Shown piece by piece: positions 1 through 64,000 of a stretch of 64,000 nt of DNA. The first letter of the stretch is position 1, and each line of letters starts with the position of its first letter. The DNA lies in assembly GCA_030867875.1 (NCBI GenBank), contig JAOWCC010001589.1:76717537-76781536 (forward strand). Reading direction: 5' to 3'. The DNA is from Actinernus sp. WN-2022 (taxonomy: Eukaryota > Cnidaria > Anthozoa > Actiniaria > Actinernidae). Both the position numbers and the translations under genes were made by a program. The notes below the pieces were generated by a model. It did no database searches. It was not told where the DNA came from and worked only from the letters and a program-made list of their open reading frames with translations.

Positions 1-688
1 GAATCCTACAACCCCTGCCATTTAAGTCGGACCTCTTCAGCAATTTCCGGCTATTTTTAACACAATCCCCCTCCCCCATTTCAATGTTGGTTTTCGAGAA
101 GACCGAAATGTTGCCTTTCTATCCCAACATTGTGAAGGGGGAGGGGGGACAAGCGAAGTCATAAAAAATGCCCGCGATGTGTCAGAGGAGTTCGTTCAGT
201 GTTCGGAATAGCCTTATTTTGTCGGGCGGTCCGTACTTAAATGGCGAAGGTTGTCTGAGGCGCTATTTTAGGTAGCTCACATGGTATAATTGTTAATAAC
301 GTCCAGGGAATTTAACGAAAACAGCTCAAAACGAGAGGGGGCAGTAAGCACTTGGTGGGAATACGGATGCGCTTGTCAATGCAAATTTGATGAAAAAGCC
401 CGATACCCCGGGTAAAATAATATCCGAGGGCGTATCCAAATATTTTACTTAATTGTTTTCGCACAATTAGGTTCAGTGATCACACTCAATGCTCAAAAAA
501 GTGGATAAAGGGGATTCGTTTATGCTGTAGATGTATCCGTTTCTACTGTTTTCAGTATTAATTCCGGTGCAGCATTTGCAATTGCGTTTCATCAAATGTT
601 CAAATTGTTTCATCAGTCTAGAAGCATGCGTGTTTCACAAAGCCCTTCAATCTATATATAGCTACTCAGTATAGAAACAGAATTCCAC
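1..688. other. Non-coding stretch at the window start
   Basis: No gene is recognised here. The only structure seen is a small palindrome at 64-150, listed separately. The sequence runs directly into a transposase remnant. Confidence 0.5.
64..150. repeat. Small inverted repeat with C-rich and G-rich arms
   Basis: The left arm (about 65-89, C-run followed by TTTCAATGTTGG) pairs with the right arm (about 123-149, CCCAACATTG followed by a G-run). The arms are about 25 bp with a short loop. It could be a tiny MITE remnant, or a palindrome that folds with a C/G-rich base. Confidence 0.5.
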
Positions 689-931
689 CGGATTCCGCCT
701 CGCAGTGCTGATCTCAATCCGATAGAGAATTGTTTCAACATAATTAAGTCATCTTTAGAGAAAGACGCTATCAAACAGAAAATTACGCGCGAGTCGTTCG
801 AGCAATTCAAAGCTCGTGTATCCCGGCATCTGAATAATATCCCACTACAGTTCGTTGACAACGCTGTTGAAAGCATGCCAAAAAGATTGCAGACTGTTGT
901 AGAACAGAAGGGACATAGGACCAGATACTAG
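689..931 (+). pseudogene. C-terminal fragment of a DDE (Tc1/mariner-IS630 type) transposase
   Basis: An open frame of about 80 codons begins in the middle of a transposase and ends at TAG 929-931. It contains IPPRSADLNPIEN, the signature around the third catalytic acidic residue (here the Glu of NPIEN) of Tc1/mariner and IS630-like DDE transposases. It continues with a helical tail (FKARVSRHLNNIP) typical of the protein C-terminus. The first two catalytic Asp residues and the DNA-binding domain are absent, and nothing upstream in this window supplies them. It is a truncated, inactive relic and no terminal inverted repeats were identified. It is not the same family as the transposase at 21.1-22.3 kb, which has the motif GHEANPTELF instead. 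Confidence 0.7.
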
Positions 932-2640
932 AGATGGAAAAGGACAACAACGGTTGCATATCCTGAGAACAGTCACTGCCGATTTATTCGTGGAAACTGT
1001 AACCGTTACGTTACCCACTGAGCGTAGTGTAAAACTGTTCTCGGACTCGGCCGATCAAGCCTGCTCTTACAAATTTATTCATAACCCACTCCTGTCTAAT
1101 ATATAACAAATAACACAGTTTATAAAATGTTAATCCGTTCCAGAACTATTGCTATGGCTTGTTGGCCTTTTTCCCCGTTCGGCCCTGCATTTCAGCCATT
1201 TCAGCCGCATAAGCTGTTGTTTTCCATCGGCATTTCTCCTCTCCATTTCTCATGGCCATGCAAAGTCACTTATTTAGACGTATTTCCATGCACTTATACC
1301 GTTAAAACGTTTTCATAACATATACACTGTTTAAGTTGTGTCATATAAAGCGTTCTAGAAGTACATAGGATGCGCCGAAATGCTGGTTTGAACATTTCTC
1401 CGTTGTAACGGTTAATAAATTCAAATTTTAGATGGAGTTTTATTTACAATGAGGGGAGAAATGAGCAAACTCTAAGTTGAAAGCCTGTATCACACAAAGT
1501 ACTCAGTTCATCGTGTTCAGCGTCCAAAACTCATACTATAGAGCAAGTTTTCTTGGCTGAGGCTTGCAATTACAGGCAGAAATCATCGTTTTGTGTTGGA
1601 GAAATGAACGGAGAATTGTAGAGATGATCACTTCCGGCTCATATCAGCTGTGTTAATAATGCCGAGCTTGAGGGCCGAATTCAGCGAACAATATATCTAC
1701 TGACTTATAGTAGGGCCGACACTGAGAAATTTCCCAACAGAGAAAGCTTTGCCCAAGCCGTTATCGAAGGATGGGAGCAAAATAACAACAAGGTTACAGT
1801 TTCCATATCGGTATTTGTTGGACTAAAGATTATTAACTGAAATGCCCGTTTTGTTTATCTCTATTTAAAAGCTTTTACCCTCCTTCCCAAAACTGCAGTC
1901 TGCTCATTATATTACAGAACTATAAAGGGAACTGTTGGAAGCCTTTAATTTCTCGAACCAAAATCTCGGCCGTGAGAGGAGTCTTGTTTACCGTGAGAGT
2001 TGAATAACTGCTTCGGTCATCATATTCTGTGCCGAGTGAGTGTTTATTACCTACGAAACGTACCTCCAACAAGAGCGCCAGTTGAAATATCCTGAGCCTG
2101 TTGGGAGTGTTGGAAGGCTTTCGCACGAGTGAACTTAAATAAAACATTAAACTGCTTACATTTGAGAGATGGGACTCCAAATTTGAGAGAAAATTCCTCG
2201 CGCCGTCGTCCACCATCTTGATTTACTGTATTTAATTATGTAAATACATTAACCTGGCGATTGTTGCGTGACCAGCACAGTGCAATGTGATTGGTTTGAA
2301 TTTGACCTTTAACGCATGCGCAGAACCCGTGCGACATGAAAAAAAAAAAAAAACGACTTGCATTTTAAGACTCGGCGCTGCCACAGGCAGCCCGAGTAAT
2401 AAACCATCTACGAAAAATGAGATATTCCTCCTCCTTATCAATCCGCCACATGAAATTCAAAACACTGTGGCTAAATACGTCTATGAGGGTTTTAAGGAAA
2501 GAACGCCGTAAAGTAGTAAGAAGTCATTGTACACTTAAATAGTCTTGTTGCAGTTCTATCATTGCTGTTATATTATATTATTATTAGCGTAACCGATGTC
2601 CTGAATAGGATAAGGGCTGGTAATAAACTTATGTCTATGA
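932..2640. other. No recognised gene
   Basis: I see no supported coding sequence. Short open frames lack protein-like features. A poly-A run of about 15 bases lies near 2339-2353. Confidence 0.45.
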
Positions 2641-2645
2641 CTTTG

Positions 2646-2707
2646 AGAGAGGGGGGGGGGGGAGCTTGTCATTTTGAGGCCTGAGGAAGGGGGGGGGGGG
2701 AGCTTTA
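2646..2707 (+). repeat. Duplicated G-run motif
   Basis: Two runs of about 12 G, each followed by GAGCTT, lie about 40 bp apart. They look like a short local duplication carrying a homopolymer. Confidence 0.5.
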
Positions 2708-2709
2708 GT

Positions 2710-3660
2710 GAATTTCGTCTTTAATAATAATATATTTTTCCCGGAGTTATTAGGGGCTTAATGTTATTTATTCAACAAGGGCATCATCCCAGGTAAATAA
2801 GTTACACACCTAAGTAGAAGGTTGATAAATTGCAATTCAATTAAAATATTTCAGAGAAAATTTTACTGTAGCCTTTGTACTAGTGCACGTAAAGTAGGAT
2901 GATCGTGGATATTATCCTTTTTCAGTGTTCAAATCAATAAGATATTTGTCAAAATTCATGGTACTAAATACAGCTTGTAGAAAGTCTTTAAATGTTCTAC
3001 TAAAAATGAAAATGAAATATATTTTCATAAATCACTAAGCAGCATTGTTTGCCTTGTATATTGTTGCATAAAAGTACTGTTCATAATGGTTTTGAATGTT
3101 ATTTTCTATTGACCATTACAATGTAGCTTATCGGCATAGTGGGTATAAGGACAGAGGACTAGAAAGCAAGAGAGTTAAGCCTGTCAAACGGTAATTCGGT
3201 AATTAGATCAGTTCTAACTAGAAATACCTTTCTGGATAAACAGCTTATTAACTAATGAGAAGATAAAACGGCGGTAAGTTTTGCAATTTTCTAGCAGTGT
3301 AATTAACTCAAATTCGGAAAGAATTTGAAATGACTTTCCGAAGAAAAAGAGTGTTACCGACTCGCGTATTTTCGTAGCCAGTAGTAGTAATAGTAGCTAA
3401 ATTAAAGAGGACTTACACTTAATTTATAAAAAAAAATTAAAAATATTCAGTGCGTTGACATGTTAGTACTGCCTATATTTTCTAAGGCGGGACGATTTCA
3501 AAAGGAATTTTACGAGTACAAGGGAGGGGAGGGGGAGGGGGGATCGCTGTGACACCGGGTCCATCGATTTGAGCTCACAAACTTCATATTCATTTACCTC
3601 ACACCCACGGCGATGCAAGCTTTAAACGATTCTGGAGGGTTCTCTTGGACATTCTAATCC
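2710..3660. other. No recognised gene; one G-rich block
   Basis: There is no coding support. At 3521-3542 four or more runs of G are separated by single A residues, a pattern that can form a G-quadruplex on the plus strand. Confidence 0.45.
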
Positions 3661-3664
3661 CATG

Positions 3665-3827
3665 GTAAAGTAAAGTAAAGTAAAGCAACTTTATTTAACG
3701 TCGGTAACTCGTGACAGTACAGTGAGACTGATAAACTAGAGGCCGACGGGAGACCTACGATTTTACGTCTTTATCCGAGAAGACGTGAAGGTCTAACCAT
3801 TTGCAGTTGTTTCACAAAGGCAGCACC

Positions 3828-3866
<39 letters not shown>

Positions 3867-3934
3867 CCGGGGTTTGAACCCGCGACCTCCCGCTCAACAG
3901 ACCGGAGCTTAACGACTGAGCTAACCGGGAGGCG
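3665..3934 (-). mobile_element. tRNA-derived SINE (family 1), reverse orientation
   Basis: Read on the minus strand, the element starts with a tRNA-like head. An A box (GGTTAGCTCAGT) lies at about 3915-3928 and a B box (GGTTCAAACCC) at about 3870-3881. It continues through a unique body (ACACTCAGGGTCTTAAAATA) and ends in a TTTACTT tail repeat at 3665-3685. Related copies lie at 7749 (+) and 50496 (-) in this window. It should be transcribed by RNA polymerase III and mobilised by a LINE partner. Confidence 0.85.
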
Positions 3935-4091
3935 GTACTTCTCAAGAAAGCTTAGTATAGTTTCTTAGTTATAGTTTTTTTACTGAAATAAAATCTATAA
4001 TTTGGTTTTCTTCACGTATGATTATTAGCCTATGTCCACCATGTTGGAATTGAAACTAGAAACCTCGTTCCCAGGACCACCTCGGTCAGTT

Positions 4092-4502
4092 CTTTTGCGT
4101 TAGTGTTTTGACTTTTGCGTTAGTGTTTTGGGTTTTGCGTTAGTGTTTTGGGTTTTGCGTTAGTGTTTTGAGTTTTGCGTTAGTGTTTTGAGTTTTGCGT
4201 TAGTGTTTTTGACTTTTGCGTTAGTGTTAGTGTTTTCCCTTTTGCGTTAGTGTTTTGGATTTTGCTTTAGTGTTTTGACTTTTGCGTTAGCTATAGTGTT
4301 TTGGATTTTGCGTTAGTGTTTTGACTTTTGCGTTAGTGTTTTGACTTTTGCGTTAGTGTTTTGACTTTTGCGTTAGTGTTTTCCCTTTTGCGTTAGTGTT
4401 TTGGATTTTGCGTTAGTGTTTTGGATTTTACTTTAGAGTTTTGACTTTTGCGTTAGTGTTTTGGATTTTGCGTTAGTGTTTTGGGTTTTGCGTTAGTGTT
4501 TT
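4092..4502 (+). repeat. About 20-bp minisatellite
   Basis: About 20 copies of TTTTGCGTTAGTGTTTTGNN sit in tandem. Variation is concentrated in the last two or three bases (GAC, GGG, GAG, CCC, GAT). A few units have small indels. Confidence 0.9.
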
Positions 4503-5012
4503 GCACTTTTAGCTTAATTTTCAACTTTTTATGATCACCTGGTTGGTCACCTAATATAAATTTTACCAAAAGTTTATGTTAGAACGACTAAAAACAACCA
4601 TTATAACAACCATTGTTCTAGGATTTGAGCAAATTCAAGTGACTCTAGATCTCTATTCAACAAAATAGATGTAGCCTCGTTTTCATGTTCAAACCATGCC
4701 TTAACATGCTTGAGAAGTCAGGGTTACTAAAGAAAAAACAAGCACATTGCATGGCACTATCCAACACACGCTATAACGTAGCTAGCGCATAAAACGCATG
4801 TTCACATCATATTATGACACGTGGAGTGGCAACCATGTGCAGCTGTTTCGTCCTTGTTAGGACTCATCAGCATGGCATAGCCCCCAAGACCGTCAGCCTC
4901 ACTGAAGATCATAGGCATCAGAATCTGGTTACTCCACGGGTAATACGTTGTGTGTTACTAAAGAAAAACGCCACCCATCTGTAGTGTGTAGGGTAGGGGC
5001 GAAGATCACTAT
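4503..5012. other. No recognised gene; fragment of a dispersed repeat
   Basis: Near 4690-4715 the sequence GCCTTAACATGCTTGAG matches, inverted, the terminal motif of the repeat family also seen at 8.7, 15.86 and 24.59 kb. The rest is unassigned. Confidence 0.4.
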
Positions 5013-5456
5013 ACGCACAGTGCGTGTACACCTCGACTACTGATTGGGTTCGAGTCCCACTTGGGTCAGAGATTTTTTCTCTTTCCCTCGTAGGGCGTGC
5101 ACACTTAGCACTACAGCTTACCACTTCATACATTACATTCTTTACACTTACTAGTGCTACGCGGCAAACATGATTCAATATCATAACTACATATACATAT
5201 AATTATAATCGCCGTGACCCCATATAACGCACCAATACCCACGATTGCTCTCATCTGACTTGATAGCTCAGTTGGTAGAGCGCCAGACATGTAACCTGGA
5301 GGTCGTTGGGTTCGAGTCCCACTTGGGTCAGAGATTTTTTCTCTTTCCCTCGTAGGGCGTGCACACTTAGCACTACAGCTTACCACTTTATATATTACAT
5401 TCTTTACACTTACTAGTGCTACGCGGCAAACATGATTCAATATCATAACTACATAT
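5013..5456 (+). repeat. Two-unit tandem array of a tRNA-Thr-like element
   Basis: Two copies of a roughly 260-bp unit lie head-to-tail. Each unit ends with a B box, a T-run (GATTTTTTCTC) and a shared tail through CATGATTCAATATCATAA. The first unit has lost its A box, since unrelated sequence replaces the 5' half of the tRNA-like part. The second is complete. A near-identical array lies inverted at 56.87-57.37 kb. Confidence 0.8.
5258..5330 (+). tRNA. tRNA-Thr(UGU)-like sequence, probably a SINE head or tRNA pseudogene
   Basis: The A box (TAGCTCAGTTGG) and B box (GGTTCGAGTCC) match RNA polymerase III promoter consensus. The anticodon arm CCAG/CTGG presents a 7-base loop CATGTAA, giving anticodon TGT. 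A T6 run follows at once and could act as a terminator. The 5' and 3' acceptor strands do not pair well, which argues against a working tRNA. It sits inside a repeated 260-bp unit. Confidence 0.4.
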
Positions 5457-6365
5457 ACTGATTATTACACTGACTGTGTGTAGTGAAACTACCACATTTT
5501 ACAGACAATTTACATGTACAGTTCTTCAAAGTCAGTAAATGATCATGATTAGATATTTCCAGTGTTTTCGCCGTAAAAAGAAATTACACGCCTGAATCAT
5601 GTACTTCAGATGTAGAAGACGTACGAGTCGTTCCTGCATCTACATTTATTACTGGACAACGCATGCGCATCGAGTCCAGGGCCATAAAACAATAAAAAGT
5701 TACAATCCATATAAAAAGTAAAATAGAAACTAGTATACAATCTTCATTAAAAATACAATTGCATTATTGGTCTAAAATAAAGTCGTAACAATCAAGAGAC
5801 TCCTTGGTCGAGCGCGAAATGCCGCAGATTTTAGGTCTCTGACTCCAACTTTGTAACCTGACAACAATTTTTTGAAGAATTCATGCAAGAAGAGCACATA
5901 AGACTATCAAAATTGATATTGAACTTGTTAATTTAATAGATACAAATACTATCACTGATGTCACTGTGACTATAAGTCTTACTTAGATTATTTAAAAAAA
6001 TATTGTAATAACAATAATAAATGATATATAAATAGGTATAAACAATAATCTACTTGTGACGTTAAAATATAAATACGATAACCTATTCGCTGGGAAACTG
6101 TGAGCTTCGAGGATCAGATAATGTCCAAGGACAAATATCAGGGCATATTTTAACGCCACAATGTAGGTTAGTGTTGTTACCATTGTTCATATATTCTCTT
6201 TGACGCGCGCTTATAAAATACGCTCACAGGGGGTGTATTCGCTGAAATTTCCCGCTCGCGTAGAGAAAATATCGGGTCACGTGACGCATTCAACCAATCA
6301 CGCGCGAGAGAAAATATTCGATGGCATAATGAAGCACTGATATTTGTTCGCGGATATTATCTATT
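5457..6365. other. No recognised gene; diverged dispersed repeat at about 5795-6010
   Basis: The segment around 5795-6010 resembles 10785-11000, with shared blocks such as AAGAAGAGCACA and a following AT-rich tract. This suggests two old copies of one repeat. Nothing coding is seen. Confidence 0.45.
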
Positions 6366-6369
6366 CCAA

Positions 6370-6463
6370 GAAGCGAACAGTATCCGAGAGCGAAGCGAAC
6401 AGTATCCGATAGCGAAGCGAACAGTATCCGAAGCGAACAATATCCGATAGCGAAGCGAACAGT
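6370..6463 (+). repeat. Short tandem repeat of about 20-22 bp
   Basis: About five imperfect copies of GAAGCGAACAGTATCCGATA occur in tandem. Some units have lost the GATAGC part. Confidence 0.8.
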
Positions 6464-6620
6464 TCTCAGTGGTGGAGATCCTTCGATAACACTGTAGTTT
6501 ATATAATAATTTATTTTATTCATTATAGCTAAGTAATTTCGCGAGGTATGATTGGTCAATTTGCAGTCCATAACTTTTCCGGTCTCAAAGGAAATGAACA
6601 AGCCATATAATAAACATATT

Positions 6621-6770
6621 ATTAATCTCGTTTGCTCGGTCCGTACCGTAAGTTATGGATCCTCATTTATCCCCCTTTTATGGCCCGTGCGCTTCGCGGT
6701 TGGGCGATAAAATTGGAAAAACCACGGTCCATAACTTATGGTACGGACCGAGCGAATTAACGAGGTTAAT
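6621..6770. mobile_element. Palindromic MITE-like element
   Basis: The left arm (6621-6659) and right arm (6727-6768) are inverted copies that share GCTCGGTCCGTACC and AAGTTATGGA, with about 65 bp between them. No ORF is present. A related half-site (CATAACTTATGGTATGGA) occurs near 60185. Confidence 0.75.
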
Positions 6771-7747
6771 AAGAGGTATTTACGGGAGTCCTTTCTCGCG
6801 CTCGCAGTGAGTTTAGGTCACGTGACGCGGTTCCACCAATCACGCGCGATAGAAAATATTTGATGGTTCATATTTATCTTTCTAGTAATTTTCTGCCATT
6901 TTCACTTTTAAATATGCGATTCTCAAGTAACTTAAGGCCTGGATTTGTGTCCTTAACAGACCCCCAGCAGAGATTCTAAAGATCTTCAATTCTCTGTCGA
7001 TATATTTTCACGTAAGTTGTCCAAACTATAAAAATACCTACTATTTGACTTTCTTTATCAGATGGAAGTCTCATTTAGTGTCACATGACATTCCTTAGTT
7101 GGTGACGTCATAAAACGAGTCTCTTGAAATGGGGGAAGTTTACACAGGAAACTTTTGATTTTTTTTTGCCTTTTTATCACACTGCTTAAAATGATCGAGA
7201 GCGGTGATGTCGGCTATTCAATAACTCGGTGTTCAGACAAGTTATTTATTAGAATATAGCATTGTTTATTAACAGGAACCAGTGTATCTAGTTCATTTTC
7301 ATTGTAAAACGTGTATGGAGTCGAGTAATGACGGATTGTGGACTTCGACATTGGATCTCTCGCTCCGCTTTGGCCGCCAATGTTTTCAACTTTGAACTCG
7401 ACAATTTGCGGACTTCTTAGGAAGCACACCCTTTCGCGGGAAAAAGCAATATATTTATAGAATGGGCTCCTGTTTATACTATAAGATATTTTACCATTTA
7501 CTAGTGTCAAGTGACCTGTTATTTAATTGATTCCGTTATAATCTGGACATGATTAAAAGGCGGCTTATTCAAGCCCTTTATTATGAGTAATAGAACAATG
7601 AAGAAAAAAGATTCATCTAAGTTCACTTTTGCTACCCGTTTTTGTCTAAAGGTTTCAACCGTTAACGGTCGTTTTCAAGTCATGTGACACAACTTTGAAA
7701 AATACAGTTAGTTCATGTTGTTACAAATACTGATAACAAACAGCATA
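6771..7747. other. No recognised gene
   Basis: Nothing coding is supported. The first 100 bases contain a roughly 55-bp direct repeat (6812-6867) of 6268-6323, built around GTCACGTGACGC and CCAATCACGCGCGA. Confidence 0.45.
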
Positions 7748-7748
7748 C

Positions 7749-7812
7749 CGCCGGTTAGCTCAGTGGTTAAGCGCCGGTCTGTCGAGCGTGAGGTCGCAGG
7801 TTCAAACCCCGG

Positions 7813-7851
<39 letters not shown>

Positions 7852-8025
7852 GGTGCTGCCTTTACGGCCTTTACATACAATACTGTAAACGGTTAGACCT
7901 TCACGTCTTCTCGGCCGGATAAAGACGATAAATCGTAGGCCCTCGGAAACCTCCACAGAAGGGCTTTGAGCTTGTTGAGGTTCTCCGTCCACCTTCGAGT
8001 GGCAAAACAGAATAAATGTAAAATA
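7749..8025 (+). mobile_element. tRNA-derived SINE (family 1)
   Basis: The A box GGTTAGCTCAGTGG is at 7753-7766 and the B box AGGTTCAAACCCC at 7799-7811. The same body as the 3.7 kb copy follows until about 7945. The 3' part then differs and no TTTACTT tail is present, so the copy is either recombined or a subfamily with another tail. Confidence 0.8.
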
Positions 8026-9650
8026 CCGAGTTTCATAAAGATTGGATGAACTATGTCAAACACGAATTGGAGTCTTTCATCAGGGGTTCCAAATATTGAG
8101 AAAACAAATGAAACCCGAGAGGCGTGTTTGACATGTCTTCTCGTGCGAATGCAAAACCGACAATTTACATCCGTTTCTTTTCAAACTTCATTGGCAAGTA
8201 TTGTTTACCGTTTGACTGTTGTATCTAATTATTCAATAGATGGCTTATTATTCTTTTTTGATGGCAGTGATTTCAACTAGCGTACTAGTAGAGTAGTAGA
8301 CAAGAGTTAGTACAAGCAGTCGGAAGGGTCGTGGTTCGAACTCCAGTGGAGGCAGACGTTTTCTTTCTATGTCATTCTTCATTTCTTTACTTCTTCGCTC
8401 CTTACTTGTAGTTTATCAGTATGTAATTAGTTAGTGGTTCATGAATATGATGATTAAGAAATATTGATCACTAGGGTTGGAAATATGATCAAACACTAGT
8501 GCGTTTGGAACTGGTGTTTCATTGGATGTCAAGATGCATCCACCTGACGAAGCTTCGAACAAGGGTTTCACCCGGTATCAAGACCCATGCATGTGACCAA
8601 ATACAGTTCCTCCATTGGATGGCTATCTCATGAATTATTAATGAGTTTGAGAAGGAAGCTTCTCCTTTAAATAAAAATATGCCAAATTAACAGGCGAGCC
8701 AGGCCTTAATATGCTTGAGTTGGAATGAGGTTTTCCAAGCCGTCCAAACACGTTATAGCGAAGCTGGGCTCTGACTCGCCCTGGCTCACATGTATCAGAT
8801 CTCCTTTCCCGTAGGTAAGAGAGGATCTGAGTCGAGTGTTTTGTTCTACAATAATGCATTGTCATTAGCCAATCACCTGCTTGGATTTTGTACAATGCAC
8901 GAAAATTGAATAAAATAATGTACGCTCGAGGTCTCCGGAAAAACTGCGGATGCACGAGCAGAACGCGAATGCATTTAGCAGATTTTCAAGACCTCGAAAG
9001 CGCATCATTTTGTTTCAGGACTTAGGATAACCATCTTCTGTTTCTTTTGATTAAAAATCAAGTTTTGAGTTCAGAATCGTCTAATTTTTGTTCATTTGTG
9101 TTATTTTACGATCGCGGAAGTTGGGGGTGGGTTTCTATTTATGGACCCTAATTTTAGCATCTATAATAGTGACCCAGTGCTCTAATTGTGACCCATGTTC
9201 TAATTGTAACCCACCCTGAAAATCAATCTAAGGAATAGTAACCCAGGGTTTCTATTAGAACATTTACGGTACGCCGTGTTTTTCTCCACCAGCCAATCAG
9301 AAAGCTCAGTGCACGTGAACATGGAAAACTTTGTGGAGTGGAGGACTGGACACTGATAGACTTTTCGCAAAACGTTTGAAACGCGGTGGATTGGGCCATT
9401 CGTAGCTATTATTTTGCTAAAACTAAAAGTCTCTTCGATTGAAATGCCAAGACATTGAGTTTTTCTAGGGCTGACAAACGTTTTACGGGCTTTGGAGGGT
9501 GTAGCTGCCTAGCTTGCCAAACTAGTTTTTCCTCACTGTCTTCGTACAAATTTCAAAACAAACTGAACACTTTATTAACACATTACAAATACATCTGGTG
9601 AAGCCTGAAACGTCTCGAAAAAGCTGTCAAACTGTGAACAAATACAAATC
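8026..9650. other. No recognised gene; repeat fragments
   Basis: A lone B-box-like block (GTGGTTCGAACTCC) at about 8331-8345 may be a SINE remnant. GCCAGGCCTTAATATGCTTG near 8698-8717 is an inverted terminal motif of the family described at 24.59 kb. The motif CATGAATTATTAATGAGTTT at about 8629 recurs at about 29421. Confidence 0.4.
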
Positions 9651-9907
9651 ATGTCTGCGAGGGACAGAAGGGCTAGTAAAATCGACGATTACAAGGTGTA
9701 CTTACGATTATGCGAGGACTGGAGGCGAAGAACGAAAACACTGACTAAACACACGTGCGAACCGAAAACATGGCCGTCTAGGACTGGCCTCGATATGATG
9801 TTACTGACACAGGGAACCCAAACGGCCGTGAGGGCATTTCGCACATTTTACGAAAGCCGGATCCTGGCGCTCTTAACGGCATGTGGTAGTATAAATAATC
9901 GACATCC
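9651..9907 (+). CDS. Possible first coding exon, product unknown
   Basis: An ATG-started frame of about 85 codons ends at CATCC followed by GTAAGTA, a good splice donor. The translation is basic and polar (MSARDRRASKIDDYKVYL) and has no recognised domain. No acceptor or second exon was found that continues it. It could equally be a chance open frame. It is reported because the start and donor are well placed relative to each other. Confidence 0.2.
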
Positions 9908-10451
9908 GTAAGTAAACAACTGATAACTTTACCAGATCGTAGTAGTGTCGTGTATATTCGTGCCTTTTAAAAGTAATGGCTGAAAATATATAGTAAACGG
10001 CCCGATTTCTCAGTTCGGATCATGTCCAGTTTACGACTCTATTGATGATGGTGTCGTAAACTTTAGACCATGCATACGCACCATTCAGTCGTGAACTAGT
10101 TTTCTTTCTGAAACTTAATGTTTTGTTCGTAATACTAAACTCCAATTCAAATATTCTACAAATTACAGCGTACCAACGTGATTTAGATCACCCTGGTTAT
10201 ACCAGAGCTTATAATCTCTCTCTCGGAAAGCGAGACATTCCTGTGTTAAATGCAATGCATTGAGCAAGTTCAAGTTTCTACAAAATCGCATCCATTCATA
10301 AAGTATTCAAACTCGATCAGCACAAAATTATAAAAAATAAATTTTAAAAAATATATAATAATAATAAATGGTTTATTTTAGGTCGAAGATACAGGAAGCT
10401 GTTACCGGGTCTCCCAAGCCAGAGGCTTATATTTAAGTATTCCGACGAACT
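9908..10451. other. No recognised gene
   Basis: AT-rich sequence with no structure that I can name. Confidence 0.4.
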
Positions 10452-10640
10452 CCAGGATCGAATTGGAATTTAGGTTGGTTTTTGAGGAGGGAGGAAAACC
10501 AGTGAACCCGGAGAAAAACCCCCAGAGCAAGGACCATATACCAACAAACTCAACTCACATATGGTGCCGCGTCCGGGAATCGAACCTGGGCCACATAGGC
10601 GAGAGGCGAAGCGCTCAAACACTGCGCCACCCCGGCTCCC
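10452..10640 (-). mobile_element. tRNA-derived SINE (family 2), reverse orientation
   Basis: On the minus strand it begins GGGAGCCGGGGTGGCGCAGT, which is an A-box-like head. The B box GGTTCGATTCCCG lies at about 10574-10586. The body (GTTGAGTTTGTTGGTAT, then GGGGGTTTTTCTCCGGG) follows. A second, shorter copy lies at 32395-32507. Confidence 0.8.
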
Positions 10641-10784
10641 TATAGCAGTTTCAAAGCATGCGGAATTGTCACTTGTGGTACCTAGGCCAGTCTGAGACCT
10701 AAATTAGGTATAGATAATACTGAATAACTATTTTGTAGAATTATGCTATAAAACCTGCGGCACAATCCCATTCCTCGAGGCTCC

Positions 10785-11000
10785 TTGGCCGAATCCGATT
10801 TTGTAAGCGGACACAAATTCATCGAAGAAGAGCACAATAGACTAAAATTAATCTTAAACTTGTCGTTTAATAGAACAAATACTACCAAATGTAATTAACT
10901 ATAAATCAGTAATTAGCTACAACTGCCTTACATAGCCTAAAGAAAACTTTAAATGTTGTAATAATAATAAAACTATAATAATATAACGATATAACAGGAT
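10785..11000 (+). repeat. Diverged copy of the 5.8-6.0 kb dispersed repeat
   Basis: It shares CTCCTTGG, AAGAAGAGCACA and the downstream AT-rich tract with 5795-6010. The copies are clearly old and no ends could be defined. Confidence 0.45.
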
Positions 11001-11128
11001 ATCAGACCAGTGCGCCTAATAAAGTACTGATAGATCGAGTAAATGAAATAATAAAAAAGTCCCAATATATCGTCAACGTCTTTTAAGACGTTTAAAAACG
11101 GCCTACTTCTGCAAAAGTTGTGTGTGTT

Positions 11129-11502
11129 TCTCTCGCACGAACCCCCCTTGCTCTCGCTCGAACCCCCTTTCATCTCGCTCAAACCCCCCTTGCTCTCCCT
11201 CGAACCCCCCTTGCTCTCGCTCGAACCCCCCTTGCTCTCGCTCGAATCCCCCTTGCTCTCGCTCGAACCCCCCTTGCTCTCGCTCGAACCCCCCTCAGTT
11301 TCTCTCGCTCGAACCCCCCTTTCTCTCGCTCGAACCCCCCTTTCTCTCGCTCGAACCCCCCTTGCTCTCGCTCGAACCCCCCTTGCTCTCGCTCGAATCC
11401 CCCTTCATCTCGCTCGAACCTCCCTTCATCTCGCTCGAACCCCCTTTTATCTCGCTCGAACCCCCTTCATCTCGCTCGAACCCCCCTTCATCTCTCTCGA
11501 AC
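11129..11502 (+). repeat. 21-bp minisatellite (CTCTCGCTCGAACCCCCCTTG)n
   Basis: About 17 units, with variants CTTG, TTTC and TTCAT before CTCGC. Because the unit is 21 bp and stop-free, three plus-strand frames and one minus-strand frame stay open across the array. These frames are artefacts of the repeat and not genes. Confidence 0.9.
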
Positions 11503-11588
11503 AAGGACCGGCACTATAAAGGGTCTCAACCAGATTGAAGACACCTTCATTGTCAATCAGTCTTTGTCATGATCAATTGCTAACCGCC

Positions 11589-11936
11589 TACCTGGTTAGC
11601 TCAGTTAGTAGAGCACGGTCTAGAGTGTGGGCGGTTGGGGGTTAGAATCCCAGCCGGATCCTTGGGCAGGGACGTTAATAAGCCGTTGGCCTTGTCTCCT
11701 TCTACTTCTAATCAGTATTTGAAGGGGACGTGAAAGAACCTGTTGTACTACTCGAAAAGGAGCAGGGGATTGTCACCCGGTACAGCAGCCAGCTGGCCAT
11801 TGCATTAACCACACTCAACATTGTAAACTGCGTGGCAGCTATTAGCGCAGTAAGCAGTCCGAAGAAAATTCACTGACGGGATATGTCAGTAATATGTAAA
11901 GCGCCATGATTATTATTATTATTATTAATAACAACT
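11589..11936 (+). mobile_element. tRNA-derived SINE (family 3) with an L2/CR1-like tail
   Basis: The tRNA-like head has an A box TGGTTAGCTCAGTTAG and a B-box-like GGGGTTAGAATCCC. A body of about 230 bp follows, and then a 3' end GTAAAGCGCCATGATTATT with an ATT microsatellite tail. The tail closely resembles the 3' end of the LINE at 58.5-59.3 kb (GTAAAGCGCTCTGGG..ATT repeats). That is the expected relationship when a SINE borrows its partner LINE's 3' end. Confidence 0.8.
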
Positions 11937-12053
11937 CTGTTCAAAGCTCTGCGACATGTGACGCTCCGCTTGAGTGATCCAGCTAACATTCGGCATCGCG
12001 CGAAATTCAACTTGGAAACTTGACCGTCTAAAAATACACTAATTACTTACTTA

Positions 12054-12468
12054 CATTAATTACTCGGGGGGAGGGCCGGTAAATTTAGGGGGAGGGCTAA
12101 GATTTTTTGGGCTTCGATTTTTGGGCGCCTGTTTTAACAATAAAACTTTTACAATATTTTTAGGCTACTTCAATCGACCATTCAACTCCACCTTGAAAAT
12201 GTCCCTCAACCAGCAATCAGCGCGTGCTGGATGCTGCTAATGGGCAACGTTCGAGACCTCAAACATTCTGCTTGATAACGAGGTTTTCAGGAGTAAAACG
12301 AAAGAATTTTTTTCCTCTTTTGTTAAAAAAAAAAGACGTCATTTTTTTATGTTTTGGGGAGGGCCAAGATTTTTTGGGCTGATGTTTTGGGGAGAGCCAA
12401 CATTTTTGGGTCCTTGTTTTAGATACTTTACCGGCCCTCCCCCCCCCCCCCCCCCCCAGTAATTAATG
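12054..12468. mobile_element. MITE-like element with C/G-rich terminal inverted repeats
   Basis: The left end (12054-12083, CATTAATTACTCGGGGGGAG then GGCCGGTAAA) is the inverse of the right end (12428-12468). A C-run there has expanded to about 20. Internal motifs GGGCTAAGATTTTTTGGGCT and GGGCCAAGATTTTTTGGGCT are direct repeats. It carries no ORF and lies about 410 bp downstream of the Mab-21 gene stop codon. Confidence 0.75.
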
Positions 12469-12880
12469 ACCGCTCCCTGAAGAGCTTGTAAACGTTTCTA
12501 AAACGCTATTGACAGGCGTAACTAGGCAACTAGCTTCCTGCTGTTTACTTTTTCTTGGCTTATTTGAATTTTGCCTTCAGTAATTTAGTATTCTAACAGG
12601 TGAAGACTGATTACTTGTTCCTTGCTTGACTGTTCTAAATTTAAAATCTCACATTGGGAGGGTCTTTTCCCTTTTATAGCGCAGGTCCATGTTTGAAACT
12701 TGTTATCTTACATCATTGGAAATAGCTGTATACAGTATACAATAATCGTTAAATCGTATACATTTCAATCAGCTTACTTAGCTCTCTTCAGTTTCTAACG
12801 ACTTCTTCCATCTGGACTGGAGCACTGATGAAGGAAGTGTCGATGAAGAAGAAAAGATGATAGTTAGACGATTCTGGAGT
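12469..12880 (-). other. Sequence downstream of the Mab-21 gene stop codon
   Basis: This should hold the 3' UTR of the minus-strand Mab-21 gene. I did not find a clear polyadenylation signal and see nothing else. Confidence 0.4.
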
Positions 12881-13509
12881 TCAGTAAACTTCAAAGTTGA
12901 TGTCATCATAAGGACACGGGCAGCAAGTACGGTTTGCAACATCTTTATAGCTACACGGGATTAAACAGCATGGATCTGACAAGATAGGTCCGGCAGTATG
13001 TACCGGGATATACTGCTTCTTCCCACCGCAGTAGAAACAGTAAAAACGCAGACAGCGAGTCACTTCCAGCCAGTTATCAGCCACGTACTTATGAGGTTCC
13101 TTCTGAATCTTCTCGACCATTCTGGCCAAGGCGCTCAAGCGTGGTTGAGTAAACTCCTCCAACAGGTTCATTCCATCTATCCAATAGTGAATGCAACTCC
13201 CGGTGGTCAGCGCCTGCCGCAGATTTTCCAACAGCTCTAGGAAGATGTCGCCAGGGCCTATCCTCAGCCAGTCATCTGATGGGCGTTGTTCTACTGCTCG
13301 CAACAGGATCGTCTTTAGTGTGTAACTCTTGAGATTTTTGACGGATTCGATCTTGCTATCCAGATGGGCTTTTTTAACTGCTTTCAGAGCCATGAAAGCT
13401 TTTTTGGCGACCTCGGGGATGCAGTTAGCCAGTTCTATTTCCGGTTGGGAAAACGAATAACGCCATTCGAGATGAGGCGCCTGATCGTATGTGGTGAGGG
13501 TTGGTTGAG
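12881..13509 (-). CDS. Mab-21 domain protein, C-terminal exon
   Basis: This exon encodes the C-terminal half of a Mab-21 fold (cGAS-like nucleotidyltransferase family). On the minus strand it opens after the acceptor TTTCGGTTTCCTGCACAG. The translation reaches the family signature WRYSFSQPEIELAN, followed by KKAFMALKAVKKAHL. Next come KSYTLKTILLRAVEQ and the helical C-terminal motif LLENLRQALTTGSCIHYWI, where Mab-21 proteins have the run before the NLFE-like turn (here MNLLEEF). A Cys-rich tail ends at the stop codon 12881-12883. Two bases (CT) at its 5' edge complete a codon started by the single base at the end of exon 25240-26082, giving Thr, so the two exons join in frame. The linker between QWPRKA and WRYSF is shorter than in many Mab-21 proteins, so a small middle exon may exist in the intron. 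Confidence 0.85.
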
Positions 13510-13544
13510 CTGTGCAGGAAACCGAACAAAATCAGTATATATTG

Positions 13545-15200
13545 ATCTCTACTGCTGCTGCTATACTACTAGTATAACTACTACTACTCCTACTACAACT
13601 GTTACTCTATACTACGACAACTACTACTGTTACTCTATGCTAGGACAACTACTACTGTTACTCTATACTACGACAACTACTACTGTTACTCGATACTATG
13701 ACCACTACTACTGTTACTCGATACTATGACAACTACTACTTGTTACTCTATACTACGACAACTACTACTGTTACTCTATACTACTACTACTGTTACTCTA
13801 TACTACGACAACTACTACTGTTACTCTATACTACGACAACTACTACATAAAACTGTTACTCTATATATACTACGACAACAACTACTGATACTCTATACTA
13901 CGACAACTACTACTGTTACTCTATACTATGACAACTAGTACTGTTACTCTATACTACTTCAACTACTATATACTGTTACTCTATACTATGCCAACTACTA
14001 CTGTTACTCTATACTACGACAACTACTACTGTTACTCAATGCTACGACAACTACTACTGTTACTCTATACTACGACAACTACTACTTGTTACTCTATACT
14101 ACGACAACTACTACTGTTACTCTATACTACTACTACTGTTACTCTATACTACGACAACTACTACTGTTACTCTATACTACGACAACTACTACATAAAACT
14201 GTTACTCTATATATACTACGACAACAACTACTGATACTCAAAACTATGACAACTAGTACTGTTACTCTATACTACATCAACTACTATATACTGTTACTCT
14301 ATACTATGCCAACTACTACTGTTACTCTATACTACGACAACTACTACTGTTACTCAATGCTACGACAACTACTACTGTTACTCTATACTACGACAACTAC
14401 TACTTGTTACTCTATACTACGACAACTACTACTGTTACTCTATACTACTACTACTGTTACTCTATACTACGACAACTACTACTGTTACTCTATACTACGA
14501 CAACTACTACATAAAACTGTTACTCTATATATACTACGACAACAACTACTGATACTCTATACTACGACAACTACTACTGTTACTCTATACTACGACCACT
14601 ACTACTGTTACTCGATACTATGACAACTACTACTGTTACTCTATGCTACGACAACTACTACTGTTACTCTATACTACGACAACTACTACTGTTACTCTAT
14701 ACTACTACTACTGTTACTCTATACTACGACAACTACTACTGTTACTCTATACTACGACAAATACTACATAAAACTGTTACTCTATATATACTACGACAAC
14801 AACTACTGATACTCTATACTACGACAACTACTACTGTTACTCTATACTACGACCACTACTACTGTTACTCGATACTATGACAACTACTACTGTTACTCTA
14901 TGCTACGACAACTACTACTGTTACTCTATACTATGACAACTAGTGCTGTTACTCTATACTACTTCAACTACTACTGTTACTCTATACTATGCCAACTACT
15001 ACTGTACATGTTACTCTATACTACGACAACTACTACTGTTACTCTATGCTACGACAACTACTACTGTTACTCTATACTACGACAGCTACTACTGTTACTC
15101 TATACTACGACAACTACTACTGTTATTCTATACTACGACAACTACTACTGATACTCTATACTACGACAACTACTACTTGTTATTCTATACTACAACTACT
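13545..15200 (+). repeat. 28-bp satellite with a higher-order pattern, about 1.65 kb
   Basis: The consensus period is 28 bp (GTTACTCTATACTACGACAA then CTACTACT). Since 28 is not a multiple of 3, the three frames rotate every unit and the long open frames across it are artefacts. A variant block containing CATAAAACTGTTACTCTATA recurs at about 13848, 14190, 14510 and 14768. This shows higher-order units of roughly 257-342 bp produced by block duplication. Confidence 0.9.
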
Positions 15201-15445
15201 GCGATTTTTTATACCTAGCTTTTGTAGTAATGTTGGGTAAGTGTTTCCCCATGCAAGTAAACCATATGTAAGAAAGGGATATATGTATAATAAACTTTGA
15301 TCAAGACACTCAAATTTATATAGTATCTTATCTTGGAGAGGATTCCTATACCGGCCCATAGTAACATTTTTTTAAATTTCCCGAATTTGATGTTTCCAGA
15401 GGATAGATTAGAATCAATTAACACACCTAAGTATTTAACACTCAG
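15200..15445 (-). pseudogene. LINE reverse transcriptase fragment, downstream part (minus strand)
   Basis: The minus-strand translation reads LSVKYLGVLIDSNLS, then GIGILSKIRYYINLSVL, and after a frameshift LLAWGNTYPTLLQK. This is the conserved region after the RT palm in jockey/CR1-like LINEs (KYLGV.ID..L..GILSKIR). Frameshifts make it inactive. It directly abuts an upstream RT segment that reads on the opposite strand. Confidence 0.75.
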
Positions 15446-15447
15446 TT

Positions 15448-15780
15448 TTTGACATTCTTCTTAAAAAACTTGAATGCTATGGAATTAGAAGACTTCCAAA
15501 TGCTTGGTTCTCATCAGTCATATTTATCAAATAGAAAACAATTTGTATCAATTGGTAATACTAGTTCAGTATACAAAACAATTAGTTGTGGAGTTCCACA
15601 TGGATCAGTTCTTGATCCAATACTATTTCTTATATATATATCAACGACTTTATAACTTGTTCTAAACCTGGTGTTGTTCAAAAAAACATTTTCAAATAAA
15701 GATCTTAATTCTCTAAACATTACAGCCAATGGCACTCTTAATGAAGTCAGCGAGTATCTACAATTTCTGAAGCTTTTGAG
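15448..15780 (+). pseudogene. LINE reverse transcriptase fragment, upstream part (plus strand)
   Basis: The plus-strand frames give FDILLKKLECYGIRRLPNAW, then YLSNRKQFVSIGNTSS and ISCGVPHGSVLDPILFLIYI, the RT fingers/palm region before the catalytic YADD. A later frame gives TFSNKDLNSLN and LNEVSEYLQFLK, which normally follows YADD. The catalytic block itself seems to be lost and several frameshifts are present. It belongs to the same type of element as the minus-strand piece at 15200-15445. Confidence 0.75.
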
Positions 15781-15857
15781 TAGAATGACCCATACAGATC
15801 ATCAATAGAGCTGTCAACAGGAAGTTGGTCGATCCAGTTCTCAATAAAGGCTGCTCA

Positions 15858-16066
15858 AGCATGTTAAGGCCTGGTTTAGGGCATCCTAGGAGACCCAGGG
15901 GCAGTTAGTGAACGACGGGAAGAAAATGGACGGAGGGGCAAGGGAGAGGGGAGAAGGAAAAGGGGAAGGGGAAAGAAGAGCCCTTGGGGACACTTACTGT
16001 AAAGACCAGTTCCACAGCGAATTTTCAGACTCGCTCTGATGGCCGCAATTTGGAATGTGTGTCGAC
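15858..16066 (+). repeat. Dispersed repeat fragment with purine-rich core
   Basis: It starts with GCATGTTAAGGCCTGGTTTA. The part GACCCAGGGGCAGTTAGTGA through GGGGACACTTACTGTAAAG is an inverted copy of 18594-18715. It is non-coding. Confidence 0.6.
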
Positions 16067-16149
16067 ATTCCAAAGCCAATCAGCGATATCGCACTAAACA
16101 ATGCGTTTGGCATCCTGTCGAGTCCTGTTATGTGGCATGAAACATTATT

Positions 16150-16911
16150 TATCAGTCAATTCCAAACTCGTGCATGCCTCCCCCCCCCCCCCCCCCCCCG
16201 GGCCACCCCCGGGCATTTGAACATTTTGAAAAAAAAATCGATCAAATGCCCCACTACCAAGGCAGAAAAACTGTTCAAATGCCCCACCCCCCCACCCCCC
16301 CCCCCCCCCCCCCCCAGTTTCATCCAGGCTGTTCAAATGCCCCACTATCAGGGACCGGATCGGAAAATGTTCCAAACATTTTCGATAAAGACAAGGCAAA
16401 GACTATTGACAAATAAATGAAATCATTGTTTTATTGACAATCTCTGACTCGAGCAATTCACAAGAAACACCGATGGTGAAAACCACCTTCAACCGGTCAG
16501 GGATGAGAACAATCATGTCTACCGACTCGAACGTTCTTGGTTTCCGTTATATACTTTATAATAAACGTAATGGTTTGAAATTGAATATGTTAGCTTATGT
16601 TGTTGGTATATAAAGTATGTAAAAGCGTTCGCTAAGGTTCACTAGCTTTTTCAAGCCAGGCCTCTACAAATGCGCAATCCTTATCCTGGAAGTCACGTAC
16701 GTTCGCCATTTCGACGCGAGCGATGCGAATTTGTAGAAAGACAGAATGAATGCCCCACCCCCTACTCCCACTGTTTGTCAAATGCCCGCCCCTGAGGGCC
16801 TAGATACTCGTCAAATTCCCCACCCTCGGGAGCAAGCCTCTGATGAAATGCCCGGCGTGGGTGGCGGGAGGGGGGGAGGGGGGATGCACAGGTTTGGAAT
16901 TGACTGATACA
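16150..16911. mobile_element. MITE-like element with 50-65 bp TIRs containing C/G runs
   Basis: The left end (from 16150, TATCAGTCAATTCCAAACTC, C-run, then CCCGGGCATTTGAA) is the inverse of the right end (16848-16911). Inside, the motif TCAAATGCCCCAC recurs on both sides in several variants. C-runs of about 20 lie at 16180-16200 and 16290-16315. No transposase is present. Confidence 0.75.
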
Positions 16912-17169
16912 TTACGAAGATATTTTTTAGTGCTTTGGAGACAAGTTTGCAAGCGGTTCCCAATTTTAACGAGCTTAAACCTAAGCAAAGAATTATGATC
17001 GAGAACATCGTTGAAATAAGATATGTTTTTAATTTGGCGAGCTATGATTTGAAGACAACATTTCAGCATATCAAAATCATTGCACACAGAAGAGGACATT
17101 TGGTATTGGTCACCGCTTTGAAGTAAATGCGATTTTATTTGAGAGATAACAACTTCAGTCGCATTACTT
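16912..17169. other. Intronic sequence, nothing recognised
   Basis: No coding or repeat structure was seen. Confidence 0.4.
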
Positions 17170-17510
17170 AACAAATAAAGAAGCCTTAGCCATGTTTTAT
17201 ACTATCATAAAACACGATGGGCATTTGAGAACATCATTGAGAGAAATGTTAAAGCAGAAGCCGAAGGCGCGTGCTTTCAACATTTGTTGAGTGTTCTCAA
17301 ATGACCAGAGTGTTTTATGATAGTATAAAACATGGATTTAAGGCTTCTTTATCTGTTTTATAATATAGATTTACGCGCGCGATGAAAGGAAACCGCCAGT
17401 TGAAAACAATAAAACACTGCAAACCATGTTATATACTCTGATAAAACATGGCTTTTTAGCCAATCAGAGCGCGCGTACTATCGTATCTATATTATAATTA
17501 TAAAAGTTTA
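17170..17510. mobile_element. Two overlapping foldback elements
   Basis: First palindrome: AATAAAGAAGCCTTAGCCAT at 17174 and onward through TATACTATCATAAAACAC pairs with 17278-17362. A nested pair, GCATTTGAGAACA and TGTTCTCAAATG, lies within it. Second palindrome: TTTTATAATATAGAT at about 17353 pairs with ATCTATATTATAATTATAAAA at about 17487-17508, each flanked by CGCGCG. Both are non-coding. Confidence 0.7.
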
Positions 17511-18317
17511 TAATATGGCTTACCTGTTGATAGAAGAACTATACGAAGCAGAATTCTCTGCTTTCGTTTTGACCGCTCCAAAATCTCTCCTACTGCAGCT
17601 CCCGCCATTACAAAGGTCACACAAGAAACAAATAGCACGAAATGGAACTTTAACAGCGATTTGTACCACACTAAACTCGAGAAACCTCGATGATCGATAC
17701 ATCAAAACACGGCGCCCAAAACACTGGAAATTTGTTCTCCTATCAGAAGTCAGTTCAGACATGCGTATTCAAGCTTAATCCAGTTTTCTTCATTCATCGT
17801 AATTTCGTCGAGCATGCGCAGTAAGAAATAAGAGAAGGGTCTGGGGTCGAGTGCTTGTTCGTCCATAAACGAGTAACGCCTTGTAAAAGGCTTTTGTACG
17901 CAATGACTTTGATATGACCAGTAGATCTTACGAGGGAAACATTCCCGGCTTCAACAGAAGCAACCGGAGCTTCTGTATGGTGAATCTGACCAGATGAGTG
18001 TTGAATCTCTTTGGAGGTATACTATTTTGCCCGATGGCAATGTTAGCGCGGAACCCGGCGCTGTTTGTAACGGCTAGATTTTGACTTTTGTGGTCCGACT
18101 GATTTCGTATATTACTTCTTTGACTTTGAATCGGAGACGTCTTGATTCCCACTATTACAAAGCCTTGTCGATGGATTGAGTTCGATTGAAATTCTGTTCG
18201 ATATCGTTAGACTGACTACGCCGGGAGGTATTGCAGACACAGAAAGGTATTCTATTCCATCTTTCTCACTCAGCTTTTTATTTGTAAAACCTTTTCAAAA
18301 ATTGAAATCAAATCAGC
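17511..18317. other. Intronic sequence, nothing recognised
   Basis: Short open frames exist but show no family signature. One of them carries MAYLLIEELYEAEFSAFVL at 17515. Confidence 0.4.
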
Positions 18318-18505
18318 CGTTAGCCTCCTCCGCAGGCATCTCTAATGTTTGAAGAAATCAGATTATGGGCTCCCTGTGGCAGGTGAAGAAAAGAGAGGGA
18401 GATTGGAGTCCTCCTCTTCCCTCCCGGAGTCACAGGTAACCCAATTCACGATTTTTTTAAATCTGATTTCTTCGAAAATTAGAGATGCATGCGGAGGAGG
18501 CTAAT
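18318..18505. mobile_element. MITE-like element, about 188 bp, with about 46-bp TIRs
   Basis: The left end TTAGCCTCCTCCGCAGGCAT, continuing to GAAGAAATCAGATT, is inverted at the right end (AATCTGATTTCTTCG through GCGGAGGAGGCTAA) with only a few mismatches. The interior is a purine-rich spacer of about 90 bp. Confidence 0.85.
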
Positions 18506-18593
18506 CAGCCGTGATATTCGAAGTGTTATTAAGCTTCGTTGACGTTTGAATGTCACGTAGTTGTTCATGCGTGTATTAATCCAATTAAGATTC

Positions 18594-18720
18594 TTAGAAC
18601 TGGTCTTTACAGTAAGTGTCCCCAGGGGCTCTTCTATCCCCTTGCCTTCTTCCCTCCCCCTCCCCCTCCGTCCGTCAGTTTCTGCCCGTCGTTCACTAAC
18701 TGCCCCTGGGTCTCCGAGGA
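18594..18720 (-). repeat. Inverted copy of the 15.9 kb repeat core
   Basis: It shares GGTCTTTACAGTAAGTGTCC, AGGGGCTCTT and the GTTCACTAACTGCCCCTGGG block with 15880-16014 on the other strand. Confidence 0.6.
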
Positions 18721-18721
18721 T

Positions 18722-19650
18722 GGGTTCAGGGTCAAATTTCGGGTAAAAACTGTTTTCCTTATTTGAGCACAGCCGAGTGAAGTGCGCCAAGTTTCTCACG
18801 ATAAGAGATATTGTCATTCTTGACTCCCTTAAGTGGTTTGTGTGTAGTAAAACGTGTCATATGCTCTGTCACGTGACTTAGACAACGAAATCAGTAAATA
18901 AAATAACGTGGCTCCGAGTTTAACAGAAACAGTGAGGATAATGAGTGGATATGGTTTAGGTTAAAGGCTTTAACCTACTTTAGCTTAGAAAATATGACTA
19001 CAATGTTTCGTTAACGAGTTATTAAGGCGAAAATATGCAAAATAGATTACGTGACTTTTTTGTACCCTTAATATTTCCTTATCTTTACACGATACTCGTG
19101 TTTTCTAAGCGTGACTAAAACATTACTGGAAGAGGAATATTGTCGCAACCGCATTTCACTTAAATGATTTTCTCTACTTCAGTATGAAGTATTCGATCAC
19201 GTGATACGGCAATGATACACTTCAGAAATTTGAGGAAGTGGATATCAGTATTATGGTGTGATCCCGGGGGTACTCCCTATATTGGCTATACGGGGAGGCT
19301 CCGCCCGAAAGGGGTGCCTTTTCAGGCTGAAGGTATATAAAAGGGTAGGGATTTCACGAGTTGAAGTATAGAAAAGGGTAAGAAAAAGTGTCATTTTGGT
19401 ATTTAAAAGGGTATTTCAAAATATCTCGAACAGACGCACCTAACGGCTGATTCATCCAAGTATTTTAAGGGGTTACTCAAGTGAAAAGTTTAGTAAAAGG
19501 TATATGAAGGGGTTACCTTTTCTGTCAAAAATGGTATATAAAAGGGTAAGGGGGTGTGATTAGATTTTGTTTAAACGGTTGTTCCTGTTATATAGGAACA
19601 TTTATTTATGGTAAATCTATTTTCCGTTAATGAAACAGGCCTTAACCTGA
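18722..19650 (+). mobile_element. Dispersed non-autonomous element, copy A (carrying an insertion)
   Basis: It is collinear with 24589-25170 over most of its length. Matched blocks include AAATTTCGGGTAAAAACTG, CCAAGTTTCTCACGATAA, GACTACAATGTTTCGTTAA and GTAAATCTATTTTCC. Compared with copy B it contains an extra segment at 19263-19553. The family's ends carry GTTAAGGCCTG and its inverse CAGGCCTTAAC. Confidence 0.7.
19263..19553. mobile_element. Insertion inside copy A with repeated TATA-like motifs
   Basis: It is flanked by the direct repeat GTGTGAT (19256-19262 and 19554-19560), as expected for a target-site duplication. Inside, GGTATATAAAAGGGTA or close variants occur about five times. The termini are C/G-rich (CCCGGGGGTACTCCC and AAGGGTAAGGGGG). 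No ORF is present. Confidence 0.6.
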
Positions 19651-20524
19651 GTGATGCATTAAAATTTGAAAAGTCTGTAACTCTAGTTTGTGAATCTAGT
19701 AGTAACACCGCTTCTACTAGTAGTACTGCTGATTACGAAATCCCTTCTTTTCTCGATCAAATTACATTGGATGGCGTGATTGCAGGTTATTAATTACCTA
19801 ACTAAAGCTGTTCAAGGTTTATTCCCATCACTTATCCAAGAGCTTATTAAACCTTCCAACCTGGACTGAAGCTCCGATCTTTCTTCTAAAATGCACCTGT
19901 TAACTGTACCACCCTTCTTCATAGTAGTACCGAAATCATGAAACGCTTTCCCAATTAAAATAAGGACTTCTAACTCAGCTGACTAAGTGCAGCATGCATG
20001 ATATTACTGGACGGATTCAAAGTAACACGCGCGTTAGTAATGTTTTACGGGCTTCGCCGACGGGCTTCGCGCTAATACAGAAATAGCAGAAATATCAGGG
20101 GCGACTAACAGTCTACGTTCTATACGTTAGCGAGTATGAGGTGGTCACTTAGGCCGATTACATGTAAAGGTAAAAGGTATTAAATAAATTCATATAGTGC
20201 AAATTCTATGTGGATATATTCAAATGCGCTTCACAAGGTTTGTGATACGGATTGCTATTGTGGCATAATGTGCTGCCGTGCAGTTTACAATCATGAGTTA
20301 ATACCTCAGAATACCAAATTACCTGTATTATATTTCAAAAGTATGCCTTTGATTGATGGCTTAGGGACCACGTGACACCCCCTATCTCGAATTACTTTGA
20401 CGACATCCATAGTTGGCCAGTGTTGACGTCTTGACGGCGAAAACCAATCTTTAGTAGTAAAAGAACATGAAATTAGGATTAAAGCTGAACTGGCAAAAAC
20501 AAGTTTCGTTATGAAGCATCACAC
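19651..20524. other. Intronic sequence, nothing recognised
   Basis: No coding sequence or clear repeat was identified. Confidence 0.4.
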
Positions 20525-20683
20525 ATAGTATTGCTGGTTTGCACGTGACGTCATAGCGGCCATGTTGGTGTACCTTTAACAATAGATTCTTCGTTAGCTT
20601 CTTTTGTTAGGTACACCAACATGGCCGCCATGCCTTTGTCATTTGAATCTCTGGGGATTGAGTGAAAACCAGCAATAGTACTC
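20525..20683. mobile_element. Foldback MITE-like element
   Basis: AGTATTGCTGGTTT, then GCGGCCATGTTGGTGTACCT on the left, is mirrored by AGGTACACCAACATGGCCGC, then AAAACCAGCAATAGTACT on the right. The two arms differ in spacing. It has no ORF. Confidence 0.75.
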
Positions 20684-21127
20684 TGGACAGAACAATTGAT
20701 GCATGACATTTTACGATTTTACACAAAAACTACAAACCTATTTTTCGGCATTTATTTTTTATTAAAAACCTTATTAAATTCCATACATGGACTTTTATTA
20801 TTGTCGAAAACAATGTTACGGTTTTTGTTTTACAGCCTTTCTAAATATGGAAACTGGAATGACGTAAAACCTCAATTCGAATTGACGTTCGTTGCGAAAC
20901 AGGGAAATCATGTCACTTTTTTAGCTATGCATGGTTTGATTCTGGGAAATAAACCTCAGTAAGTAAAAGTTAAGCTACTCATAGTTCAGTTCTGTGGCCA
21001 AAGGAAAACTTGTGATTCCTCATTTTCACGCCATCTGAGGACTCTTTTCGCCATGCGATCCTTGGCCCAGCGACACAGAAGATGGCGGCGGGTGGCTCGT
21101 GCCTCGCCGTACCAACCATGGAAGGCA
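20684..21127. other. Intronic sequence, nothing recognised
   Basis: No supported gene. It lies immediately 3' of the transposase relic on the minus strand. Confidence 0.4.
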
Positions 21128-22273
21128 TTAGTCAGTGTTAAACCTCAGCCTTCCAAGAGCATCAGATACGGCTTGCTGTGCTTCTTTAAAGTTCCTTGGC
21201 CCACATTCGTCAAATGACTGATTGGGAGCTCTCCAGGACTTCACATTCGCCTGTATTATAGCTTGGAATAGCTCTGTCGGGTTAGCCTCGTGGCCCTTTG
21301 GAGGTAGCATGACCTGACTACCTGCACTTCAGCCTGGCGAAAGCGCTCGTGGATTTCCGGGCTGTTGCTTGGATGGGTTCATACATCTCCCAGCTAGCTC
21401 TACCAAGACGATCCCAAATAAAATAGCTATGGGGTGGAATAGTCACTGGCAGTGGAGGACCTCCAAGATTTGTTGCATGCATGCACTGGCGATTCGATGT
21501 TATCGAGCACAAAATGTTTGACCTCACTGTCATTGGCGTTGTTCTCAGAAAGCCATACTTTGCAGTATCCACGAGGGCCAATTGCAGAGTGAAGTGTGAA
21601 CTTCTGAGGTCGGTATGGTGTTCTGCCATACAGTTGTTCTACCTTTCTATAGCGACCCTTTCTGGGAAGGACGCCAATCAAGATTGGACATTCATCGGCG
21701 AAATAGAATTCACCAGGAGTACATTTTCTCTCCTCGATCGCGCGGTTCAAGCCTTCTAGATACCCCATCTGCATATCGAGAATTCTCTCGAGGTTGGCTT
21801 CACTACAAGACTTATTGGGGACTTTAAAAGTGAACTTATCTTCTGTTCTATGGTATAACTGGCGACGAACAGTTCGGCTACTAATGTCAATCCCGGTTCT
21901 ATTTAGTAGACGACAAGCGATTGTTTCTGTGTTTGCGTAAGGGCCGGTCTCGTTCAGCCAGCGCTCGAGTGTTTTCTCCTCGGGTGAGCATTTCTTTACC
22001 TTTCTTTGACTCCCACCAGATTGTTTTAGTGGAGTAACATCTCCTGTACTTCTTTTCACATCTCTCCACCGATTGGCGGCATTTCTATCTAAAACTCCGG
22101 CGTCCCCCAGTGCAGTTTGCACTTCAACTCCAGACTCGATTCTCTTTAACACGGCCCGTCTCAATCTCGGAGAGAATGGTTTGCCTCTACTTTCTTGGAC
22201 ACGATTGTTTTTCTTTTTCCGTCCTTTTCTCTTAAAAGGAGGGATTATTTAAATCCCCCTTTTTGAAAGGCAT
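21128..22273 (-). pseudogene. DDE_3-like (IS630/Tc1-mariner superfamily) transposase, frameshifted
   Basis: This reads as one former gene on the minus strand. A likely start lies at 22273 (MPFKKGDLNNPSF), followed by a frameshift to a basic stretch KRKGRKKKNN. Next comes a helix-turn-helix region within 21427-22164 (LRRAVLKRIESGVEVQTAL, then TVRRQLYHR). The DDE core is visible as FYFADECPILIG (first Asp), IWDRLGRAS (second Asp, another frame) and MLPPKGHEANPTELFQAII (third residue, Glu). The last block is in the 21128-21310 frame. At least three frameshifts break it. No terminal inverted repeats were found. It lies in the Mab-21 gene intron in the same orientation as the gene. The IWDRLG and PPKGHE.NP.EL signatures suggest a lineage different from classical Tc1. 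Confidence 0.75.
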
Positions 22274-23020
22274 ATATATTTTAAACTTGAGTCAGTATAA
22301 ACGACAGTGTATAGATTTAAACGCTAGAAAGTTGTCACGTACCTTTAAAAATGTATCGAAATGAGTTGTTGTAAACAAAGCCAAAATAACGTGTTTTTTT
22401 TTTAATGTTGACAATTTTGGCGCGAAAATGCTGGAGCGCGCGCGTGTGTTTTCCCGCCTTTTTTTAGACTGTAAAATAGAATTTGACTATCAAATTTTTT
22501 TTACATGTATAGAAATTCTTACTTTATTATTAGTATGATCAGTTTTCAACTTCTTGGGATTAATTTTGTTGCTGTTATAGGAGAATATGTCATGCATCAA
22601 TTGTTCTGTCCCACTAATATGTTATCCTAGCTTAAATCCGTAGAACACGAAGTTCTAGCAATTGGAACCTTTGGAGAAATATCGTTTCCAATTCACAGGC
22701 TCGTGAGAAATGCATATATTAAAGTAGACAGAGAGACACAGGCAAACTTGTTTCATGATGTGATACACTCTTCTGGTACGCAGCAACTATAGCTATAGAA
22801 CTGTAACTGGCTCCAGTTGTTCAAAAACTGAAGGATAAAGACCGGTTTACATATTTTAGGTACGCGTGCCAACCATTATCTGCACGGCACCCCTTATTTT
22901 TGTTGTGTAAATGGAAATGTCCCGGGTACGCGTGCCCAAAAATATAGGGAAGCATATTTCCCAGGCGATCATCGACTCCGCACCTGAGACCCTGTGCATG
23001 AAAGGGAATCTCGGCCCGCC
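22274..23020. other. Intronic sequence, nothing recognised
   Basis: AT-rich sequence. ACGCGTGCC occurs twice at 22862-22937. No gene was seen. Confidence 0.4.
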
Positions 23021-24434
23021 TGTTAGGAGTGCCGTGGCCACGTTAGGAGTGCCATGGCCATGTTAGGAGTGCCATGGCCATGTTAGGAGCGCCATGGCCA
23101 TGTTAGGAGTACCGTGGCCACATTTAGGAGTTCCGTTAGGAGTGCCGTGGCCACGGTAGGAGTGCCGTGGCCACATTTAGGAGTGTCGCGTGGCCATGTT
23201 AGGAGGAGTGCCGTTAGGAGTGCCATGGCCATGTTAGGAGTGCCATGGCCATGTTAGGAGTACCGTGGCCACATTTAGGAGTTCCGTTAGGAGTGCCGTG
23301 GCCACGGTAGGAGTGCCGTGGCCACATTTAGGAGTGTCGCGTGGCCATGTTAGGAGTGCCGTTAGGAGTGCCATGGCCATGTTAGGAGTGCCATGGCCAT
23401 GTTAGGAGTACCGTGGCCACATTTAGGAGTTCCGTTAGGAGTGCCGTTAGGAGTGCCGTGGCAATGGTTAGGAGTGCCGTGGCCATGTTAGGAGTGGCGT
23501 GGCCACATTTAGGAGTTCAGTTAGGAGTGCCGTGGCCACGTTAGAAGTGCTGTGGCCACATTTAGGAGTGCCGTGGCCATGTTAGGAGTGCCGTCGCCAC
23601 GTTAGTAGTGCCGTGGCCACATTTAGGAGTTCCATTAGGAGTGCCGTGGCCACGTTAGGAGTGCCGTTAGGAGTGCCGTGGCCACGTTAGGAGTGCCATG
23701 GCCACGTTAGGAGTGCCGTGGCCACATTTAGGAGTTCAGTTAGGAGTGCCGTGGCCACGTTAGGAGTGCTGTGGCCACATTTAGGAGTGCCGTGGCCATG
23801 TTAAGAGTACCGTGGCCAAGTTAGGAGTGTCGTGGCCAAGTTAGGAGTGCCGTGGCCACGTTAAGAGTGCCGTGGCCACGTTAGGAGTACCGTAAGTTTG
23901 TGTCCGTAATCAGATGATAACCACGCCCGGGGGGATTAGCCCCAGGCGTGGTAAGATTGCCATTGGTTTCGGCCTTCCAGCCTACTCACGACTCTCACCA
24001 AGAGGAGGTTGCAATCTTAGGAGTGCCGTGGCCATGTTAGGAGTGCCGTGGCCATGTTAGGAGTGCCGTGGCCATGTTAGGAGTGCCGTGGCCATGTTAG
24101 GAGTGCCGTGGCCATGTTAGGAGTGCCGTGGCCATGTTAGGAGTGCCGTGGCCATGTTAGGAGTGCCGTGGCCATGTTAGGAGTGCCGTGGCCATGTTAG
24201 GAGTGCCGTGGCCATGTTAGGAGTGCCGTGGCCATGTTAGGAGTGCCGTGGCCATGTTAGGAGTGCCGTGGCCATGTTAGGAGTGCCGTGGCCATGTTAG
24301 GAGTGCCGTGGCCATGTTAGGAGTGCCGTGGCCATGTTAGGAGTGCCGTGGCCATGTTAGGAGTGCCGTGGCCATGTTAGGAGTGCCGTGGCCATGTTAG
24401 GAGTGCCGTGGCCATGTTAGGAGTGCCGTGGCCA
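23021..24434 (+). repeat. 20-bp minisatellite in two blocks (GTTAGGAGTGCCGTGGCCAT)n
   Basis: Block 1 (23021-23892) is heterogeneous, with units of 20 bp and variants (CATTTAGGAGT, GTTAGGAGTGCC half units, CCACG/CCATG) and duplicated sub-blocks. A unique spacer of about 125 bp (23893-24017) follows. It contains the hairpin CCACGCC..GGCGTGG. Block 2 (24018-24434) is about 21 essentially identical units. Each unit contains the palindrome TGGCCA, and some contain CCATGG. Confidence 0.95.
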
Positions 24435-24588
24435 AAATACTTGTGGCATGCATACAACAGGCTTACCCGCAGTATAAAGCAAGTTATTATTTTTTTCCTT
24501 GCACAGGAGAATATCAAATGGCTCTCTTGGCAGAAGCAGAGTGAGTCAGTATTTCAGTATAGTACACTTGATGTGTTAGGAGTGTTTA

Positions 24589-25170
24589 TACTCGAGCATG
24601 TTAAGGCCTGGTTCAGGGAGCAAATTTCGGGTAAAAACTGTTTTCCTTATTTGAGCACAGCTGAGTACGGTAAGTGCACCAAGTTTCTCACGATAATAGT
24701 ATCGTCATTCTTGACTCCCTTAAGTGGATTGTGTGTAGTAATGTGACTTCTACCACGAAATTAAATAAAAAACGTGGCTCCGAGAACAGTGAGGCTAATG
24801 AATGCATGTGGTTCAGGTTAAAGCCTTTTACCTAGTTCAGCTTAGAAAAGATGACTACAATGTTTCGTTAATGAGGTATTAAGGCAAAAATGTGCAAAAT
24901 AGGTCACATGACTTTTTGTACTCTTAATATTTCCTTATCTTAACATGATAGTCATGTTTTTTAAGCGTGGTCTAAAACACTGGTGGAAGAGGAATATTTC
25001 AGCAGGGTTACTTTTTATTCATATGTTATCGTCGCAACCGCATTTCACTTAAATAGTTTTCTCTAATTATGACGTCATCGATGTGATTAGATATTGTTTA
25101 AACTGTTGTTCCTGTTAGAAACATTTATTTACGGTAAATCTATTTTCCATTAAATGAACCAAGCCTTATA
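24589..25170 (+). mobile_element. Dispersed non-autonomous element, copy B
   Basis: It begins CTCGAGCATGTTAAGGCCTG and is collinear with 18722-19650 but lacks the 19263-19553 segment. It ends near AACCAAGCCTTA, about 70 bp from the Mab-21 exon donor. It has no ORF. Confidence 0.7.
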
Positions 25171-25239
25171 GTTGTAAATGCTTGAGTACTGATGGAATGA
25201 CTGACTGACACAGATTTCCCTTATAATTATTATACTTAC

Positions 25240-26082
25240 TTGCGGCTTTTCTGGGCCATTGTGGATGATGTAACCCCACAGTGAAGTCACAATAAAACAA
25301 GATGAGCTCCTTTTCATTTCCCGTACAGCAGGGGCAACAGAGACTGGTACAGCTATCAAAGCTCTTGACTTTTCTCTCTACTTTTATTGTCAATGCCGGA
25401 CCATTCATTTCAGCTGTCGCCTTATCTGCAGTTACATCAATCTCAGTAAAGATTATGCTTCGAAAGGTCGTTTTCAAAAGATCATGAATCTTGGTAATGG
25501 ACAGATAGTGACCAACTTTATCTTCAACATGGCGAGGCAAGGAAAGACTTTTCCAGTGCTTTAGCTCTAAAAATCTGAGAGAAAGCCACATATAACCGGT
25601 TGGAATCTGGTCATTCTCTGTAGTGGTAAATGTAGCTGTGCTCTGCTGAGCACCCTTTTCACCAACAGTAATACCATCAGGAATTAGCATCATATCGTAG
25701 TCCGTCGCCAGGACTGCAGTTGAGGGTAGTAGCTTCCCAACCTCTTCTCTAAGGCTTCCTGTTGGTAGCATACTGAAGAAAAACTCGGGTAACTCGTTGG
25801 CAAAATGCAAGAGAATTTTGCTGATGTACGAATTATTACAGATGTTCTCCATGATCTGGCGTCTTGTGAGTGGTGGATTTTCGGAGTAGCGTTCAATTGC
25901 AGTTTCCAAGTCGAGCTTTGAGGTACAGTCTAAGCGACAGAAGCAACGTTTGTACCAGACGCGGAGGCAGGTCATCCCCATGCTCCTCCATCCACGTCTT
26001 GAGCAACAGCACACAAGCATAACAAACATCAGTACTACAAGTAGCACTGGAATGATAGTCGTCAAGACATTGGACGAGCCAT
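25240..26082 (-). CDS. Transmembrane Mab-21/cGAS-like nucleotidyltransferase, N-terminal exon
   Basis: An internal exon on the minus strand, bounded by acceptor CGTCTTTGTCCGCAG (ends 26083) and donor A|GTAAGTA (25239). The translation opens DGSSNVLTTIIPVLLVVLMF, a hydrophobic membrane span of about 20 residues. A basic, Cys-rich juxtamembrane stretch (CCCSRRGWRS..VWYKRCFC) suggests that the rest is cytosolic. The nucleotidyltransferase core follows: LPTGSLREE (the GS motif), ATDYDMMLIPD (the DxD metal pair), and FYCDFTVGLHHPQWP (a third Asp where the family has the VDLVP..WP segment). All three acidic positions used by cGAS-like enzymes therefore seem to be kept. The exon starts within a codon, so an upstream exon (signal peptide or ectodomain) must exist and was not found here. 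It splices in phase to 12881-13509. Membrane-anchored relatives in vertebrates are ITPRIP-like proteins. Whether this one is an active synthase or a pseudoenzyme cannot be decided. Confidence 0.85.
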
Positions 26083-26211
26083 CTGCGGACAAAGACGATC
26101 ATACAGAGTCAATAGGAAGACAAAGCAACAGCAAAAACAATAGTACACAAGCATCACACTAAAACACCAGTACTGCAACTGACACTAGCATTATAAGTGT
26201 TACTAGTAGTA
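26083..26211 (-). other. Upstream intron edge of the Mab-21 gene
   Basis: It contains the polypyrimidine tract and AG acceptor of the 25240-26082 exon on the minus strand. The upstream exon was not located. Confidence 0.5.
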
Positions 26212-27303
26212 TGATGCGGTTATGGACCCGGATTTATAAGGATGTGGATGTGGTGTAAAGTAATGAATAATTATAAGTAATAATAGTGCGCAATGAATAA
26301 TTAATGAGTAATAATAGTGAGTAATGAATAGTAATAAGTAACTTAGGGGAGGTATTGTGTATTAATAATACCCCTCTGACCTCATAAAAGACCTTATTGT
26401 TTGAGGCACTGGATTCAAGCGACGTTCATTTGTACTAACGCTTAACTCTTCTAACTCCGTTCAGTTCTACTGCTCTCGCGATACCCTTTCAGAACCCTTA
26501 CCTGTAGAGCCCTTTCAGGACCCCTTTAGAACCCTTTCATAACCTCTACAGAACCCTTCAGAACCGCTACATAACCTTTAGGGAACTCCCATTTATCTCC
26601 TCCTCAACAAATATCATTTCCCACTTTCTTCTCACCTCCTCATCTCATTTTCGGGCAAGTCTGGACACGCCCGCCGCCCGTACGCCCGCATAGCGAATGC
26701 GAAGAATTCTGAGATCAAATAGTCGTTTTGATCCCTATACGATTATTAAATATTGTCTTTATTCTGTAACTTTTATCATAAATAAAAATAAGAAACATAA
26801 ATCGTATTCATTCCTGCAGTTGCCGATTGCCTGTCGCCCAAGCGCACGCCACCCGCAGCTGCATCCCTAATGCTAAGCCTAAAATGCTAACCCTAACCTT
26901 ATATTCCAATCCTAACCCTAATAAACCCTAACCTTCACCACTACAACGCTATTATCTCTGCGGCCGCAAATATTAATCTTGGCAGCCGCTGTGGCCAGTA
27001 CACCCACAACTGATCGTAATTCAAATTAGAGTGAAGCGTTAGTACAAGTGAGCGTCGCTTGAATCCAGTGCCTCAAACAATAGGGTCTATTATATATGAG
27101 GTCAGAGGGGTATTGTTAATACACATAGGCTTGCTCAGACTTGCCCGAAGCCTAGATGCGAACTATCTCCCCTAAGTTACTTATTGTTACTATTCATTGC
27201 TCACTATTATTACTCATTCATTAGACTTGCGCACTATTATTCCTCATTAATTATTCATTACTCCACATCCTTATAAACCCGGGTCCATAACCGCATATAA
27301 TAT
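26212..27303. mobile_element. 1.1 kb element with about 250-bp terminal inverted repeats
   Basis: The left arm (26217-26455) and right arm (27010-27298) are inverted copies that begin ATGCGGTTATGGACCCGG, then TTTATAAGGATGTGGA. They share TAAGTAACTTAGGGGAG, AATACCCCTCTGACCTC and CACTGGATTCAAGCGACG. The right arm has an extra 39 bp or so around TTCGGGCAAGTCTGAGCAAG. The centre holds degenerate AGAACCCTTT repeats (26485-26590) and telomere-like CCTAACCCTAA stretches (26874-26935). No transposase ORF is present. Confidence 0.85.
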
Positions 27304-27565
27304 TACTGTTACTCAGTTGGTGTGGGTCACGAGCTGGCACAGCATCATGGGTAAATTTGTGGAAGACCTCATTGTTGTCATGACACGATCGAGTGAACAT
27401 GTCAGCTGCCAAAATAAATTACCTCGAAACCAAAGTTTATGTCGCGATTTTGACTTAAATGTACCTTTGTATTGAATACCCAGTATTTCTTGCAAATATT
27501 TGATAAGGAAAGCAACACAGGAAGGGGTAAACTGCAGAAATGTTCCGCTGTGATACAGTTAGTAA
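27304..27565. other. No recognised gene
   Basis: Minus-strand open frames of about 60 codons here show no domain. Confidence 0.4.
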
Positions 27566-28075
27566 ATGCACAGGCAGCCCAAGCTCTATTTTGTGTCATT
27601 TAAAAGCAACTCATTGCCAAATTTTACAGAAGTTAATCAAATGTAAAATATCAATACAGTACTCAAATAAAGATTATATACCTCTTCAAAGTTGCGTTTT
27701 TGATTGTCCTGTGTACTCCTGGGGTCATTTTAGCCACTATCACAAGATTTCCAATTCTCCGTCCCAACGGTAATAGAAAATAGAAAGGCTGGAGACTTCA
27801 CCTCGCATCCTCACTGAGTGAACGATGGCGATGGCCGAAAATTCCCTCGTATCGCTATTTTCTATTACATGCAGTTGGGACGGTGAATTGGAAATCTTGT
27901 GATAGAGGCTAAAATGACCCCAGGACTACACAGGACAATCAAACATTTTGAAGAGGTATATAATCTTTATTTGAGTACTGTATTGATTTCTTACATTTTA
28001 TTAGCTTCTGTAAAATCTCACAATGAGTTGCTTTTAAATTACACAAAATTAGAGCTTGGGCTGCCTGTGTTAAAG
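27566..28075. repeat. Large foldback with arms of about 215 bp
   Basis: ACAGGCAGCCCAAGCTCT at 27570, through CACAAGATTTCCAATTC at about 27754, is matched in reverse by 27855-28075. Matched blocks include TACAGTACTCAAATAAAGAT, TATATACCTCTTCAAA and CCTGGGGTCATTTTAGCC. The arms are highly similar, with a few indels, and the loop is about 70 bp. A transcript would form a long hairpin. Confidence 0.9.
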
Positions 28076-28409
28076 GTTTCGATTTTTGTTCGCGGGCGCT
28101 GTCCTTGGCAACGTAAATAGCTCAAAAGTAAATTGCTGCTCTTACTGTGGCACAGTATACATGTCTCTTTTCAATTTCCGAAACACGTTTTTTTTTACAA
28201 AATAGCCGCAAAGGAAGACCTTAAATATGGATAAATTTAGTAAACTTAGTTGACCAAATGTTGCATTCTCGACACCAAGACTTTTGTTCGATTATGGAGC
28301 TCGCTGATGGGAAAAAAACTCGTGAAATCTCGTGGCGCACACCGCCTGACTGTAGAACAGTGTGCTTGTATTTACTATATATATATTAACCGAGCGCCAT
28401 TTCTGCTCG
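28076..28409. other. No recognised gene
   Basis: Nothing was identified. Confidence 0.4.
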
Positions 28410-29115
28410 GTAAAGATCCGAACCGATCCTAATAAAGATCCGATCCGATCCTAGTAAAGATCCGATCCGATCCGAGTAAAGATCCGATCCGATCCTAGTA
28501 AACATCCGATCCGATAAGAGTAAAGATCCGATCCGATCCTAGTAAAGTTCCAATCCGATCCGAGTAAAGATCCAATCCGATCCGAGTAAAGATCCAATCC
28601 GATCCTAGTAAAGATCCGATCCGATCCTAGTAAAGATCCGATCCGATCCGATCCTAGTAAAGATCCGAACCGATCCGAGTAAAGATCCGAACCGATCCGA
28701 GTAAAGATCCGATCCGATCCTAGTAAAGATCCGAACCGATCCGAGTAAAGATCCGATCCGAGTAAAGATCCGAACCGATCTGAGTAAAGTTCCGATCCGA
28801 TCCGAGTAAAGTTCCTATCCGATCCTAGTAAAGATCCGAACCGATCCGAGTAAAGATCCTATCCGATCCTAGTAAAGAGCCTAACCGATCCTAGTAAAGA
28901 TCCGAACCGATCCTAGTAAAGTTCCAATCCGATCCGAGTAAAGATCCAATCCGATCCGAGTAAAGATCCGATCGATCCTAGTAAAGATCCGACCGATCCG
29001 AGTAAAGATCCGATCCGAGTAAAGATCCGAACCGATCTGAGTAAAGTTCCGATCCGATCCGAGTAAAGTTCCTATCCGATCCGAGTAAAGATCCTATCCG
29101 ATCCGAGTAAAGATC
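28410..29115 (+). repeat. 22-bp GATC-rich minisatellite
   Basis: About 32 units of AGTAAAGATCCGATCCGATC plus CT or CG. There are 17-bp short units and substitutions (GAACC, TTCC, AATCC). The array is very dense in GATC sites. It is non-coding. Confidence 0.95.
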
Positions 29116-30405
29116 GGTATAGGTTCCGGTTTGGCCCCAGCTTAAGGCTTATTCAATTCATTAACATATAAATGTTAGATAAAGAATGAGCGGCCGATCT
29201 TTATCCGATTTACAAACTCGAGCTGAAAGCGAGAAAAGATCGGACGCGAATTCTTTATCTTACTTACTTATCAGTCATGTTTTCAGTTATTTTGGCGATA
29301 TTTTGGCGACTTATTTTGGCCGAGAAAATCGAAGCCAAAGTTTATGTAAATCAGGACGAAATCTGTATCACATTTACAGATCCCTCCCTCCACGCTCATT
29401 GATTTCCTTTGTTTTTGCTTCATGAATTATTAATGAGTTTGGAAATATTTATTAAATGCGTCATTTCAATGATTTGTAATGCACTGTAAAGCAATATTAC
29501 GACCGGCATAAGTCGCCCAAGAATAGTTGAACAAGAATTAAAACATCTTACTGCATCCACATCAATGATTTGTTTAACCTGGGCTACGATTTGTGGCAAA
29601 GGCTTGTAAGTGTGTTTTAGCGTTCGTTTAGGACATATTCCGGCTGTTCCGAAATCTGAATACCTCAAAATAGTACAGATATTTCTCCCGAAATGTAGAA
29701 AGCAGTGACCAGTTTTAGTATGTTAGTTGGAATTACTTTTGCTTGATAATACATTTAGAGTGGGGCCTGGAACCTACTAGGCGCGGTATCTAAACCTGCT
29801 GTATTGCATTATGGTGCGAGTGCGAAAACAATTCAGTCAGAACCGGAACTGAAATTGTATGCGTCTTTCCGTATTTACTGAACATTGTTTTATTGGTGTA
29901 TTCCTTTCTCGGAATCCGAATAGCCGGAATAATGTCCTAAAAGAACACACCATGAATAGATGGCAATTTCGAAGAACGAGCGAGCGCTCGCAGACAAAAA
30001 GTTGACTAAAATATTTATTTTCCAACGTTTCTCAGAGGTTTTAGTTTTCAATATTAAGTTGGATAGAACCATAGTTTAGTTAATATTTAATATGCTAAAA
30101 CAATCAGACTTCTCTCTCTTGCTAACTGTCAACTGTAGTTGACTTGGGGCTATAGAAACCTGGAGCTCGCAGCCGTCTAATTGTTAATAAATATACTTTT
30201 GCTATATATCGTCGTTAATTGATAACAGTATAATACTGTATTTATATTACTTACTTGAGCTAGCCTGTGTGGGATTGCGTGGATAATACATGTTGTCCAT
30301 CCTTTCAAACTGAAGAGTAAAACAAAGTTATCATAAGCCGAATGACAGCCTTACACAGTTTTCAGGTAAAAATAGTTCACAATAAAAAGAATCGCTATTT
30401 CTCAC
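29116..30405. other. No recognised gene
   Basis: It contains one copy of the CATGAATTATTAATGAGTTT motif at about 29421, shared with 8629. The rest is unassigned. Confidence 0.4.
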
Positions 30406-30812
30406 TTTAAGGGAGATTACAGTTGAATTTGAGGAAAAGGGTTGAGAATGGAGGATGAAATAAAAAGAGGAAAAAAGAAATTAGTACACACCTAATTACT
30501 TGACTATCCACTTGAGAGCATATCGGGTTGATAGCAGACACATTTGGTGTTCATCTATTAATTATTAATCCAAACCCCCAATTTTAATTCTTCATAAAAC
30601 CTTCTTTTTTTCCTATTTACTCAAAACAAATCGCCCTCCCAAAATTTTTCCTTATGAAAGCCATGAAAAAATTCAGCAAAATTGTAATAAACTAAGCGAA
30701 CCTTCAAATGCAAATTAAATGAAGCGAATTTAAAATAACATACAATCTCAATTAGAAATAAAACTACGCAAACGTGGCAAAAAAGTGCATTCAACTGTAA
30801 TCCCTCCTTAAA
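30406..30812. mobile_element. MITE-like element, about 407 bp, with about 23-bp TIRs
   Basis: The left terminus TTTAAGGGAGATTACAGTTG then AAT is inverted at the right terminus (ATTCAACTGTAATCCCTCCT then TAAA), with one gap. The interior is AT-rich and non-coding. Confidence 0.75.
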
Positions 30813-32394
30813 CTCTTATAACACTTAAATTTTGATTCAGTGAACGGAAACTTCATCGCACCAGAGGCGTTCTGACGGTCGCAAAAAACAGAGAGTATAC
30901 AGTCCATGTGTACAGACGTCGTTCTCACTTATAGTATTTTCACCGCAGACTAATAATATTTTAACAGACTAATAATATTTAGCACTTGTGAGCAACTGTG
31001 CAGCTTTGCACATGTGTAACTAGCTAATACTTACAAGACTTGAAGTACAACTACACAATCAGAAAATCAGTCCCTAGCTAGTGTTACCAAACCTATAAGC
31101 CAAGCAACTCTTAACTTCCTTAGTTAATCCTCTAATATTTAAATGAGGTGCTGTCGGGGTTTACTCGAATACAATTAGGCTTGGACATTGAAAGTAGTTT
31201 TGTGTCTCTTGTGTTTGATTTTAGGGTGACTCCCTTTCATTTCGGTCGACCCAGTCAACTGGTTTCACTTTCAATAAACGCCGTCTCTTCAATAAAAGCT
31301 CGCCAGGGCAGGCTGGGGCGCGGATTCAGGATCAGCCCAAGAAAGCTTATGCTAAAAAATCCATGCAATAGATGTAATGCTAAAACTATACAAGGCTTTT
31401 ATTGTTCCACATTTTGAATTTTGTAGTCCTCTTCTTGTTGGTATAGGCAAAGTCCAGAGTAACCGCTTAGAAGACGCTAACTACTACGTCAGTATAAAAA
31501 CTTTGTTAGCTCACACTTGTGCTTGTTACCAGTCACTACTGATTGCTATATAAATGTCTTTACCGTAGCGGATTTCAGTATATTCGCGATTTTTTTAGTT
31601 ATAGGAGAACGATCTAGTCGATCTATAGTATGAAAGGTGATGGTGATGGCTTTAATTTGAACTGGAAGAAAAAGTATTTTACTTATGTCCTCTCGCAGCT
31701 CTGGGACAATCGTCCTACTAGTGTTCGTCAAGCGGGAAATCTTAAACGACTCAAAAACGAATCTTAGTAACTGATCGTACTTTAGCCTGTTAACTGACAT
31801 TTAGGACTATTTTACCTAAGTATACATATTATAGTATATATTTTTAAGAGTACTTATATGTATAAGTATATTGTACTTACACGTATGCAACATATTTCCA
31901 TATTGTAAATTTCTAAATCTCTAGATTTCTTAAAACTGATATAACTAGGTTTATAATTATATTGCATTACTTAAATGTTATTAGTTTAGAATGCACGTTC
32001 TTATTTTGAACGAGTATATATAGCTCTTGGACGATAATGTGGTTGAATAAACTATTGATTTATTGATTAGAGTGAGGTTCGAAAGGGGAGTTCGATCATG
32101 GCAACTTCTTTAATTTGATTTCCTTTATAAAAAAGAGTGAGTGAAAGGGGATTAGATCGAACCCATTTTTTACCCCTGATCGTCCCATCACTGGTACTTT
32201 CGAAGGTTCTGAAGTGCAACTGAACCGTGTGTAAGCTCCCGCTTCAGTAACAAACGCATAGAATCTCTATATTTTTAAAATAAAAACTAAAAGTTTTTTA
32301 AATTCCCGATGAAAAAAACCCTCTGAATTCCTAACAGGACCTGAATTCGAAACAACCATGGGCCCTGATCAAAGTCAGGACCCGGCTAATCCAC
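30813..32394. other. No recognised gene
   Basis: AT-rich. Open frames at 31148 (+) and 31546 (-) have no recognisable motif. I see no repeat family. Confidence 0.4.
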
Positions 32395-32507
32395 AGATCG
32401 AAGTGAGATACCAACAAACTCAACTCACATATGCCGCGTCCGGGGGTTGAATCTGGGCTACAGTGGTGAGAAGCGAAGCGCTTAACCACTGCGCCACTCC
32501 AGCTCCC
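32395..32507 (-). mobile_element. tRNA-derived SINE (family 2), truncated, reverse orientation
   Basis: On the minus strand: GGGAGCTGGAGTGGCGCAGT, then GTTAAGCGCTTCGC, then a B-box-like GATTCAACCCCC, then GCGGCATATGTGAGTTGAGT. It is the same family as 10452-10640 but older and shorter. Confidence 0.7.
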
Positions 32508-32770
32508 GTCAGTTCCGATATCCAGTGGGACTTTTCCCATATCATGACCTAGTGTGAGACCTAGATGAGCCTCCGTTATTTCCAAGAAGTTAAGCTGGTA
32601 AATCGATGTCACGACAACACACGCCGGGCACAAATGATCGTGAAAACGGCGGGTTATATATATATTTTTAAGTTTTCGACATAGTTTGTTAATTTTCTCG
32701 CCAAAAATTGGCGGGAAATAAATAGCATAAAACCATTTATGAATATATCGCTTGTTTTAACTTTTACTAC
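32508..32770. other. No recognised gene
   Basis: Nothing was identified. Confidence 0.4.
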
Positions 32771-33150
32771 GTTGCTCCGCTGCTTCCAGGAAGCCAATCA
32801 AACCTATTAAACTAACCTTAACAAATCGAAAACAATTCTCCTGAAATATATTTTATTTCCCGAGGACGCACCAGGAGAAATCCGAGTATTTCTCACAGAG
32901 TAATAGCCTTACAGCTAAGTTGCTCTGCTGCTTCCAGGAAGCCAATAAAACCTATTAAACCTAACCTTAACAAATCAAAAACAATTATATTGAAATATAT
33001 TTTATTTCCCAAGGACGCACCAGGAGAAATCCGAGTATTTCTCACAGAGTAATAGCCTTACAGCTAAGTTGCTCTGCTGCTTCCAGGAAGCCAATAAAAC
33101 CTGTTAAAACAAACCATGACAAATTGAAACAATTCTTATATATATCCATC
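32771..33150 (+). repeat. 148-149 bp tandem repeat, about 2.5 copies
   Basis: Units start GTTGCTCCGCTGCTTCCAGG at 32771, 32919 and 33068. They share GGACGCACCAGGAGAAATCC and CACAGAGTAATAGCCTTACA. The third unit is truncated. Confidence 0.9.
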
Positions 33151-33817
33151 TATTTAGCTCCGCTATTTAAGGCTACATACAAAAAGGTTTGGCACTAGCT
33201 TAACAAAGGCGCTACATATCCAATCAGTTTCGTCTATAAAGTCAATGTAACTAAATAACTATATATATACGGCGTTATTTATATAATTTCGAGGCCAAAA
33301 TATGGTCTCAAGCTCTTCTAATGAACCAAACTAGCGTCCCACATCTAGAATGATAGACCTGCTTTGGCTGCAAATTGCTATATGGAGAAAAACTTTGATT
33401 GGTTTTTAATGCTTTGGATTTCTCTGAAATGAATGGCGCGCTTTAATATTCTCGGAAATTATCGCCAATTTTTTAAATTTCCTTCAACTGAGCTTCATGG
33501 AAGGCCAGAATAGCCACATCTGCTAGAAGCTATAAATGTCTCTTCGTGTAAAGTGTGTTTGTTCATCTCAAATCTCTTTCTGAAAATGTGAAACAACATT
33601 CGGATTCAAGGTCTTACTTGTCGAGCGAAACCACGCGGGAATTTTACGGACTTGTCCTCCGTTTGTGTTGATCAGTCAAAAGTCCAATTGTTGAAAACCT
33701 TGATCATTTATCGAAAATAAAAACATTTAGCGGCATCACTTACTCCTTATTTCCTGCACAGCCAGTTGGCTAGAACCGTACATATAATACATACCATATA
33801 TATCTTAGAAGGTCGGA
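33151..33817. other. No recognised gene
   Basis: Nothing was identified. Confidence 0.4.
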
Positions 33818-33824
33818 ATAACGA

Positions 33825-34360
33825 CAAGGGCACCCAACGAAGTTTTCGGTTAAAAAGCTTTTCGGGAGAGTAAGTTAGCCTAAAACTTTCGGATTTGAAA
33901 AAATTGTCCCTAGAAAATTTGTTCTGGAATACTGGCTAGAAAATTTGTTTTCAATCCCTAGAAAATTATAGAAGAAAAGAGACTAAAAGGTTTCCTCTAA
34001 AATATTCGTACGTCCCAATTCGTCTGATCAATAGAGTCAGAACAACACATTTTCATTCCCTAAGAATTGCCTAAAGGAAAAAAGAATCCCTAAAAAATTC
34101 GTACCTCCACAAAACTTTGCAACATGAAGTTACTTGGGCTAGAACATTCTTGTTTCTGTTCTAGACTGCTAACAAATTCGTAGGCCGGGAATATTTTGCC
34201 ACAGTATTTTCGGTTGACGCGATTTCCACCTAGAAAATCCGAACAGCTAATAGCTTTCTAGAATACGTCAAAAGACATAGTAGGCGCCTTAAAATGGCTA
34301 GATAAGCTGCAGACAACTGGTTTCAAACGAATTTCAAAAAGTACTCGTTGGGTGCCCTTG
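33825..34360. mobile_element. hAT-like MITE with 7-bp target duplication
   Basis: The 16-bp termini CAAGGGCACCCAACGA and TCGTTGGGTGCCCTTG are inverted copies with one mismatch-free core. The direct repeat ATAACGA flanks both sides (33818-33824 and 34361-34367). No ORF is present. The core CACCCAACG is shared with the termini of the element at 54692-55775. Confidence 0.8.
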
Positions 34361-34367
34361 ATAACGA

Positions 34368-35189
34368 ATTCAAAGGAAGAGAATGTTGCTCCAGCGCTGC
34401 TTCTGGTATGAAAATATAACTCGGTTCCTAATCTTAGCGGGCTCATGGTTTTTCTCGAAGTTTACAGTGACAAGAAGCAACACATTCAAAACCCACAAAG
34501 TACTAAGCGATGATCGATCATGTAATGTAATTAACTCATTGCTATGCCACACCGGCCAATGTGATATTCAGAGTCCAATGAAGCTCGTCATGGCTCAGTT
34601 AAAGTTCCGGTCGCAAGGCAGAAAAAATATCTTGCCTGGTTCATACTCACGACCAAAGTAAGTCATTTCAGCAACGACTAGTTCGTTTAAATTGATAAAG
34701 AGCTTCCCATAATCGATTAACTAGTCTATGAAAGAATTAGTCGGTAGTTCTATATCGGCAGGGAATTAAGGTGGACACTGCCTGGGGTTTACCAACAAAA
34801 TGTTGCTGAAGGTATGCTGGCTGGAGCTGATGCAAGTGCTATGCCTCCGTCTAGCTATTTTGCCTGATGAAGGGGTAGCCCTCGAATATCCCTTCCGATC
34901 CAACGGCAATTGATGGATCCATAATGATCTTCTAAAGGAAAATCACAAGCTTGCACGAGAAAACCGATATCGCCCGAGTCGCTTGTGTCTTGTCCAATAT
35001 TAGCATTATTTGTTCTGTAAACTTACTTTTAAGCTGAGTTGAAATCAGATAACCACGCACTTGACGGCCGAATAGCGTCAATTGTACAAAAGTCGCCTTT
35101 ACCCTTTATATCAGTTTTATCTGATAGGTCGTCGTTCTGTTTCGAAAATCTATTGGATGTGATGTAACCGCCTTTGGCATAATAGAGCG
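34368..35189. other. No recognised gene
   Basis: Open frame 34383-34661 (+) ends beside an AAA|GTAAGT donor-like site but shows no domain, so it is not called. Confidence 0.4.
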
Positions 35190-35890
35190 GTTTTCGATTG
35201 AGTGTCGAAAGCAACAAGTGATTGCTTTGGTTTTGCGTTTGCTTAGCTTTTCTAATGGCTGTGAGAAATGTTTTCCAGTTATCAGCCTATCAAGTTCTAA
35301 ACTAAAACCAAACGCAATCACTTTTTTAGCGACGGTATTGACGATTGCGTTTACTTTGCCTCGTGATTGGTTCAAGTAAAACTAATCGTGAATTACTTCA
35401 GTTCGTGATTGGCTCGTTGTGTTGTTACTTGCTCGTGATTGGTTCAAGTAAAACCAATTGTGAATTACTTCAGTTCGTGATTGGCTCATTGTGTTTTTAC
35501 TTGCTCGTGATTGGCTCTGTAATTACTTTGGTTTTGGTTTTACGACACTCAATAGAAAACCGTGTCGAAAGTGGCGATTGCGTTGGTTTTGCATTTGCTT
35601 AGCTTTTCTATTGGCTGTCAAATTTGTTTTATAATTATCAACCATAATTAAAGTTCTAAACTAAAACCAAACATTGTTTTGATCCGTAACGAAATCAATT
35701 TTCGCTGTAGCGAGAGTTATCCATAATTGTATTAACTCTACTGAAATTTCCTCATGATTCAGTGGTTTAAGTAAAAGTAATATTACGAATTGCTTCAACG
35801 GTTTGTGATTGGCTCATTGCATTTTACTAGCTTCTGATTGGATCTGTAATTACTTTGGTTTTGGTTTTACGACATTCAATCGAATCGAAG
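35190..35890. repeat. ATTGG/CCAAT-rich repeat zone with a 72-bp tandem duplication
   Basis: GTGATTGGTTCAAGTAAAAC plus GTGATTGGCTCATTGTG is duplicated with a 72-bp period at 35360-35505, and a degenerate third copy lies at 35756-35840. The flanks (CTTAGCTTTTCTAATGGCTG at 35245, CTTAGCTTTTCTATTGGCTG at about 35600, and TTTTACGACACTCAATCGAA-type ends) are further copies in one or the other orientation. It contains about ten ATTGG motifs. Confidence 0.7.
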
Positions 35891-36982
35891 TTTTCCCCTA
35901 AACAGAGACGTCAATACACCTTGGAAACTGAAAGCATTTTTACATTATGTTTAATTGTTTTTAAGCTAAGGAAAAAACCCGCATCGAAGTGTAGAGTCAT
36001 TTTTACGATAAAACTAGAAATGTCTGCTAAATGAGGTTTTAAATTAACTGGAGGTTATTTAATTAGTTATGAATTGACTTTTGATCTTCACTGGATGATT
36101 ATTAGTTCCGTCATAAAACAAGATAATGGAGGTCGTGAAACTTTCGTCAGGAAAATGAGAAGCCAAATATCTTGAAAATAGTCAATTTCCACAAAACCGT
36201 TCAGTTTAGGACCTGTTTATAGAGGAAGGGAGGTTGATCCTAGCCCCGGGACGGCTAGCACCAGATCTATCTTAATTGTTTTTGCCGGTATATCGCCACG
36301 AATGCTGCTGGTCCAAGCACGCCGGAAGAATCAACCTCCCTTGATCATGCAAACGGCAGCGTGGCCCTTAACCAAGTAACTCGATCAGCACAACATTACA
36401 GCTTAAAAAAAACTTGTGGTCCCTCGGCAAGACCTAACGATCCATGTTAGGCATAGAGTAAGAAATATATATATGCTAGTAGCGATAAGAAAAAAGCTTT
36501 TTCAATTAACCAAACTGCATGGTTTTCATGTGTAAACTGCCGCCGATCCTAGTTTGATTTCATCCATCCCACACGTGTGCTAAATGTACAAAAAATGATT
36601 AACAAACTGTGCGTAGATCTAGTCTTCAAGGAAAATATTGCATATCCTTTAAATCAAGCGATAAGAGAGGAGACTTTAACTGTTTGAAGCCCAATTAATA
36701 TCCACTAATCGAATATTGATTCCAGACATGTGCAAATCCATGACACAGCCCCTTTAACTTTCAAAAGTTTCGGCGGCTTTTAATAACTTTCAAGTTTCGA
36801 AACTCCTTAATCCTCTTCCAAGTTTCGATGGATTAATTTTCCGGTTTCGAAACTTCACTGATCATCATCATGGTCGTTATTTCAATACGGTAGCTACTCT
36901 CATAAACTAAAATACAAATCTATGGTTTTCAGGTACACCGAATAACATTGTACTTAGAAAGATACGGTACGTTCGTGCCTGT
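35891..36982. other. No recognised gene; one small hairpin
   Basis: AGGGAGGTTGAT at about 36226 and ATCAACCTCCCT at about 36330 form a small inverted repeat of unknown nature. The rest is unassigned. Confidence 0.4.
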
Positions 36983-36984
36983 TA

Positions 36985-37575
36985 GTCCATGAGCTGAGTG
37001 CCCGAAAATGGCAAATTAGTACCACTCGAGGGGGCAAATGCTATCATACATTTTCTGAAAGCTATTGATCTGAAGATCAAGAAAATATATGATAGCCCTG
37101 TCGTATTTGTAGCTTAAGGGTGTCACGTGACCTTAAAGTCAAAATTATGCATAATGAGCTGATATACACCATGAACTCTTTATTTATTCATATCTCTTTT
37201 GAATTTTAATGTAATGATGTTGTTATAGTTGCAAACAGTTGGTTTCTCAATAGGCTTTATGGCATTCACAAAATTTTATTAATATTCTTCATTGGGGTCA
37301 CGTGACAATGACGTCATTTTAAAAAAGAGCTGAAACTTTAACATAAAGCAGAAATAGAATATTATAATTAACCAATAAATACAAATTTCCAATTATAAAC
37401 AGAAAAGCTACATTAAACTAAGTCTTATAACTAAACTTGACCTGTTTTTTCTTTGAATTTGTTATATTATCACGAATTTTACGATATTTATGTAAACCGG
37501 AAGTAGTTTTGGGTACCCTGTGGTAAATCAGAAAATATGGCTATTTCAGAGTTTTTCATCTTTCCAAGCAAATTT
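36985..37575 (+). repeat. Left terminal inverted repeat of copy 1
   Basis: It is inverse to 42495-43082. It contains two CACGTG palindromes (about 37113 and 37301). The outer 40 bp differ more between left and right ends than the inner part does. Confidence 0.85.
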
Positions 37576-37645
37576 CTTCAATGTAAGACCTGCCACAACG
37601 GTGTCCATGCTATTGCAGTCGTTGTATTTGTTTAAGAATTATTCA

Positions 37646-37873
37646 TTAAGTTAAGTCAGGAGTCAATTTATTTCTTTTGGGTGATGAAACTTCACTGTTG
37701 TGATGGACCCTCCTGACATATGTGCTGATACCGGGAATCATCGATGCTATACCATAGGTTGGTATTATTATATCTGCTCTCTGGCTATGGACAGTAGGTA
37801 ACACTAGACCTAATACACGAGTAGCTAGAAACCTACTGGGAAATACATGCATATCAATTATCATATTTAACAT
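37646..37873 (-). CDS. Small ORF of unknown function inside element copy 1
   Basis: A 75-codon minus-strand frame (MLNMIIDMHVFPSRFLATRV..) lies between the left TIR and the main gene. It starts 12 bp after that gene's stop codon. It is perfectly kept in copy 2, but so is everything else. No domain was recognised. It may be a chance ORF. Confidence 0.2.
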   Translation of the reverse strand: MLNMIIDMHVFPSRFLATRVLGLVLPTVHSQRADIIIPTYGIASMIPGISTYVRRVHHNSEVSSPKRNKLTPDLT

Positions 37874-37885
37874 TATATCGTGAAA

Positions 37886-40144
37886 TCACTCTTCATCCTC
37901 ATAATCGTCATCTATGACTTTCAGATTATTACTGTCCTCGTTTGAGCGGTTCTGACAATCCTTAAGTTTGCACATGTCAGTGCACTTCAATCCATTCATT
38001 AGGCACGAACAACCAGGCTGCTTGCATGAGCGCACACATCTGCAGGACAATAGCTGCAATACAGCTTTTGGAGCTCGGTCACCATCCATCCAGTCTAGTG
38101 CAAGACTTTGGCCATCACCAGCGCCATCCAGACACCAGCCTAATCCAACCGGTGATGGAACATCAGGGCATCCGACAAGACTTAGTCGCCATATTCTTGC
38201 CTGGTAGTTGGCGCGTTGACAGTGCTTACGCAGACAGTCAGCACAAGGAGGAAGTTGATTCGAGTCAAGGTCACCTTTCCTGGCACAAAACAGCTTGTAC
38301 CTCAGCTCGTTGACATCTTCAGTGCCAGGGTTGGAACTGTACATCAGACAGGTACATTTCTGTAAATGACAGAAAAGCTCCTCAGAGAGTTCCGATTGCA
38401 CTCCTAGCTGCTGCATTATTTCTTGTGATGACTGGTTGCGCTCGAGATTTTTAATCGCACCAACTTTACCACGTCCGGCAAAAGCGCTAACGGTATCACA
38501 ACCAGTGAAAGCATGCAAACCTGGGAGAGATTTGCAATTTGACTCCCCAAGTGCCTGTGTAACCTTTCCGATGTCGACGTACCTTGTTCGTATTTGTGTA
38601 CCGCATTTCTGATACATAGAACAAGGGATAGTGCTGTTGAAGGCAAGGCAAAGTACAAAGACATCTGTATCCTCTGATGCAATGACGATTGACTTGTAAC
38701 CTGCTCTAGCAGCGTGATCTGCATGGAATAGAAGACGTGTGTATGCTTCCTCCTGTGTCGACTTCAGGTCGTCTGCTTTCTCTACCTTGTCTTCCTCACG
38801 TGTGACAAACAAGACTTTGCCTTGTAGCTTTGCTCTGTATTTGTCTTGCTTCCACTCTGTTAACAGAAATGATATCAAAGCAGTCTTGTTGCTTGGATCA
38901 GCTATGAACTTTCTCTACTGCTGTACTTTGGATCCAGAAGTAATATTTCTGAATTGCGTCCCAGTAACAGTAGTTCTGTTTTGCATTTCTGTGTTCTTTA
39001 TAGAATCCAGCCTGTAAACATGAAAGACGACATCAATCCGCTCACTGTCGGGACATTCATGAAGGACCATGCAGAGAACATCATCGGCTGCAACTTCTGA
39101 AAATGTCTTATGATCACCCTTGAGTCTTTGAACAACACTCATACCATCGATGATGCATGCAGATGGTCCAGGGATTCTTTCAGCTGGAGAAACATTCTTC
39201 TGGAGTTCTTTAGCGAGTGCAGCCTTGTTAGGTTTTCTTAACGAACCGTCTGACGTTGCCAGTGACCATGGCAGTGGTCCAAGAGGATGGGCTAAAACAT
39301 CCCTCATCTTGAGGCTTCTGATCTCAGCTATCACGATCATTTGCCCAAATAAGATGCGATCTGCTTTCAAGATTATGTCTTTACCACTTTCTTTGCGAAC
39401 TTTCATCTTCTTGTCAAGCGCACTGAACGTTTTTAACTTCTGTTTTGTCATCTTATCGTGGAAGTTATGTTCGGGTGGACAGCTTTCAAGTCTCTGGTCG
39501 CTAAATTCTCTGTAGGCTTGTTCTCCGGTATTTCTGGCATGAAGCAAATCTGCCTCAACGTCAGATGGAGCTACCTTCACTGTGGAGAGACAGACAAGGT
39601 CTTGATGTTCACTGAAAAATGGGTCGATCCGATTACTCTCCAACATTTCCAGCAGTGACTTCACATCTGCTTCATCCTTAGCTATTCTCGTACTTTGTAG
39701 ATCTGCATGGTGAAAGTGGGACTTCAAATCCAACATGTCTCTCAGTTGTCTAAGAAATATGCTCCTGTACTCTGCAACCATGTAGTATCTGCTGACTGCT
39801 TCCGGCTTCAGACTGAATCCCTTTGTCCCTCCTGGTGTTTGAGTGTCTTTATTGACAGTTTCTTCACATACCTGATCAACCGGAATTCTTCCGAATGGGT
39901 TTTCTGCACCAATCTGAACCGAAAAACCTCCAGACATAACATAATCGTAAACATCAGGATGTTCGTGGTCGAGGTACGACATCTCCGCGATGTAGGCTGA
40001 CAAGTATCTTGCGTAGTTCAGATTATCATACGCAAAGCACCAGGGTATCATTGCTCTGATACATGACAAATGTAAATTCCAATCTCCCTCTCTGGAACCT
40101 CTCAGAAGCCCAAGCACGATCTCCACCATGTCGATGTACGACAT
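37886..40144 (-). pseudogene. Element copy 1: C-terminal region, core domain plus PIN/XPG-like nuclease and CXC domain
   Basis: Two adjacent minus-strand frames (38915-40144 and 37886-38878) are the same frame separated by one TAG at 38915-38917, in SKVQQ-stop-RKF, where a Trp codon (TGG) is likely original. The first part contains REGDWNLHLSCIRAMIPWCF, then GGFSVQIGAENPFGRIPVDQ and EETVNKDTQTPGGTKGFSL, a conserved block of this mobile gene family. The second has QEEAYTRLLFHADHA, IASEDTDVFVLCLAF and LHAFTGCDTVSAFAGRGKVG. This order (acidic pairs, then a GCD..GxGKxGA segment) resembles the PIN/FEN-XPG nuclease fold with its helix-hairpin-like motif. Residues about 282-311 form a Cys-rich CXC module (SCRCVRSCKQPGCSC) like tesmin/TSO1 DNA-binding domains. 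An acidic tail ends the protein. TAA precedes the first ATG in frame (NGNL-stop-AFW). Confidence 0.7.
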
Positions 40145-40185
40145 CCAGAAGGCTTAAAGGTTCCCATTCTCACAACGAAGGTAAT

Positions 40186-41815
40186 CTAGGTAGACGTCAA
40201 ATATAGCTCTACAAAGCAAAAAAATGAAGGGCCCTCCAACACCTCTTCCAATTCCTTCTTACAAACGTTGTTTCGAAGGCCCTCCAAATCATTAACCACA
40301 TCTTCTACCAGTTGTATCTTGTCTCCTTGGCAAACTTGCAACCACGATTGGAAGCCTTTCCACGCAAGGCGGAGAAGTACTTCGTACATCAGCTTATGAA
40401 ATCGGACAGCTCGATTATATCGATGGCCGAAACAGAACCTTCAGCAATTACTCCAGATTCTATACAAAATAATATCTCTCAATCCAGCATCTTGGAAGCG
40501 CTTTCCAATAATGGAGAGCAATGTGCATATTGTATTGAACACACCCATCCTAGGAACAATGTCCCGAAACTGATCACTCCTCTTCCAGATGACTTCTGCA
40601 GGTTTTGCATAAAGTGCCTGGTCAAAAACAACAAGGATACTCTTTAGGGCTAATGCATCTTTTATCTTGACCGACTGCAGCAGTACCTCATAAACGGTTG
40701 ATAGATTAGTTGCTGGTGCATCAATTGAAGGAAGGTATCCCACGTTATCTTGGGACACAGTCATATCATCACGACTGGAAATATTAAACCCTGTCCAGCC
40801 GCTAACCTTCTGATTTTCGGCTGCATGTAGACGGGTCAACACCCACAGCAGATTCTTCTTCCAAGTATTTTGTAATACCTCTTCAGATGTTACCATAGTT
40901 TCGCGCAGGAGGTCCAACACGGGCGCCAGCATTATATACTGGGAGCAATGACGTAGGCAGCTCTACACTTCTTTTTCTTCCTTTCACGACAACAGGATCG
41001 GGTGGTAGTTGTGAACCAAACACTTTTGCCTGTACAGCAATTCCGTTTACCCTGTGAAAGGTGCCACCACCGGAAAGCGTCTCTGAGTTCTAACCTGTCG
41101 ATATTATCCCAAGCCAATGTTGTGCTGACAAAGGTCTGGATATTTTCTGGAAGTGTAACACCCCCATCTGATGCTCTAGCCATCTTCTCTAAGCACAACG
41201 CTGTGTCAATCTCTTCGATCTGCGAGTAGGAAAGCCCATGGCTGCAGCGATTTATAATTTGTATCAGCTCTACGTTATTGGTTAGAGACTTAATTGCATA
41301 AGGCAGTAAGATGTGCTTTGGGGGTTTCTGCTGCCTACAGCTTACACCATACACAATGTCTTGGCCAAAGAAATTGATGAGACGTTTAACCTTGCAATTA
41401 TTCTATCGTCTTGCTTTTCAATTGCTGTATTTCTAATTCTTTCATCAGCACGTAGGTCGACGCATTTTACTAATGTTTCTGGGGATTGTTTTCCTTTAGG
41501 ATATTTGTCGGTTTTATTGCAAACCATGCAGATTGCATTGTAAACCCGGCTATTATTTGAGCTCGGTGTTTGTCTTGCTGAAGCCCTTGAACTTCTGTCT
41601 GATTCACTTGGAGATTCGCCAGTTTCAGATTGCTTACTTAGTCGATCTAAGGACTTTTTCATGGTAAAAATGCTGCGACACTTACGAGGATATGCAATTC
41701 TTGGGATTTCAGATTCACCTGTAGCAGTTGCGATGTCAAGAAGCGGTTTATGATCTCTAATTTGTGCTGCCTTCACCAATGTTCGCCATGATTCAATGCC
41801 TTTTAGTGTAGACAA
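40186..41815 (-). pseudogene. Element copy 1: N-terminal and middle region, frameshifted
   Basis: Four overlapping minus-strand frames are pieces of one protein. 41342-41815 has a CxxC zinc-binding-like pair (CMVCNKTDKYPKGK) and LRADERIR. The coding extends a little upstream (ALANDLHNQGLSTLKGI) but no start was found. 40932-41354 contains KHILLPYAIKSLTNNVELIQ and TLAWDNIDRLE. A 4-bp insertion (CTCA) then shifts the frame, and the true continuation is GGGTFHRVNGIAVQAK in another frame. 40441-40932 has NVGYLPSIDAPATNLSTVYE, ILVVFDQALYAKP and GVFNTICTLLSIIGKRFQDA. Another shift occurs before ESGVIAEGSV, and again before RYNRAVRFHKLMYEVLLRLA. 40186-40389 ends this part. The Asp of VVFDQ could be a first catalytic Asp of an RNase H-like transposase fold; this is inference. 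Confidence 0.65.
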
Positions 41816-42494
41816 ACCCTGATTGTGAAGGTCGTTTGCCAGTGCAATGTATTATGCATTCTGCCGTGCTTGTATCTGTTCGGAAGCGCTTTGTAATATT
41901 ATTATGCACCTCCTCGCTCCCTTGTTTTCGCTTCTCTGAAATCAATAGACCTATTCTGATTACACATTTTTTACAGGTTCATTCCGAAAAAAAACTGACT
42001 TAATAGACCAGCAAGTTTATCATAGAAATGTCCTAAATCAAAAATTTGTATAAACTATAAACAAAACTGGACTATATTACACACATCTTGCCTATCAAAT
42101 ATCAAAATAATAAGAAATGAAACATGATTAATAGCAATGAGTAAAACATACTAACCTGACAAGGGAGTCATTATCTTGGATACCCACAATGCATTGTGCT
42201 TTCCCACAATTCCATTTTCATTGCTTTAAATAATTATACCAAATTAAATATGGTAAACAAATTAAATAACGCTGCTAAGGCTAACTCACAAATGATATAA
42301 AGAACTGCTTCATATAAACCTTTATGGTAAAACAATTATAAGATATTTAGCACACTTAAAATCACAATACAAATATACTACACGAGATTGCCCACTGACG
42401 CTCTGCAGAATAAATAAAACATAAATTGCCATTTCGATGGCTCTTATATAAAGACTATCATAATATGGAAACCAATTTAACAGATCTTAAATTT

Positions 42495-43082
42495 AAGGAA
42501 TTTGTTTCGAAAGATGAAAAACTCCGAAATATCCATATTTTCTGTTTTACCACAGGGTACCCAAAACTACTTCCGGTTTACATAAATATCGAGTAAACTC
42601 GTGATAATATAACACATTCATAGAAAACAACTGGCCAAGTTTAGTTATAAGACTTAGTTTAATGTAGCGTTACTGTTTACAATTGGAAATTTGTATTTAT
42701 TGGTTAATTATAATATTTTATTTCAGCTTTATCTTAAATTTTCAGCTCTTCTTGAAAATGACGTCATTGTCACGTGACCCCAATGAAGAATATTAATAAA
42801 ATTTTGTGAATGCAATAAAGCCTATTGAGAAACCAACTGTTTGCGACTATAACAACATCATTACATTAAAAGTCAAAAGAGATATGAATAAATAAAGAGT
42901 TGATGGTATATATCAGCTCATTATGCATAAAGTTTCGACTTTAAGGTCACGTGACACCCTTAAGCTACAAATATGACAGGGCTATCATATATTTTCTTGA
43001 TCTGCAGGTCAATAGCTTTCAGAAAATGTATGATAGCATTTGCCCCCTCGAGTGGTACTAAAAAGTGCCTCGGCTCATGGAC
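42495..43082 (-). repeat. Right terminal inverted repeat of copy 1
   Basis: Inverse of 36985-37575. It abuts the left TIR of copy 2 with only TA between them. Confidence 0.85.
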
Positions 43083-43985
43083 TAGTCCATGAGCTGAGTG
43101 CCCGAAAATGGCAAATTAGTACCACTCGAGGGGGCAAATGCTATCATACATTTTCTGAAAGCTATTGATCTGAAGATCAAGAAAATATATGATAGCCCTG
43201 TCGTATTTGTAGCTTAAGGGTGTCACGTGACCTTAAAGTCAAAATTATGCATAATGAGCTGATATACACCATGAACTCTTTATTTATTCATATCTCTTTT
43301 GAATTTTAATGTAATGATGTTGTTATAGTTGCAAACAGTTGGTTTCTCAATAGGCTTTATGGCATTCACAAAATTTTATTAATATTCTTCATTGGGGTCA
43401 CGTGACAATGACGTCATTTTAAAAAAGAGCTGAAACTTTAACATAAAGCAGAAATAGAATATTATAATTAACCAATAAATACAAATTTCCAATTATAAAC
43501 AGTAAAGCTACATTAAACTAAGTCTTATAACTAAACTTGACCTGTTTTTTCTTTGAATTTGTTATATTATCACGAATTTTACGATATTTATGTAAACCGG
43601 AAGTAGTTTTGGGTACCCTGTGGTAAATCAGAAAATATGGCTATTTCAGAGTTTTTCATCTTTCCAAGCAAATTTCTTCAATGTAAGACCTGCCACAACG
43701 GTGTCCATGCTATTGCAGTCGTTGTATTTGTTTAAGAATTATTCATTAAGTTAAGTCAGGAGTCAATTTATTTCTTTTGGGTGATGAAACTTCACTGTTG
43801 TGATGGACCCTCCTGACATATGTGCTGATACCGGGAATCATCGATGCTATACCATAGGTTGGTATTATTATATCTGCTCTCTGGCTATGGACAGTAGGTA
43901 ACACTAGACCTAATACACGAGTAGCTAGAAACCTACTGGGAAATACATGCATATCAATTATCATATTTAACATTATATCGTGAAA

Positions 43986-46244
43986 TCACTCTTCATCCTC
44001 ATAATCGTCATCTATGACTTTCAGATTATTACTGTCCTCGTTTGAGCGGTTCTGACAATCCTTAAGTTTGCACATGTCAGTGCACTTCAATCCATTCATT
44101 AGGCACGAACAACCAGGCTGCTTGCATGAGCGCACACATCTGCAGGACAATAGCTGCAATACAGCTTTTGGAGCTCGGTCACCATCCATCCAGTCTAGTG
44201 CAAGACTTTGGCCATCACCAGCGCCATCCAGACACCAGCCTAATCCAACCGGTGATGGAACATCAGGGCATCCGACAAGACTTAGTCGCCATATTCTTGC
44301 CTGGTAGTTGGCGCGTTGACAGTGCTTACGCAGACAGTCAGCACAAGGAGGAAGTTGATTCGAGTCAAGGTCACCTTTCCTGGCACAAAACAGCTTGTAC
44401 CTCAGCTCGTTGACATCTTCAGTGCCAGGGTTGGAACTGTACATCAGACAGGTACATTTCTGTAAATGACAGAAAAGCTCCTCAGAGAGTTCCGATTGCA
44501 CTCCTAGCTGCTGCATTATTTCTTGTGATGACTGGTTGCGCTCGAGATTTTTAATCGCACCAACTTTACCACGTCCGGCAAAAGCGCTAACGGTATCACA
44601 ACCAGTGAAAGCATGCAAACCTGGGAGAGATTTGCAATTTGACTCCCCAAGTGCCTGTGTAACCTTTCCGATGTCGACGTACCTTGTTCGTATTTGTGTA
44701 CCGCATTTCTGATACATAGAACAAGGGATAGTGCTGTTGAAGGCAAGGCAAAGTACAAAGACATCTGTATCCTCTGATGCAATGACGATTGACTTGTAAC
44801 CTGCTCTAGCAGCGTGATCTGCATGGAATAGAAGACGTGTGTATGCTTCCTCCTGTGTCGACTTCAGGTCGTCTGCTTTCTCTACCTTGTCTTCCTCACG
44901 TGTGACAAACAAGACTTTGCCTTGTAGCTTTGCTCTGTATTTGTCTTGCTTCCACTCTGTTAACAGAAATGATATCAAAGCAGTCTTGTTGCTTGGATCA
45001 GCTATGAACTTTCTCTACTGCTGTACTTTGGATCCAGAAGTAATATTTCTGAATTGCGTCCCAGTAACAGTAGTTCTGTTTTGCATTTCTGTGTTCTTTA
45101 TAGAATCCAGCCTGTAAACATGAAAGACGACATCAATCCGCTCACTGTCGGGACATTCATGAAGGACCATGCAGAGAACATCATCGGCTGCAACTTCTGA
45201 AAATGTCTTATGATCACCCTTGAGTCTTTGAACAACACTCATACCATCGATGATGCATGCAGATGGTCCAGGGATTCTTTCAGCTGGAGAAACATTCTTC
45301 TGGAGTTCTTTAGCGAGTGCAGCCTTGTTAGGTTTTCTTAACGAACCGTCTGACGTTGCCAGTGACCATGGCAGTGGTCCAAGAGGATGGGCTAAAACAT
45401 CCCTCATCTTGAGGCTTCTGATCTCAGCTATCACGATCATTTGCCCAAATAAGATGCGATCTGCTTTCAAGATTATGTCTTTACCACTTTCTTTGCGAAC
45501 TTTCATCTTCTTGTCAAGCGCACTGAACGTTTTTAACTTCTGTTTTGTCATCTTATCGTGGAAGTTATGTTCGGGTGGACAGCTTTCAAGTCTCTGGTCG
45601 CTAAATTCTCTGTAGGCTTGTTCTCCGGTATTTCTGGCATGAAGCAAATCTGCCTCAACGTCAGATGGAGCTACCTTCACTGTGGAGAGACAGACAAGGT
45701 CTTGATGTTCACTGAAAAATGGGTCGATCCGATTACTCTCCAACATTTCCAGCAGTGACTTCACATCTGCTTCATCCTTAGCTATTCTCGTACTTTGTAG
45801 ATCTGCATGGTGAAAGTGGGACTTCAAATCCAACATGTCTCTCAGTTGTCTAAGAAATATGCTCCTGTACTCTGCAACCATGTAGTATCTGCTGACTGCT
45901 TCCGGCTTCAGACTGAATCCCTTTGTCCCTCCTGGTGTTTGAGTGTCTTTATTGACAGTTTCTTCACATACCTGATCAACCGGAATTCTTCCGAATGGGT
46001 TTTCTGCACCAATCTGAACCGAAAAACCTCCAGACATAACATAATCGTAAACATCAGGATGTTCGTGGTCGAGGTACGACATCTCCGCGATGTAGGCTGA
46101 CAAGTATCTTGCGTAGTTCAGATTATCATACGCAAAGCACCAGGGTATCATTGCTCTGATACATGACAAATGTAAATTCCAATCTCCCTCTCTGGAACCT
46201 CTCAGAAGCCCAAGCACGATCTCCACCATGTCGATGTACGACAT
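43986..46244 (-). pseudogene. Element copy 2: C-terminal region (core, PIN/XPG-like, CXC)
   Basis: Same content, same internal TAG and same upstream TAA as 37886-40144. See that entry for domain detail. No difference from copy 1 was found in the translated frames. Confidence 0.7.
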
Positions 46245-46285
46245 CCAGAAGGCTTAAAGGTTCCCATTCTCACAACGAAGGTAAT

Positions 46286-47915
46286 CTAGGTAGACGTCAA
46301 ATATAGCTCTACAAAGCAAAAAAATGAAGGGCCCTCCAACACCTCTTCCAATTCCTTCTTACAAACGTTGTTTCGAAGGCCCTCCAAATCATTAACCACA
46401 TCTTCTACCAGTTGTATCTTGTCTCCTTGGCAAACTTGCAACCACGATTGGAAGCCTTTCCACGCAAGGCGGAGAAGTACTTCGTACATCAGCTTATGAA
46501 ATCGGACAGCTCGATTATATCGATGGCCGAAACAGAACCTTCAGCAATTACTCCAGATTCTATACAAAATAATATCTCTCAATCCAGCATCTTGGAAGCG
46601 CTTTCCAATAATGGAGAGCAATGTGCATATTGTATTGAACACACCCATCCTAGGAACAATGTCCCGAAACTGATCACTCCTCTTCCAGATGACTTCTGCA
46701 GGTTTTGCATAAAGTGCCTGGTCAAAAACAACAAGGATACTCTTTAGGGCTAATGCATCTTTTATCTTGACCGACTGCAGCAGTACCTCATAAACGGTTG
46801 ATAGATTAGTTGCTGGTGCATCAATTGAAGGAAGGTATCCCACGTTATCTTGGGACACAGTCATATCATCACGACTGGAAATATTAAACCCTGTCCAGCC
46901 GCTAACCTTCTGATTTTCGGCTGCATGTAGACGGGTCAACACCCACAGCAGATTCTTCTTCCAAGTATTTTGTAATACCTCTTCAGATGTTACCATAGTT
47001 TCGCGCAGGAGGTCCAACACGGGCGCCAGCATTATATACTGGGAGCAATGACGTAGGCAGCTCTACACTTCTTTTTCTTCCTTTCACGACAACAGGATCG
47101 GGTGGTAGTTGTGAACCAAACACTTTTGCCTGTACAGCAATTCCGTTTACCCTGTGAAAGGTGCCACCACCGGAAAGCGTCTCTGAGTTCTAACCTGTCG
47201 ATATTATCCCAAGCCAATGTTGTGCTGACAAAGGTCTGGATATTTTCTGGAAGTGTAACACCCCCATCTGATGCTCTAGCCATCTTCTCTAAGCACAACG
47301 CTGTGTCAATCTCTTCGATCTGCGAGTAGGAAAGCCCATGGCTGCAGCGATTTATAATTTGTATCAGCTCTACGTTATTGGTTAGAGACTTAATTGCATA
47401 AGGCAGTAAGATGTGCTTTGGGGGTTTCTGCTGCCTACAGCTTACACCATACACAATGTCTTGGCCAAAGAAATTGATGAGACGTTTAACCTTGCAATTA
47501 TTCTATCGTCTTGCTTTTCAATTGCTGTATTTCTAATTCTTTCATCAGCACGTAGGTCGACGCATTTTACTAATGTTTCTGGGGATTGTTTTCCTTTAGG
47601 ATATTTGTCGGTTTTATTGCAAAACATGCAGATTGCATTGTAAACCCGGCTATTATTTGAGCTCGGTGTTTGTCTTGCTGAAGCCCTTGAACTTCTGTCT
47701 GATTCACTTGGAGATTCGCCAGTTTCAGATTGCTTACTTAGTCGATCTAAGGACTTTTTCATGGTAAAAATGCTGCGACACTTACGAGGATATGCAATTC
47801 TTGGGATTTCAGATTCACCTGTAGCAGTTGCGATGTCAAGAAGCGGTTTATGATCTCTAATTTGTGCTGCCTTCACCAATGTTCGCCATGATTCAATGCC
47901 TTTTAGTGTAGACAA
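46286..47915 (-). pseudogene. Element copy 2: N-terminal and middle region, frameshifted
   Basis: Carries the same 4-bp insertion and the same later frameshifts as 40186-41815. The one amino-acid difference seen is CMFCNKTDK in place of CMVCNKTDK, next to the putative zinc-binding Cys pair. Confidence 0.65.
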
Positions 47916-49184
47916 ACCCTGATTGTGAAGGTCGTTTGCCAGTGCAATGTATTATGCATTCTGCCGTGCTTGTATCTGTTCGGAAGCGCTTTGTAATATT
48001 ATTATGCACCTCCTCGCTCCCTTGTTTTCGCTTCTCTGAAATCAATAGACCTATTCTGATTACACATTTTTTACAGGTTCATTCCGAAAAAAAACTGACT
48101 TAATAGACCAGCAAGTTTATCATAGAAATGTCCTAAATCAAAAATTTGTATAAACTATAAACAAAACTGGACTATATTACACACATCTTGCCTATCAAAT
48201 ATCAAAATAATAAGAAATGAAACATGATTAATAGCAATGAGTAAAACATACTAACCTGACAAGGGAGTCATTATCTTGGATACCCACAATGCATTGTGCT
48301 TTCCCACAATTCCATTTTCATTGCTTTAAATAATTATACCAAATTAAATATGGTAAACAAATTAAATAACGCTGCTAAGGCTAACTCACAAATGATATAA
48401 AGAACTGCTTCATATAAACCTTTATGGTAAAACAATTATAAGATATTTAGCACACTTAAAATCACAATACAAATATACTACACGAGATTGCCCACTGACG
48501 CTCTGCAGAATAAATAAAACATAAATTGCCATTTCGATGGCTCTTATATAAAGACTATCATAATATGGAAACCAATTTAACAGATCTTAAATTTAAGGAA
48601 TTTGTTTCGAAAGATGAAAAACTCCGAAATATCCATATTTTCTGTTTTACCACAGGGTACCCAAAACTACTTCCGGTTTACATAAATATCGAGTAAACTC
48701 GTGATAATATAACACATTCATAGAAAACAACTGGCCAAGTTTAGTTATAAGACTTAGTTTAATGTAGCGTTACTGTTTACAATTGGAAATTTGTATTTAT
48801 TGGTTAATTATAATATTTTATTTCAGCTTTATCTTAAATTTTCAGCTCTTCTTGAAAATGACGTCATTGTCACGTGACCCCAATGAAGAATATTAATAAA
48901 ATTTTGTGAATGCAATAAAGCCTATTGAGAAACCAACTGTTTGCGACTATAACAACATCATTACATTAAAAGTCAAAAGAGATATGAATAAATAAAGAGT
49001 TGATGGTATATATCAGCTCATTATGCATAAAGTTTCGACTTTAAGGTCACGTGACACCCTTAAGCTACAAATATGACAGGGCTATCATATATTTTCTTGA
49101 TCTGCAGGTCAATAGCTTTCAGAAAATGTATGATAGCATTTGCCCCCTCGAGTGGTACTAAAAAGTGCCTCGGCTCATGGACTA

Positions 49185-50395
49185 TGTATATAGTTATATA
49201 ATTATAGTTACTTACATATATACATAGATAGATAAAACAATAAGTATTATAAATAGACTTCAAGTAAGAGATAAATACCTCGAACCTCGGCCTTAACTCA
49301 TATAAGTCCTTCGGGCCGTAGTGAAATACATCGAACCTCGATCGGTATTAAAGTGCCTATAAGCTCCGGCCATTTTTTCATCATTAAAAGCGATTCTCCA
49401 TCAAGTAAATAGTTGAACGATAAAATATGTCTTGATTTGGGTGATGCGTCTATGAGTTATAGAGGTTTCTATTTCCAATATGGTAATGAGTACACTAGTC
49501 ACAGGAGGCCTCATATTATACAAAAACGTGCCGACAGAGATGCATATCTTTTTCTTGTTATATTTGAGTCTTATATAAGTGAGTTTACCAAATATTTTGT
49601 ATAAATCAGAAATAGTTTTGTTGACCTCCTAGGCCTGTGATCATCACATCATTAGCATATATACCCATATAACTCATAGACGCAACAACACTCAAATCAA
49701 GAAATATTTTACTTTTCACATATTTACTTGGTGTAGAATCGATTTTAGTGATTAACATTTTGGACTTATATAGGCACCCTTTTGCAATTTTCATAGCTTA
49801 TGAACCTCCGAAACGTTTTGAGTACTTCTGTGAAGAAAGTTTTAGTTTAAAGTGAATAATTTATGTTCTACGCTTGTTTGAAATCGTGTAAATGTGACCT
49901 TTCCTGACCCATGACCGCGTAAGTAAAAGCCTGGGTCGAAACCTGGGTAGACGTCATCTTGACGTCATATAATTAATTCGGCTTTGCAATCATTTGAAAA
50001 AATACTTAAGATGTTGACTAAAATGGCTTTTTTCTTTACTAACAACTCAAAAACTGTGTATATTTTCTATGCATCAATGTTGTTGTGATAAAAAGGCGCC
50101 ATGGAAAATAATGCATTAATGAGATGACGTCTACCCAGGTTTCGACCCAGGCCTTTACTTACGCGGTCATGGGTCAGGAAAGGTCACATTTACACGATTT
50201 CAAACAAGCGTAGAACATAAAGTATTCACTTTAAACCAAAACTTTCTTCACAGAAGCACTCAAAACTTTTCGGAGATTCATAAGCTATCAAAATCGCAAA
50301 AGGGTTATATGCACTTTAAGTCATATACTGACATCCCCAGTCGGGCCGTAGGCTTAATACCGAGGTTAATTCGAGGTTTATATCGGACTTATTTC
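49185..50395. mobile_element. Compound foldback element with two adjacent hairpins
   Basis: Hairpin 1 (49355-49775): AAAAGCGATTCTCC, TCAAGTAAATA and GATGCGTCTATGAGTTATA pair with inverted versions at 49600-49775. Hairpin 2 (49772-50310): arms of about 185 bp at roughly 95% identity, including TGACCTTTCCTGACCCATGA and GCGTAAGTAAAAGCCTGGGT, flank a loop at 49959-50121. Outer segments near 49268-49350 and 50330-50395 (AACCTCG, CGGGCCGTAG) are also inverse to each other. This suggests an overall terminal inverted structure. No ORF matches a known family. Confidence 0.75.
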
Positions 50396-50495
50396 ATGAT
50401 CGGCGAGGATTTGCCTATGATTGGGCCTCTGTTACCGCCGGTGTGCCACAGTACGAAGCTTGGTCCTACGCTTTTCTGATTATAAATAAAAATAA

Positions 50496-50658
50496 AGTAA
50501 ATAAAAAGTAAAGTAAATCAACTTTATTTAACGTCGGTAACTCGTGACAGTCTGGTGAGACTGATAAACTTGAGGCCGACATGGGACCTATACGATTTGA
50601 AATCCTTATCCGAGAAGACGTGGAGGTCTAACCATTTGCAGTTGTTTCACAGTTGTTC

Positions 50659-50691
<33 letters not shown>

Positions 50692-50764
50692 GTGGCCGGG
50701 GTTCGAACCCGCGACCTCCCGCTCAACAGACCGGAGCCCAACCACTGAGCTAACCGGGAGGCTA
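50496..50764 (-). mobile_element. tRNA-derived SINE (family 1), reverse orientation
   Basis: The A box lies at about 50743-50757 and the B box at about 50699-50710, on the minus strand (GGTTCGAACCC). The AAAGTAAAGTAAA tail lies at 50503-50518. It is the same family as 3665-3934 and 7749-8025. A C-run (50789-50806) lies just past its head. Confidence 0.85.
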
Positions 50765-50834
50765 ACGACTTAGCTAATCATCCTCCCCCCCCCCCCCCCC
50801 CCCCTTAAATCGCGGCATTGGATGTACGTCGAAG

Positions 50835-51480
50835 ACATCACTATCCACTATCTCGAAATCCATCTCACGAATTGGCATGCCACTACTAATCCAGGAAGAC
50901 CTAAACACTATATCCAACTGGGCCTCTGCAAATAACATGAAGCTAGCTAAACCCTAAGAAATCTATGAAGAGCTTTCCGTTTCTTGCCGGCTTCGTGATC
51001 CTCCTCGATCGAGGTTCACTTTTCTCTTTGCTGATCAATGACCTACGCCTCGAGAAGGTTAGTTGTTTAAAAGTGCTTGGCTTGATCATTCAAGACGACC
51101 TGAAGTGGACTCCGGGCATATATCGATGGTGTCACGCGGAAAGCAGCTAAGAGGCTTCACATTCTTCGCGTCTTGAGTAACTCTGGTGTACCGCCCTGCA
51201 ACCTTATTAACATTTTTATTTCTCTTATCCGATCTATAATTGAATACTGCTGCCCCGCCTGGAGTACTAGTTTCGGATAAGTTGGAGTAAATTCAGAGGT
51301 TGGCTTTACGTATTCTATATCCTAATCTTTCCTATTCAACTGCCCTTGAAGCCTCGGCTTTTCTTCATTTGGACGCCTGACGTAACGCGCTCTGCAGTAA
51401 GACCTTTGCCAAAGTTGCAACCTTAATTATCTGCTGCCGCCGACCAAGGCCAATTCGAATGGCCGTGTGGCGTTGCGTAA
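50835..51480 (+). pseudogene. LINE reverse transcriptase C-terminal remnant
   Basis: Plus-strand frames recover YVEDITIHYLEI-like sequence near a degraded YxDD, then LKVLGLIIQDDLKWTPGI and AAKRLHILRVLSNSGVPPCN, then LIRSIIEYCCPAW and IQRLALRILYPNLSYSTALE. This is the order found after the palm in CR1/RTE-like LINEs. It has many stops and frameshifts. The sequence differs clearly from the 15.2 kb and 58.5 kb LINE pieces, so this is a third lineage or subfamily. Confidence 0.7.
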
Positions 51481-51840
51481 CTCCAGCCATTTCTCTATTT
51501 TCAAGTGTCGGCCTGACCGGTTAACAAATATAATAGTTTTTTCCCTAATCTCTCTTCTGCCGCCAATGTAAATATGTAAGTTTAAACAGCGAATTTTGAA
51601 TCGTTATAAGATGTTTTTAATATTGACAGTTTGTAAGTTTAATTGATAGTCAGTTACCAGTCCCTTTAGCAGCTCCATATGATTGTAATTTGTATTTAGA
51701 ACTTACTTAGTTAGGATGTTTACTTTTAAATTGTAAGATTGCTGTAATTCACCGTTCCGTGCGAAAGTATTTTAATTAACCTTCTATTATTATAAAAAAA
51801 TTTTGATTGTTTTTTAACATCATATGCATCATTACAGGAA

Positions 51841-52746
51841 ACTAGGAGCGTCCACCCCACACACTAGGCCAATGTCACAGCGTCCATCCCACACACTAGG
51901 CCAATGTCACAGCGTCCACCCCACACACTAGGCCAATGTCACAGCGTCCATCCCACACACTAGGCCAATGTCACAGCGTCCATCCCACACACTAGGCAAA
52001 TGTCACAGCGTCCACCCCACACACTAGGCCAATGTCACAGCGTCCATCCCACACACTAGGCCAATGTCACAGCGTCCATCCCACACACTAGGCCAATGTC
52101 ACAGCGTCCATCCCACACACTAGGCCAATGTCACAGCGTCCATCCCACACACTAGGCCAATGTCACAGCGTCCATCCCACACACTAGGCCAATGTCGCAG
52201 CGTCCACCCCACACACTAGGCCAATGTCGCAGCGTCCATCCCACACACTAGGCAAATGTCACAGCGTCCACCCCACACACTAGGCCAATGTCACAGCGTT
52301 TTCACAAGTTAGGTTATTTTTGGAATGGTTCAAGTTCAAGTTTATTAACAAGTATCTATAAATACATATTACTCAACACACCCGCAGATAGCTTAGCTAA
52401 TCGAGGCGCGGGTAGTGCTATAATAGTTCTTATTTACATGGAAGATATTTTGTGATAACTATACAAATTTTACAATAATTAAACAAATTTACAATAACTA
52501 TGAATAAATAAGTAAAAATAAATAAATAAATAGGAAGATTTGTTGTTGTTGTTGTTATTGTTGAATTGCAATTATTCCTAAGGGGATCAAATCAAATCAA
52601 AAGCGTAGCATCCATATTGTTTAGTATAACAAAAGTAGCCAATGAAGCACTTTTGTTTCGCCGCGGTGCAATCTACCAATTGGCGGGGAAAATAATCTAA
52701 AAATAGCCCAACTTGTAAAAACGCTGTGACAATGGACGCTCCTAGT
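51841..52746. mobile_element. MITE-like element with a minisatellite expanded inside its left TIR
   Basis: The right end, read inverted, is ACTAGGAGCGTCCATTGTCA, then CAGCGTTTTTACAAGTTGGG. The left end begins ACTAGGAGCGTCCA and ends TGTCACAGCGTTTTCACAAG, so both halves of the TIR are present. They are pushed about 450 bp apart by a 32-bp tandem array. No transposase is present. Confidence 0.8.
51848..52298 (+). repeat. 32-bp minisatellite, 14 copies
   Basis: The unit is GCGTCCATCCCACACACTAG then GCCAATGTCACA. The variants are CACCCC/CATCCC, GGCAAA/GGCCAA and GTCGCA/GTCACA. Units are very homogeneous. Confidence 0.95.
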
Positions 52747-53104
52747 CATGGGATCCTGATCATTATTATCATTTTTATTATTATTATTAGTTACCATTTT
52801 GAAATAAAAGAAATCGCTTGGAGTTGAGGGGTCCAGTGGTATTCACTAATTCACCAGTTACAAAGCAACGAGTTACTACAATTGTAGCCTCGTTTTGGCG
52901 TTCTTTCCCGCCATTTCCTGTCGATATTTTCTTTGGTTTGGTTGCTGTAGTATATATTGATCTGTAATGGCTCGACCCATAAACAACAAGAATCCAAAAT
53001 GGCGGAACACTACAAGACAGTTTATTCGCTAAGCATTCTGGGTAATATATTACTCTGCTTCCCCTTAAATGGGAATGTACTTAATCTGTTAACAAAGACA
53101 CAAG
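52747..53104. other. No recognised gene
   Basis: Lies between the MITE and the end of the Ty3 pol relic. An LTR may be expected here, but I could not define one. Confidence 0.4.
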
Positions 53105-53352
53105 TTACAGATCGAGTTTAACAACAGGCTTTCTAACTCTTTGAGATCTCCTCAGAACAGTTAGTGAAGAACTGACAAGTTCTGGAGATACCATAGGTTT
53201 TACATTCTGATCAGACAAACTATCATGTGGTTGGGAAATACTATCATGCAGCAGGAGCATTTACATTACTATCTATGACAGTTGGTCCACATGATTCGGG
53301 TAGCATGATCTCAGGCTCACTAACGTCATCTGGTACATCATCATGCGCCTTT

Positions 53353-53617
53353 ATCATATGAGGGCCTGAATGGGGTTAACTGACTACTGACAAACGGCCT
53401 TAAAAATAACTGACAACTGACAAATGACCATTTTTTTACTGACACTCGCTGACAACTAAAAAATAACTGACAACTGACAAATTTGGTTTTTGTGGGTCAA
53501 ACATTGTAAATTTTCTCTAGTAATGATTAATTAGGGCTAACTGACAACTGACAAATGGCCAAAATTTTAACTGACAACTGACATGTAGACCCCCCCATTG
53601 AGACCCTCTCATATGAT
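53353..53617. mobile_element. MITE-like insertion in the Ty3 integrase C-terminus
   Basis: The termini ATCATATGAGGGCCTGAATG and CATTGAGACCCTCTCATATG then AT are imperfect inverted repeats. The interior has about six copies of AACTGACAACTGACAAA. It interrupts the integrase reading frame, which resumes at about 53350. Confidence 0.7.
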
Positions 53618-54691
53618 CAGTATGGACATATCTAGTTATGTGTCCTATCCTAACTACATAAGTCAGGATAGGTCCACAAACTTTAACTACAGTACCCGGA
53701 ATTCACTTGTCTGTCTTAGAATTAGCCCTTGTATTCCGTACACGAACTCTGTCGTACCTTACAAATGGTCTATCTCTCTTGCATTTCATGTCCTTGTACA
53801 TTTTCTGTTTCTCTTGCTTACTCTCTACAACTTGTGCAAGATCAGGTTTTATCAAACTCAACCTATTTCTTAGACGACGTTTCACCATCGGCTCTGCTGG
53901 TGTTACGCCTGTTGTACTGTGAGGAGTCGTACGATACCCCTTCCTCGATTTCCTCATCCATCTTTGGCCACCATACACACGTACGAGCGATCGCTTTCAT
54001 GCCACATATACCTGGATGTTCCCAGTGTAATTCCTCCAACATTTTCCCTCTCAAGACTGGTGGAATAATTACTCTGGAACCCCAAAGCACACAATCCTGT
54101 TCGCAAGACAACTCATGCCTTCGATTGTGATATGGTTTGAGATCATCACATCTCTCTGGCCAGCCTGACATCACAAAGTGAAGTACTTTACTAAGCACTG
54201 GATCGACTCGAGTTGCCTTTCCAATGTTCTTTGCTGTAATTGGGAAATCATCATCATTATAAATTGCACCCTCGCTACCTACAGTAGAGTCCTCGTGTGG
54301 TAACCTAGAGAGCGCATCGCATATTGGCATGATCTTCAGATCTCCTGTATTCGATCTCATAATCATACGCTGAAAGCACTAAGGCCCATCTCTGCATCCG
54401 AGCCGCTGCAAGTGTAGGAATTGCGGACTTTGGACCTAAAATTGCCAACAACGTAAACTTTCGACCATATAAGAACTGGTGGAATTTGTTTTACTCCAAA
54501 CACAATCGATAACGCTTCACGCTCGATTTGCGCATAGTTCTTTTCACTTGAACTTAGTGTCCGAGATGCATAGGCTATTGGCCTTTCTTAACCGTCATCC
54601 ATTACATGACTGATTACTGCCCCAAGTCCATAACTGGACGCATCGCAAGCTAGTCTTATTTCGCGATTCACATCGTAATGCACTAATAATG

Positions 54692-55775
54692 CAGGAACAC
54701 CCAACGGTAAAACTTCATAAAAACAAACATTCTGATGTTTTTATAACAAATCAGATGTATTTAAACATATTTAAGGGAATTGTTTTTCAGCTGGCAGACG
54801 AACAGCTGTTCTGCAGCGCCAGCCAGCCTAAAGTTCATGAAGAATTTCTAAATTTCCCAGCTGAAATATTTAAGTGCAGAATTTGCCAGCAGCAAAAATA
54901 TTTTTTTGAATATATTCCCAGCTGAAATATTTAAGTGCAGAATTTGCCAGCAGCAAAACATTTTTTTACATATATTCCCAGCTGAAAAATACAAGTGAAG
55001 AATATGCCAGCTAATAAAAATGCACGATATCTATTCCAATACTGGTATGATCAATTAAAAGTCAATTAAGCTATACTAACGGCCGTGAGCCACGAGTAGC
55101 AGCTGACGTTTCAAGCGTTTAAGCACAAGCAACATACGCAGACTCAGTGACTGATCATTAGCGGCGCTTGTTCTACTCACTGATGTGATCACTGAGTCTC
55201 CGTATGTTACTTGTGCTGATGTCGCTAGTGTGAACCAGCGAAATATCAGCTGCTACTATACTTTTAGCTGATTGTATCAGTATTGATCTCCCATCAACGC
55301 AGATCAGTTTCATTTTAGCAGTTCAAATATCCAAAGAATCTTTCGAGAACCAGATATTGTCTGATAATCATGATTTTTTCTTTCTGAAAACAAAAATAGT
55401 GGAAACTGTAGTAATTTACAGTACCAATACAGCAGTAAAAGTGAATCAAGACAAAACTTCAAAGCCGCTTGAAATGTTTAATGTGTACTTTCATACCGTT
55501 TAGGTCTAACCTGCAGAATTCGGTATTTTTAAAAACCTGTGAAACAACAGGTACGTGCAGAATTTGCCAGCTGAGAAATATCGCTCTGTTATATTATTAT
55601 TATGTAATTATATCGGACTGCAGAATTTACCAGCTGACAAATATCGCTCCGTTATATTATTATTTAGTATCAGACTGCAGAATTTGCCAGCCAAGAAATT
55701 CCAAAGTGCAGAATTTGCCAGCCGAGTGGCCCAGAAGAACAGTTATTTTGCAGAACAGTTCGTTGGGTGTTCCTG
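54692..55775. mobile_element. hAT-like non-autonomous element inserted in Ty3 RNase H
   Basis: The 15-bp termini CAGGAACACCCAACG and CGTTGGGTGTTCCTG are perfect inverses, with the direct repeat ATAATG on both sides (54686-54691 and 55776-55781). Removing it joins TNHAL to LVHYDVN in the Ty3 frame. The interior holds repeats of AGTGCAGAATTTGCCAGC on the left (54870-55010) and right (55550-55735). A second element is nested inside at 55038-55296. Confidence 0.8.
55038..55296. mobile_element. Palindromic MITE nested in the 54.7 kb element
   Basis: The ends ATACTGGTATGATCAATTAA and TTAGCTGATTGTATCAGTAT are imperfect inverses. Inner arms AGCACAAGCAACATACG, then CTCAGTGA also fold back. It is the same family as 60358-60532, sharing TATACTAAC and GAGTAGCAGCTGA.GTTTCAA. 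Confidence 0.65.
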
Positions 55776-56572
55776 ATAATGCATGATTGGTAAGACTGTG
55801 TTTACAAGCTTCGTATGCTTGTTGGCACTCAGTTGTCCATTCCCACTGGACATCTTTTTTTAACAGTCCATGCAATGGTGCTAGTGTAGTTGCTAGCCCT
55901 GGTAGAAATGAGTGATAGTATTGGATCATGCCCAGAAAAGATATTAATTCACTAACATATTACATGGTACTGGTGCTCTTTTGACAGCATCAATTTTCTC
56001 ATCTACTGGATGCAAACCTTCAGCATTTATTTTCAGTCCTAAGTAGACAACTTCAGGTTTTAGAAACTCGGACTTTGGCAGTTTCAAGTTTACGTTATGT
56101 TGGTGCAGTCTCTTTAAGACTTCAGCTTAGATTTCAAGATTCTCTTGCCAGCTGTCACCAGCGATAAGAATGTCATCCTGCTTACACCACAGGCAGTCCA
56201 AGCTCAAGTTACGAAAATATAAGGGTTTGTATGGGAGCGTAGCGAGCTCAAGTTACGAAAATATAAGGGTTTGCCGGTATGGGAGCGAAGCGAACTCCGT
56301 TTACTGGCCAGAAATACTGTAAAATATTTGAATAAAATGGCTTACCTTGCCACTGTGATGTCTTCTGTCGTGTTTCTCTCCTTGTTGGGTGGTTTTAAGC
56401 TGATTTCAGCCGGGTTTTTCCATGCTTCTCGAGTTTGTCCAAATCGTTCTCTACTTCATCTTTCAGTGAGTGAATAAGGAACTCTACGTGGCTTAATAAA
56501 TACAGGCCTTGCACCATCCTTTATAGTGATGTGTGCTTCAAACCCTTTCATGCCTTCATAGCCCACAGGTAG

Positions 56573-56877
56573 CCCAAGCTTGGGATCTGTATAATATTTA
56601 ACAGCATTTATATGGGATTTTTTAGTTTACCATGTACAACGTAAATCTTGAATAAAACTCGACAAAAACCTACACAGTGTCTTCTTGTGTTCCTTAACTA
56701 TGTCTGTGCCATGTTACAGCGAATTTCAGCAAAGGCACAGACATATATAGTTAAGGAACACAAGAAGACACTGTATAGGTTTTTGTCGAGTTTTATTCAA
56801 GATTTAAGTTGTTCATGGAAAACAAAAAAATCCCATACAAATGCTGTTAAATATTATACAGATCCTAAGCTGTGCAT
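56573..56877. repeat. Near-perfect hairpin, about 130-bp arms, in Ty3 pol
   Basis: GGATCTGTATAATATTTAAC, continuing to AGTTCCTTAACTATGTCTGTGCC-like sequence (to about 56711), is repeated in reverse at 56732-56870 (GGCACAGACATATATAGTTA through TATTATACAGATCC). The loop is about 20 bp. It lies directly beside the tRNA-like array and interrupts the Ty3 frame. Confidence 0.85.
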
Positions 56878-56999
56878 ATGTAGTTATGATATTGAATCAT
56901 GTTTGCCGCGTAGCACTAGTAAGTGTAAAGAATGTAATATAAAGTGGTAAGCTGTAGTGCTAAGTGTGCACGCCCTACGAAGGAAAGAGAAAAAATCTC

Positions 57000-57072
57000 T
57001 GACCCAAGTGGGACTCGAACCCAACGACCTCCAGGTTACATGTCTGGCGCTCTACCAACTGAGCTATCAAGT
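57000..57072 (-). tRNA. tRNA-Thr(UGU)-like sequence, unit 1
   Basis: The same tRNA-like head as 5258-5330, with intact A box TAGCTCAGTTGG and B box GGTTCGAGTCC and anticodon TGT. The acceptor stem pairs poorly, so it is probably not a working tRNA. Confidence 0.35.
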
Positions 57073-57255
57073 AAGATGAGAGCAATCGTGGGTATTGGTG
57101 CGTTATATGGGGTCACGGCGATTATATATGTATATGTAGTTATGATATTGAATCATGTTTGCCGCGTAGCACTAGTAAGTGTAAAGAATGTAATATAAAG
57201 TGGTAAGCTGTAGTGCTAAGTGTGCACGCCCTACGAGGGAAAGAGAAAAAATCTC

Positions 57256-57328
57256 TGACCCAAGTGGGACTCGAACCCAACGACCTCCAGGTTACATGTC
57301 TGGCGCTCTACCAACTAAGCTATCAAGT
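57256..57328 (-). tRNA. tRNA-Thr(UGU)-like sequence, unit 2
   Basis: As unit 1, with one change in the A box (TAGCTTAGTTGG). Confidence 0.35.
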
Positions 57329-57640
57329 AAGATGAGAGCAATCGTGGGTATTGGTGCGTTATATAGCCCTCTACCTGTGCATAGCCCTCTTCAAATAAAC
57401 CACTGTGTTTTGACAGTAGATCATCAAGTTGACTTTTGGCACTGTCGTAATACTGAATATCTGGCCGGCCCCACTCAAGCTTTATCTGGCTAAGCCAATT
57501 TCTGCCCAGGAACTCGTAGCTAATTATGAGGGTAAACCTAGGGCAATGCATACTCGGCGTATCACTTCCCAGGGCAACCACGTGATTGCTGCAAAATCGC
57601 ATAGTATGATGGGAAATGCACTCCACAGGTCAGCGGTTAC

Positions 57641-57956
57641 CCCATGGCCACAGGTGTTGTGTCCGCCATTCACCTCCGCCATTGTGAAAATCCGGTAGGC
57701 AGCAGCAAAGATACTCAATTCTACTCCCAAAAAAATCAAAAACACGTTAAGCCAATGCTTGTTCTACACATCGAGATAGTTAAAGGAACGATTTTGATTG
57801 TTTTCACAGCTCTTAAGAGTCCTCTTTTAATATTTTGACCCCAGTTAGCGGGTTGTTGGGCAGTCAATTTATAAACAAGCTCTTCTCTTTCTGCTGCATC
57901 GCCGATGAGAAAACTCAAATCCTTAATCTATCTGAGTTGGCCAAATATCGGTATTC
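57641..57956. other. No recognised coding; putative upstream region of the zinc-ribbon gene
   Basis: It lies between the Ty3 relic and the first ATG of the plus-strand gene. No clear TATA or initiator element is defined. Confidence 0.4.
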
Positions 57957-58231
57957 ATGACAAGTTCTGAGGATCACGTTTTGGTCAAGTTACTGACAGG
58001 TAGTAGCACAGGCAATGCTGCCCCTGGGATGGTTGTACACGCTTCCAGTAGTGATGTTTTGAGTAAGTTGCTGTCGGGAACTGTTGATTCATCAGCAGGT
58101 GGCGCTAATGCCTACATCCTGTACATACCTGGCTTCAGAAAGATTGAACCTAAGCCTGGAGTTGACTTAAAGGATGATGCAGAAGACAAGGATCGTGTGG
58201 ATAAAGATTGCAAATCTATTTCAGCAACCAG
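57957..58231 (+). CDS. Zinc-ribbon protein, first coding exon found
   Basis: The frame starts at ATG 57957 (MTSSEDHVLVKLLTGSSTGN) and ends at the donor AG|GTAATTAGG after base 58231, leaving two bases of a codon (phase 2). The translation is Ser/Gly/Ala-rich with two similar segments (VLVKLLTGSSTG and VLSKLLSGTVDSSAGG) and then an acidic Lys-rich part (DLKDDAEDKDRVDKDCKSIS). It joins in phase to the exon at 60771. The ATG is the first in this frame, but an upstream exon cannot be excluded. No known family was recognised for this part. Confidence 0.55.
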
Positions 58232-58496
58232 GTAATTAGGCAGTCAACGGTAGTCCACATTAATTTTTTGGTTAACATGCAGACATACAATAGATACATG
58301 TACAAATATCCCTTTGAGAGTACATTGTAATAGCCCGAAATCATCGTGGGCGTTATTTTATTTTTCACGAGTTCGTATGGTTGATGGCCCTTATGCAAAG
58401 ACATTCATTATAAACTTAACAAGGCATAATTATGCTCGGGCATATGCTCCATTTTGATTTAATGTTTATCTTTAATGTTTATCTTTAATGTTTATC

Positions 58497-59322
58497 TAAG
58501 ACATCTGCACGGAACTTAGGGGTTATTGTAGATCAGTGCCTGAATTTAGATCAACATGTGAAAAAGACATGTAAAAGTTCTCATTATCATTTAAGGAATA
58601 TTGGTAAAATCAGAAAATATCTTACTCAAGACAGTGCAGAAATTTTAGTCCATGCATTTATTGGCTCTAAGTTAGACAACTGTAACGCGCTACTCTATGG
58701 CCTTCCTAAGTATTTAGTACATAGACTACAACTGATTCAGAATACTGCTGCACGTATTGTCACGCTTACGAGAAGATTTAATCATATTACTCCTGCTATG
58801 TGTAAGCTCCATTGGCTGCCTGTACAATACCGTATCACTTTTAAAATGCTACTCTTAGTCTATAAAGGCCTTAATGGCCTGGCACCTAGTTATATTGTCG
58901 AACTGCTCAATTATCGCACGTGTACACGCTTGCTTCGGTCGAATTCCCAAGAGCTTCTGCACGTGCCAAAATCTAACTTAAAGACTTATGGAGACAGAGC
59001 CTTTTCAATAGCCGCTCCCAGGCTATGGAACAAACTGCCTTATGATATAAGGAGTGCAGTTTCAGTGGAGATTTTTAAAAAACAGTTAAAAACGTATTTA
59101 TTCATAGAAGCTTATAAATCTTGACTCATTGTTTAGAAGTTATTAACTATATTTTAACTGTATCGGTTAGTAGTTTATTAGTTTCATTATAGTAGTTTTT
59201 TTTTTTTTAGAGTTTGTATTATAGTAGGTTTTAGCTGCAGATTTTTATTACTATTGTAAAGCGCTCTGGGCAATTAATGGAGCTAGCGCTATATCAAATT
59301 AAATTATTATTATTATTATTGG
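58497..59322 (+). mobile_element. 5'-truncated L2/CR1-type LINE
   Basis: Reading frame 58503-59124 encodes the end of a LINE ORF2: SARNLGVIVDQCLNLDQHVK, HAFIGSKLDNCNALLYGLPK, LQLIQNTAARIVTLTRRFNH, KLHWLPVQYRITFKMLLLVY, RLWNKLPYDIRSAV. It is open for about 207 codons to the natural stop at 59122-59124, so it is fairly young. The 3' end has GTAAAGCGCTCTGGGCAATT, then an ATT microsatellite (59303-59320). The RT catalytic region is missing because of 5' truncation. It lies in the same orientation as the host gene. Confidence 0.9.
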
Positions 59323-59554
59323 TAGGCTTCCAAATCCCAGGTGCATAGCATATTTAGTAGGCCAGTATCTAGTCAATGGCAATGCATACTATACAATATA
59401 TATACTTATTATATGCACTTATCAATTGAATTTCCAACTCCCCCCTCCTCCTGGGGTAGGTAGGGATTTGATGGTGATTGACCAGTTTTTGTGGTCCCAG
59501 GGGGTTGGAATACCCCCTCCGAATAATGAACCTCACAACCAAAGATACCCCTGA

Positions 59555-59762
59555 CATGTCTGATAAATGTGACACATCTGATAAATGTGACACTCCTGAC
59601 AGTACGTCTGATAAATGATACACATGATACACCTACATATAATATGTCTGATATGCATGGTACACCTAATATGTCTGATATGCATGATACACATGATATA
59701 CATTGTATTGTCTGATAACCCTGGTATGTCTGATGCACATGATACGCGTGATACAACAATAA
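59555..59762. repeat. Degenerate TGTCTGATA/CATGATACAC repeats
   Basis: About ten imperfect copies of ATGTCTGATA and GATACACATGATAC occur. No fixed period. It produces spurious minus-strand ORFs. Confidence 0.6.
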
Positions 59763-60061
59763 CCCTTTAGAACCGTCAGTAAAGAAGTTCCCAGGTAGAC
59801 ATTGAGGTTTTAGGGCTAATTAGTGATTCGAGATCACAGGTAAACATGTGAGATTTTTTATTTATTTATCAAAATACATCATCTTACCCAACAACAATAA
59901 CTACCCTAACCGTCAGTAAAGAACATTGAGGTTTTAGGGCACTACGATCAAATTTTGAGATACATGTAACTTGTCACATGACCTTGTCAATCAAAAATAT
60001 TGGTGCTCATTCAAAATGGATGCCAGAAATGGAAAGAGCATACCAAAATTAGTAAACAACA

Positions 60062-60180
60062 CAAGTTTTCAGTTCATAACTTTCAAACCCAAAGCATAAT
60101 GATTTTCTGAAATCTCGAAAATTACGAGATTTCAGAAAATCATTATGCTTTCGGTTTGAAAGTTATGAACCAAAAACTTA
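60062..60180. repeat. Near-perfect hairpin, about 56-bp arms, 7-nt loop
   Basis: Left 60062-60117 (GTTCATAACTTTCAAACCCA to AAATCTCG) and right 60125-60180 (CGAGATTT to GGTTTGAAAGTTATGAACC) differ at only a few positions. The loop is AAAATTA. Confidence 0.85.
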
Positions 60181-60357
60181 CGTCATAACTTATGGTATGG
60201 ACGTGATCACACTTGGATAATATTAAGAGATTTATTGACTGAGTGGAAGGGCTGCATGGGAAAATATTGGGCTTGAGGTCATGACTGCACTTGGTTCATA
60301 CACATTGATCAAGAGCCAAATATTTTCTATCCATCCCAACCTAACATTAATTTTGTA

Positions 60358-60532
60358 TGCACTGGTATAGTCAACTGAAGTCGATCAAGTTATACTAACT
60401 GCCATGGGAAGTGAGTAGCAGCTGATGTTTCAAGTGCTAGTCCTTTGTCAGAGTAAAAGGCTCTGATGCTTGCTTCCCACTGTAGTTACATGTAGCATAC
60501 CTTGATCGACTTTAGTTGATTATACCAGTGTT
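60358..60532. mobile_element. Palindromic MITE-like element
   Basis: The ends CACTGGTATAGTCAACTGAA then GTCGATCAAG and CTTGATCGACTTTAGTTGAT then TATACCAGTG are imperfect inverses over about 30 bp. It is the same family as the element at 55038-55296. Confidence 0.75.
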
Positions 60533-60770
60533 TATACGCTAGTTTTTCCAGTAACTAGTTACCCATCATAATGTTTGTATGTACATGTATGAGTCAATTC
60601 CACAAGCAATCGTCATCCCCAGGCATTTGACTCAAGTTGGTCTCCACATAATAGGAAATTTGGTGCCGAATCAAGCCCTGAACCAATATTAAGGCCAAAT
60701 GATGCTTATTTTCTGTTTCAAAGCCAAATAACAAAAAGCTCATACTACCCTGCAATGATTTCTATTTCAG

Positions 60771-61817
60771 ACTGCTGGGAATTAATGCAACCAAAAGGGG
60801 GGTCAAAACATGTCCTCAGTGTTTGAACAAGATTGGTTACAGAGCCAAGCAGTGCAAGCATTGCAGCCCTTCAAAGCGATCCCAGCAAATAAGAAGGCTC
60901 AAGTTACAAACCACTGAAGCTCTAGAAAATGATGCACAAAGCAAGATTATGACTGACGAGCAGATACATGTCGTTGACATTAATATGTCTGGTGAAATGA
61001 CAACTGTGTCTCTTGATACAGTAGAAAGGAGGGAACAACATGAAACTGTGGATATAAGTGACGTATTGGTTGACAATGAGACTGAGATATCAACAAGTTA
61101 TACATGTAATGCAACCTTGGAAGGGCAACAAGAGGATACTGAAGAAATTGAAGTTGTAGAGGATAGTGGCACTCAAATGAGTGTACCTCTAGAAGCAGAG
61201 CCATTTGTCCCACAGAAGGATGAGGACATTGCCACTCCTCAGCCAATCAGTACAGATAAATTGTCATTACAGGATCTTATCTGTGGCTTGTTGGCCCAAA
61301 ATCAAGGAGCGACCTTGGATAGCAAATTTCCAGAAACGACAGTGGTGGCAGAAGACCCAAATGCAAGTACAGAGACAACTACGATAGCCATTCAAACTGA
61401 TCCAGAGAAGCAGTGCACAACTGCACATACATCAAAAGATGCTAAGTCTTGCTTTAAATGTACAAAGCAGGAAACATCAAGTGAACAGGATGACAAGAAG
61501 CCAGAACTGTCTGAAAATTCTTTTGATGCTAACTCAGTAGCATTGTTCTTGGGACAGATGGCACAACGAAATGGTAAAAAGCGCAGAATTGCCGCCAGTA
61601 CAGACACTGGTAATTTAGGTCCAGAGACTAGGCTGATTTCATTCATACCAGCAATGATCAGCCCAAAGAGTTTAATTCTTTGTAGTAATGAGATTAAGCC
61701 AGCAAAGTTCAGGAAGATTCAGCCTAAGAATATTGGAGACATGCAGGCTGAAGAGACAGTGATGTGTGAGGAGGCGAAGCAAGAAATTGGAGACTGGAAA
61801 AGTGAAGTACATTGCAG
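60771..61817 (+). CDS. Zinc-ribbon protein, second coding exon
   Basis: The exon opens after TTTCTATTTCAG. Its first base completes the split codon from exon 57957-58231 (AG+A, Arg). The translation begins LLGINATKRGVKTCPQCLNK, then IGYRAKQCKHC. This CxxC-x10-CxxC zinc ribbon is preceded by a KRG motif, similar in style to zinc ribbons of C2orf42-like proteins (a loose resemblance only). The following roughly 300 residues are acidic and Ser/Thr/Glu-rich, probably disordered. They carry a second CxxC (SCFKCTKQE) and a late basic patch (RNGKKRRIAAS). The frame stays open past the donor AG|GTACATTTA at 61816-61819, so translation beyond 61817 is probably intronic. A further exon is expected and was not found before 64000. 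Confidence 0.6.
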
Positions 61818-62349
61818 GTACATTTATACTGTAATTACTGGTTATTTCATGGTTTTCTATGGAATACAGGCAATATTTCATGAGAAATTATAATTTGGTA
61901 TACAACGAGCCTTTAGGCGAGTTACAGTAAGGCTCGTTTATTCCATTAGAAAACCATAAAATAACCATATTATCCTATAATAACAAATTTATGGTAAGAT
62001 TTATCATGTTTCAAACAAAGTACATGTAACTTTACCAGACAATGACTGTTCTGGAAGATACAGTACCGCCCAGAAGTACAACTGTATGTTATTTTTTTTT
62101 GCGTGTAATGCGCGCAAAATTCTGTGCGTGTAGTACGCTCAAATGAGTGTAGTACACGTATTTGCATGTACAATGTAGTACACTCGTTTGCGTGTACTAC
62201 ATGCACGGAACTACACGCACATGAAGAGAAATTAATTTTGTCTGGTGAATACACGATTACCGTTTGTTTGTTTGTGTGTTCAACTTCCAAATAAAGCACA
62301 GCGACACCGACTAGTTCGCCAAAGTTGATTCCCGTCCAATTCATCACAC
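61818..62349. other. No recognised gene; degenerate palindromic tract
   Basis: It includes 62090-62225, where GCGTGTAGTACGCTC, GTGTAGTACACG and CGTGTACTACATGCACG give imperfect palindromes. It is presumably intronic for the zinc-ribbon gene. Confidence 0.4.
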
Positions 62350-62935
62350 ACTTCAAGCTGCCGTCTTGTCTGTTTGTTCGACGACATTTAAGGCTGAACT
62401 CTCGTCATTTCACACTTAATTCTAGCCAACGTCTTGTCTGTTTATTCTACTCTACGGCAAACGGCTGATACTGCCGACAAAAGTTTATTTTCATTTCACA
62501 CGTCAAGCCAGCATCTTGTCTGTTTATTCTACAGCAAACGCTAATACATGTACTGCCGGCAAAAGTTTATTTTCGTTTCACACTTCAAGCCAGTGTCTTG
62601 ACTGTTCATTCTACAGCAAATGCTAATACTGCCGGCAAAAGTTTATTTTCATACTTCAAGCCAGCGTCTTGTCTGTTTATTCTACAGCAAACGCTAATGC
62701 GACGGCAAAAGTTAATTTTCATCACACACTTCAAGCCACTGTATTGTCTGTTTATTCTACGACAAATGCTAATACTGCTGGCAAGCCAGTTTTATTTTCT
62801 TTCACACTTCACACCAGCATCTTATCTGTGTATTCTACAGCAAACGCTAATGCAACGGCAAAAGTTTATTTTCTTCACACACTTCAAGCCACGGTCTTGT
62901 CTGTTTATTCTACGACAAATGTAATACTGCTGGCA
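62350..62935 (+). repeat. 70-83 bp tandem repeat, about 8 copies
   Basis: Each unit contains GTCTTGTCTGTTTATTCTAC, then AGCAAACGCTAATACTGC, then GGCAAAAGTTTATTTTC, then CACACTTCAAGCCA. Copies start near 62362, 62430, 62513, 62596, 62666, 62741, 62817 and 62892. A single inverted, diverged unit lies at 63745-63812. Confidence 0.9.
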
Positions 62936-64000
62936 AGGCATTACAGTGTAAAGCAATAATTGGAGTTAGTGTAGAACACAATCGTAGCAAATAATTCACA
63001 GATTCACTCTGTTTTTAATGGATCAACACAATTAAATAATTATGGCTGAGTTGAATGTTCAGGTATTTTATTTCTTCGGGCCTTTCTAAGTACTTCTTCA
63101 GGCCTCTGGAACCCAGGGTAATGTTCAAGGTACAAAACAGACCATATTTGACTTTGTCAGTCCTCCAGATGTACTACACACTTTCCTCAGGCTTTGCTCA
63201 ATTGTACTTGCGAGCCTTTGAAACATCATTGCATTGGATTGTCGGAAAATAAGGCAAGTAACTTACTGATCGTGAGCATAACAGAAACCTTGCGAGCGGC
63301 CATTTTGGTAAAATGAAGAAACCAAGCCACGAGGCGGTAAATACCTGCGTGCGCATATGTGCCGCTGGGTACCCGATTGAAGATTCACAGACATCGCCCA
63401 ACAAAATTTGATTGCCTTCTGCCTAGAAATGCACAGGGAGCCCACACATCGCCACAGGGAGCGCCATGCAAGATTAGTATGCATTCTCCTTCGTCGAACG
63501 CAATTAAATGTATTGGTTGAATAAAAACGCTGGAACAACACTGAAGGTAGTATGAAGTGACTCGGTGTAAAATGTTTGCTAAGTGGAGGCCGCTCAGAAC
63601 TACATGTACATTTGTACTTCACGCCTCGAGAAAACAAAAACATTGTTGCTGTGACATGCTAATTGCTTAATTACATTTTGACTGCCAACTGTTTGGTTGA
63701 CATAATGGCTCATTTTCAACTTTTGTGTGCACCAATGCCCAGACACGGGTAATAAACTTATGCCCGCAGTATTAGCATTAATAATTGTCATAGAATAAAC
63801 AGAGAAAAAACAATCGCAGAAAATCTGGACCGGTTTCACGCTTTCTAGGAAGCTTTTACGAGTGTGTAACACTCGATATCGCCGTGAATTAGCACCAAAA
63901 ACGTAGCTCATTTACTGTTCTTCAATATTTTGAATGTTAGAGAGGGAGCAGGAACCTGGAAGTTTTTGTTTTTCGGCAAAATTCTCGCGCGTCTCGCCTG
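62936..64000. other. No recognised gene at the window end
   Basis: No supported exon. The inverted repeat-unit relic at 63745-63812 (TTATGCCCGCAGTATTAGCA then TTAATAATTGTCATAGAATA) is the only named structure. Confidence 0.4.

Follow-up and report, generated by a model that had tools for sequence, protein, structure and literature searches.

A tandem pair of 6.1-kb elements

The 64,000-nt stretch of DNA analysed here (the window) contains two head-to-tail copies of a mobile element at a spacing of 6,100 bp, which differ from each other at only two positions (A/T at 37403 and C/A at 41524), confirming the tandem pair described in an earlier note on this DNA. Each copy is 6,102 bp long and carries its gene on the minus strand. 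The whole array spans 36983 to 49184, and the 3-bp target duplication TGT lies on either side of it. The terminal inverted repeats (TIRs), previously put at about 590 bp, are present, and their alignable length is about 580 bp (93% over positions 32-608 of the left TIR). The features of the array are as follows.

36980..36982, unstranded: left copy of the target duplication TGT of the whole array (flank comparison)
36983..43084, minus strand: copy 1, 6,102 bp, TAGTCCATGAG...CTCATGGACTA, gene on the minus strand; ends fixed via the empty sites of another copy, L019
37016..37592, plus strand: left TIR of copy 1, alignable part; its outer tip starts at 36983
42481..43061, minus strand: right TIR of copy 1, alignable part, 93% to the left TIR; its outer tip extends to 43084
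43083..43084, unstranded: TA common to both copies at the head-to-tail junction, without a 3-bp duplication
43083..49184, minus strand: copy 2, 6,102 bp, with the anatomy of copy 1 shifted by 6,100 bp
49185..49187, unstranded: right copy of the target duplication TGT of the whole array

In the 1.39-Gb assembly that contains the window, eukaryotic judging by its size and genes, the left TIR had at least 44 matches (40 of 197 candidates scored). The left end was found at 49 places with at most one mismatch, 40 of them perfect, as against none for a reversed control pattern, indicating that the arrangement of the element is not due to chance.

Elsewhere in the window, an inverted pair of 79-nt arms (49881-50200; 99% complementary, 162 nt apart) lies just to the right of the array and may be a small TIR element truncated by the edge of the searched region. 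A minus-strand frame at 12884-13531 has a Mab-21 C-terminal domain (E 2.8e-18), and another at 53866-54378 has Integrase_H2C2, an integrase zinc-binding domain, and is a retroelement remnant. Tandem-repeat arrays with periods of 20-32 bp and 318 bp occupy 13592-15200, 23021-24434, 28410-29115 and 51847-52299.

The target duplication is 3 bp and lies outside the TA

A TA is present at each of the three array boundaries, and a TA adjoins the GTCC...GGAC tips at every end recovered from 20 loci (22 left, 18 right). The earlier note had described the copies as separated and flanked only by TA and had inferred that the TA was the target duplication. We found a 3-bp direct repeat outside the TA at 18 of 21 insertion sites, compared with 17 of 420 mispaired flanks. 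The repeat was seen in 13 of 15 single copies, in both arrays taken as units and in three of four intact relatives; of the 20 loci, L009, L010 and L018 were omitted from the count because the sequence retrieved for them contained no right end, and L023/L024 were entered once, as an array. Its sequence varied between sites, with TAA or TTA accounting for 2 of the 18. The sites lacking it were L016 (2 bp), L025 and C1312_144309259, where the left end reads TTGTCC. Repeats of 4 bp, of 5-7 bp and of 8 bp were each found at 0 of the 21 sites.

The copy at L019 interrupts a LINE gene for reverse transcriptase (Pfam RVT_1). Removing this copy together with one TAT restored a continuous LINE frame, with the Y-to-W spacing of the L012 LINE, whereas a model with a TA duplication shifted the frame. 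The predicted 200-bp empty site matched at least 12 LINE copies at 98%, each match spanning exactly 200 bp (40 of 226 candidates were scored), further LINE copies matched it at lower identity, and all six paralogous empty sites examined contained a single TAT. Because the flank repeats, the LINE frame and the L019 empty sites agree, we conclude that the target duplication is 3 bp long and variable in sequence, and that the TIR begins TAGTCC, the invariant TA being its outermost part. A TA duplication with Tc1/mariner-like targeting, which draws on the TA at all 40 ends recovered, has virtually no chance of being correct, given that the 3-bp repeats lie outside the TA, that the LINE frame in L019 disagrees and that the single TAT in the paralogous empty sites refutes it for L019. 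Empty sites, where the earlier note had looked for a decision, thus show a 3-bp TAT and not TA; the TA at the array boundaries is the element's own, with TGT outside it. The boundary error was one of 2 bp, and its correction changes the classification.

A predicted DDE transposase joined to a predicted flap-type nuclease

Full-length relatives encode a single protein of about 1,550 aa in which the predicted folds of a DDE transposase and of a FEN1/EXO1/XPG-type nuclease occur together with eight conserved cysteines. The earlier outline of the gene content, a core, a PIN/XPG-like nuclease and a CXC module, was correct, but neither window copy has an intact gene. In copy 1 its parts lie as follows.

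37934..41815, minus strand: broken transposase gene; tblastn matches cover P0001 residues 15-156 and 375-1536 and contain frame changes and 3 in-frame stops
39845..41123, minus strand: putative DDE core (motifs, predicted fold, conservation)
41088-41123, minus strand: AWDNID, first Asp of the DDE core
40603-40632, minus strand: VVFDQ, second Asp of the DDE core
39845-39889, minus strand: VDQVCEE, Glu of the DDE core
38480..39157, minus strand: FEN1/EXO1/XPG-type nuclease part (motifs CIIDGMS, QEEAYTR, SEDTD, TGCD)
37955..38047, minus strand: CXC module, eight cysteines kept among relatives (conservation)

The core, which the earlier note had left unplaced, now has a predicted DDE-like fold, and its acidic residues are invariant among the relatives. 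Its best structural rows were the IS256-family ISCth4, hAT Hermes and RAG1/Transib, which we take as fold resemblance alone; hAT and RAG1 likewise have a helical insertion before the last acidic residue. Foldseek with the core returned nothing at E <= 0.001 against PDB or viral models, Pfam returned nothing above cut-off on five window pieces, DUF6589 included, and a PDB sequence search with the nuclease/CXC piece gave 0 matches. The CXC module had a weak Pfam TCR match under the cut-off. A nuclease acidic position, contained in EEAD in 79 of 80 relatives, is not acidic in copy 1.

Broken copies have probably moved recently and intact relatives are present

In-frame stops were found inside the matched gene in all 20 units examined. 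Copies L015, L016 and L017 (6,163, 6,164 and 6,163 bp) nevertheless lie on three contigs with different flanks and are 100.0% identical after rounding; L012-L014 are 99.7-99.8% identical. Since the genes are broken in all 20 units and yet three dispersed copies are virtually identical, the broken copies were probably mobilised in trans.

Searching the genome with the protein P0002 gave at least 36 matches (29 of 5,642 candidates were scored), and among the matches listed at least seven extended over almost the full query as an open frame free of stops. One of these seven near full-length relatives in the same genome lies at G000:C888:91561394-91566121. Four of these intact relatives were examined at their flanks, with ends located by motif search, blastn giving just inner repeats or partial tips: all four had GTCC..GAGCC-type ends, and three had TA on both sides together with a 3-bp repeat.

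The element is probably of the AcademX type

Academ elements carry XPG and Cys8 modules. The available excerpt of PMC10045372 gives duplications of 3 or 4 bp for AcademX and of 9 or 10 bp for AcademH, a difference that seems tied to the presence of a nuclease or a helicase, respectively. Because a 3-bp duplication together with an element-encoded nuclease, both found here, is the published AcademX signature (PMC10045372, excerpt), we set the element beside AcademX on these two traits and classify it as probably an AcademX-type Academ transposon, an established type that has received little study. AcademH, which belongs to the Academ superfamily by name and has a helicase and 9- or 10-bp duplications in the same excerpt, does not fit: the duplication at the L019 empty sites is 3 bp, and a scan of six relatives matched no helicase family.

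The guess that the element was Academ-like is therefore strengthened by its duplication and nuclease, and the objection then raised, that its target was TA and not 3-4 bp, falls away, now that the duplication proves to be 3 bp long and the TA to belong to the TIR. The reading as a mobile element that carries a nuclease and a CXC module holds. The suggestion that this is the best candidate here for a system not yet described is weakened, because the empty sites carry a duplication other than TA.

Other superfamilies differ in their target sites. The hAT duplication is 8 bp, whereas no 8-bp repeat occurred here. The PIF/Harbinger duplication is 3 bp but has the form TWA, seen here just in the TAA and TTA pair noted above (2/18). 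Tc1/mariner elements duplicate TA, whereas here 3 bp are duplicated and the TA lies within the TIR.

A separate, unnamed DDE superfamily, with a core touching DUF6589 (PF20231) and sharing its nuclease and 3-bp duplication with AcademX, is a possibility that we hold to be distinctly less probable. It gains from the lack of a match to any named transposon family, and from the finding that at the DUF6589 cut-off of 27 bits one of ten relatives passed (P0131, 30.4 bits), with four just below at about 24 bits; the five others, which had no match, limit this likeness. No paper on DUF6589 was found in the literature searched, and four relatives about 50-60% identical to P0002 have TAGTCC-type ends, suggesting that the group is deep and coherent. 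Against it, the element has both AcademX traits, a duplication of 3-4 bp and a nuclease. DUF6589, which the cores of P0131, P0086, P0100, P0171 and P0221 touch, is a Pfam family without a stated function and may be a transposase family. No paper joining CXC, PIN and transposon was found in the literature searched.

Exact arrays probably formed by direct fusion of ends

The junction palindrome was found at four places in the genome with at most one mismatch, one in the window and three in a second exact array, G000:C1312:17385813-17407452 (L023, L024, L029). This array consists of four head-to-tail units: the outer units a and d are full length and identical over 6,176 bp, and the two inner units, b and c, have the same sequence, b corresponding to a minus about 1.5 kb of its interior. 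One TA is common to the two units at each junction, and GTT lies on both outer sides, so that the window array (TGT) and the C1312 array (GTT) have one outer 3-bp repeat each. No inner 3-bp repeat was found at any of the four exact junctions, and the outer ends were undisturbed.

Ordinary tandem duplication does occur in this family. At G000:C685:6279400-6304400 (L048-L051), the left end of a related copy is present four times, at successive distances of 8,676, 7,783 and 7,783 bp. The sequence outside these ends is identical over at least 498 bp, which makes this an ordinary segmental tandem duplication with the flanks copied too. That the exact arrays arose in the same way, or are an assembly artefact, appears improbable, although the identity between units of the C1312 array would be compatible with either: the C685 unit carries its flank along, whereas in the exact arrays the repeated unit coincides base for base with the element, two positions distinguish the window copies, and full-length units stand beside internally deleted ones in the C1312 array. 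That one copy was inserted at the edge of another, a reading that would fit a TA-adjacent insertion were the TA the duplication, is very improbable, because the inner 3-bp repeat expected from it is absent from all four junctions. Since insertion next to a neighbour would leave such a repeat, we reject successive insertions as the origin of the exact arrays and conclude that their ends were joined directly, with the TA overlapping, which hints at how the element is cut. No description of exact head-to-tail arrays was found in the literature searched.

A model for mobilisation and array formation

We consider it likely that these copies are a non-autonomous, recently mobilised family of an AcademX-type transposon and that the arrays arose by end joining over TA. 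The family has TAGTCC..GGACTA termini, near-identical broken copies that are dispersed, and intact relatives with similar ends in the same genome. An intact relative would supply the transposase in trans; its DDE core would cut the ends and paste the element with a 3-bp stagger, and its nuclease may trim 5′ ends or flaps in excision, strand transfer or gap repair. To form an array, the right end of one copy would be joined to the left end of another with a 2-nt TA overlap, either between sister copies or via an excised circle or dimer, the overlap representing a self-complementary TA overhang or a 2-bp microhomology. The resulting array would keep one outer target duplication and none inside.

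Head-to-tail dimers of the bacterial IS30, IS21 and IS2 have similarly abutted ends with a few bp between them, whereas here the ends overlap by 2 bp. Alternative transposition of maize Ac/fAc, in which the ends of sister copies are used jointly to give tandem direct duplications, offers a precedent for such joint use in the available excerpt of PMC4270019. The maize duplications described there include flanking DNA and standard 8-bp duplications, whereas here the elements alone are repeated.

A bolder proposal, which we regard as rather unlikely, is that the DDE-plus-FEN-nuclease proteins represent an unrecognised animal-wide superfamily, and that the arrays record ligation of TA-overhang ends, with circles or dimers then acting as one larger transposon. 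Most likely, this is a known kind of element, and the exact arrays are its most interesting part.

The analysis offers a structural model for a sizeable group of animal proteins, most of which have no Pfam domain or are named just "CXC domain-containing", and would assign them as predicted DDE transposases fused to a flap-type nuclease. The end-joining model predicts 2-nt TA overhangs and GGACTAGTCC junctions. From the exact arrays come a prediction on end cleavage that can be tested and a possible path by which a cut-and-paste transposon becomes a tandem array.
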